DNA of 38,242 nt from contig QKMY01000055.1 in assembly GCA_003242895.1 (NCBI GenBank), forward strand, positions 1 to 38,242. The letters are read 5' to 3'. Position 1 is the stretch's first letter. Each line of letters begins with the position of its first letter. Shown here piece by piece: positions 1 to 38,242 of this stretch. The stretch is from Candidatus Margulisiibacteriota bacterium (lineage in GTDB: Bacteria > Margulisbacteria > Riflemargulisbacteria > GWF2-39-127). The translations under genes were made by a program, and so were the position numbers. Under the pieces are notes generated by a model. That model saw only the letters and a program-made list of their open reading frames with translations, was not told the DNA's origin and did no database searches.

Positions 1-2
1 CT

Positions 3-100
3 GCATCTGAAACTTTTTAATTATTCTCAATCTGGCCGGTTTATTTTGAATCGGCCAGATTATTCAGCAACATTAAGCCGGATTATTCTGAGAAATAACA
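3..100 (+). repeat. Left copy of 98-bp perfect terminal inverted repeat
   Basis: Bases 3-100 are the exact reverse complement of 38145-38242 at the other end, with no mismatch; the match stops at base 101. The repeat contains a 10-bp hairpin arm AATCTGGCCG (29-38), a 13-base spacer, and CGGCCAGATT (52-61). It also holds two copies of GATTATTC. A recombinase remnant reads towards it from 267-1318. It may be the end of a mobile element or a multicopy repeat at which the assembly stopped. Because the length is close to a typical assembler k-mer overlap, an artefact is also possible. Confidence 0.95.
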
Positions 101-266
101 GTAGGCATAGGGTTCCTTGCAATTTATCTTGTTTTGTTGTAATAACAGGAGTTATTCACATTTGTCAATATTTTATTATTCTAACAATAATTAATTGTGT
201 TTACAAAGTTTTTTTAGATTATACCACAGTCCCTATGACATAATTTGTCAGTTTACAATAATGAAT

Positions 267-758
267 TTAATTTAATACGTTTACCGCCCTGCTCAAATCT
301 TCCATCCTAATATGAGCGTATACTTGTGTTGTCTGTACGGATGCATGACCGAGTAATTCCTTTACAGCATAGATATTCACATCAAGTTGCACGAGCTTAC
401 TGGCGAAGGTATGCCTGAGCATATGTACCGTTCCTTTCATGCCGATACGTTTCATCTCTCTGGTAAAGGCGTGATAAAAATCACTAAATGGTTCACCTGA
501 CTGATCACCTTCAAACACATACACTTGGCCTCGCTTTGCCTTGCGTTTCAGGGAAAGCAAATGCTTATATAGCGTATCATTAATCGGTACGGCTCTGAAT
601 TTATGGGACTTTGACAGTTCTACTACCACGATACGATTCTTAAAATCCACATGATCCCATTTAAGGCGCTGCAATTCACCGGATCGAATTCCTGTATGAA
701 GCAGCACCTTAACGAAATCTCTCACAAATGACCTTGTTTTGGTTAAAATATCTTTCAT
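267..758 (-). pseudogene. Tyrosine recombinase, catalytic domain, N-terminally truncated
   Basis: This encodes the C-terminal catalytic half of a XerC/D-like phage integrase family recombinase. The catalytic signature is complete: the first arginine in HTGIRSGELQRL, HMLRHTFAS (H-x-x-R), LLGHASV, and the tyrosine nucleophile in TTQVYAH. The N-terminal SAM-like core-binding domain is absent. Family-like sequence continues eight codons upstream of the first ATG (PRFYTDEQ, to about 782) and then runs into the end of the neighbouring recombinase copy in another frame. The ATG at 758 is therefore probably not a native start. Full-length relatives are about 300 residues, against 163 here. It could still give a catalytic-domain fragment, but I read it as one half of a collapsed tandem duplication. 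Confidence 0.8.
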
Positions 759-1318
759 TTGTTCATCCGTATAGAAACGAGGCGGTGTCCTAGCAGCTCT
801 TTAACGAAATATATATTTACACTTCGCTGTACCAGTTTGCTTGCAAAAGTATGCCGGAGCATATGGAGCGTGCCCTTAATCCCGATCCGTTTAAGTTCTC
901 TGCTGAAGGCATGAGAGAGGTCACTATACTGGGTTCCTGGCTCACTTCTCGAAAAGATATATATCTGCCCCTTCTTTGCCTTACTTTTGAGGCATAGCAG
1001 GTGCTTATGTAGCGTATCATTGATCGGTATTGCCCAGAATTTATGTGACTTTGATAGCTCAATCATTAGGGTACGGTTTTTAACGTCGATATTAGTCCAC
1101 TGTAGTCGCTGGAGTTCTCCAGCTCTCAACCCTGTATGTATTAGCACGACAACAAAGTCCCTCACAAATTGTCTTACTTGAGTTAGGATAGTATGAAGCT
1201 GTTCATCCGAAAAAAAAGAAAACCCTGATTTTGATATTCTGAAGAGCGGTTTTGAAGCAAAATTAGATAAATATATATCCGTTGATGGATTGATTGTTTC
1301 AGTCGAATCAAAATGCAA
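755..1318 (-). pseudogene. Tyrosine recombinase fragment lacking the catalytic tyrosine
   Basis: This is a second, diverged copy of the adjacent recombinase. It keeps SDEQL, HTGLRAGELQRL and HMLRHTFAS, and ends its homology at KELLGH, after which the reading frame leaves the family (RLVSIRMNK and stop). The last 25 or so residues, including the nucleophilic tyrosine, are missing, so it cannot be active. Family similarity begins only near position 1215; the first 30 or so codons are antisense to an unrelated plus-strand fragment. The two copies overlap by 4 nt and meet at about 783-790, where the lost 3' end of this copy is joined to the lost 5' end of the next. That is what a deletion between tandem recombinase genes would leave. 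Confidence 0.8.
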
Positions 1319-1550
1319 AATAGCTATTAGTGATTTTCTATACTGGCAAATGGCTCACCCAACCAAAAATTTTACTATAACTATAAGATATCCAGAAACG
1401 ATGACAATTCGGCATAAACCTTTTGTTCTTCACAATAAAATGTGCATTCCCCTTGAGGCACCCGGTTACTTAAGACTTACATATGATTCTTGGATGCTTC
1501 CGATGAGAGGTATGGCTTGGGAATTTGATAAAAGATCAATGAATGATTAG
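1197..1550 (+). pseudogene. C-terminal stump of an unknown protein, cut by recombinase DNA
   Basis: The plus strand is open from the stop at 1194 to the stop at 1548-1550. From about 1218 it reads like real protein: NPDFDILKSGFEAKLDKYIS, then a hydrophobic/aromatic tail with IRYPETMTIRHKPFVLHNK and SWMLPMRGMAWEF. There is no good start codon with a ribosome site; the only candidate is a TTG at 1290. On its 5' side the sequence turns directly into antisense of the recombinase fragment. I infer that it is the 3' end of a gene whose 5' part was lost when the recombinase DNA arrived. I do not recognise the family. Confidence 0.45.
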
Positions 1551-1660
1551 GCGAGTATAAAACATAACCATGGAAAGCTAATTTAGCATTGAATTCTTGA
1601 TTGCTTCTGTTAACATCTATTCCATAAAATCTTATTAAAAGAAATGTAAGGTGAGAAAAA

Positions 1661-4378
1661 ATGAATAATGGTGGTATCTCTGAGCCCTTCTCAGAACAAA
1701 GAGAGAATAACAACGGACCAAACAATAACGAGAGTAAATACAGACGGCTCTATGAAAGCATGATGGATGGATTCGCCCAGGTTGATATGCAGGGGAAAAT
1801 TATAGAATTTAATGATGCCTTCGCAAAAATGCTAGGGTATAGTCCTAATGAGCTTTTACACTTAACCTATCTTGATTTTACCCCGGAGAAATGGCATATC
1901 TTTGAAACTCAGATAATAAAGGAACAAGTACTTGTCCGGGGATATTCAGATATTTATGAAAAAGAATACAGACGAAAAGATGGAACGATATTTCCTATTG
2001 AATTACGCACTATTTTGCTCGCTGATAACGATGGCAAACCTCGTGGAATGTGGGCAATAGTCCGAAATATTACCGAACGCAAAAGGTCTAATGACCTATT
2101 AAAAAAAAGTGAAGCCCGTTTCAAGACTATTGCAGAGGGTTCCCCCATTGGCATTTTCATGAACGAACCGGATGGAACAGCTAGTTATATCAATCCTGCC
2201 CTAGAAAAAATATTAGGAATTAACAAAGAACAAGCGCTTGGTAAAGGCTGGGCAGAAAACATCCACCCGGAAGACAAACAGTATGTAATCAACTCTTTCA
2301 ACCAATTACTTGTTTCTTCAATAGAACAAGAAATAGAAGCCCGCTGGATTCGCAAACCAGACAACTCGGTACGAATTAATAAGATACATGCTATTTCAGT
2401 TCGTGATGGAGATCAAATATTAGGATATATTGGCACAGTGGAAGATATTACTGAACGAAAACTTAATGAAGAAAAACTTCATGAAAGCGAAATGAAATTC
2501 CGATTAATGTTCGATCAATCCCCGATAGCAGTTTCTACGGCAACACCTGATTTTCACTTCACAAGTGCAAACAAAGCGATTTGCCATTTCCTTGGATATA
2601 CTGAAGATGAACTAAAAAAAATGACCATACAAGAAGTCACATATACTGAAGACATCGCATTTAATGACAGAAACCTAAATGACTTATTAAATGGTAATAT
2701 TGATCATATTGTTATGGATAAGAGATACCTCCGAAAAGATGGAAAAATTGTCTGGGGCCATCTTTTGGTAGGAAAGATAACCGGGCCTGATGGAAAACTA
2801 CTCTATCTCTCAACTGTCATTGAAGATATTACCGAACGTAAAAAGATTGAAACCAAATTAATTGATAACGAAAAAAAATACAGGGAACTCGTTGAAAATG
2901 CTAATAGTATAATTCTTCGCGTGGATTTGAATGGAAAAATTAATTTCATAAATAAATATGGGCTGAATTTTTTTGGGTACTCAAAGGAAGAGATTATTGG
3001 GCATCACGTAATAGGAACGATAGTCCCTATCCGGGATAGCACTAATCGTGATTTAAGCAAACTCGTTAGTGATATACTCACAAATCCTAAGGATTTCGAA
3101 CAGAATATAAACGAGAACATCAAACGTAACGGAGAGCGTGTATGGGTAAATTGGACAAATAAGGTTATAACCAACAAGAAGAACCAAATTGTTGAAATCT
3201 TAACTATTGGCAGCGATATAACCGATTATAAAAGGTCAGAAGCAGCTCTAAATAAAGAACGTGATCTTATCAAAAGAATTGCAGATACCAGTCCTGTTGG
3301 GATTAATTTTGTTGACAAAGAAGGTAAAGTAACCTTTATTAATAATCAGGCTTCGAAAATAGTCGGCATTTCTCAAAAGGATAGCATAAAACTGCCGTAT
3401 AATGCTCAAATCCTGAAACTATCAAAATTTGATGGCACCCCGCTTGCTGAAGGCGAAATGCCATTTGAGCAGGTTAAGAATAAACTTAGCCCGGTTGAAA
3501 ATATACTGATGACTATTGAAACCCCGGAAGGAAAACAAAAGTTTCTTTCAATCAATGCGACGCCCGTATTCTCTGAAACAGGGGAATTCGATGGAATGGT
3601 TTCATCGCTTGAAGATATTACCGAGCGTAAAAAAGCAGAGGAAGAACTGCATAATTATCATATTAAGCTAGAAGAGCTGGTTAAAGAAAGGACCGCAAAA
3701 CTTGAGCAGGCTAATAAGGAATTGGAAGCCTTCAGTTACTCCGTATCGCATGATCTGAGAGCCCCGCTGAGAGCAATAAATGGATATTCTGAGATTCTTT
3801 TAGAAGATTATGGAACTAGTCTTCCGGCTAATAGCACTAAATACTTAACATCGATTATTGATAACGTACACCGGATGAATCAATTAATCGATGATCTGCT
3901 TAACCTATCCAAATCAAGCAGGCAAGAAGTAGTTTGGAGTACCATAAATATGGAAGAACTGGTCAAAAAAGTATTTGAAGAACAGAAAACACTTTTGGAA
4001 GACAGAAATATAGAATTCTCAGTTATGGATTTACCTGTTACCCGAGGTGATAGCTCACTTATTAGGCAAGTATGGGAAAATCTTATTTCTAATGCAATAA
4101 AATATACAAAACATAAAAAAACAGCAATAATCGAAGTAGGTTCTTTTCTCCAAGATGACACTATCATTTATTATATTAAAGATAATGGTGCAGGCTTCGA
4201 TATGACCTATAAGGATAAGTTATTTGGCGTCTTCCAAAGACTTCATACATCGGCAGAATATGAAGGAACAGGTGTGGGACTTGCAATTGTAAAAAAAATA
4301 ATTCAAAAACATAGTGGAACAGTTTGGGCTGAATCGGTAGTTGGAAAAGGAGCTACCTTTTATTTCACAATCGGCTAA
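1661..4378 (+). CDS. Five-PAS soluble sensor histidine kinase
   Basis: A 905-residue hybrid-less sensor kinase. Five PAS modules (about 27-142, 151-267, 277-394, 405-524, 537-657) each end in an ITERK-like or ITDYK PAC motif. A coiled coil (about 656-690) then leads to the HisKA dimerisation domain with the phospho-acceptor His697 in SVSHDLRAPLRAI. The HATPase_c domain carries the N box (NLISNAIKY, 807-815), DNGAGF (841-846) and GTGVGLAIV (869-877). There is no transmembrane segment or signal peptide, so it should sense cytoplasmic or diffusible signals. No receiver domain or response-regulator gene lies nearby, so it is an orphan kinase. The start is supported by AAGGTGAG six bases upstream of the ATG. 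The ligands of the PAS domains cannot be read from the sequence. Confidence 0.93.
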   Translation: MNNGGISEPFSEQRENNNGPNNNESKYRRLYESMMDGFAQVDMQGKIIEFNDAFAKMLGYSPNELLHLTYLDFTPEKWHIFETQIIKEQVLVRGYSDIYEKEYRRKDGTIFPIELRTILLADNDGKPRGMWAIVRNITERKRSNDLLKKSEARFKTIAEGSPIGIFMNEPDGTASYINPALEKILGINKEQALGKGWAENIHPEDKQYVINSFNQLLVSSIEQEIEARWIRKPDNSVRINKIHAISVRDGDQILGYIGTVEDITERKLNEEKLHESEMKFRLMFDQSPIAVSTATPDFHFTSANKAICHFLGYTEDELKKMTIQEVTYTEDIAFNDRNLNDLLNGNIDHIVMDKRYLRKDGKIVWGHLLVGKITGPDGKLLYLSTVIEDITERKKIETKLIDNEKKYRELVENANSIILRVDLNGKINFINKYGLNFFGYSKEEIIGHHVIGTIVPIRDSTNRDLSKLVSDILTNPKDFEQNINENIKRNGERVWVNWTNKVITNKKNQIVEILTIGSDITDYKRSEAALNKERDLIKRIADTSPVGINFVDKEGKVTFINNQASKIVGISQKDSIKLPYNAQILKLSKFDGTPLAEGEMPFEQVKNKLSPVENILMTIETPEGKQKFLSINATPVFSETGEFDGMVSSLEDITERKKAEEELHNYHIKLEELVKERTAKLEQANKELEAFSYSVSHDLRAPLRAINGYSEILLEDYGTSLPANSTKYLTSIIDNVHRMNQLIDDLLNLSKSSRQEVVWSTINMEELVKKVFEEQKTLLEDRNIEFSVMDLPVTRGDSSLIRQVWENLISNAIKYTKHKKTAIIEVGSFLQDDTIIYYIKDNGAGFDMTYKDKLFGVFQRLHTSAEYEGTGVGLAIVKKIIQKHSGTVWAESVVGKGATFYFTIG

Positions 4379-4848
4379 CATTTCAAATACTCACTATCTT
4401 TATTAAGTAATTATCACTCGACTGATTTCGGTATGCACGCTGGATATAGCATTCAAAATATTTGGTAGTAATTGGGAATGAAGTGTGGTATAAATAGAAC
4501 CGGTGAAAAATGGGTAATGCTTCCCATAATGATCGAGAACATTGTACAACTATATAGAAAATAATATTAATCAAGTCAGAAATCTCATACCCCAAAGGTC
4601 CTTGGTTCAAATCCAATTCCAGCAACCAAAGAAAGCCGAAGCCCTGACTGATATTGGTTTTTTTCTTGTAGTTTATGCGGATCTTGTCAAAGCAATTATT
4701 CCGCCAGTATTCCTTGAATAATCAAGAAATACTGGATAATAGAGTATTTTTAGGTTAGAATTTGTAATTGTTACAAACATTATTAAAGTGGTTTTGTAGA
4801 GTGACTTTAAGGCATTATATAAGTACGCTTAGAAAGGAAAAACACAAC
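4379..4848. other. Intergenic stretch with tRNA scar and long cold-shock leader
   Basis: No protein gene is supported in these 470 bases. A minus-strand reading at 4383-4625 begins LELDLNQGPLGYEI, the well-known artefact of translating the antisense strand of a tRNA 3' half. The only structure I can name is the tRNA fragment at 4584-4628. The last 100 or so bases are probably the 5' untranslated leader of the cold-shock gene. Confidence 0.6.
4584..4628 (+). pseudogene. 3' half of tRNA-Met(CAT): probable integration scar
   Basis: CTCATAC looks like an anticodon loop (anticodon CAT). It is followed by CCCAA, the variable bases AGGTC, a T-arm with the canonical GGTTCAAATCC, an acceptor strand TCCAGCA, discriminator A and CCA. 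Bases upstream of the loop (AGAAAT) cannot pair with CCCAA, and no matching 5' acceptor/D-arm half precedes it. The outermost T-stem pair is also mismatched. This is therefore a partial tRNA. Tyrosine recombinases commonly integrate at tRNA 3' ends and duplicate this part, so it may be an attachment-site remnant linked to the recombinases at 267-1318. Confidence 0.6.
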
Positions 4849-5052
4849 ATGGAAAAAGGCACTGTAAAATGGTTCAACGAAACCAAGGGATTTGGCTTTA
4901 TTACTCCTGCAAATGGCGGCGAAGATCTATTCGTTCATCATTCAGCGATTAATGGTTCAGGCTTCAAAAAACTTGCTGAAAATGAAGCTGTAACATTTGA
5001 AGTTGGACAAGGTCAAAAAGGACCTTGTGCAGTAAATGTAACTTCTGCATAA
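4849..5052 (+). CDS. csp: Cold-shock domain protein (Csp family)
   Basis: A 67-residue single cold-shock domain, the usual length of CspA-type RNA chaperones. RNP1 is KGFGFITP and RNP2 is DLFVHHSAI; it opens with the typical [11 protein letters not shown]. It should bind single-stranded RNA/DNA in the cytoplasm and melt secondary structure. An upstream in-frame start at 4768 would add 27 non-family residues. The ATG at 4849 has AGAAAGGA about eight bases upstream and begins exactly where the domain does. A strong terminator follows at 5081, so the gene is monocistronic. The long leader before it is typical of thermally regulated cold-shock messages, but no specific element was identified. Confidence 0.95.
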
Positions 5053-5080
5053 TAAGCATCGTTAAATAAATCCACGAAAA

Positions 5081-5107
5081 GGCTCCGTTAATTCGGAGCC
5101 TTTTTTT
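5081..5107 (+). terminator. Rho-independent terminator of the cold-shock gene
   Basis: GGCTCCG, loop TTAATT, CGGAGCC, followed directly by seven T. It lies 29 bases after the stop codon. Confidence 0.92.
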
Positions 5108-5497
5108 GTTGTACAATTATTGGGCTGCTGGTACAGAAATGATTAAAAAAAAAATGCGATCTCATATTCTAGAGCTGTTTCGGGCAGCTTCTGTGCCCCA
5201 TTCTTCTATCGGGCTCAAGCATACCGATTTTTTTGGTGGACGACATCACGAGAATATCTCTTCTCTATCCAAAATGATTGGTAAGGCAGGATAACCCAGC
5301 CAATCTTTCTAACATTTATAGTTGAAATCCCGTGAATTTTGTTTATAATTTATTCTTATTAATTAATTTATACTCAAAAACAATTTGTTTTTCGAATATT
5401 TATAGCCTTTACACTGCGAAAACCCTGGGTAAAAGATTGATTGGTTAAGGTATAGCGAAAGAATCAATATGATATTAACGGATGGAAGAGGTTTAAA
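5108..5497. other. Gene-free stretch before argC
   Basis: There are about 390 bases with no convincing gene. A 62-codon reading at 5106-5294 starts inside the preceding terminator T-run, lacks a ribosome site and resembles no family. The second half is very AT-rich and should contain the argC promoter, but no clear -35/-10 pair was singled out. Confidence 0.5.
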
Positions 5498-6445
5498 ATG
5501 AAATATAAAGTATTTGTTGATGGGCAAGAAGGAACGACAGGATTAAAAATAAACGAGCGGTTATCAAACCGAACAGACTTAGAAATCCTGAAAATTGATC
5601 CGGAGAAAAGAAAAGATACGGAAACCCGCCGTACATTGTTGAACGAAGCCGACATTGCCTTCCTTTGCCTTCCGGATGTTGCGTCAAGAGAAGCGGTCAC
5701 ACTTGTCAGCAATACAAGAACTAAAATACTGGATGCCAGCACTGCGTTCAGGACCGATCCGACCTGGGCATACGGGTTGCCGGAATTAAGCAAAGCTCAG
5801 AGGGAATTAATTAGGACTTCATCTCGAATCGCTGTTCCCGGATGCTTTGCTACTGGATTTAATATGGCGCTTTATCCTCTTACACACAATGATATAGTCC
5901 CAAGAGACTATCCGGTAACATGTCACTCAATCTCTGGCTATAGCGGAGGTGGCAAAAGATTAATTGAGCAATACGAAAATCCGAAAGATAACGAAAAGCT
6001 TACAAGCCCCCGATTTTATGCGTTAGGTCTAAAGCATAAGCACTTACCGGAGATGCAGAAAATAACTGGACTTGCATATTCCCCATTATTTACCCCTGTC
6101 GTTGCCAACTATTGTCAGGGAATGATTGTCGCAATCCCGTTAGTGCAACGATTTTTAAACAAGAAAATGACAGCCAAAGAAATACACGAATTTATTTCTG
6201 GCTACTATGCTGCCGAACATTTTGTCGAAGTCATGCCTTTTACACCGGAATATCCGGCTGATAATGGATATTTTAATGCCATGGAATGTAATAGTACAAA
6301 TAAAATAGAACTTTTTGTTTTCGGGGAGGATGAACAGATTCTGCTTCTCGCTCGTCTTGATAATCTAGGTAAGGGCGCTTCCGGTGCCGCTATACAGAAC
6401 ATGAATATCTTGCTTGGATTAGACGAGGGCCTGGGCATAGAGTAA
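5498..6445 (+). CDS. argC: N-acetyl-gamma-glutamyl-phosphate reductase, type 2
   Basis: ArgC reduces N-acetylglutamyl-5-phosphate to the semialdehyde with NADPH, the third step of arginine/ornithine synthesis. At 315 residues it matches the shorter type 2 subfamily rather than the usual 340-350. The N-terminal dinucleotide-binding segment reads VFVDGQEGTTGLKI, and AFLCLPDVASREAV is typical of the family. The active-site cysteine lies in VPGCFATGF, and SGYSGGGK follows. The ATG is preceded by GAAGAGG. No other arginine genes are adjacent, so it is isolated from its pathway. A hairpin follows at 6474-6496. Confidence 0.95.
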   Translation: MKYKVFVDGQEGTTGLKINERLSNRTDLEILKIDPEKRKDTETRRTLLNEADIAFLCLPDVASREAVTLVSNTRTKILDASTAFRTDPTWAYGLPELSKAQRELIRTSSRIAVPGCFATGFNMALYPLTHNDIVPRDYPVTCHSISGYSGGGKRLIEQYENPKDNEKLTSPRFYALGLKHKHLPEMQKITGLAYSPLFTPVVANYCQGMIVAIPLVQRFLNKKMTAKEIHEFISGYYAAEHFVEVMPFTPEYPADNGYFNAMECNSTNKIELFVFGEDEQILLLARLDNLGKGASGAAIQNMNILLGLDEGLGIE

Positions 6446-6473
6446 CCTTGAAGTCCAGGCTTAAGAGCCAATA

Positions 6474-6496
6474 GAGACAGGGTTTTAGCCTGTCTC
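6474..6496. terminator. Hairpin downstream of argC, without a T-run
   Basis: GAGACAGG, loop GTTTTAG, CCTGTCTC is a perfect 8-bp stem 29 bases after the argC stop. It is not followed by a run of T (CATTAGG), so an intrinsic terminator function is uncertain. It lies between convergent genes. Confidence 0.45.
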
Positions 6497-6590
6497 CATT
6501 AGGCATCATCCATACGGTTCCTGCTCACTATGACCTTAGTTTCAGACCAAGCCAAATATCTTAACATTCACATTGTTTTATATGAGCCAC

Positions 6591-6926
6591 TTATTCTTGC
6601 ATCTCGACGCCATCAAATGCTAACTGAAGAAAATGCAGTATCTCCCCCGTTTCATCACCTTCTTCGTCTATTCCATCAGATTCCCAAAGTTCAATTCTGG
6701 AGAATTCAGGTATCTTTAAAACTCCTTCTAATATTTTTCTGTTTACTTCCCCCTCATAAATATCTACACCTAGATAATATGGATATTTCATTTCGTCTTT
6801 ATAGTTTTTCCCATATTTGTCTTTCATATCATCTTCTGTAAGTTCTATTCTTTGTAATTCCTCCTCTACTCCCAATCCTTTTAATATAACATTTATTTCT
6901 TGTGCTCTTTTATTCTTCTCAGTCAT
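6591..6926 (-). CDS. Small acidic protein of unknown function
   Basis: A 111-residue, strongly acidic soluble protein with no signal peptide or membrane segment. It begins MTEKNKRAQEINVILKGLG and contains a charged central part (KDKYGKNYKDEMKYPYY) and an acidic loop GIDEEGDETGEI near the end. I do not recognise its family. The start is at 6926 rather than the upstream TTG because AGGAGG lies six bases before that ATG; the TTG at 6941 is itself inside this ribosome site. It stands alone and convergent to argC. The general look (small, acidic, monocistronic) would fit an immunity-like or regulatory protein, but nothing proves it. Confidence 0.7.
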   Translation of the reverse strand: MTEKNKRAQEINVILKGLGVEEELQRIELTEDDMKDKYGKNYKDEMKYPYYLGVDIYEGEVNRKILEGVLKIPEFSRIELWESDGIDEEGDETGEILHFLQLAFDGVEMQE

Positions 6927-7205
6927 AAAACGCCTCCTCAATAATATAATGTTCGCATTATACTCTCGAAAATGAATTATGAATATCTTCCTTGTTTGTT
7001 TTCACAGCAGGATTCTTGTATATCTCAACGATCATCACGTTAATGTGGGTTTAAAGACTATTTATAGATAAAAGAAAACATAGTAATCCGCTTCTTTTTA
7101 TTTATAGCGCTATTGCTTTAATAGAAGCTATTCAGTTAATTTATATTATTACTCGAATCGTAGAGCCGGTTTTTCAGATTTGAGGTGAGTTGCACGATAC
7201 GTATA

Positions 7206-9656
7206 TCATGAGTTTTTAAAGTTATTTACAACCTGAGAAAGTGTCATTGCCATTGAATCAAGATCCTGTGCCTGATCTTTAAGTTGCTCAATAGAAGCCG
7301 TCATTTCTTCGGTCGAAGCAGATACTTCCTCGGTAATCGCGGAATTAGATTCTGATACCTTAGCAAGATTACCTATACTATCATAAATACGCTGATACTT
7401 TTCCTTTATCTCCTCGGTCGATGATTGGTTTGTTTGGGCAACGATATGAACGTTAATTATCAGCTCAACAACATTTTGTGATAATTGAGATAATGCCTTT
7501 ATTTTTTTAGATGTTTGATCAATTATTCCAGCAATAACATCAACAGAAGCTACTACCTCTGAACTCGAAGCCGACATTTCATCTGCAGCTGCAGAGATGT
7601 TTTGAATCTGGTTAACCGTATTATTAACAGCCTTAATAATATTTGTTAATGCATCTTTTGCTTGCATTGCCAGGATCACACCAGTTTGAACCTCTTTAGT
7701 TCCGGCTTTCATGGATTCAACCGTGTCGTTTGTCTCGTTTTGGATCTGCTTTATTAAATTTGCAATTTCCTTTGTTGCGTTTCCTGATCGTTCTGCAAGC
7801 TTACGGACTTCGTTGGCAACAACAGCAAACCCTCTTCCGTGCTCACCGGCACGGGCAGCTTCAATCGCAGCGTTAAGCGCAAGCAGGTTAGTCTGTTCGG
7901 CAATATCATCGATTACTTCAATAATTTCTCCGATATGCAAAGAGTTTTTTCCAAGTTCTTCGATTTTTTGAGCAGTAGCCAGAACCGTATCTTTTATTCT
8001 GATCATACCATCTACGGTATTCGCAACAATTGCTTCGCCTTGTTTACCGATTTCCGACGTTTCAATAGAGGTTTGCGAAGCATTATTCGCTTCAATGGTT
8101 ACCTGATCAATTGCGTGCGCCATATGATTAATTATCATTTTTACATGGTCTACTTCCAAAGTTTCTTTCTTTGCTGCCTCGAATAGATCACTAATTCCGG
8201 CATCACTTTCAAGTACGTCTTCTGCAGTTTTCGACATACTAAGTACTTGTTCTTCGGAACCAGCCGCAACTCTATCGATAATATCTTTGATTTCATTAAT
8301 TTCTAAGGTTATTTCCTTTATGTTTTCAACCTGTTGACTAGACCCCTCAGCCACAGAATTAATTGCCGAGGCTATTTGACCTACGATTCCTGTGCTTTCT
8401 TTTGATGATCGAGCAAGTATACTGACACTTTCAAGTACGCTGGTTGTTGCCTTTTCAACACCATTAACGATACTATCAAGTGCTCGCATCATAAACATAG
8501 CTGATTCGGCGATCTCACCAATTTCGTCGTCATTCTTTATTTCCAGGGTTGCTATATCACTCCTGTTTCTCAAAGCCAGCGCCAAACTAGGCAGCGATTT
8601 TGTAATCGAAGTGACAATATAATATATAATTCCTAAAATTATTATTAGGCTTATAAATGTGAATACTAGAAATGTTTGTTGTATGCTGGATATTTTGTCT
8701 ATAAAAGGTTTTTCTAGTGTACCGACAGACAATATCCCAATAGTATTGTTATTAATGTCGTAGATTGGATCATACGCAGTAATATACCAGTCTTCTACTA
8801 CAAATGCTCGGGACCTGATTTTTTCTCCGCCGATAAAGACCTTATCATAAACTTTTTTTGATACCCTTGTTCCTACTGCCCGTGCGCCACCGTCTTGCTT
8901 AACATTCGTGGCGATTCGAAGATCTTCCATACATATGGTAGAGTTGCCCAGGTCCACGGAGTTTCCTTTTTTGTCAGTATATTTTTGATTAAGTACATTC
9001 TCTTTAGTTCTGTCGACAATTGAAAAATTTCTATTCATTAATTTGCCAGCGAGAATTATTTTATCATTAACTGGGTAAGCGACAACTTGGACCATACCTC
9101 GGTCATCAAACTTATTGCTTTTTTCTGTTTCATCAGGGGTTTTAATAAAGTCAAAATATGCTTGTTTAGCTAGGGCACTATGCTCTATTCGTAATTCGCT
9201 AGCATCCATAAGTATTTCACCGGATACCTTTTTTCCCGTTTTGATTACTTTTTGGATAGCCATATTTTTAGATAAACTATTGCCGGTTGATATATTAGGA
9301 GCTGAGGCGGGCCCGCTATTTCTGTATATTACCTTTCCTTCCCAATTTGTTATAACAAGAATATCGACATTGGAATTCTTTTTCAGCATATCAACAATAT
9401 TTTCATCAAAAGGATCAGTCTTAATGATATAAAGTATGTTTTTAATCTGAATATCCATATCCTGCCGATTATTATATAACACTTCCCATGCGACATTTAT
9501 ATCGGAATTTATTTTTTCCTGTCCCAAGAGCATGGTTTCTTTTTTTACTTTCGCAGTTACAACAAAATAAGAAACTGTCATACCTAGAAGATATACAATA
9601 AATATTGGGACAATAATTCTGTTGATAATTCTTTTCTTGCTTTTGTCTTTTTTCAT
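7206..9656 (-). CDS. Methyl-accepting chemotaxis protein with large Cache sensor
   Basis: An 816-residue transmembrane chemoreceptor. TM1 is about 12-34 and is followed by a periplasmic domain of some 290 residues, of the Cache_3-Cache_2 fusion type (for example [18 protein letters not shown], then [16 protein letters not shown] and [20 protein letters not shown]). TM2 is about 328-350. A HAMP-like segment follows, then the cytoplasmic signalling coiled coil. The CheA/CheW-binding hairpin tip is at about 588-622 ([31 protein letters not shown]). The start has AGAGGT upstream of the ATG. It is transcribed alone on the minus strand. Cache domains of this type usually bind small organic acids or similar metabolites; the ligand here is unknown. 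Confidence 0.93.
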
Positions 9657-9874
9657 TGCTTACCTCTGCGTAATTACTCTCAATGAGGTTTACGCCGTAC
9701 ATATTTCCATCATTTCAATTATAACAATAATTTTATTGATTTCATATCAACGTCCTATTTTAGGTTTTTGTTTTTTGATGGGGAAAATAAAAAAGCAATC
9801 GGAGAAGCGCACTTGTAGGTATTGCTTCTGGTGATTACAAGATATTTCTGGCAACAACGATTAAGCTATTATCT

Positions 9875-10051
9875 TTATTCGGAATATCTGCCACGCTGAC
9901 GACCCAGACAAGACTGAGAATCCTTGTCGTCTTCTTCTCGCTGGATACTGTCACTCTTGCAATTCGGGCATGAATACGGGTCATGAAACCCTGAATCTTC
10001 AGACCACTTGCTGTTACACTTCGAACAAACAAAATCTCTCATTCCATTCAT
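9875..10051 (-). CDS. Zinc-ribbon miniprotein, 58 residues
   Basis: This small gene reads MNGMRDFVCSKC, then SWSxx-type sequence and SCPNCKSDSIQREED, ending RGRYSE. Two CxxC knuckles (C9/C12 and C28/C31) form an FmdB- or rubredoxin-like zinc ribbon, followed by a charged tail. AGGGAG sits six bases upstream of the ATG at 10051. A different frame over the same DNA is open longer but has no recognisable content. The downstream sequence (about 9835-9788, minus) has AGCAAT and ATTGCT arms followed by T6, which may be its terminator. Such ribbons often bind nucleic acid or protein partners; no specific role can be inferred. Confidence 0.7.
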   Translation of the reverse strand: MNGMRDFVCSKCNSKWSEDSGFHDPYSCPNCKSDSIQREEDDKDSQSCLGRQRGRYSE

Positions 10052-10242
10052 AAAAAACTCCCTGATTTTTTTTCTCAGTAAGATGATCTCACATTAAAAA
10101 AATAAATACGGGGATATTCTAACACGCGACTTCGCTTCTAGTCATCGGGGGAAATAGTCATTTGGTATTTGGCACGTTTATGTGTATTATTTGACATCCG
10201 ACAGGTGATTATTAGAGATAATACCCGTATCAACGGGTTAGT
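10052..10242. other. Spacer with small hairpin
   Basis: No gene was found here. ACCCGT, loop ATCA, ACGGGT (10223-10238) forms a short hairpin immediately before the hemerythrin remnant. Its role is unknown. Confidence 0.35.
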
Positions 10243-10485
10243 ATGAGTTTTATTTTATGGCAGAAATCTTATAATCCGGAAGTTGATAATTAACATAAAG
10301 AAATTCTTTGTAAAATCAGAGAAATTCATGAATACGTTTATAAAAAAAGCAAATTTGATATAACTGGGTATGTTAACGTTCTTCGCAATTATGCACTGAT
10401 CCACTTAACCGAAAAACAATCTGTTATTAATGTAAAATCAGCAGACTTGGAACTTAAAATATTACGGTCACCCCTCGACCGCTAA
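10243..10485 (+). pseudogene. Bacteriohemerythrin remnant with in-frame stop
   Basis: From the ATG at 10243 the sequence reads MSFILWQKSYNPEVDN, stop (10291-10293), then HKEILCKIREIHEYVYKKS and on to a stop at 10483. The pattern F-x-x-W-x-x-x-Y...D...H-K-x-L is the N-terminus of bacteriohemerythrin, an oxygen-binding four-helix di-iron protein of about 135 residues. Here a stop replaces the residue before the first iron-ligand histidine. The downstream helices are shortened and later HxxxE motifs are missing, so it is a dead gene. Its tail overlaps the 3' end of the leucine-rich-repeat gene on the other strand. Confidence 0.55.
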
Positions 10486-11329
10486 GTGCTTGAATAGCTC
10501 CTCTATCGTTTATCGGGTTCCCGACAAGGTTGACATAGAGCAAGTCCGGTAAGGATAACAACGGATTGATGTCCGTGACCTGGTTAAAAGATATATCCAG
10601 TTCTCTCAGGGAAACCAACTCACTGACAAAAGAAATATCTTCTATTTGGTTCTCTGAAAGGTAGAGTAATTCCAAGCTAACCAGATTCTGTAAGATATCG
10701 ACATCTTCTAACTTATTATGCGTCAGATTAAGGCTGACGAGATGAATACAGACATCAATCCCTGTCAGATCGAACAGATTAAGATACTGCAATTGTAGCT
10801 CGCCTTCAAGGCTGCGCAGGTCCCCTATATCCCAGCCATCCTCAAATATTTTATTGAATTCCCGGTCGATAATATCAAAAAAAGTAACACAGGAGCCATA
10901 TTCTTCCGCAAAGATATCTCCATCATCATAGGGGTCGCTGGCAGCATTTTCTCGTGTTTCATAATCAGCATAGTCCTCATCAAAGCCATATTCTTCAGAG
11001 TAGTCAACATCAATTGAACTTGTTTTGTGATCTTCCAGATACATTCGATGATATTGTTGCAACAAGTCTGCTTTCTTATTCTGGTAAGCGTTGTCGATCT
11101 CGTTATGGATGCATACCAGCTTGTCCGGATGATACAGGTTAATAAGCTGGGCAAAAGTTTTGTTTGCTGATTCCTTGTCCAGCGAAAGCGCTGCTTTTTC
11201 TGCATATGCTCGCAATTGAACATAATTTTTACTCTTATAAACGGATATGACGTGTTTGATCACCTCATTGAGCTTAGTGGGGGTAACCTCGTTTTTAAGC
11301 TTTTTATATAATATCTGAATCGCTTCCAT
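10454..11329 (-). CDS. J-domain-like / leucine-rich-repeat protein
   Basis: A 291-residue soluble protein without a signal peptide. Residues about 52-100 resemble helices II-III of a DnaJ J-domain, with the hallmark HPD tripeptide at 67-69 (LINLYHPDKL). In known J-domains this motif stimulates Hsp70 ATPase. A very acidic linker (about 106-145, rich in D, E and Y) follows. About five SDS22/internalin-like leucine-rich repeats follow (about 177-290), with repeated LxxLxLxxNxIxDI units such as LELLYLSENQIEDI and LRELDISFNQVTDI. Leucine-rich repeats mediate protein binding, so an Hsp70-recruiting adaptor is possible. No dnaK is nearby. The start at 11329 is the first ATG. Confidence 0.75.
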   Translation of the reverse strand: MEAIQILYKKLKNEVTPTKLNEVIKHVISVYKSKNYVQLRAYAEKAALSLDKESANKTFAQLINLYHPDKLVCIHNEIDNAYQNKKADLLQQYHRMYLEDHKTSSIDVDYSEEYGFDEDYADYETRENAASDPYDDGDIFAEEYGSCVTFFDIIDREFNKIFEDGWDIGDLRSLEGELQLQYLNLFDLTGIDVCIHLVSLNLTHNKLEDVDILQNLVSLELLYLSENQIEDISFVSELVSLRELDISFNQVTDINPLLSLPDLLYVNLVGNPINDRGAIQALSGRGVTVIF

Positions 11330-11603
11330 ATAACATCTTCCATCAGGGCATAATAGATTAATTTATCACCTTTCATTGTAAACATATGGCTATCATAGGT
11401 AAAGCACTTATTAGTCTGATAGCAAAAGGATTTTAGATACAAGACAGGTACCCGCACAGGGTTTTGTAATTGTCATATATATACAACACGGCACCCCCTA
11501 ATCTTGCCCGTTTGGTCTTGAGGAAAACAACTATGGTATAATTATGACTTCTATCAAGCAAGTTTCTTTTAAGATTATATTACTAATAAATAGGGAGTTT
11601 ATT

Positions 11604-12467
11604 ATGAAAAGCGGAAAAAATAGATTACTTGGCGCGCACATGTCGGTAAGCGGCGGCTGTGACAAAAGTATCGATCGAGGAGTTTCCATTGGATGTACGG
11701 CAATTCAGATTTTTACCGGATTTAATAACCGGTGGCAATCAAAAGCTATATCAAGCGATATCCTCTCCGCTTTTGATCAGAAAAGATCTAAGGTAGATAT
11801 AGTTTTTGCACATAACAATTACCTGGTTAACTTAGCATCTCCTGATCCGGTCATTGCTTCGAAATCCTTTGCATCTATGCTTGATGAAGTGGCGAGAGCC
11901 GGACAATTGTCATTACCCTATTTAATCATTCATCCTGGGGCACACATGGGCGCGGGAGAGAAACGCGGCGTACACCTTGTTGCCCAACGCCTTAATGAAC
12001 TTATCGATCAAACAAACGATTCTGATGTCCGAATATTGCTGGAAACTACCTCCGGACAAGGAACGGTTCTTGGTTCTACGTTTGAACATTTAGCTGAAAT
12101 AATAGCGAACATCAAGGATCAAAAGAGGATCGGTATTTGTTTTGATACTTGTCATGTCTTTACTTCCGGTTACGATATCCGTACGCCGGAAGCCTATGAA
12201 AAGACTTTCAGCGAGTTTGACCGGATTGCCGGATTAGATTATCTAAAAGTTTTTCATTTGAATGATTCAAAACATGATATCGGAACAAAAAAGGACCGGC
12301 ATGAACACATTGGAGACGGCTATCTGGGCTTAAGTTCCTTCGAATTATTGCTGAATGACTATCGATTCTTTAGTGTGCCGATGGTGCTTGAAACACCAAA
12401 GTCCGATTTTAATCTCCTAGAAGAAGACAAGAAAAATCTGGCGGTGTTACGAGCTCTCATCAAATAA
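11604..12467 (+). CDS. nfo: Endonuclease IV (AP endonuclease)
   Basis: Endonuclease IV cuts DNA 5' to abasic sites and removes 3' blocking groups in base excision repair. The protein is 287 residues, the normal length. All three-zinc-site signatures are visible: LGAHMSVSGG, IHPGAHMGAG, LLETTSGQG, CFDTCHVFTSG, VFHLNDSK, KDRHEHIGDG and LETPK. The reading frame opens at 11544, but the ATG at 11604 is chosen because GGGAG lies six bases upstream and the family begins there. It is a single-gene unit with a weak terminator at 12453-12482. A second, diverged endonuclease IV-like barrel occurs at 25775. Confidence 0.95.
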   Translation: MKSGKNRLLGAHMSVSGGCDKSIDRGVSIGCTAIQIFTGFNNRWQSKAISSDILSAFDQKRSKVDIVFAHNNYLVNLASPDPVIASKSFASMLDEVARAGQLSLPYLIIHPGAHMGAGEKRGVHLVAQRLNELIDQTNDSDVRILLETTSGQGTVLGSTFEHLAEIIANIKDQKRIGICFDTCHVFTSGYDIRTPEAYEKTFSEFDRIAGLDYLKVFHLNDSKHDIGTKKDRHEHIGDGYLGLSSFELLLNDYRFFSVPMVLETPKSDFNLLEEDKKNLAVLRALIK

Positions 12468-12482
12468 CAGAGCACTTTTTTG
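12453..12482 (+). terminator. Possible weak terminator of nfo
   Basis: GCTCT (12453-12457), an 11-base loop, AGAGC (12469-12473), then AC and seven T. The stem is short and starts inside the coding end. Confidence 0.35.
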
Positions 12483-12654
12483 TTGCACCGTTTTATACAG
12501 CTGGCTTTGTATGGTCATAATAACCTTGCCCGCAAAATTCACGAAGTTCAGATTCTGTACGCCCTGGCCTATTGATAACCGATGCGCCACGTATTACTTT
12601 TCTTTCGCCGCTGTCCAGACAAAAAAATTTATTATTACTCTGGAAAATATTGTT

Positions 12655-12688
12655 GTTAAAAATAGAGACGTAGCAAGCTACGTCTCTC
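12655..12688 (-). terminator. Terminator of the chemoreceptor gene at 12716
   Basis: AGAGACGTAGC, loop AA, GCTACGTCTCT is a perfect 11-bp stem. Read on the minus strand it is followed by ATTTTTA and lies 28 or so bases past the stop of the chemoreceptor gene. Confidence 0.85.
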
Positions 12689-12715
12689 ATTTAACCAGGT
12701 TATTTCGTTAAAAAG

Positions 12716-14734
12716 TTATTCTGTTTTAAAACAGGCCATGTTCTCAATCAGCGTATTGGATACCTGCACCAGACCAACCGATGATTCTTTCAGTGCATGA
12801 ATAATAGCTGAGATTTCTTCGGCAGATGCAGTAACTTCTTCCGTAACTGAAGCATTTGCTTCTGATACATTTAGGATTGTGCCCATATATTTCGAAAAGT
12901 CGTAGACTTTATCCTTCATATTATGTGTTATGTCCGCATTTTCTTTTGCGACACTGTCAACAGCCGAGATATTTGCTACTAAGCCCGCGGAAGCCTCTTC
13001 GACCAGCTCAACCGAGGAATTCGTAAAGGCAGTTAGTTCTGCAAGCTTTTTTACATTATCTACAACTTCATTGGAAGAGGCAGCCATCTCTTCAGTGGCA
13101 GCAGAAATGTTCTCAATCTGGTTAACCGTATCTTTAACAGCATCAATAATGTTAGTGAGTGCCAGCTTTGCCTGATTTACCAGCGTAGACCCGTTGTGCA
13201 CCTCCGCAGTCCCTTCATTCATAAAGGTAACCGCCGTGGAGGTAGCTTCCTGAATATTTTTGATAAGATTAGCGATCTCTTTGGTCGCTTTACTTGATTT
13301 CTCTGCAAGCTTCCTAACCTCATCAGCAACTACCGCAAACCCTCGTCCATGATCACCGGCACGGGCGGCCTCAATTGCAGCGTTAAGCGCAAGAAGATTA
13401 GTCTGCTCTGAGATATCATCAATAACATTTATAATCTCACCAATCTTAGTAGAGTTTTTGCCCAGCTCATTTATCTTGTCGGCAGTAGCCATTACTTTTT
13501 CTTTAATTTTATCCATGCCGTTGACTGTTTCACCAATAATCTGCTCACCATTGAGAGCAATATCTTTAGTCTGTTTAGAATTTTCAGCAGCCTTCCCGGC
13601 GTCAGATGCTGCCTGGTCAACTGCGCTGGACATCTGGGAAACGATGTTCTTTACCAGTTCCACACTTGCTATCTGCTTGCTTGATATCCCTGTTATCTCT
13701 GACATCGCTATATTTGTCTGTTTCGCTACATCCATAGACTGTGCCGAATCTATTGTTTGTTTCTCAGCACCAATGGTAATAGAATTTATCATGGTTTTCA
13801 GCTTATCGGCATCCACTGTTGCCTGGCGTACCACATTTGTCTGTTCGGATGTACCTTTTGAGACATTCTCCATGGCCTTGTTAATCTGGGTAATGCCCTC
13901 TGCGGTATCGGATGCAGCAGCCACGAGTCCTTTTGAGAAATCCTGCACTTTATTAGCGTGTATTTTGATCCCTTTGACCATTTCCTGGATAGTGTCGATG
14001 AATCGGTTGAAATAGGTAGCCATATCTCCAAATTCGTCCTTGGAATTAATTTCTATTCTCTTTGTAAGATCCCCATCTCCATTAGCTATTTCCTTTAACA
14101 TCTTGGTTATCTGTTTGAGTGGCAACAAACTTTTGCTTAGCATAAAATAAATAAATATTAAACCAATAACAACAACCAGTAACAATATTCCAATATTTGT
14201 TTTTATAAATTGGTTTGTTGCTTTACCCGTTACATCGTTAGTGATCGTCAGGCATAAGTACCAGTCCCATTCTGGAAGGTAGCTAAAAACCATGGATTTA
14301 TTTACGCCGTTAAAGGTATATTCAGTATACCCATTTTTATTCTTGAGCATGTATTTTGTCCAGGCGTGTTCATTCCCGTCAAAACCAACCTCAAGCGTTG
14401 GATGGTCTATCATTAGGCCATCGGAGCCCATTACATATATAAATCCGCGTTCTTTAAATTTATAGCCGTGCAAATTATCTGCTAAAAATTTTTCCTTTGC
14501 TTCAATACTATTATCGTGACTTACCGCTTTAAGAGCTGCCATTTTATGGTTGAGCTCATTCGTTAACATATCAACCCATAAACTTTTAGTTATTTTTTCC
14601 ATATTGATGATACCGCTTATACTTAGCAGCAATGTTGAAGAAACCAGTAAGACCAATATTGCAGCATACATTTTTCGCTCCATAGAATCAAAGAAACCTT
14701 TCCTATGCACTTCATCAGTTACATTGCTGTTCAT
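12716..14734 (-). CDS. Methyl-accepting chemotaxis protein with single Cache domain
   Basis: A 672-residue chemoreceptor. TM1 is about 22-43. The periplasmic part is short and carries a single Cache_2-type sensor ([32 protein letters not shown]). TM2 is about 180-200, followed by a clear HAMP domain ([26 protein letters not shown]). The signalling domain has the tip sequence [20 protein letters not shown] at about 440-478. The ATG at 14734 is preferred over one ten codons upstream because TAGGAGGAATAAG precedes it. Single Cache_2 domains of this kind often bind short-chain carboxylates; that is family knowledge, not seen here. It is transcribed divergently from the next chemoreceptor and ends at a strong terminator. 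Confidence 0.93.
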
Positions 14735-15069
14735 CTTATTCCTCCTACAAATAATATTTGCCATCTATTTTGCTTAAACAATAAGTGACAATATAAATAT
14801 ATTATCATAACTATGAAACTTTTCAAAATTCTACTATTATCTTGTAACGTTATATTCCATAAATGAAAGAGGCTAAAGCTAGAACTTCTGCTGATTATTT
14901 ATTTTCTTATGTAACTGCAAATATTTTAACAGGCTCATATTTTGAAAAACATAATATTTATGATACACTAGTATTGTTATTCATATTAACAGCTTATTAA
15001 TAGCGTAAAAAATTGCTAAAAAATAATAAAAATTTTAACTATTGAAAAAGAAGGAGTGCATAAATTAAT
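14735..15069. other. Divergent intergenic region between two chemoreceptors
   Basis: An AT-rich spacer of about 335 bases that should hold promoters in both directions. A 45-codon reading (14863-15000, plus) has no ribosome site and overlaps the promoter-like sequence at 14942-14969, so it is not called. No flagellar sigma-28 type promoter was recognised. Confidence 0.5.
14942..14969 (+). promoter_or_regulatory. Sigma-70-like promoter candidate for the downstream chemoreceptor
   Basis: TTGAAA (14942-14947), a 16-base spacer, and TACACT (14964-14969) with an extended TG one base before the -10 box. It lies 100 bases upstream of the start at 15070. Confidence 0.4.
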
Positions 15070-17307
15070 ATGAATATCCTGGAAATATACAAAAGATTAA
15101 GTATTGGCAAAAAATTTGTTGTTTTGTTTACACCAATTGTCCTGCTACTGGTAATTTTGGGAGGATCGATTTATCACTCTATTAATAAGGTCAATAAAGC
15201 AGTAACCATAGTAACCGAAGATGAGCTCATAGGCTATATGCATGCCCAGGACATTCAGTACATAGTCGTAAGAGTACAGCAATGGTATAACAACCTTTGC
15301 GCTTCCTCTTCAAACGTAGGAATTAAAAGAATTGATAACGCCGTCGGCGAATTTAAAAAAGTCATGTCCGATTACAAGAATCTAAATCTGGATAACCCTG
15401 AGAGAGTTAAGGAGCTCGAAAATGTCGAAGCAGAATTTGCGAGCTTTTTAACAAAAGGTGATGCACTCGTTAAGTTATATCGCGAAAATGGCGCCGAGCT
15501 AGGTGAAGCTTCGATGGACGATTTTATTAAAATATCTGACGACTTGCGTAAGAACCTGGCTGAAAAGTTAAAAAAGGATGAGCAAGCCGAACTGAATATA
15601 TCCGTCCAATCTCTTCATAAAACTTTTTCCACAGTTAAAGAATTTTCTGTTATTGCAGTCTTGATAGGTATGGCACTTGTTATTTTGATCTATATACTCA
15701 TAAATAATTCTGTAATAAAACGAATCAATGCGACTACAGAGTCAGTTGCTGAGATAATCCGGCAGATATTGGAAGGTGACGGAGACCTTCATCGCAAAAT
15801 ACCCATGAATAAACGTAACTGTTCTTCGATGGTTAACTGCAATAATCCCAAGTGTCCTGAATACGGAAAAGAAGCTAGTTGCTGGGATTCAGTGGGTTCA
15901 AGTGCACTTGAGATTCATTGTCCCTCAATCCTATCAGGAAAATATAAATCCTGTCTCGAATGCGCGGTAACCAAGGAAGCAATATATAACGAAATCGACT
16001 TTTTGAATTACTGGATAAATACACTTATAGGCAAATTTGGTTATTTGATCAGAAATATTAAATTAAGCTCAAATAAAGTAACAAATGCTGCTAAGCTGAT
16101 GTCAGCTACAACCGTTGATACAGATGCCGGAATACAACTGATAACGAAAGCCATTGCAACGGTAGCAGAAGAAGCCGGTTCTCAACAAAAAAGTATTAAT
16201 GAAATACGTGATAGCCTGAAAGCTATTATTGAGACAATCAATATAATCTCAGATGGAGCTGATAAACAGGTTAATTTTCTGGATCAAACAGCAACGACAG
16301 TCAAGCATACAAATATTTCAATGAATAAGCTGGCAGAAGCTTCCCATAAAGAAATCTCTGAGGTGGAAAATACCAAGTCAATCATCAATGAGATGGCAAA
16401 CGCCATTAACCAGGTAACTGCTGATGCGAACAATGTAGCGCAAGGTTCTATGCAAACGGCTGAAACGGCAAAAGAAGGCGAAGCTATTGTAGTTAAAACA
16501 GTTAATGGAATGGAAAAGATCAAAGAGACTGTTCTAAGTGCAGCACAAAAAATCGAAGAGCTCGGGAAGAACTCGTCGCTAATTGGAGAAATTATTGAAG
16601 TAATCGATGACATCGCCGAACAGACTAATTTGCTTGCGCTTAACGCTGCAATTGAGGCCGCCCGTGCCGGTGATCATGGACGAGGGTTTGCGGTAGTTGC
16701 TGACGAAGTTAGAAAACTGGCGGAACGGTCTGGTAAGGCAACAAAAGAAATTGCTCTATTGGTTAAACAAATACAGTCAGGTACAAACGTTGCCGTTGAA
16801 TCTATGAAGGTTGGTACCAAGGAAGTTCAAAAGGGGGCGGAATTAGCACAGGGCGCAAAAAAAGCTCTGAACAATGTAATAACTGCAGTGCAAAATACTG
16901 TGACCCAAATCCAAAACATATCTGCTGCTGCTGAAGAGATGTCTGCATCAAGCGCTCAGGTTGTCGAAACTGTTAATGGCATTACCGGTATAGTTAAGAG
17001 CAATTCCGTAGCTGTTGAACAGGTGACAAAAAACTCTTCCGAGGTAGTGGGTGCAGTTGGCAATATTCAGGAAATATCACAAAATAACCAGCGCACATCG
17101 AGGAACATTAAAGAAAAATTCGAGAAGATCAATGATAAAGTTGACAAAATCGCTGAAATTGCACAGGACAATTCATCTACAGCAGAAGAAGTTTCTGCTT
17201 CAGCGGAAGAAATTACAGTTTCTATTGAGCAGGTAACAGCTAGCACGATAGAAATGGTAAAAATAGCAGACAATCTCTCGAAGCTCGTAGATAGATTTAA
17301 AGCATAA
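15070..17307 (+). CDS. Chemoreceptor with cysteine-rich insert after the membrane
   Basis: A 745-residue methyl-accepting chemotaxis protein. TM1 is about 17-38. A helical periplasmic domain of about 150 residues (four-helix-bundle type, no Cache motifs) and TM2 (about 192-212) follow. The HAMP region ([17 protein letters not shown]) is interrupted at about 251-298 by a segment with seven cysteines: C251, C257, C262, C271, C284, C295 and C298 ([24 protein letters not shown]). This resembles the two-CW cysteine domain known from some receptors, where metal or redox sensing has been suggested. The kinase-control tip [20 protein letters not shown] is at about 517-550. GGAG lies 13 bases from the ATG, a loose spacing. 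A terminator follows at 17329. Confidence 0.92.
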
Positions 17308-17328
17308 TAATCATAAATCTCCAGTATA

Positions 17329-17368
17329 TCCTCCTGTATCCTTTGGATGCAGGAGGATTGTTTTTTTG
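17329..17368 (+). terminator. Terminator after the cysteine-rich chemoreceptor
   Basis: TCCTCCTGTATCC, loop TTTG, GATGCAGGAGGA forms a long stem, followed by TTG and seven T. Confidence 0.85.
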
Positions 17369-17489
17369 TTAGTTTGCCCATCAATCTGCCTTTGTGTTAT
17401 CCGGTACTTTTCACTCCATAGCTGAAACCGTAACCCTGTCATACTTCAATTACAATTCAACTCCCATCGAAAATTATAACTTTTTAGAT

Positions 17490-17530
17490 TTGACAGCTCT
17501 TTGCTATTTTGCTATATTACCAAATAGCAA
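17490..17530 (+). promoter_or_regulatory. Promoter with overlapping ArsR operator
   Basis: TTGACA (17490-17495), exactly 17 bases, TATATT (17513-17518): a near-consensus promoter. Inverted arms TTGCTAT (17509-17515) and ATAGCAA (17524-17530) surround an 8-base centre and cover the -10 box and likely start site. A further TTGCTATTT lies at 17501-17509. A dyad of this form over the -10 box just before an arsR-type gene fits autorepression that is released by the effector. Confidence 0.75.
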
Positions 17531-17542
17531 GGTGGTGTTGAT

Positions 17543-17872
17543 ATGAATGAATTGAAAAAAGCCAAATATGATGCACGGGCCAAGATTGTCAAAGCTATGG
17601 CGCATCCGAGCAGATTGCTCATTATTGATGAGCTTACCAGAGGTACAAAGTGTGTATACGAATTTACAGAGTTAATTGGTGCGGATACTTCTACAATCTC
17701 AAAACACCTCTCTGTTCTTAAAAGTGCAGGTTTGGTTAGAGATGAGAAAAAAGGGCTTCAGGTCTATTACAAGCTGGTTATACCTTGCATTAATGAGTTC
17801 TTCATGTGTATTGACTCTGTTTTAGTTGCGAATGCTGATGCACAAGGGAAAATAGCTCGTTGCTGCATGTAA
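17543..17872 (+). CDS. ArsR/SmtB-family transcriptional repressor
   Basis: A 109-residue winged-helix regulator. HPSRLLIIDELTRG begins the domain, and ADTSTISKHLSVLKSAGLV is the recognition helix-turn-helix. The classical arsenic ELCVC motif is absent; there is a lone Cys37 in GTKCVYEF and a terminal Cys pair (RCCM). The sensing chemistry may therefore be a thiol pair or a different metal(loid). It is the first gene of a tightly packed plus-strand cluster and is preceded by a promoter with an overlapping dyad at 17490-17530. It most likely represses itself and the permease and thiol-redox genes downstream. GGTGGTG lies upstream of the ATG. Confidence 0.9.
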   Translation: MNELKKAKYDARAKIVKAMAHPSRLLIIDELTRGTKCVYEFTELIGADTSTISKHLSVLKSAGLVRDEKKGLQVYYKLVIPCINEFFMCIDSVLVANADAQGKIARCCM

Positions 17873-17907
17873 AATTCTGATTATTTATTATACCGGAGGA
17901 TATTAAT

Positions 17908-18858
17908 ATGTGGAAAAGCTTTGTTGATTGGCTCGTATACGGAGCTATGGGATTATCTCCTCAGTCGCATTTATCAGCATCGTTGCATTTTTTTATTTAC
18001 GATACTGTAAAAATATTTTTCTTGCTTTCTGTGATTATTTTTATTGTTGCCATAATAAGAAGCTTTTTTCCACCTGAGCGTACAAAAAGGATACTTAGCC
18101 ATGTACCGCTGGCAGTTGGAAATGTCCTGGCGGCGCTGTTAGGCATAGTGACTCCCTTCTGCTCCTGTTCAGCTGTGCCATTATTTATCGGGTTTATTGA
18201 AGCCGGCATACCGCTTGGGGTTACCTTTTCCTTTCTTGTTTCCTCTCCTATGGTCAATGAAGTCGCACTTATCCTGCTCTGGGGTCTCTTTGGCTGGAAA
18301 GTTGCCATGCTGTATATCGTCAGCGGACTCATCATTGCAATTATCAGCGGGATTATCATCGGCAAGCTTAAACTTGAGCGGTACGTAGAAGATTACGTAT
18401 ATCAGATATCAGTTGGAAATCAGGAAATACCGGACCAGAAATGGGCGGAACGTATGGCTTACGCGAAAGGATATGTCTACGAGATACTGCAAAAAGTCTG
18501 GATATACGTGGTTGCCGGGATAGCAATCGGAGCAGCAATGCATGGGTATGCTCCGTCTAACTTCCTAGTAGAAGTCGCTGGAAAAAATAACCCGATTGCA
18601 GTGCCTATTGTAGTTCTCCTGGGGGTACCGCTATATTCAAATGCCGCAGGAATTATTCCTATAATTAAGGTCATGATGGATAAAGGAATGGCTATGGGTA
18701 CTGCCTTGGCTTTTATGATGGCAATTACTGCGCTGTCTCTCCCGGAAGGTATTATCCTTCGTAAAGTCCTTAAACCAAAACTGCTGGCTACTTTTTTCAG
18801 CTTAGTTGCCATCGGAATAATTATTACCGGGTATCTGTTTAATTGGTTATTGTCATAA
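17908..18858 (+). CDS. ArsP/YraQ-type permease (PF03773, DUF318)
   Basis: A 316-residue polytopic inner-membrane permease. The signature TPFCSCSAVPLFIGF (Cys85, Cys87) and the following SFLVSSPMVNE are diagnostic of this family. Further helices include PLYSNAAGIIPIIK and LSLPEGIILRKVLK. Some family members (ArsP) export trivalent organoarsenicals; many others have unknown substrates and sit beside thiol-disulfide proteins. Here it follows an ArsR regulator by 35 bases with CCGGAGG as the ribosome site, and is followed by a mini-thioredoxin 26 bases on. Efflux of a thiol-reactive metal(loid) compound is the best inference; the substrate is not shown. Confidence 0.9.
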   Translation: MWKSFVDWLVYGAMGLSPQSHLSASLHFFIYDTVKIFFLLSVIIFIVAIIRSFFPPERTKRILSHVPLAVGNVLAALLGIVTPFCSCSAVPLFIGFIEAGIPLGVTFSFLVSSPMVNEVALILLWGLFGWKVAMLYIVSGLIIAIISGIIIGKLKLERYVEDYVYQISVGNQEIPDQKWAERMAYAKGYVYEILQKVWIYVVAGIAIGAAMHGYAPSNFLVEVAGKNNPIAVPIVVLLGVPLYSNAAGIIPIIKVMMDKGMAMGTALAFMMAITALSLPEGIILRKVLKPKLLATFFSLVAIGIIITGYLFNWLLS

Positions 18859-18884
18859 TAAATCAGAAAGTAAGGAGAAAAAAC

Positions 18885-19118
18885 ATGAAAAAAATAGAAA
18901 TTTTGGGTATGGGATGTGCAAAATGCAGCAAACTTGCGGAAGTAACAGAAGCAGCAGCAAAAGCACTGGGAGAAGAATACATCATGGAGAAGGTAACCGA
19001 CATTAAAAAAATCATGGAATATGGAGTAATGGTTACACCTGCACTGGTGGTCAACGGCAAAGTAAGAGTGGCAGGCAAAGTGCCGGGAATCGATGAATTG
19101 AAGGAACTACTAATCTAA
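18885..19118 (+). CDS. Small redox-active disulfide protein (mini-thioredoxin)
   Basis: A 77-residue thioredoxin-fold protein of the redox-active disulfide protein 2 family. The redox motif is GCAKC (Cys11/Cys14), with VMVTPALVVNGK supplying the cis-proline loop. TAAGGAG lies upstream of the ATG at 18885; an upstream ATG at 18843 is inside the preceding gene and is rejected. Members of this family are often next to PF03773 permeases and probably deliver electrons or a bound metalloid to them. That functional link is inferred from neighbourhood. Confidence 0.9.
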   Translation: MKKIEILGMGCAKCSKLAEVTEAAAKALGEEYIMEKVTDIKKIMEYGVMVTPALVVNGKVRVAGKVPGIDELKELLI

Positions 19119-19140
19119 GAGAAGAAAGGCAGGAAAAATC

Positions 19141-19551
19141 ATGGGTAAATGCTGTGGTAGAGAAGTAAAATTATTATATGCATGTTCTGGCGCTGCTGAT
19201 GTTGGCGAGATAAGCGACAGGGTTGTTCGCAAGCTTAGAACTCAAGGATTCGGAGCTATGACGTGCCTTGCAGCAGTTGGTGCAGGGTTTTCTGGCTTTG
19301 TTGCCTCTGCAAAAGGAGCGGATAAGAATATAACTATTGACGGGTGCTCTGTCGCTTGTGCAAAAAAAACTCTTGAGAATCTCGGAGTTACGCCAACGGC
19401 ATATGTATTAACTGAAATGGGATTAACTAAAGGGCAGACTCCTGTTACAGAAGAAGTAATAAACGAAGTAACGAATGCTATTTTAAAGGGACCTTGTTGC
19501 TCTACAACCGCCGGTGTTCCAACAAGCTGTGCCTGTGGAAGTAGCTGCTGA
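19141..19551 (+). CDS. DGC-domain putative zinc-binding protein
   Basis: A 136-residue cysteine-rich soluble protein. Features include KCCGR at the start, YACSGAADVG (Cys15), MTCLAAVGAG (Cys42), the family-naming DGCSVACAK (67-75), and a Cys-rich C-terminus with PCCS, CAC and a terminal cysteine. This is the PF08859 DGC family, predicted to bind zinc. AAGGCAGG precedes the ATG. Its stop TGA shares one base with the next ATG, so translation is coupled to the exported thioredoxin. A thiol-based metal or metalloid chaperone role fits the cluster but is inferred. Confidence 0.85.
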   Translation: MGKCCGREVKLLYACSGAADVGEISDRVVRKLRTQGFGAMTCLAAVGAGFSGFVASAKGADKNITIDGCSVACAKKTLENLGVTPTAYVLTEMGLTKGQTPVTEEVINEVTNAILKGPCCSTTAGVPTSCACGSSC

Positions 19552-19970
19552 TGAAAAAAACCGTTATTATTATCATTGGATTGGCTTTAATTGTATCAGG
19601 AGCATATGCATCCGGCAACTTTTCAAAAAAAACTATAAAGGACAAAGAGCCTACGGCAAATCAAAAGATTGCCAGGGAAAACCCAAATAGCGCAGTTACC
19701 TTTATTGAGTTAGGTTCTGTGAATTGTGTTCCCTGCCGGATGATGCAGCCTGTTATGGACGAAGTTGAGAATAAGTATAAAGGACAAGTCAAAGTAGTGT
19801 TTCACGACGTATGGACACCCGAAGGACGTCCATTTGGGGAACAATACGGGATTAGAGCAATACCAACACAGGTATTCCTAGATAAAGAAGGAAAAGAGTA
19901 TTACCGGCATGTCGGTTTTTTCCCTGTTGATGAACTTGAGGCTGTGTTAAAGTTAAAAGGTGTAAAATAG
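19551..19970 (+). CDS. Exported or membrane-anchored thioredoxin-like protein
   Basis: A 139-residue protein with an N-terminal hydrophobic export signal or anchor (about 1-21, ending AYA). A thioredoxin domain follows with the CVPC active site (Cys59/Cys62) and IRAIPTQVF with the cis-proline. It probably acts outside the cytoplasm and receives electrons from the CcdA-like membrane protein encoded one base downstream. Overlap with the DGC gene stop (TGATGA) and the immediate follow-on show a single translational unit. Confidence 0.9.
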   Translation: MKKTVIIIIGLALIVSGAYASGNFSKKTIKDKEPTANQKIARENPNSAVTFIELGSVNCVPCRMMQPVMDEVENKYKGQVKVVFHDVWTPEGRPFGEQYGIRAIPTQVFLDKEGKEYYRHVGFFPVDELEAVLKLKGVK

Positions 19971-19971
19971 C

Positions 19972-20670
19972 ATGATACTTGGCCTATTCACATATTTGAC
20001 ACATGCTCTTTACTCTAGCGCGCATGTCGCGCTGGGTGCTGCTCTTATCTGGGGAATACTCAGTGTTATTCTTAGTCCGTGCCATTTATCCAGTATTCCT
20101 CTGATTATCGGCTTTGTGAATGATCAGGGGCAAACATCAACGAAAAAAGCATTTATTTTCTCTACACTTTTTTCTGCAGGAATATGGATGTCTATAGTGA
20201 TAATCGGATTAATTACTGCGACTATGGGTAGAATGCTTGGAGATATCGGTCAGTGGGCTAATTATTTGGTGGCTGGTATTTTTTTTCTTGTTGGTTTATA
20301 TCTCTTGGATGTTCTGAAATTTCCATTTATTCCCCAGCTTGGACAGCCATCATTCCAGAAAAAAGGGTTATTTGCAGCCTTGATTCTCGGATTGGTATTC
20401 GGGATTGCACTTGGACCCTGCACGTTTGCTTATATGATACCTGTTCTTGGGATCGCTCTGAGCAAAGCTTCCGTAAGCTTATGGTTTTCCATTATGCTGG
20501 TTAGTGCATATGCTATTGGGCATTGCGCAGTTATTGTCGTAGCCGGTACCTCCTTTGAATTGGTACAGCGATACCTTAACTGGAATGAAAAATCAAATGG
20601 GACATTAATGCTAAGACGAATCTGCGGCACCCTGATTATTTTTGGCGGTATATATTTACTGTTTAAATAA
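19972..20670 (+). CDS. CcdA/DsbD-type thiol-disulfide electron transporter
   Basis: A 232-residue, roughly six-helix membrane protein. The two redox cysteines expected of CcdA are in SPCHLSSIPLI (Cys37) and GPCTFAYMIPV (Cys150). It should carry reducing equivalents from cytoplasmic thioredoxin across the membrane to the periplasmic thioredoxin encoded just upstream. Directly after it the DNA degenerates into remnants of arsC and a DUF134 gene, so the original operon was probably longer. Confidence 0.9.
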   Translation: MILGLFTYLTHALYSSAHVALGAALIWGILSVILSPCHLSSIPLIIGFVNDQGQTSTKKAFIFSTLFSAGIWMSIVIIGLITATMGRMLGDIGQWANYLVAGIFFLVGLYLLDVLKFPFIPQLGQPSFQKKGLFAALILGLVFGIALGPCTFAYMIPVLGIALSKASVSLWFSIMLVSAYAIGHCAVIVVAGTSFELVQRYLNWNEKSNGTLMLRRICGTLIIFGGIYLLFK

Positions 20671-20700
20671 CTTGCCGGAAAGCTTTATATAGATTAAATT

Positions 20701-20748
20701 GAGATACTAAAAGAAGAAGGTATAGATATATCAGGCAAGAAAACAAAT
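20701..20748 (+). pseudogene. Arsenate reductase (ArsC, low-MW phosphatase type) fragment
   Basis: The frame starting at 20701 reads EILKEEGIDISGKKTNSAF. This matches the conserved internal region of LMW-phosphatase-type ArsC, where 'EGIDIS..K' precedes the substrate loop. There is no start, no N-terminal CxxNxCR active site and no remaining C-terminus. It is a deletion scar inside a metalloid-style operon. Confidence 0.5.
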
Positions 20749-20749
20749 A

Positions 20750-20830
20750 GTGCCTTTAAGCCTTGATGAGCTTGAAGCCTTAAGAATCGATGATGGGCAA
20801 CATCGCAATTTACATTGCGAAAAGCAAACA
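20750..20830 (+). pseudogene. DUF134-family DNA-binding protein fragment
   Basis: In a second frame the sequence reads VPLSLDELEALRIDDGQ, which resembles the conserved 'LSLDE(V/L)EALRL' region of DUF134 proteins, and then loses the family pattern. DUF134 genes are commonly next to NifX-like dinitrogenase-cofactor genes, and one follows at 20849. This supports the reading as a remnant of that neighbour. Confidence 0.5.
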
Positions 20831-20848
20831 AGTTAGAGGAGAACAAGA

Positions 20849-21211
20849 ATGAAAATCGCATTACCAACAAATAACAGCAAAATAGATGACCATTTTGGAC
20901 ATTGTGAATATTTCACGGTTTTCACAGTGAACGATAACAAGGAGATCATCGCGGAAGATATAATAAAATCACCGGCAGGTTGCGGGTGCAAGTCAAATAT
21001 TGCACAGACTTTATCCCAGGCGGGGGTAACAGTAATGCTGGCAGGTAATATGGGAAACGGCGCTGTTAGCGTATTAAAAAGCCAGGGAATTGAAGTGTAT
21101 AGAGGCTGTGCAGGTTATGTAAAAACCACAGTTAATAACTGGCTTGATGGAAACATAGTTGATTCCGGTGATTCGTGTCAGCAGCATGAGCACGAATGCC
21201 ACTCCCATTAG
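20849..21211 (+). CDS. NifX/NifB-type cofactor-binding protein (PF02579)
   Basis: A 120-residue protein of the dinitrogenase iron-molybdenum cofactor-binding family. It has MKIALPTNNSKIDDHFGHCEYF at the start (positions 1-22; His16 and His18), SPAGCGCKSNIA in the middle, AGNMGNGAVSVLKSQGIEVY, and a His/Cys-rich tail ending HEHECHSH. There are no nitrogenase genes in the window. Such orphan members are common in anaerobes and are thought to carry iron-sulfur or iron-molybdenum clusters. GAGGAG precedes the ATG. The His-rich tail suggests additional metal binding. Confidence 0.88.
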   Translation: MKIALPTNNSKIDDHFGHCEYFTVFTVNDNKEIIAEDIIKSPAGCGCKSNIAQTLSQAGVTVMLAGNMGNGAVSVLKSQGIEVYRGCAGYVKTTVNNWLDGNIVDSGDSCQQHEHECHSH

Positions 21212-21224
21212 AAAAGGAGAACCT

Positions 21225-21800
21225 ATGCCGCACAAATTTGATCCCAAGAATATAGGCCGGTTAGATAATCCTGAACGGATGAAAATACTTCCTCCCAAAG
21301 AAATTTTATTGGATCTGGGATTGAAGTCTGATAATATTATGCTTGATATCGGCGCGGGAATTGGTTATTTCACCTTTCCAGCAACCGAGATAGTTGGAAA
21401 TTCTGGTAAAGTGGTTGCGGTTGATACCTCAAAAGAGATGCTTAAGGAGCTACAATCCAGAGTATCCCAATCTTGTGCCAGCAACATTGAAATTGTCTTA
21501 TCACAGGAATATGATTTTCCGGTGAATCGGAGTTATTTTGATTTTGCCTTAATGAGTACTGTTTTGCATGAAATAGAAGATAAACCACGGTTCTTAAAAG
21601 CCGCAGGCTCTGTCCTGAAAAAAAATGGTACTCTGGCTGTTATCGAGTGGATAAAAAGACCGATGGAAAGAGGCCCTTCGGTGACTGATAGGATTGAAGT
21701 CTCTGAGGTAGAAAAACTTTTAGTTCTTTCAGGTTTCTCAGAGGTTAAGAGCTGGAACTATAATGAATATTTTTATTTAGTGGTCGGTCAGAAAAGCTAA
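21225..21800 (+). CDS. Class I SAM-dependent methyltransferase
   Basis: A 191-residue Rossmann-fold methyltransferase. Motif I is LDIGAGIGYF (40-49), followed by VVAVDTSKEM and the later FALMSTVLHEIED and LAVIEWIK motifs. It most resembles the UbiE/Methyltransf_11-type enzymes. The substrate is not evident; being last in a metal(loid)-like cluster, it could methylate a metalloid or a small molecule, but it lacks the cysteine-rich features of classic ArsM. AAAGGAG lies upstream of the ATG at 21225. The alternative start at 21159 lies inside the preceding gene and is rejected. Confidence 0.85.
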   Translation: MPHKFDPKNIGRLDNPERMKILPPKEILLDLGLKSDNIMLDIGAGIGYFTFPATEIVGNSGKVVAVDTSKEMLKELQSRVSQSCASNIEIVLSQEYDFPVNRSYFDFALMSTVLHEIEDKPRFLKAAGSVLKKNGTLAVIEWIKRPMERGPSVTDRIEVSEVEKLLVLSGFSEVKSWNYNEYFYLVVGQKS

Positions 21801-21801
21801 T

Positions 21802-21987
21802 TGTAACCCTATTGGTCAGGCAGGAGCCATCAATAAAGACGATGTGGCTTTTGTTCTTGAAATGGGATTATGCCTGGGGCACGAGGTGCTATTTCACCAA
21901 CACCTCAAAAAACCATTCACCGTGTTTATTGTTAAAGACCGGGTAGATGGCCACGATCCGAAACAGTTCCTGTCACAACTCAGATAG
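21802..21987 (+). pseudogene. C-terminal fragment of a DUF1847-like protein
   Basis: An open stretch in frame reads CNPIGQAGAINKDDVAF, then LGHEVLF-type sequence (GLCLGHEVLFHQHLKKP) and FTVFIVKDRVDGHDP before a stop at 21985. The combination of NPIGQA, GLCxGH and VKDRxxxHxP matches the C-terminal part of DUF1847 metal-binding-like proteins. There is no start codon or N-terminal cysteine motif. It overlaps the 3' end of the rhodanese gene on the minus strand by eight bases. Confidence 0.5.
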
Positions 21988-22429
21988 GACTGTCTTTTTC
22001 TACCTCATAAGGCCAATCTTTGATGCCACCAAGGTTATAAATGTTTTTATAGCCCATCTCCAGTAACTCATTTGCAGCGAGAACACTTCTTCTTCCACTT
22101 CTGCAATAGATAATAATTATTGCATTCTTGTTCTTTAAATTCTTTTTTGCACCAGTGTTAATTTGATCAAGGGGTATAAGCATGCTTCCGGGAATATGGA
22201 TTTCTTCATATTCCTGGTTAGTCCGTACATCCAGGAGGATTGCTTTTTTATTGCTGGATAAGAGCTTTTTTGCTGCCAGCGGTGAGATGTCTTTATAGTT
22301 TAATTTTTGTTGAACTTTTTTTGTTGTCACATTATCTGAAGTAATTTCTCCTTTTTGCATGGAATATCCATTACTTATCAGCACTGTAGAGAATAGCACC
22401 GCCGTCATGAATATAAGTGTTCTTTTCAT
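21980..22429 (-). CDS. Periplasmic rhodanese-domain protein
   Basis: A 149-residue single-domain sulfurtransferase. It has an N-terminal signal peptide (about 1-24), LLDVRTNQEYEEIHIPGSM typical of the fold, and the active-site loop YCRSGRRS with catalytic Cys109. It should transfer sulfane sulfur or serve as a redox/sulfur carrier outside the cytoplasm. GAGGAG lies upstream of the ATG. It is the last of three minus-strand genes (ferredoxin, chromate transporter, rhodanese), 67 bases after the transporter, and is probably cotranscribed. Confidence 0.9.
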   Translation of the reverse strand: MKRTLIFMTAVLFSTVLISNGYSMQKGEITSDNVTTKKVQQKLNYKDISPLAAKKLLSSNKKAILLDVRTNQEYEEIHIPGSMLIPLDQINTGAKKNLKNKNAIIIIYCRSGRRSVLAANELLEMGYKNIYNLGGIKDWPYEVEKDSPI

Positions 22430-22496
22430 ATAAATCTCCTCAGCTATTAATAGTTTTTACTTGTAAGGTTTTATTAAAATATACAAGCTGCTATTT

Positions 22497-23696
22497 TCAT
22501 AATATTACCAGCGATACTACAATTGTCCCAAGAATTACCCATACGGGGTCTTTCTTAAAGTAAAGCAGTATAACCGAAGCTACCGCAAATATGCTCCAGG
22601 TTTGCCAGTTAATCAGCGACGTTATTCCAAAATTGATGATGGTTGCCAATATAAGTCCCAGAAATCCAGCGAGAAAACCTTTAATGATAACTTTCGTTAA
22701 TTTGAGATTCTTAATTTTACTATGGAATGATCCTAATGCGAGTATAGCAAGTAAGGACGGGATAAAGATAGCTGCCGTTGAGACTATCGCTCCAAATATG
22801 CCCAAAACCTTATAGCCAATAAAAGCCGCAGTGATTAGTACTGGTCCGGGAGTAATCTGTCCCATGGCAATTCCATCCCTGAATTGCAATAAATCGACCC
22901 AGTGATGAGCATCGACAATCTCATGCTGCATTAAAGGAATAGAAGTAAACCCTCCGCCAAATGCCAGCATACCGATTTTAAAGAATTCACCGAACAAAAC
23001 TCTGGCAGGAGAAAGGACTACTACACCGATAAACAGCAAGAAAATAAAGATAGGAAGAATGGTATCCATTATCCCATACCTCGCAGTCGCAGTCTCTTCT
23101 GATCTGATTTCCACTGATTCATCCTTCGTGCTTTTACCGGTTTTTTCAAATTCACCCGTGAAGTAATAGAAGCCAAGCCCAAAAAGACCTGAAAGCATTA
23201 TTAAAAAGATAATATTAATATGAAGGAAAAAGATACCGGAAAAAGAAAGTAAAGAAATAATAATTCCTTTATAATCATTCCACGATAACTTTGGAAAGAC
23301 GGCTTTTCCTAGATTCACGAGCGCGTTAAGCAGCAGTGCGATTACCAGTGCACCGAGTCCTGCAAAAAGTGATTTAACAAAGAGTAGCTGTCCATAACGA
23401 AAATAGGCCCAGGTTAGTGCGGTAATAAGTATAAATGCCGGCATAGCGAAGAAGAGCGGCATTATAATAGCACCCAGATACTTTCGGAACTTGTATCCGA
23501 TATACCCCATCAGAGTAACCCCGATTGCTCCAGGTAAAAGCTGCGCAAGGCTAAGCCCTTCCATAAACTGCTTTTCCGATATCCATTTCTTCTCTCGAAC
23601 TAAGACCGTTTTCATATGAGCAAGTATTGCAGGACCGCCATATCCTGTAGCCCCAATATATAAACTGGTCTTGATCATATCTCTGAGACTTGGCAT
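22497..23696 (-). CDS. chrA: Chromate transporter, two-domain ChrA
   Basis: A 399-residue polytopic membrane protein with two homologous CHR halves. The first half shows GATGYGGPAILAHM and GLSLAQLLPGAIG; the second shows GMLAFGGGFTSIPLMQHE and GIAMGQITPGPVLITAAFIG. Full-length ChrA proteins (about 400 residues) export chromate or related oxyanions; some may carry other anions. A variable charged loop (about 185-205) joins the halves. The gene starts 12 bases after the ferredoxin stop, so the two form an operon with the rhodanese. No ChrB regulator is present. Confidence 0.92.
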   Translation of the reverse strand: MPSLRDMIKTSLYIGATGYGGPAILAHMKTVLVREKKWISEKQFMEGLSLAQLLPGAIGVTLMGYIGYKFRKYLGAIIMPLFFAMPAFILITALTWAYFRYGQLLFVKSLFAGLGALVIALLLNALVNLGKAVFPKLSWNDYKGIIISLLSFSGIFFLHINIIFLIMLSGLFGLGFYYFTGEFEKTGKSTKDESVEIRSEETATARYGIMDTILPIFIFLLFIGVVVLSPARVLFGEFFKIGMLAFGGGFTSIPLMQHEIVDAHHWVDLLQFRDGIAMGQITPGPVLITAAFIGYKVLGIFGAIVSTAAIFIPSLLAILALGSFHSKIKNLKLTKVIIKGFLAGFLGLILATIINFGITSLINWQTWSIFAVASVILLYFKKDPVWVILGTIVVSLVIL

Positions 23697-23708
23697 ATTA
23701 ACGCTTTC

Positions 23709-23894
23709 TTATTTCTTCAATACTAATGCGCCCATCGGACAAAAGCGAGCACATTTTCCACAATCAATACATTTCTCTTCATCAACTTCCGGAGCTTTAA
23801 AACCAATCTGTGTCAGCGCACCAACAGGGCATACCCGGATAGATGGACATGGGTGATTCTGCGGGCATTTTGCATTGTTAACTATAATAGACAT
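23709..23894 (-). CDS. Small 4Fe-4S ferredoxin
   Basis: A 61-residue ferredoxin-like protein. The C-terminal cluster motif is canonical, CIDCGKCARFCP (Cys42, 45, 48, 52). The N-terminal one is irregular, with Cys10, Cys16 and Cys22 in a C-x5-C-x5-CP arrangement. There are only seven cysteines, so the second cluster may be incomplete or may use another ligand. GAGGAGG precedes the ATG. It is the first gene of the operon with chrA and the rhodanese, which suggests that electron transfer is tied to oxyanion or sulfur handling. Confidence 0.9.
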   Translation of the reverse strand: MSIIVNNAKCPQNHPCPSIRVCPVGALTQIGFKAPEVDEEKCIDCGKCARFCPMGALVLKK

Positions 23895-24329
23895 TTTTAT
23901 AACCTCCTCTTTTTTAATGCTTAACTACAAAATGATATTAAAAGGATAACATTTCTGCTTCTGCATTGCAATATGCGAATATAGCGTTTTAGTCGGAAGA
24001 AAAGAATCTGAATCTTTATTAAAGGGCGGCTCGGTTGTTAATCTATGCGGCACATCAGATTATGCACATTTTAGCATAAAAATCTTTTCATAGTCATCGG
24101 GCGAAAAACACCCAATTCCTGAATGCCTCCTTTTACGATTACAAAAAGCTTCAATATATTCAAAGATACTTTGTCTTGCCTGCACACCCTTATATGAAAG
24201 AGAACTCTTCTTGATTAACTGAATTTAATTACGGCTTTCACATCTTAAAAACCCGGGTGTTTATGTAATTCCCTATCTGTGATACAAGACTCATCAAGCT
24301 AGAATTAAGCTTACGGCAAGACACGTACA
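23895..24329. other. Intergenic region containing insertion-sequence debris
   Basis: There is no intact gene in 435 bases. It should contain the promoter of the ferredoxin operon on the left. The middle holds an IS3-family transposase remnant (24060-24210). Nothing further was recognised between 24210 and the primase gene. Confidence 0.6.
24060..24210 (-). mobile_element. IS3-family transposase C-terminal remnant
   Basis: On the minus strand this reads QARQSIFEYIEAFCNRKRRH, then SGIGCFSPDDYEK and a stop at 24060-24062. This is the C-terminal end of the IS3/IS150-group OrfB integrase (ARQSIFEYIE..YN..RRHS.LGY.SP..F), including the family's R-R-H-S block. The rest of the transposase is missing and no terminal inverted repeats were found. 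It records an old insertion directly upstream of the primase operon. Confidence 0.75.
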
Positions 24330-25778
24330 ATGGTAATAGTTATTCAACCTGGAAATGAGACTATGGAAGAAAAAAAAAATATAAAATCGTCGGGGTATTA
24401 TAGAAATAAAAAAATTCGTGACCGAATGGTAGAGTTTCTCGGGGGAACAACTTTGAGCACTAGTTCCGCTGTTTATATAACCAGATGCGATATTCCGGCT
24501 TCTGATCAATATGAGAAAAGACCTCCAGTGGACCTTGATTTCTATTTGAATAATGGCTTGGATATATGCCGGTCTTTGTGGGATAGAGACTCTCTAATCA
24601 TAGACCTTGATATCGAGTACGTTAATTACGATTTTCCGGCAGAAGCTTACCTGGACCCTATAAGGACCTTTTCTCTGCAACACCCTGTACATAATGCCGT
24701 AGAGGAAATCTTGCTTCAATATAATATAATTGCACTCAATTTATTAAGTGGCCGAGGCCATCATTTCACCTGGAGAATTAAAAAAAAGTCACAAGCTTTT
24801 GACTTGCTAAAAAATATAGGGCGGGTATCTCAAGATCTGCTTAATTATTATAAAAGCAACCGTGGCCCTGAAGGTGAAGAAGTTGATGTATCCTTGGGAA
24901 AAGCTTTTTCTGGTATTGCCCTGGTTATGGAATACGTTGCTCATCTAATAAAACGCAAAGCCGGTCCGTTATCTAAGCTTCCTCTAGAGCTTGCTGCTGT
25001 TGAAGTTACTCCTCAAGAACGAGGGCGAGAAATGATTTCTATAGATATAACCGAATACGGAGACCCATTAACTACCAGAATGATCCGGCTGCCGTTCAGT
25101 GTATACCTAAAACCCTGGTACAAATACGGTATCTTGAATGAAAGTACGCGAGGCAATATGCCATTTATTTTTATGATACCGAGAAACAATTTGGAAATAA
25201 ACCACGCTATCCGGATAATGAGAGACGAAAAAAAAGCAGCCTCCCTTGCTATAACTTCTGCTGTAAGGATTCCCGACCAGTCCGATTTTATGTCAGCGCT
25301 TATTGCGGAGTACCAACAATCCGATTTAGCTGATTTCCATACCCGCTTTTACTCTCTGGAACACCATCATCCTGAAACGTGGCCAAATACTTATGATAGG
25401 CTTTCTATGAAAGATCTACCGCCGTGTATTCAATATATTCTGATGCACCCGAATGACCTTTTGCAAAAACCTGGAGGTATCAGGCTTGTTGTCCGATCTC
25501 TTCTGGCGCTTGACTGGCATCCCCGGCATATTGCCGGATTAATCAGGTCAAAATATGAGCGTGATTATGGCTGGGGCCATCACTGGTATACCTATGATGC
25601 TTCATTACGCGCTGATTTTTATGTGAGAGTTTTTGCCGGACAGATTGAGGTCGGCTTAGATAATTTAAACGATTTTAATTGTACGTCAACCAAAGGAATG
25701 CATTATTGTTTCGATAATAATCAATCCTGCACGCTCGACACATTAAGAGCAAATTTGTTAAAAAGGAAAAAATCATGA
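24330..25778 (+). CDS. AEP-family primase/polymerase with PriL-like cysteine domain
   Basis: A 482-residue protein (471 if the ATG at 24363, with GGAAATGAG upstream, is used) with archaeo-eukaryotic primase superfamily motifs. Motif I is LIIDLDIEY (Asp92, Asp94), motif II is LSGRGHHFTW (His144/145) and motif III is SIDITEYGD (Asp239), followed by TRMIRLPFSVYLK, the typical AEP 'RlPfS' nucleotide-binding strand. The C-terminal 120 residues start DLPPCIQYIL (Cys366) and end with Cys451, Cys460 and Cys467. Four spaced cysteines after 'LPPCI' resemble the iron-sulfur domain of the primase large subunit PriL. It would be expected to synthesise primers or fill gaps. Its stop overlaps the next ATG (ATGA), so it is translationally coupled to an endonuclease IV-like protein. 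Confidence 0.8.
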   Translation: MVIVIQPGNETMEEKKNIKSSGYYRNKKIRDRMVEFLGGTTLSTSSAVYITRCDIPASDQYEKRPPVDLDFYLNNGLDICRSLWDRDSLIIDLDIEYVNYDFPAEAYLDPIRTFSLQHPVHNAVEEILLQYNIIALNLLSGRGHHFTWRIKKKSQAFDLLKNIGRVSQDLLNYYKSNRGPEGEEVDVSLGKAFSGIALVMEYVAHLIKRKAGPLSKLPLELAAVEVTPQERGREMISIDITEYGDPLTTRMIRLPFSVYLKPWYKYGILNESTRGNMPFIFMIPRNNLEINHAIRIMRDEKKAASLAITSAVRIPDQSDFMSALIAEYQQSDLADFHTRFYSLEHHHPETWPNTYDRLSMKDLPPCIQYILMHPNDLLQKPGGIRLVVRSLLALDWHPRHIAGLIRSKYERDYGWGHHWYTYDASLRADFYVRVFAGQIEVGLDNLNDFNCTSTKGMHYCFDNNQSCTLDTLRANLLKRKKS

Positions 25779-26614
25779 ATGATTGGAATATCGGTATTTC
25801 AACCGGCTGCTTTTACCAGATAAGCATTTTTGATTGCCTGGAAGATATAAGAAATGCCGGGTTCTGTACTATTGAAATAAGTTCTTCTCCCAGCCATCTT
25901 GATTATCATAATAAAGAAGCTGTAAAACAGGCAAAAGCAAAAATGGCAGAATTAGGAATCGAGCCGTATTCTTTTCATGCCCCTTTCGGAGCTGATATCG
26001 ATATAACGTCCCTTGATGAAAAAGTGCGGGACAATTCGTACCAGGAATTACTCAATGCTGCGGACGCTGCCGTCTTAATAGGAGTCAGGTATTTGGTAAT
26101 ACATCCCGGGCCGGAAAAGCCTCACAACCCTTCAGACCAGGACCATATGCAGAGATTGGAAAATGCGGGAAAAGTCCTTAACAAAGTTGCATCTTTTTGT
26201 AAGGACCATAAGATCGACCTTGTTTTAGAGAATGTATTACCTCACCTGATATTTGGAAATATGAGAGATATGCTCTGGATCCTGGGATCGATTAATACCA
26301 CAAACGTAGGAACCTGCATGGATACGGGGCATGCTGCATTATCTGGCGATATAGATATAATAACCTACAAAATCTCAGGCTATTTAAGATATATCCATGC
26401 CCATGATAATAAAGGAAAATATGATGATCATTTACCTCCGGGATCGGGAACGATAGATTGGCACAAGTTGCTTCTATCGTTAACAAGGACAGCATTTCGA
26501 GGTAGCATAATTCTGGAATTAGCTGGTAATCAGCAAAGAAGGAACGACGAGGTCCTCAGCGATGCCCGCCAAAGTAGATTATTCTTAAGAAATCTATCAA
26601 AATTGCAAACTTAG
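25775..26614 (+). CDS. Endonuclease IV-like TIM-barrel protein coupled to the primase
   Basis: A 279-residue xylose isomerase-like/AP endonuclease 2-family TIM barrel. Residues in the positions of all nine zinc ligands of endonuclease IV can be seen: His68 (SFHAPFG), His110 (IHPGPE), Glu152 (LENV), Asp183 and His186 (MDTGH), His208 (IHAHDN), Asp217 and His219 (DDHLPPGSG), Glu248 (ILELAG). The family also contains sugar-phosphate isomerases, so fold alone does not prove nuclease activity. The four-base overlap with the primase gene argues for DNA processing. GGAAAAAATC precedes the ATG. Its 3' end overlaps the convergent CapA gene by 18 bases. Confidence 0.82.
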   Translation: MNDWNIGISTGCFYQISIFDCLEDIRNAGFCTIEISSSPSHLDYHNKEAVKQAKAKMAELGIEPYSFHAPFGADIDITSLDEKVRDNSYQELLNAADAAVLIGVRYLVIHPGPEKPHNPSDQDHMQRLENAGKVLNKVASFCKDHKIDLVLENVLPHLIFGNMRDMLWILGSINTTNVGTCMDTGHAALSGDIDIITYKISGYLRYIHAHDNKGKYDDHLPPGSGTIDWHKLLLSLTRTAFRGSIILELAGNQQRRNDEVLSDARQSRLFLRNLSKLQT

Positions 26615-27793
26615 AGAATTATCTGAATTTAATGCGACCGAAGTTCCAAACTTCTTTCCTTCCTGGTTCAGAGTATTGATTAACCACTCGGCGGCTACTC
26701 TTGAGGCACGATTAACTCTAAAATATTTAATCAGTGTCGGTGTCATCCGAAGCTGACAAAGGTTGCCGGTCTGTGAATCAATGCTTGCAAAATACATAAG
26801 CCCCAGATCACCACGAAATAGTTCATAACCAGTAATTCCCTCATAGTCATTCAAAAAGTCACCACACCCATAGAGAATTAACTTGTGGTTGTATACTTCA
26901 ATTCCCTTAACATGATGAGAAGAATGTCCGTGAATAATATCAATACCGGCGTGATCAATAAGCCTGTGAGCAAATTCTCTTTGATCCGCCGGAACCTCAT
27001 ACCCCCAGTTTCCACCCCAATGAATTGAGGCAACCACCACATCGTTTGGTTGTTTCACCTTTCCTACCTTTTCTTTTATAAACTCTATAGTTTCAACCGA
27101 AAAATCCGGGATTAGGTTTATTCCAGGCAGAGCTTCACTGGCAATCCAGCTATTAGGAATGCCACTCGTGCCCGACCCAAAAGAGAAGACAATGAGTCGT
27201 CCTTTTTCTGAATACTCCATTATCGCAGGAGACTGTGCCTCTTTACTGTTCCGCCCTGCTCCGGCATGTTTAAGCTGAGCTTTATCTAAAACATCCAAGG
27301 TCTCAGTAAGCCCCGCATATCCCCAATCAAGAACATGATTATTCGCAAGAGAACAATAATCTATCTTAGCTTCCGTGAAGCACGGAACATTCCTGGGATT
27401 CATCCTATAGTTTATACCCTTGCTTTTCAGGTAATCATTGCTCGTCGTTATACTCGTTTCTAAATTAATAATGCGAAAATCAGGGTTAATCCGTTCGAGT
27501 TCTTCAAGAACATCTCCCCAGATATAAGAAAAATCAACCTTGCGGGGAAACGGGTCTTGCCCCTGTTCTGCAAGCTCTATATATCCCCTGGCATCCTTTA
27601 GGTAAGCTTCATGGATAATCGGATCGCTGGGATAAGGCAGTACCTGATCAATGCCTCTGCCAGTCATAACATCACCACAGAAAAATAGAGAAATTAATCT
27701 GGCATTCCTGAATAAAAATGCTCCTTGGTGCATAGTCTTTTCCCAATTATAATTGCTTATGCCGCTAACGTTCTTGAAATATATGCAGCCCAT
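26597..27793 (-). CDS. CapA-family (PgsA-like) metallophosphatase-fold protein
   Basis: A protein of up to 398 residues of the CapA/poly-gamma-glutamate synthesis family, which has a calcineurin-like metallophosphatase fold. Conserved blocks are SLFFCGDVMTGRGID, INLETSITTS, LANNHVLDWG, VVASIHWGGNWGYE and IIHGHSSHHVKGIE. Some members take part in polyglutamate capsule export; many stand alone with unknown substrate. No capsule genes adjoin it. The start is uncertain: ATG at 27793, or ATG at 27733 (20 codons later), closer to the conserved domain. Neither has a strong ribosome site. There is no signal peptide on the shorter form. Confidence 0.88.
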   Translation of the reverse strand: MGCIYFKNVSGISNYNWEKTMHQGAFLFRNARLISLFFCGDVMTGRGIDQVLPYPSDPIIHEAYLKDARGYIELAEQGQDPFPRKVDFSYIWGDVLEELERINPDFRIINLETSITTSNDYLKSKGINYRMNPRNVPCFTEAKIDYCSLANNHVLDWGYAGLTETLDVLDKAQLKHAGAGRNSKEAQSPAIMEYSEKGRLIVFSFGSGTSGIPNSWIASEALPGINLIPDFSVETIEFIKEKVGKVKQPNDVVVASIHWGGNWGYEVPADQREFAHRLIDHAGIDIIHGHSSHHVKGIEVYNHKLILYGCGDFLNDYEGITGYELFRGDLGLMYFASIDSQTGNLCQLRMTPTLIKYFRVNRASRVAAEWLINTLNQEGKKFGTSVALNSDNSLSLQF

Positions 27794-28056
27794 CCCGATA
27801 TCGGAATAAGAATTGACCGGATTCTACCATATCGGCTCCACTCCGTAATATCCAAAAAAGAAATCAATTACAATTTTCACATTACATTGATTTGTTACCG
27901 GAAAGATAACTATACGGATCCAGAAAGCTGTATCATGACAAAAGACCTTGAAATAACCCGCGATAACCCATTTTATCGTCGATTGACTTTGGGCTCAGAC
28001 CCTTTATGATGCAGCACCATATGGGGAGGATGCTTGTTAACAAGGAGGTGTTTAGT

Positions 28057-28344
28057 ATGGAGGAGCGTATTCCAAGAATTTTGGATTGTTTAATGGCGGA
28101 CTGTGCCTTTAATAATAATCAACGATGTCATGCTGATGCCATAACGGTTGGGGACCTTGAGCCAACCTGTGATACCTACTTCAAAGGGGCAAAGAAAGCA
28201 GGATTTGACGATGTTGCAAGTGCAGTCGGCGCTTGCAAGGTAATTGCCTGCACGTACAATGAATCCCTGGAATGCAAGGCTGACGGGATTCATGTGGGCT
28301 TGCATAATAACCACCCGGACTGTACTACTTTTTTACCGGTATAA
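28057..28344 (+). CDS. DUF1540 protein with two cysteine repeats
   Basis: A 95-residue small soluble protein with two tandem DUF1540 units. The first has Cys11, 16, 24 and 38, the second Cys60, 65, 73 and 89. Each reads roughly C-x4-C-x(N)-x-C-x-A-xx-I-x-VG...C-x-T-(Y/F), for example CHADAITVGD and CKADGIHVGL. The motif suggests metal binding; the function is unknown. CAAGGAGGTG lies upstream of the ATG at 28057, much better than the in-frame ATG at 28006. It appears to be a single-gene unit. Confidence 0.85.
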   Translation: MEERIPRILDCLMADCAFNNNQRCHADAITVGDLEPTCDTYFKGAKKAGFDDVASAVGACKVIACTYNESLECKADGIHVGLHNNHPDCTTFLPV

Positions 28345-28547
28345 TTTTTTTTGAATTAATACAATCATCCTCCCTATGATTGTGGACTAGCGCATAGCGT
28401 ATGAAAACTCTTTCACACTGGGTCATAAAAAACGAAAACGTCATAAAAAAAATGAAATTATGTGTGGGCAATTTTCGATATATTAATGTGTAAGCCCAGT
28501 TGGAAATAAACTGCGGTATTATGCCTTAACATATGGGATTGATTACT

Positions 28548-29045
28548 ATGATAAAAAAAGTTATTCAGCTCCAGGAAAAATGGGAAAACCCTTATCGTCC
28601 AATTCAGAACCAAGTGAGATCGTTCGTACAAGCATTACTAAAAGGAAATGACAGACCTGCCTATCTCGTATATGAAAATAAAAACCATTTTTATAAATAT
28701 GATGCCCTTGAACCTGTTTTTGGCTTTAATATCCTGATACGGCCGCCAGTAATACATCAGGAAGGAAAATGCCGGCATAATGTCAATGTCGGGAGCCACT
28801 CGCTTATTGTTTTTCTCCACGCCGATCTGGATAAAAATATGCAAATGAAAGATGAAAACAGCCTTAAACTCCGGATAGTCTTAGGCGAAGACATTCAAGC
28901 AATAGGTGCCTCTGATTTTATAATTTACGAATTGATTGACATCAAGAAAGAACTTGATACCCTCATGAACGAAAAAAAATATCAAGACTTAGTTGCAGCT
29001 ATTACCACGGCTGTGAACGAGGGGATTAAGCGTAAGCTCACGTAG
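28548..29045 (+). CDS. Hypothetical soluble protein
   Basis: A protein of about 165 residues (170 if the ATG at 28533 is used; neither has a good ribosome site). It begins MIKKVIQLQEKWENPYRPIQ and alternates strands and helices: PAYLVYENKNHFYKYDALEP, VNVGSHSLIVFLHADLD, LRIVLGEDI and a helical charged end (KKELDTLMNEKKYQDLVAAI). No signal peptide or membrane segment is present. I do not recognise the family. It is flanked by a DUF1540 gene and a bidirectional terminator. Confidence 0.65.
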   Translation: MIKKVIQLQEKWENPYRPIQNQVRSFVQALLKGNDRPAYLVYENKNHFYKYDALEPVFGFNILIRPPVIHQEGKCRHNVNVGSHSLIVFLHADLDKNMQMKDENSLKLRIVLGEDIQAIGASDFIIYELIDIKKELDTLMNEKKYQDLVAAITTAVNEGIKRKLT

Positions 29046-29097
29046 CCGTTTTACCTGCATTAGAAAGGCTTTACCGCATAGCAGATATCTCTAAAAA

Positions 29098-29126
29098 ATA
29101 CCCTTAAGCTTTTGGCTTAAGGGTAT
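29098..29126. terminator. Bidirectional terminator between convergent genes
   Basis: ATACCCTTAAGC, loop TTTTG, GCTTAAGGGTAT is a 12-bp perfect stem. On the minus strand it is followed by TTTTTTAG and serves the beta-barrel gene ending at 29153. On the plus strand it lies 53 bases after the hypothetical gene. Confidence 0.85.
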
Positions 29127-29152
29127 CCTTATCATCAGAATAATACTCTAGC

Positions 29153-29563
29153 TTAAAATAGCGGTACACTAACTGAAGCAGAGAACCCTGGTAAATAATT
29201 AGGCTTAGTATTCTCTTTTGAATACATCTCAATAAGAGTTGCGGTTATACATAGAGATAACTCACTATTAATCGGTTTAGAAACACTATACATGATATCA
29301 TAATAATAATCGGCTCCGTCATTCCCTACACCAATTGCATACGGACCATAATAAGCATCGGCATAAAAGTTTGTCTGTGCACTACCATTTTTATTTGCAC
29401 TTAACTCAAGACAGATCATATCCGTTAGATTATACCCGACACCTCCCTTTAGTGCGCCTGAATCAGTTAACGAAGTAAACATATAGGTAGTAGCCGCGTT
29501 TCCAAACGATGCCACCATGCTCATCAACAATGCTCCCAATAATAATACTCTTACCTTTTTCAT
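29153..29563 (-). CDS. Small secreted protein, outer-membrane beta-barrel-like
   Basis: A 136-residue protein with a clear signal peptide (MKKVRVLLLGALLMSMVASF, cleavage after GNA). The mature part alternates polar and aromatic residues in beta-strand fashion (NFYADAYYGPYAIGVG; DYYYDIMYSVSKP) and ends in SASVSVPLF. A terminal phenylalanine is the outer-membrane assembly signal of diderm bacteria. AAAGAGGAG lies upstream of the ATG. At this size it would form about eight strands. Function unknown. Confidence 0.72.
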   Translation of the reverse strand: MKKVRVLLLGALLMSMVASFGNAATTYMFTSLTDSGALKGGVGYNLTDMICLELSANKNGSAQTNFYADAYYGPYAIGVGNDGADYYYDIMYSVSKPINSELSLCITATLIEMYSKENTKPNYLPGFSASVSVPLF

Positions 29564-29675
29564 AAAAAAATCACTCCTCTTTTCTTAATCAGGAAAACTA
29601 TAGGTTCCCCCGCTGTTCACTCCTCTAGCATAGGTTTATTTCTTATATTACCAGAGAATTTAAACATCCTTAAAA

Positions 29676-30410
29676 TTAATTCAGATATTTAGCTTTAATT
29701 TTTGCAAATTCCTTGCCCTTCTTTACTTTTTCCAGTGAAGCGATTAACTTCTTTACAATATCATCTGGAGTAGCAATACTGGCAGCAAAACAAAGCGGCT
29801 CCGACAACTCCGGAATTAAAATAGTTTTCTCTAATCTGGAAAAATCCAGCCCAAGCTGTTTTGCTCTGAAAGACATCGCAAATTCGTTATCAGCCATAAG
29901 ATCTATTCTTCCCAGGAACAATTTGTTCATATTGTTTTCATCGTTAGAAACAATATCCAGTTTTTTAAATTTTTTACCTGTCAGATATTGCTCTCGAACA
30001 TCATCTTTAACTGCGCCTATTTTGAAAACTTTAGCATCCTCAAGTTTTGCCAGTTTAATATCTTTTCTATCTTTTAGCTTAAAAAAGTAATTTTCATCTT
30101 TCATAAGTTCGCCAACCCATTTAAACAACTTTTCTCTTTCCGAAGTGCGAACTATCGTATAAATAAATACATTTTTGTTTTTTAATGCCATATCATAAGC
30201 CCTGGACCAAGGAAGAACTTTAATCTCTGCAGTTAGCCCGGCATCTTTAACTGCTGCTAGGATAATTTCAGTTGATAATCCCGTAACCTTCCCATCTTTA
30301 ATATAGTTGAACGGTCCCCAGTCTTCAGTGACAATTGTTATGTCAGCGGCAAAAGCACAACTAATAGATAACAACAAACCAAGAATCCCAGCGAACATAT
30401 ATCTTTTCAT
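29676..30410 (-). CDS. Periplasmic solute-binding protein, family 3
   Basis: A 244-residue ABC-type extracellular solute-binding protein (SBP_bac_3). It has a signal peptide (MKRYMFAGILGLLLSISCAF), then ITIVTEDWGPFNYIKDGKVT and GLSTEIILAAVKDAGL, typical of amino-acid-type binders. The ATG at 30410 is preferred because GAGGAGG lies seven bases upstream; a nearby in-frame ATG (30425) overlaps that ribosome site. No permease or ATPase genes are adjacent, so it is an orphan and may serve a transporter encoded elsewhere or act as a sensor protein. The ligand is unknown. Confidence 0.88.
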   Translation of the reverse strand: MKRYMFAGILGLLLSISCAFAADITIVTEDWGPFNYIKDGKVTGLSTEIILAAVKDAGLTAEIKVLPWSRAYDMALKNKNVFIYTIVRTSEREKLFKWVGELMKDENYFFKLKDRKDIKLAKLEDAKVFKIGAVKDDVREQYLTGKKFKKLDIVSNDENNMNKLFLGRIDLMADNEFAMSFRAKQLGLDFSRLEKTILIPELSEPLCFAASIATPDDIVKKLIASLEKVKKGKEFAKIKAKYLN

Positions 30411-30828
30411 TAAATACCTCCTCATTTAATTTAATCCCACATAAAAAAACTTGCCGCGCACCTCCTTTTGCATTAATTATTTATCGAGAACAAATTCGTC
30501 AGTTGCACCTTTCAACCAAGAAAAAAGTGCTGGTAGAGACTGAATCGTTTTCTCGATAGTCTCAACAACCTTCGGGTTAGCCTATTAGGTCATTGCAATT
30601 TTCTTGTTATTTTTAACTGAACATACTTCAGGGATGAAATCTCTCTGGGAAATAACCACATTTTATTACATACGAAACGAAACTTACAAATTATTCATAA
30701 TGATTAATCATAGCATTTATTTGGGGCAATTATCTATATTTGATTTTAGGCACAATAATATTCAGTCGAGTTCCAAGTTCACACCAAATCGAAAATGGGC
30801 AAGAATTATCGCACTAGCAGCAGAAAAC
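30411..30828. other. Gap with a possible gene fragment
   Basis: There is no intact gene. On the minus strand, 30481-30585 reads NPKVVETIEKTIQSLPALFS, then WLKGATDEFVLDK and a stop. It looks like the C-terminus of a lost gene and has no start codon. A 93-codon plus-strand reading (30604-30885) lacks a ribosome site and runs into the convergent methyltransferase gene; I do not support it. Confidence 0.35.
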
Positions 30829-31605
30829 CTAATTCATCAAGAGGTAGTTTGCGAGGACTTTCTTATTTCGCTCAAGTTCAATTAAGTTCCGCTGATATTT
30901 ACCATAGATAATTTTGCTTGAGTTTAATAATGACTGATTAATACGCTCTAACCGGCTTTTACCCCGTTCTTTCTCGTCTCGAACATAATGAATCACACCA
31001 AATCCACTCCCATGACAAATACTTGTTAAGTCGTATTTCTCGAAAGGCATCGCATCAAATAACTGCCTGGTATCATTCATGTTTATATCATCCATTACGA
31101 TAATAGCCTCATCAGAAAAAAGCGGTTCATAGACATCAAACTCGGCGGCTACTTGTTCATAGAAATGCTCCGTATCCGTCCAGAATATATCGATATCAAT
31201 CGGAATATCAATGTTATTATCTAAATAAGAATTCAGGTCCAGTGCGTCTCCGATAACGAATTTTACCCGTTGATCCGAATAGATAACCTCCGGCACAAAT
31301 CGCTGATCTTTAACAATATCCAGGGAATACAGTACCTGGTCCGGTTTTAACCCATGATACAATGCAATTGTACTCGAACCATACCGGTTCCCTAGCTCAA
31401 CGATCGTTTTAGCTTCAGAATGCTTCAGAAGCAGCGTTAGCCAGTGATGGTAACCGCCACCGGCACCGCCATTCACTAAGTAAGAGAGATATTCCCTGTC
31501 AGGATTTTTTGTGAGGTCATGCTTCATAAGTAGTTCAGCCGGGTAAATAACGCCCTTTGGTAATAAAGAATTTGCCATTGTTATCGCTTCTTTAATATTT
31601 TTCAT
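30829..31605 (-). CDS. Class I methyltransferase (Methyltransf_24-like)
   Basis: A 258-residue soluble protein. The nucleotide-binding motif is IVELGNRYGSSTIAL (68-82), followed by LYSLDIVKDQRF, then VIGDALDL and DIFWTDTEHFYEQV. This is the Rossmann pattern of Methyltransf_24/cephalosporin-hydroxylase-like enzymes, which often act on sugars or peptidyl intermediates. A helical charged C-terminus follows. AGAAAGGG lies just upstream of the ATG. The substrate cannot be inferred; neighbours do not form a pathway. Confidence 0.8.
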   Translation of the reverse strand: MKNIKEAITMANSLLPKGVIYPAELLMKHDLTKNPDREYLSYLVNGGAGGGYHHWLTLLLKHSEAKTIVELGNRYGSSTIALYHGLKPDQVLYSLDIVKDQRFVPEVIYSDQRVKFVIGDALDLNSYLDNNIDIPIDIDIFWTDTEHFYEQVAAEFDVYEPLFSDEAIIVMDDINMNDTRQLFDAMPFEKYDLTSICHGSGFGVIHYVRDEKERGKSRLERINQSLLNSSKIIYGKYQRNLIELERNKKVLANYLLMN

Positions 31606-31825
31606 AATAACCCTTTCTATTGCTTGTTAATCGAGAACATTAAGTACCCTAACAATCAAAGCCTCGCATTAGTTTTCATTCTCCTCGCAGAGGTAGCGCA
31701 AGCCTATTTTATTATTATAGCAAAGATACCTGTTTATTGAGTTTATAGTTTAAGCTATTTAAAATTTCTTCAATTACTATTATAGTGTTTAAATCAAACT
31801 TATCTTTTGGCGAAAGAAGCTAATC

Positions 31826-33211
31826 ATGAAGTTTATCGCGGACTTTCACATTCATTCGCATTATTCATTAGCCACCAGTAAAAAGCTGATCCCGGAGTAC
31901 CTCGATTACTGGGCAAAACTAAAAGGGATCCAGGTCATGGGCACAGGAGACTGTGTTCACCCCGGCTGGCTGCGCGAACTAAAGGAAAAACTCGCTATAG
32001 CTGGGAACGGACTCTATCAGCTCAAAAAAGAATATCAACTCAGCCCGGCAAATACCCCCGACTGCATAACCATGCCAGGAACTGTCCACTTCTTGCCAAC
32101 AACAGAAATAAGTAATATCTACAAAAAAAACGGAAAAGTCCGCAAAGTCCACAATCTCTGCGTATTCCCCGACTTTGCTTCAGTTGAGAAATTTCAGGTC
32201 CGCCTGGAAAAAATCGGCAATATCAGGTCCGATGGCCGGCCGATTCTCGGCCTTGATTCGAGAGACCTGTTAGAAATACTACTGGAATCGTCATCCAATG
32301 CCTTTCTAATACCGGCTCATATCTGGACGCCCTGGTTTTCGGTACTAGGCTCAAAATCGGGATTTGATACAATCGAGGAATGTTACGGCGATCTTACGCC
32401 GCACATTTTTGCACTGGAAACAGGGCTTTCAAGTGACCCGGCAATGAACTGGACATGCAGCTTTCTCGACACGTTCAGACTAGTTTCCAACTCTGATGCC
32501 CATTCCCCCGAAAAGCTCGGACGCGAAGCCAATATTTTTGATACGGAACTCTCCTATCAAGCCATTTATGATGCTCTCAAGTACAATCGGGGATTTCTCG
32601 GCACTATCGAATTCTTTCCTCAAGAAGGCAAATACCATTACGATGGACATCGCAATTGCAATATCTGCTGGGACCCCTTAGAAACCATCAAGCATGCTGA
32701 TCTCTGCCCGGTATGTCTTAAACCGGTAACCAAAGGCGTCTTGTACCGGGTAGCCGAGCTTGCCGACCGAAATGATATAACAACTGCGCCCTGCAAAAAA
32801 GATTTTTATTCCATAACCTCGCTCCCAGACATCATTGCCGAATTAGAGAACAAGAAAACCACAACAAAACGTGTCCGGGAAAAATATTTTGAGGTTCTTA
32901 AGAACATCGGACCTGATTTCCATACGCTGCTCTTTGCGCAGGAATCTCAAATCCGCGAATCCGGCGGCGAATTGCTGGCTGAAAGCATTATGCGGATGCG
33001 CCGGGGTCAGATTTATATCGAAGAAGGCTTTGACGGCGAATTTGGAAGGATCACCATGTTCAAAAAAGGTGAACTATCCGGCATTTCCAGCCATTCCCTT
33101 GTAGCCGGGCAGGATAACGCGTTGACCGCTCCGCCCTCCTTCAAAGGCTCGATTCGATTCGATATTGACCAGTTCCAGGCGCAATGCCGCCTCAAGCCCA
33201 CAATTACTTAA
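31826..33211 (+). CDS. Endonuclease Q-like PHP-domain protein (TIGR00375 family)
   Basis: A 461-residue protein. The N-terminal PHP metal-binding fold shows ADFHIHSHYSLATSK (His8, His10), GTGDCVHPGW (Asp42, His45), Glu94, His109, PAHIWTP (His165) and SNSDAHSPEKLG (Asp224). A zinc ribbon follows at about 278-297 (CNIC...CPVC), then a helical C-terminal part. This arrangement is that of TIGR00375 proteins, which include archaeal and Bacillus endonuclease Q. EndoQ nicks DNA 5' to deaminated bases and abasic sites. The assignment is by domain order; activity is inferred. The start has GAAAGAAG upstream. It is monocistronic. Confidence 0.85.
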   Translation: MKFIADFHIHSHYSLATSKKLIPEYLDYWAKLKGIQVMGTGDCVHPGWLRELKEKLAIAGNGLYQLKKEYQLSPANTPDCITMPGTVHFLPTTEISNIYKKNGKVRKVHNLCVFPDFASVEKFQVRLEKIGNIRSDGRPILGLDSRDLLEILLESSSNAFLIPAHIWTPWFSVLGSKSGFDTIEECYGDLTPHIFALETGLSSDPAMNWTCSFLDTFRLVSNSDAHSPEKLGREANIFDTELSYQAIYDALKYNRGFLGTIEFFPQEGKYHYDGHRNCNICWDPLETIKHADLCPVCLKPVTKGVLYRVAELADRNDITTAPCKKDFYSITSLPDIIAELENKKTTTKRVREKYFEVLKNIGPDFHTLLFAQESQIRESGGELLAESIMRMRRGQIYIEEGFDGEFGRITMFKKGELSGISSHSLVAGQDNALTAPPSFKGSIRFDIDQFQAQCRLKPTIT

Positions 33212-33274
33212 AATACTGAGATATCACCTGTAACGTTTTTTTGGCTCCAATTAATTTTGTGCCTGTATTATCGT

Positions 33275-33805
33275 TTAAAAATTATTTGTCGCAGTATATT
33301 TATATTTTATTTTCACAGGCATAAACTTGTCTGAAGTGTCTTCTGTGATATTCGCCGAACCAATAGCCAGGACTTGAAATGCCACGTACCCGTCATGACA
33401 CTTAGCCACATAACAATTATTTGTAACGATAGGGTCTAATGGAATTGCATCCCAGGTATTTGGGATAGAAGTTATGGATGACAGCTCAACTGGTCCGCAA
33501 TTTTTGAACATAGAGGTATAGTTAGGACTATTTGTCATGAAATTAGAATACCAGAAGTACCCGGAATAATCCGCATAAGTTGCATTCGTAGTACTATCTG
33601 GGCACCAGGCGAGAATCCCGCCATCGCTTACCTCGTAATTGCCTGTAGCAACTTGAGCAGAATAATCATATCCAAAATGATCTGTAATAATAACATGTGT
33701 ATTATCTTGTGCTGGGGCAGGTGACCCTGATTCCTTGGCAGTAAAACAACCGTGTAATAACACAACTATTATGGATAAAAACAAAATTAAAAAGATTTTT
33801 TTCAT
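33275..33805 (-). CDS. Hypothetical lipoprotein
   Basis: A 176-residue protein with a lipoprotein signal: MKKIFLILFLSIIVVLLHGC, where the cysteine would be lipidated. The mature region has no recognised domain; it contains AWCPDSTT, FKNCGPVEL and NNCYVAKCHDGY, so several cysteines could form disulfides outside the cytoplasm. GAGGAG lies upstream of the ATG at 33805; an earlier in-frame ATG (33835) has no such site. It is convergent with the endonuclease Q-like gene. Confidence 0.75.
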   Translation of the reverse strand: MKKIFLILFLSIIVVLLHGCFTAKESGSPAPAQDNTHVIITDHFGYDYSAQVATGNYEVSDGGILAWCPDSTTNATYADYSGYFWYSNFMTNSPNYTSMFKNCGPVELSSITSIPNTWDAIPLDPIVTNNCYVAKCHDGYVAFQVLAIGSANITEDTSDKFMPVKIKYKYTATNNF

Positions 33806-34134
33806 TTGATTCTCCTCGTATAATAATTTAATCATACACGATATTTATCATTATAGTAAATTAATATTATATTCGCACAGCGAATTAATCCTCCTATTAT
33901 TTTTCCCAATTAGCCTGTTAGCTGTAAATCCGGTGTTTTTTGGCTTTTCCGCTTCTTGTCTGATACAGTTATTGATAATTTGGGAATCAGGATAGGAAAA
34001 AGGCGCAGGTCAGGGTAATTTATTAATAGGAGTTCGAACTGGTCCTCACAATTTCACCCATTGACAAAATCATTCTTTTATTATCAAATCCGAATATTAA
34101 AATAAACTTATTTTAGCAAGAAAGGAATGCACCT
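33806..34134. other. Intergenic region, no feature recognised
   Basis: About 330 bases between divergent genes. I see no open gene, repeat or convincing terminator. Promoters for the lipoprotein and the membrane protein should lie here, but I could not single one out. Confidence 0.5.
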
Positions 34135-34626
34135 ATGACAGGCGAATTATCTCAATTTATCAATAATAATTTCAGCTTTCTTTTTATTCTCTTAGCTATC
34201 GTCCACTCTCTGGTCGCTATCTCCCTGTACAAACAACCCCCGGCAAGATCGCTGCTCAAATACTTACTGATTTATGCTATCGGGCTACAAGGCATTTTTG
34301 CCGGATTAGGGCATATATTTTTTGCGAACACATTAGCGCAAGGCATAGGTTGGCCGACAGGCAGTCCATTCCAATTTCAAGTTGGCATATCGAATCTGGG
34401 GATGGGGGTCCTGGGTTTGCTTTGCGCTTGGAAAGATGAGGACTTCTGGCTAGCGACGGTAATTATATCCTCGGTTTTTCTTTTCGGTGCTGGTATCAGC
34501 CATGTACGACAGATAATTCTGATGAAGAATTACACGTCGCTCAATGCAGGATCGATCCTATACTCCGATGTTCTTGTACCTTTCGTTATCATTATCCTTT
34601 ATGTTATCGATCGCAAAAAGTTATAA
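34135..34626 (+). CDS. Four-helix membrane protein, probably DUF6790
   Basis: A 163-residue polytopic protein with hydrophobic segments at about 14-31, 41-62, 85-97 and 105-126, and a last helix at about 145-158. The block GWPTGSPFQFQVGISNLGMG is distinctive and fits the DUF6790 family as I remember it. AAGAAAGGA precedes the ATG. There is no catalytic motif and no informative neighbour. Function unknown. Confidence 0.7.
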   Translation: MTGELSQFINNNFSFLFILLAIVHSLVAISLYKQPPARSLLKYLLIYAIGLQGIFAGLGHIFFANTLAQGIGWPTGSPFQFQVGISNLGMGVLGLLCAWKDEDFWLATVIISSVFLFGAGISHVRQIILMKNYTSLNAGSILYSDVLVPFVIIILYVIDRKKL

Positions 34627-34764
34627 TCGCACTTCTACTGCTTCGTTCGGTTCGTAATCGTAGAGAGGGCTGCTCGCCAATACTTTTTTTATAATGACAT
34701 CGGAAATCGCAACAGCCCCGCGAATAACATCGCTAGCGACTAATGGGGGTATCGGCGGAAGCAT
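34621..34764 (-). CDS. Possible 47-residue peptide or gene fragment
   Basis: Minus-strand reading MLPPIPPLVASDVIRGAVAI, then SDVIIKKVLASSPLYDY and a charged end. It has a protein-like composition but no ribosome binding site, and overlaps the last bases of the membrane protein gene. It may equally be the end of a decayed gene. Listed because it is the only content in the gap 34627-34931, apart from the next gene's ribosome site. Confidence 0.25.
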   Translation of the reverse strand: MLPPIPPLVASDVIRGAVAISDVIIKKVLASSPLYDYEPNEAVEVRL

Positions 34765-34931
34765 TTGGTCGTTTCTATGCGATTCTTTTTAACCCAGACA
34801 ATTCTTTTGAGCTTTTTCTGATCTGAATTTAACTATCCGGCGAGTTACCAATACTTATCGAAAAAATAATAAGGTACTATTTTTTTCTAAAGGATGATAT
34901 ATAATGCCCCCAAATTAAGGAGGTGCGACCC

Positions 34932-35516
34932 ATGCTTTTTAGAAAATTTTTCGCTCCCATTGTAACAATAATAGTGGTCATCTGCCTGTTCTCGCTTCCT
35001 GGTCACAGTAATGAGAAAATCGAGAACATCCAGTCCTCGGTCATGCTAATTGCTGATAACAATGATGACCAGGAGATCAGTATTTCGACCGAAATAAAAT
35101 CTTGGTTCCAGCCTGGATTCAGAGTTGGAGCTATAGCACCGGGATTTGGCATCATTGCAGACCTGACAACAATTCCGATCAGCATATCTGATGTATTCAC
35201 CCTATTCACGAGGATAAGCTATGGATTTGCTCAAGGGGATGATCAAAGCTCCGCAGTCTTTTATCTTAACGAGCTTCTCTATTACAATAACGAAGGGACA
35301 CCTCTCTCTCTATATATAGGTGCAGGAACAAACAGTCCGTCAAAATCAGAAGGAAACCTCGGCTACAACCTTATTTTAGGCTTATCTATCAAAACCAAAC
35401 TTTTCAATTTTGATAATGAAGCCCTTCTTTTGGAAACCGGAGTAAACAATTTTTCGGTAAGTGGCTTTGATAAAAGCGTCACGAATCTTTTACTCGGCTA
35501 CAAAGTGCTGTTTTAG
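34932..35516 (+). CDS. Secreted beta-barrel-like protein
   Basis: A 194-residue protein with an N-terminal signal peptide (hydrophobic 8-25, cleavage near GHS). The mature protein shows amphipathic strand patterns (GFRVGAIAPGFGIIADL, LSLYIGAGTNSPSKSEG, NLGYNLILGLSIKT) and ends NLLLGYKVLF, with the terminal phenylalanine of outer-membrane proteins. AAGGAGG lies eight bases before the ATG at 34932; a GTG three codons upstream overlaps this site and is rejected. Function unknown. Confidence 0.72.
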   Translation: MLFRKFFAPIVTIIVVICLFSLPGHSNEKIENIQSSVMLIADNNDDQEISISTEIKSWFQPGFRVGAIAPGFGIIADLTTIPISISDVFTLFTRISYGFAQGDDQSSAVFYLNELLYYNNEGTPLSLYIGAGTNSPSKSEGNLGYNLILGLSIKTKLFNFDNEALLLETGVNNFSVSGFDKSVTNLLLGYKVLF

Positions 35517-35710
35517 TCACTTCTCTATCGCGGAGATGCTGCGTTATTCTTTTTCGAGTCTGCAGCTAAAGACCCAAATTAAGCCGTATCGTCCAGATTC
35601 TTTCATCATTGACATTAACGACCGCTTGAATAAAATGAGGCAGACATAATGACATAACCAATAACTTCAATAGCAAAAGAAGGTAATTTGATAAAAACGG
35701 AGGCGGGATT

Positions 35711-36709
35711 ATGAATAAAAAAGAGATAATTGATAAATTAATTTCGCTTATGCAGACCGACTTTGATGCTGCACGCTCATACGAACAGGCGCTTGACCAA
35801 ATCGACGAACCTGAAATTCATCGGCAAATTGCAGAATTTCATAGCGATCACGAAAGACATATCAAGAATCTGTCTGATCGTATTCTCGATCTGGGAGAAG
35901 CACCTCCACAGTTAATAAGAGACCTCAAAGGTTTTTTTATTGAAGGTTTTACCGTACTTAGAAGTGTTACCGGGACTGAAGGTGCACTTAGAGCACTTGA
36001 ATCTAATGAAAAGCTTATTAATCGTAATTATCAAGAAGTTGCTGACCTTGATATGCCCTTGATAATAAAAAATCAAGTTAAGCTCAATTTTAACGATGAA
36101 AAAAAGCATTTACAGTATATTAGCCAGGCCATTGTCGATCGCCTTTGGGAACGAGTACCGGGAAAGGGCGCACAGGAGTCCCATCATAGCAATGAAACCG
36201 AAACGATAGAGGTGGTCGCCGGAGAATCTTTGAGCAAAGGTGAACGGAGCAAAAATATATTTGACCAGCTCAAAGCAGATCATGCAATCGTTATAAATAT
36301 ATTCGATCAATTGAAAAACCTCCCGGAAACTGAAAAGCGATTCAGGCAAAGACTTTTCTCTTCGCTCCAAAAAGAACTTCTAATGCATATGAAAATTGAG
36401 GAAAAGATATTTTATCAGGCACTAACAAAAAACGAAATAGCCTATGGTGAAACACTCAAGGCCTTCGAAGAACACCATGCGGCTCAGTTTCTATTAGATG
36501 AACTCGATCAAAAACCCATAGATGCCGATGCCTGGTACCCTCAATTATCGGTACTAAGAGATCTCATAGAACATCATATCAAAGTAGAGGAAAGCAGAAT
36601 ATTCGAGATTGCAAAAAATATCCTGAGCACGCAACAAATAAATGATATGGGATCAATTTTTTTTAACAGCAGGGAGCGGGCAGAGAGAATTGGCTTAGCT
36701 GCTGCTTAA
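35711..36709 (+). CDS. DUF2383 (ferritin-like) - hemerythrin fusion protein
   Basis: A 332-residue soluble protein with two helical-bundle domains. Residues 1-145 resemble the DUF2383/PA2169-type ferritin-like bundle (DFDAARSYEQALDQI; EFHSDHERHIKNL; FNDEKKHLQYI). Residues about 185-310 form a hemerythrin HHE domain with LKADHAIVINIFDQL, LMHMKIEEKIF (H-x3-EE), FEEHHAAQF and LIEHHIKVEESRIF. Both units may bind a di-iron centre for oxygen, nitric oxide or iron handling. CGGAGG lies upstream of the ATG. The fusion is a separate protein from the dead bacteriohemerythrin at 10243. It is 36 bases upstream of the radical-SAM-like gene and could be cotranscribed. Confidence 0.88.
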   Translation: MNKKEIIDKLISLMQTDFDAARSYEQALDQIDEPEIHRQIAEFHSDHERHIKNLSDRILDLGEAPPQLIRDLKGFFIEGFTVLRSVTGTEGALRALESNEKLINRNYQEVADLDMPLIIKNQVKLNFNDEKKHLQYISQAIVDRLWERVPGKGAQESHHSNETETIEVVAGESLSKGERSKNIFDQLKADHAIVINIFDQLKNLPETEKRFRQRLFSSLQKELLMHMKIEEKIFYQALTKNEIAYGETLKAFEEHHAAQFLLDELDQKPIDADAWYPQLSVLRDLIEHHIKVEESRIFEIAKNILSTQQINDMGSIFFNSRERAERIGLAAA

Positions 36710-36745
36710 AAACTATCGAACACTTGAATGTGGGAGGATTGTACA

Positions 36746-38053
36746 ATGAGATTTGCGCTCATTAATCCTAACTGGTCATTAAACGGCGTTTTTTCTCCCG
36801 GATGCAATGAACCCCATCTTCCAATCGAGTATGGATATACAAAATCCCTGCTGGAAAAGAAAAAACATGAAGCAATTATAATTGATGGCCACTTCGAGAA
36901 ACTAAGCATACAAGGGATTTATAATCGACTCATCAGGTTTGATCCTGACTTCGTAGTTATCACTACAGCGCCTAGTTATCTCTCCTGGCGAGACACTCCC
37001 CCGGAATTAATCATCCCGATTGAAACCATCAAGGTGCTTCACAACATACCTGCAACAAAAATTGCTGTCGGCCCCCACGGATCGTTAACTCCGGAAATAA
37101 TACTCAGAAAGCTTGGCATTGATGCAGTAATTATTGGAGAATGCGAAGAAATAGTATCACTTTTTACAGATAAAAATCCGTTAACCTGGAAAAATATCCC
37201 CTCAATTTGCTATAAAAACCAGAATGAAATTATAGTTCAAGGTTCAGCATACGAATCAGACATGAATAACCTGACATCTCTATTATGGCCTGCAGAGCTA
37301 CTTTCAAGGAATCACCACCAGCATAATCGTTTTAATTTCCCAGACCTATCTTCCGGGGCAGAAATAGAGGCTTCCCGAGGCAATCCAATGCCCACTTCAA
37401 ATCCCTTTCGTAGCCGTTATAGGAAACGGCAGCTCAGTACCGTAATAAAAGAGCTGGATCATCTCATACATTGTGGCATAGAATATGTATATTTTATCGA
37501 CGAATTGTTCCTGCCAGATACGGATCTCTTATTTGCCCTTGCTGAACGGCCCATAAAATTCGGTATACAAACTAGACTTGAGCTATGGACCAGGGAGCGA
37601 TTAAATTTGCTGGGAATGTCAGGCTGCGTATCGATTGAAGCCGAAGTTAAGAATATCAGCGAGAAAAAATACCTGCTGCCAAATAATCAATATATCGTAA
37701 CCTCGAAACAAATTATTGAACATATAATTTATACCAAAAAAAGAATACCTTTTGTGAAGGCAATGCTTATTGATTCAAAAAGCGATAATCCCGAACTAGT
37801 CGAAAATTGGAAAAAATACCTCCAGCATTTTGGTATCTGGGCAAATAAACCTGGCAACGAGTTCCCTTATCCCGGTACTGAAGACTATGAAAAACTATGG
37901 GGAGAACCAGATGACAAGGCTTGGGAAAAAGCATTTGAATACTTTGCAAAAAACTCTATAGGTAGCAATGATCTGCTGGAAGAACAGCTTACGCATCCAT
38001 CGGAACTCGAAAAGAGATCGATTATCGAACAACGGATGCATATTACAAATTAA
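36746..38053 (+). CDS. B12-binding/radical-SAM-like protein lacking cluster cysteines
   Basis: A 435-residue protein. The N-terminal half (about 1-145) is a cobalamin-binding-type Rossmann domain (ALINPNW, VVITTAPSYLSW, AVGPHGSLTPEIILR, VIIGECEEIV). The second half follows the radical SAM pattern EIEASRG...FRSRYRKR...YVYFIDELFLPD. At the site of the CxxxCxxC motif the residues are Asn213, Thr217 and Asn220 (SRGNPMPTSNPF): the spacing is kept but all three cluster cysteines are replaced. It therefore cannot bind the usual 4Fe-4S cluster and may have a non-radical or regulatory role. GGGAGG lies eight bases upstream of the ATG at 36746. A hairpin follows at 38074. Confidence 0.82.
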   Translation: MRFALINPNWSLNGVFSPGCNEPHLPIEYGYTKSLLEKKKHEAIIIDGHFEKLSIQGIYNRLIRFDPDFVVITTAPSYLSWRDTPPELIIPIETIKVLHNIPATKIAVGPHGSLTPEIILRKLGIDAVIIGECEEIVSLFTDKNPLTWKNIPSICYKNQNEIIVQGSAYESDMNNLTSLLWPAELLSRNHHQHNRFNFPDLSSGAEIEASRGNPMPTSNPFRSRYRKRQLSTVIKELDHLIHCGIEYVYFIDELFLPDTDLLFALAERPIKFGIQTRLELWTRERLNLLGMSGCVSIEAEVKNISEKKYLLPNNQYIVTSKQIIEHIIYTKKRIPFVKAMLIDSKSDNPELVENWKKYLQHFGIWANKPGNEFPYPGTEDYEKLWGEPDDKAWEKAFEYFAKNSIGSNDLLEEQLTHPSELEKRSIIEQRMHITN

Positions 38054-38073
38054 AAAATTGCTTAGTTAAATTT

Positions 38074-38114
38074 AAGTTACTAGAGCCCGCAGAATAGGCG
38101 GGCTCTAGTAACTT
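38074..38114. terminator. Long perfect hairpin before the right terminal repeat
   Basis: A 17-bp perfect stem, AAGTTACTAGAGCCCGC and its complement, with loop AGAATAG. It sits 20 bases after the last stop codon. The following bases are ACTTTATAGG rather than a clean T-run, so it is either a terminator or part of the element end. Confidence 0.7.
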
Positions 38115-38144
38115 ACTTTATAGGATCTTACTTTTACTAATTAT

Positions 38145-38242
38145 TGTTATTTCTCAGAATAATCCGGCTTAATGTTGCTGAATAATCTGGCCGATTCAAA
38201 ATAAACCGGCCAGATTGAGAATAATTAAAAAGTTTCAGATGC
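38145..38242 (-). repeat. Right copy of 98-bp perfect terminal inverted repeat
   Basis: The exact reverse complement of bases 3-100. It contains the same internal palindrome and two GATTATTC words. No third copy was seen inside the window. Confidence 0.95.

Follow-up and report, generated by a model that had tools for sequence, protein, structure and literature searches.

A pair of overlapping genes in the window, the term used here for the whole 38,242-nucleotide stretch of DNA that was analyzed, is proposed to specify an obligate coupled module in which a primase-polymerase of a new archaeo-eukaryotic primase (AEP) family and a tri-metal phosphoesterase act successively on DNA, a reading to which we assign a probability of roughly 0.5. 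The first gene (24330 to 25778, plus strand) encodes an AEP-like primase/polymerase of 482 amino acids, here termed protein 1, as judged from its open reading frame and motif conservation. The second (25775 to 26614, plus strand) encodes protein 2, a 279-amino-acid TIM barrel of the AP_endonuc_2 (xylose isomerase-like) type. The four-base stop/start overlap described in the earlier note is present as ATGA in the ORF calls of the window, and translation of the two genes is probably coupled. The annotated start of protein 1 may lie 33 bp too far upstream because its homologues start near M12, two to three residues ahead of a conserved YY, and the in-frame ATG at 24363 may represent the true start. 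A PGA_cap gene (26597 to 27793, minus strand) converges on the barrel gene, overlapping its 3′ end by 18 bp.

The earlier note had set beforehand that a lack of pairing in other genomes would speak against its reading. Among 48 unique homologues of protein 1, of which 44 are close, the barrel gene was located next downstream and on the same strand in all 44 close homologues. The AEP and barrel genes overlap by 4 bp in most of these close homologues and elsewhere by 8 or 59 bp, with gaps present in a few. Homologues of protein 1 are present in MAGs labeled Fibrobacter and Verrucomicrobia (10 of 168 and 10 of 388 genomes of the phyla so labeled, respectively), as well as in 44 of 190 genomes of one order. 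In the 168-genome search, in which barrels of the family scored above 460 bits and the next best barrel reached 70 bits, AEP and barrel occurred in the identical 10 carrier genomes, with no orphans. The barrel was furthermore present in 43 of the 44 AEP-carrying genomes of the single order, the sole AEP without it being a fragment at a contig end. The pair is obligate in these two phyla and in that of the window, i.e., in three bacterial phyla in all. Pairwise identities of AEP and barrel are correlated (r = 0.93 over 19 pairs), a value which shared descent of the hosts alone could yield. Three distant relatives of the AEP (23 to 24% identity), encoded at positions 7103 to 8509 (plus strand) and 8846 to 10174 (minus strand) of locus L034 and at positions 157 to 1470 (minus strand) of locus L035, are accompanied by no barrel and lack the C-terminal cysteines discussed below; the two copies in L034 are convergent and lie 0.3 kb apart. 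At a further locus (L033, 7726 to 10108, plus strand), an AEP homologue is followed by a partial barrel in an overlapping frame, which looks like a degenerate pair left by a deletion or frameshift, and one genome (G141) has the complete pair twice, on separate contigs (L028 and L029).

Within the phylum of the window, protein 1 was found in 1 of 74 genomes, namely, that of the window itself, and horizontal acquisition of the pair is therefore likely there. Just upstream of the pair (24070 to 24226, minus strand) lies the remnant of a transposase C terminus (...EYIEAFCNRKRRHSGIGCFSPDDYEKIF), which we take to be of the IS3 type and which is compatible with acquisition by transfer. Searches of phage records, plasmid records and viral contigs returned no homologue of protein 1, and a mobile-element origin of the pair was rejected on this basis.

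Protein 1 is very probably an AEP, as indicated by the conservation of its predicted catalytic residues. The motifs that define these enzymes are hDhD/E (motif I), s..H (motif II) and hD (motif III) (PMC5862659), and the invariant residues of the 48 homologues coincide with them: D94, E96, G143, H145, D239, R250, P255 and K261 are identical in 48 of 48 sequences. Motif I had been described as DLD, and these letters are indeed present at residues 92 to 94; residue 92 is, however, a histidine in 40 of the 48 homologues, and DLD is therefore the wrong register, the metal ligands being D94 and E96 of a conserved DxE (codons D94-I-E96 at 24609 to 24617, plus strand). The SGRGHH of motif II is present as described at residues 140 to 145 (24747 to 24764, plus strand) and takes the form [ST]G(R/Q)GHH in most homologues. 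The motif III aspartate at position 239 and the IRLPFS at residues 252 to 257 were likewise recovered; both lie in a block (D239 ... R250-x2-R253-x-P255-x5-K261; 25044 to 25112, plus strand) of which D239, R250, P255 and K261 are invariant. The spacing of the R..R.P.....K portion is the same as in the PriS proteins of Pyrococcus and Sulfolobus, human PRIM1 having H..K. Protein 1 thus shares with PriS (PRIM1), the small primase subunit and a member of the AEP proper clade, motif I as hDhD/E, motif II as SGRG(x)H, motif III as hD and an equally spaced R/H..R/K.P.....K, but differs from it in having DxE instead of DxD, in being bacterial, in carrying a helical C-terminal domain fused within the same chain and in having a barrel partner.

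The AEP assignment rests on motif conservation because other comparisons returned little. No significant match to protein 1 was found in Pfam, NCBIfam, PHROGs, PADLOC or the PDB, PriS sequences included, and when PRIM1, PRIM2, archaeal PriS and PolpTN2 were compared with it by HMM and hhalign, significance was not reached, a result limited by the shallow templates. The AlphaFold model, built from three sequences, has a mean pLDDT of 44.6. The catalytic motif set supports the claim of an AEP made in the earlier note, while the fold prediction is too poor to speak for or against it. These same shortcomings could be taken to mean that protein 1 is not an AEP, with a different fold and a merely convergent motif match. 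However, seven invariant residues across 48 divergent homologues follow the order and spacing of the AEP motifs, and an ordered AEP-type pattern, composed after the family had been seen, matched two known PriS proteins (PRIM1 among them) and 45 of the 48 members but 0 of 280 other ORFs and only 7 of 72,000 shuffled sequences. We consider such convergence very unlikely.

Foldseek searches with this poor model gave weak matches in which nucleotide cyclases were mixed with a CAPP Prim-Pol (E value of 0.2). The presence of cyclases among the top matches, together with the obligate pairing of a synthetase-like with a phosphodiesterase-like protein, would suit a nucleotide signaling module in which protein 1 makes, by means of its palm-like core, a nucleotide product that the barrel, as a phosphodiesterase, degrades or uses, for example in a stress response or phage defense. 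The PriS-type motif II and the R..R.P.....K block nevertheless fit an AEP and not a cyclase. PADLOC returned no defense-model match above noise (the best E value, 0.006, occurred in one barrel), and no effector or defense gene is conserved beside the pair across the homologous loci, so that a signaling function appears distinctly improbable.

The C-terminal region of protein 1 contains the four cysteines that had been reported, at positions 366 (in LPPC), 451, 460 and 467 (25425 to 25730, plus strand), as a candidate Fe-S or zinc site. Their conservation, which the earlier note had proposed to check, extends to 40 of the 44 close homologues as the pattern LPxC followed some 84 residues on by C-x8-C-x4-10-C; the cysteines are absent in two members (L025 and L027) and incomplete in a third (L045), and a fourth sequence (L073) is truncated. 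This region thus likely contains a metal or Fe-S site, where the cysteines may hold a cluster, and since some members lack them, such a site is not essential to the protein 1 family. The region had been named a PriL-like domain, but homology to PriL was not detected by profile comparison: PF04104 (PriL) matched 2 of 19 members with a best E value of 0.055, and hhalign of the C-terminal region against PriL-type sequences was weak, with shallow templates. The PF04104 match in one member (L039) spans residues 283 to 357, ahead of the cysteine region, and was rejected as evidence for PriL. The likeness to PriL lies in the position of the region and in the context of its first cysteine (FPPC in PRIM2, PKCIQ in PolpTN2) and is, on present sequence comparisons, a resemblance in pattern only.

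Fusion of primase and Fe-S functions in one polypeptide had been put forward as new, yet precedents exist both for PriS-PriL-type fusions and for a cysteine-bearing PriCT domain in bacterial AEPs. PolpTN2, encoded by the Thermococcus plasmid pTN2, is a fusion of PriS- and PriL-like parts (PMC3973330, PMC5862659) and, like protein 1, places a PriL-like region with four cysteines after the AEP within a single chain, with a similar first-cysteine context (KCIQEFL, versus PCIQYIL in protein 1). It differs from protein 1 in the spacing of its cysteines (C-x5-C-x8-C versus C-x8-C-x6-C), in the replacement of its motif II histidine by glutamine (PMC5862659), in its length of 917+ amino acids with extra domains and in being plasmid borne with no reported barrel partner. 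Bacterial CRISPR-associated Prim-Pols (CAPP) similarly combine an AEP with a C-terminal PriCT-like domain harboring conserved cysteines (PMC8211822), but also possess a TPR domain and cas1/cas2 neighbors, neither of which was seen for protein 1.

Protein 2 matches Pfam PF01261 (AP_endonuc_2) with an E value of 3e-38, and its predicted structure (pLDDT of 87.6) is a barrel. All nine endonuclease IV zinc-ligand positions noted previously are present (H68, H110, E152, D183, H186, H208, D217, H219 and E248), with no substitution at any of them in 19 homologues; the metals bound are probably three zinc ions. These ligands favor the view that the barrel is an AP endonuclease and that the pair is a packaged unit for incising abasic sites and resynthesizing the DNA, its primase being fused to a 4Fe-4S PriL domain, as do the four cysteines retained in 40 of 44 close homologues and the precedent of Prim-PolC with EndoIV (PMC5663958). 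Alignment with canonical endonuclease IV (Nfo) shows, however, that the barrel family lacks the DNA-recognition segments of that enzyme (the NQRRW loop, the TAGQG loop and the AGYDIRT insertion). Moreover, protein 2 scores 34 bits against TIGR00587 (Nfo), for which the cut-off is 129.65 bits, and the paired barrels of other genomes score 27 to 42 bits. A canonical endonuclease IV (289.5 bits against TIGR00587) is encoded separately in the window at 11544 to 12467 (plus strand), some 12 kb upstream of the pair. Such an enzyme accompanies the pair in 11 of 23 genomes, including 10 of the 10 pair-carrying genomes of the Fibrobacter-labeled phylum; it was not found in the 12 Verrucomicrobia-labeled pair carriers searched. 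Because the recognition loops are missing, the score falls below the cut-off and a true endonuclease IV coexists with the barrel, the term tri-metal phosphoesterase is justified and AP endonuclease is not. Membership in the endonuclease IV family, as put forward in the earlier note, is therefore not supported, ketose 3-epimerases and MJ1311 being structurally nearest to the barrel, and the PriL part of the same proposal suffers from the undetected homology described above. We regard this version of the module as unlikely. The barrel is instead, by sequence tests, a tri-metal phosphoesterase candidate outside the endonuclease IV family and in a separate group that shares with Nfo the TIM barrel and metal-ligand set; it could still work like endonuclease IV.

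The solved protein nearest to protein 2 in sequence is MJ1311 (103 bits, versus approximately 42 bits for endonuclease IV entries), and the nearest in fold are ketose 3-epimerases (TM of ~0.84) and, again, MJ1311. The latter (PDB 3wqo) is an uncharacterized barrel which retains the ligand set and has a target-normalized TM of 0.88, but is archaeal and approximately 25% identical to the bacterial barrel. The best NCBIfam match is CbiR (49 bits; cut-off, 105), a cobamide phosphodiesterase and thus likewise a hydrolase of the AP_endonuc_2 superfamily; no cobamide genes were seen near the pair. Such matches, along with the metabolic genes that neighbor the pair in some genomes, might indicate a metabolic function, with the barrel acting as a sugar or sugar-phosphate isomerase/epimerase or as a cofactor phosphodiesterase in the manner of CbiR, and protein 1 as a small-molecule nucleotidyltransferase. 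Against this, the ketose 3-epimerase 8yeb lacks equivalents of H68, H110 and the D217-x-H219 pair, all of which the barrel family keeps invariant, and a ketose 3-epimerase-type metal site was rejected for the barrel on account of these extra ligands. AEPs are, in addition, nucleic-acid enzymes. A metabolic role accordingly appears highly improbable.

The constant side-by-side occurrence of the two genes in three phyla therefore points to a two-protein nucleic-acid-processing system, which is probably undescribed and probably serves DNA repair. In the proposed coupled module, protein 1 would provide a DxE active site and, in the position of PriL or PriCT, a C-terminal domain that bears cysteines in most members, and would be expected to polymerize; protein 2 would act on nucleic acid. 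The barrel would cut a phosphodiester or remove a blocked 3′ end (3′-phosphate, phosphoglycolate or similar), thus leaving a 3′-OH from which the AEP would extend or fill, or the AEP would re-prime past the lesion, with final sealing presumably performed by a host ligase. We infer the template, the lesion and the order of action in this scheme. Incision and resynthesis would thereby be packaged as one unit, for which a biochemical precedent exists by analogy: mycobacterial Prim-PolC and LigC bind base excision repair enzymes, and gap repair is most efficient with EndoIV (PMC5663958). Prim-PolC/LigC and LigD thus resemble the present pair in that an AEP acts with repair nucleases, endonuclease IV included, during gap repair (PMC5663958), but the AEP described here has no conserved ligase or Ku neighbor and is instead partnered by a barrel gene in every close homologue.

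The probability of roughly 0.5 given to the module already counts against it the lack of a match for protein 1, its poor model, the non-repair neighbors, the epimerase-like barrel and the coexisting endonuclease IV. More tentatively, the pair may form a bacterial system in its own right, separate from known base excision repair and NHEJ: members of a new cysteine-cluster AEP family and of a new tri-metal nuclease/phosphoesterase family, strictly interdependent, would jointly cut or clean a specific lesion or nucleic-acid end and resynthesize across it. No description of an obligate AEP and tri-metal barrel pair was found in the literature searched, which is not proof of novelty. Bacterial priming is performed by DnaG, and most bacterial AEPs hence belong to mobile elements, to NHEJ or to CRISPR loci. 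That a chromosomal AEP has a single obligate partner enzyme in three phyla suggests a pathway of two enzymes, small enough for reconstitution in vitro, and the strict pairing makes the question of substrate directly testable. The barrel, for its part, brings an uncharacterized tri-metal group into a superfamily in which proteins can easily be mistaken for sugar epimerases or for endonuclease IV.

A wider conserved operon was sought around the pair and none was found: the barrel gene is the only gene conserved beside the AEP across phyla, other neighbors being common to close relatives only, and none of these shared neighbors is a repair gene. Within the window, a 461-amino-acid protein (31826 to 33211, plus strand) matches TIGR00375 with an E value of 4e-39, below the cut-off, and displays a weak PHP_C match together with a zinc-ribbon-like segment; we take it to be possibly an endonuclease Q-like (EndoQ) repair nuclease.
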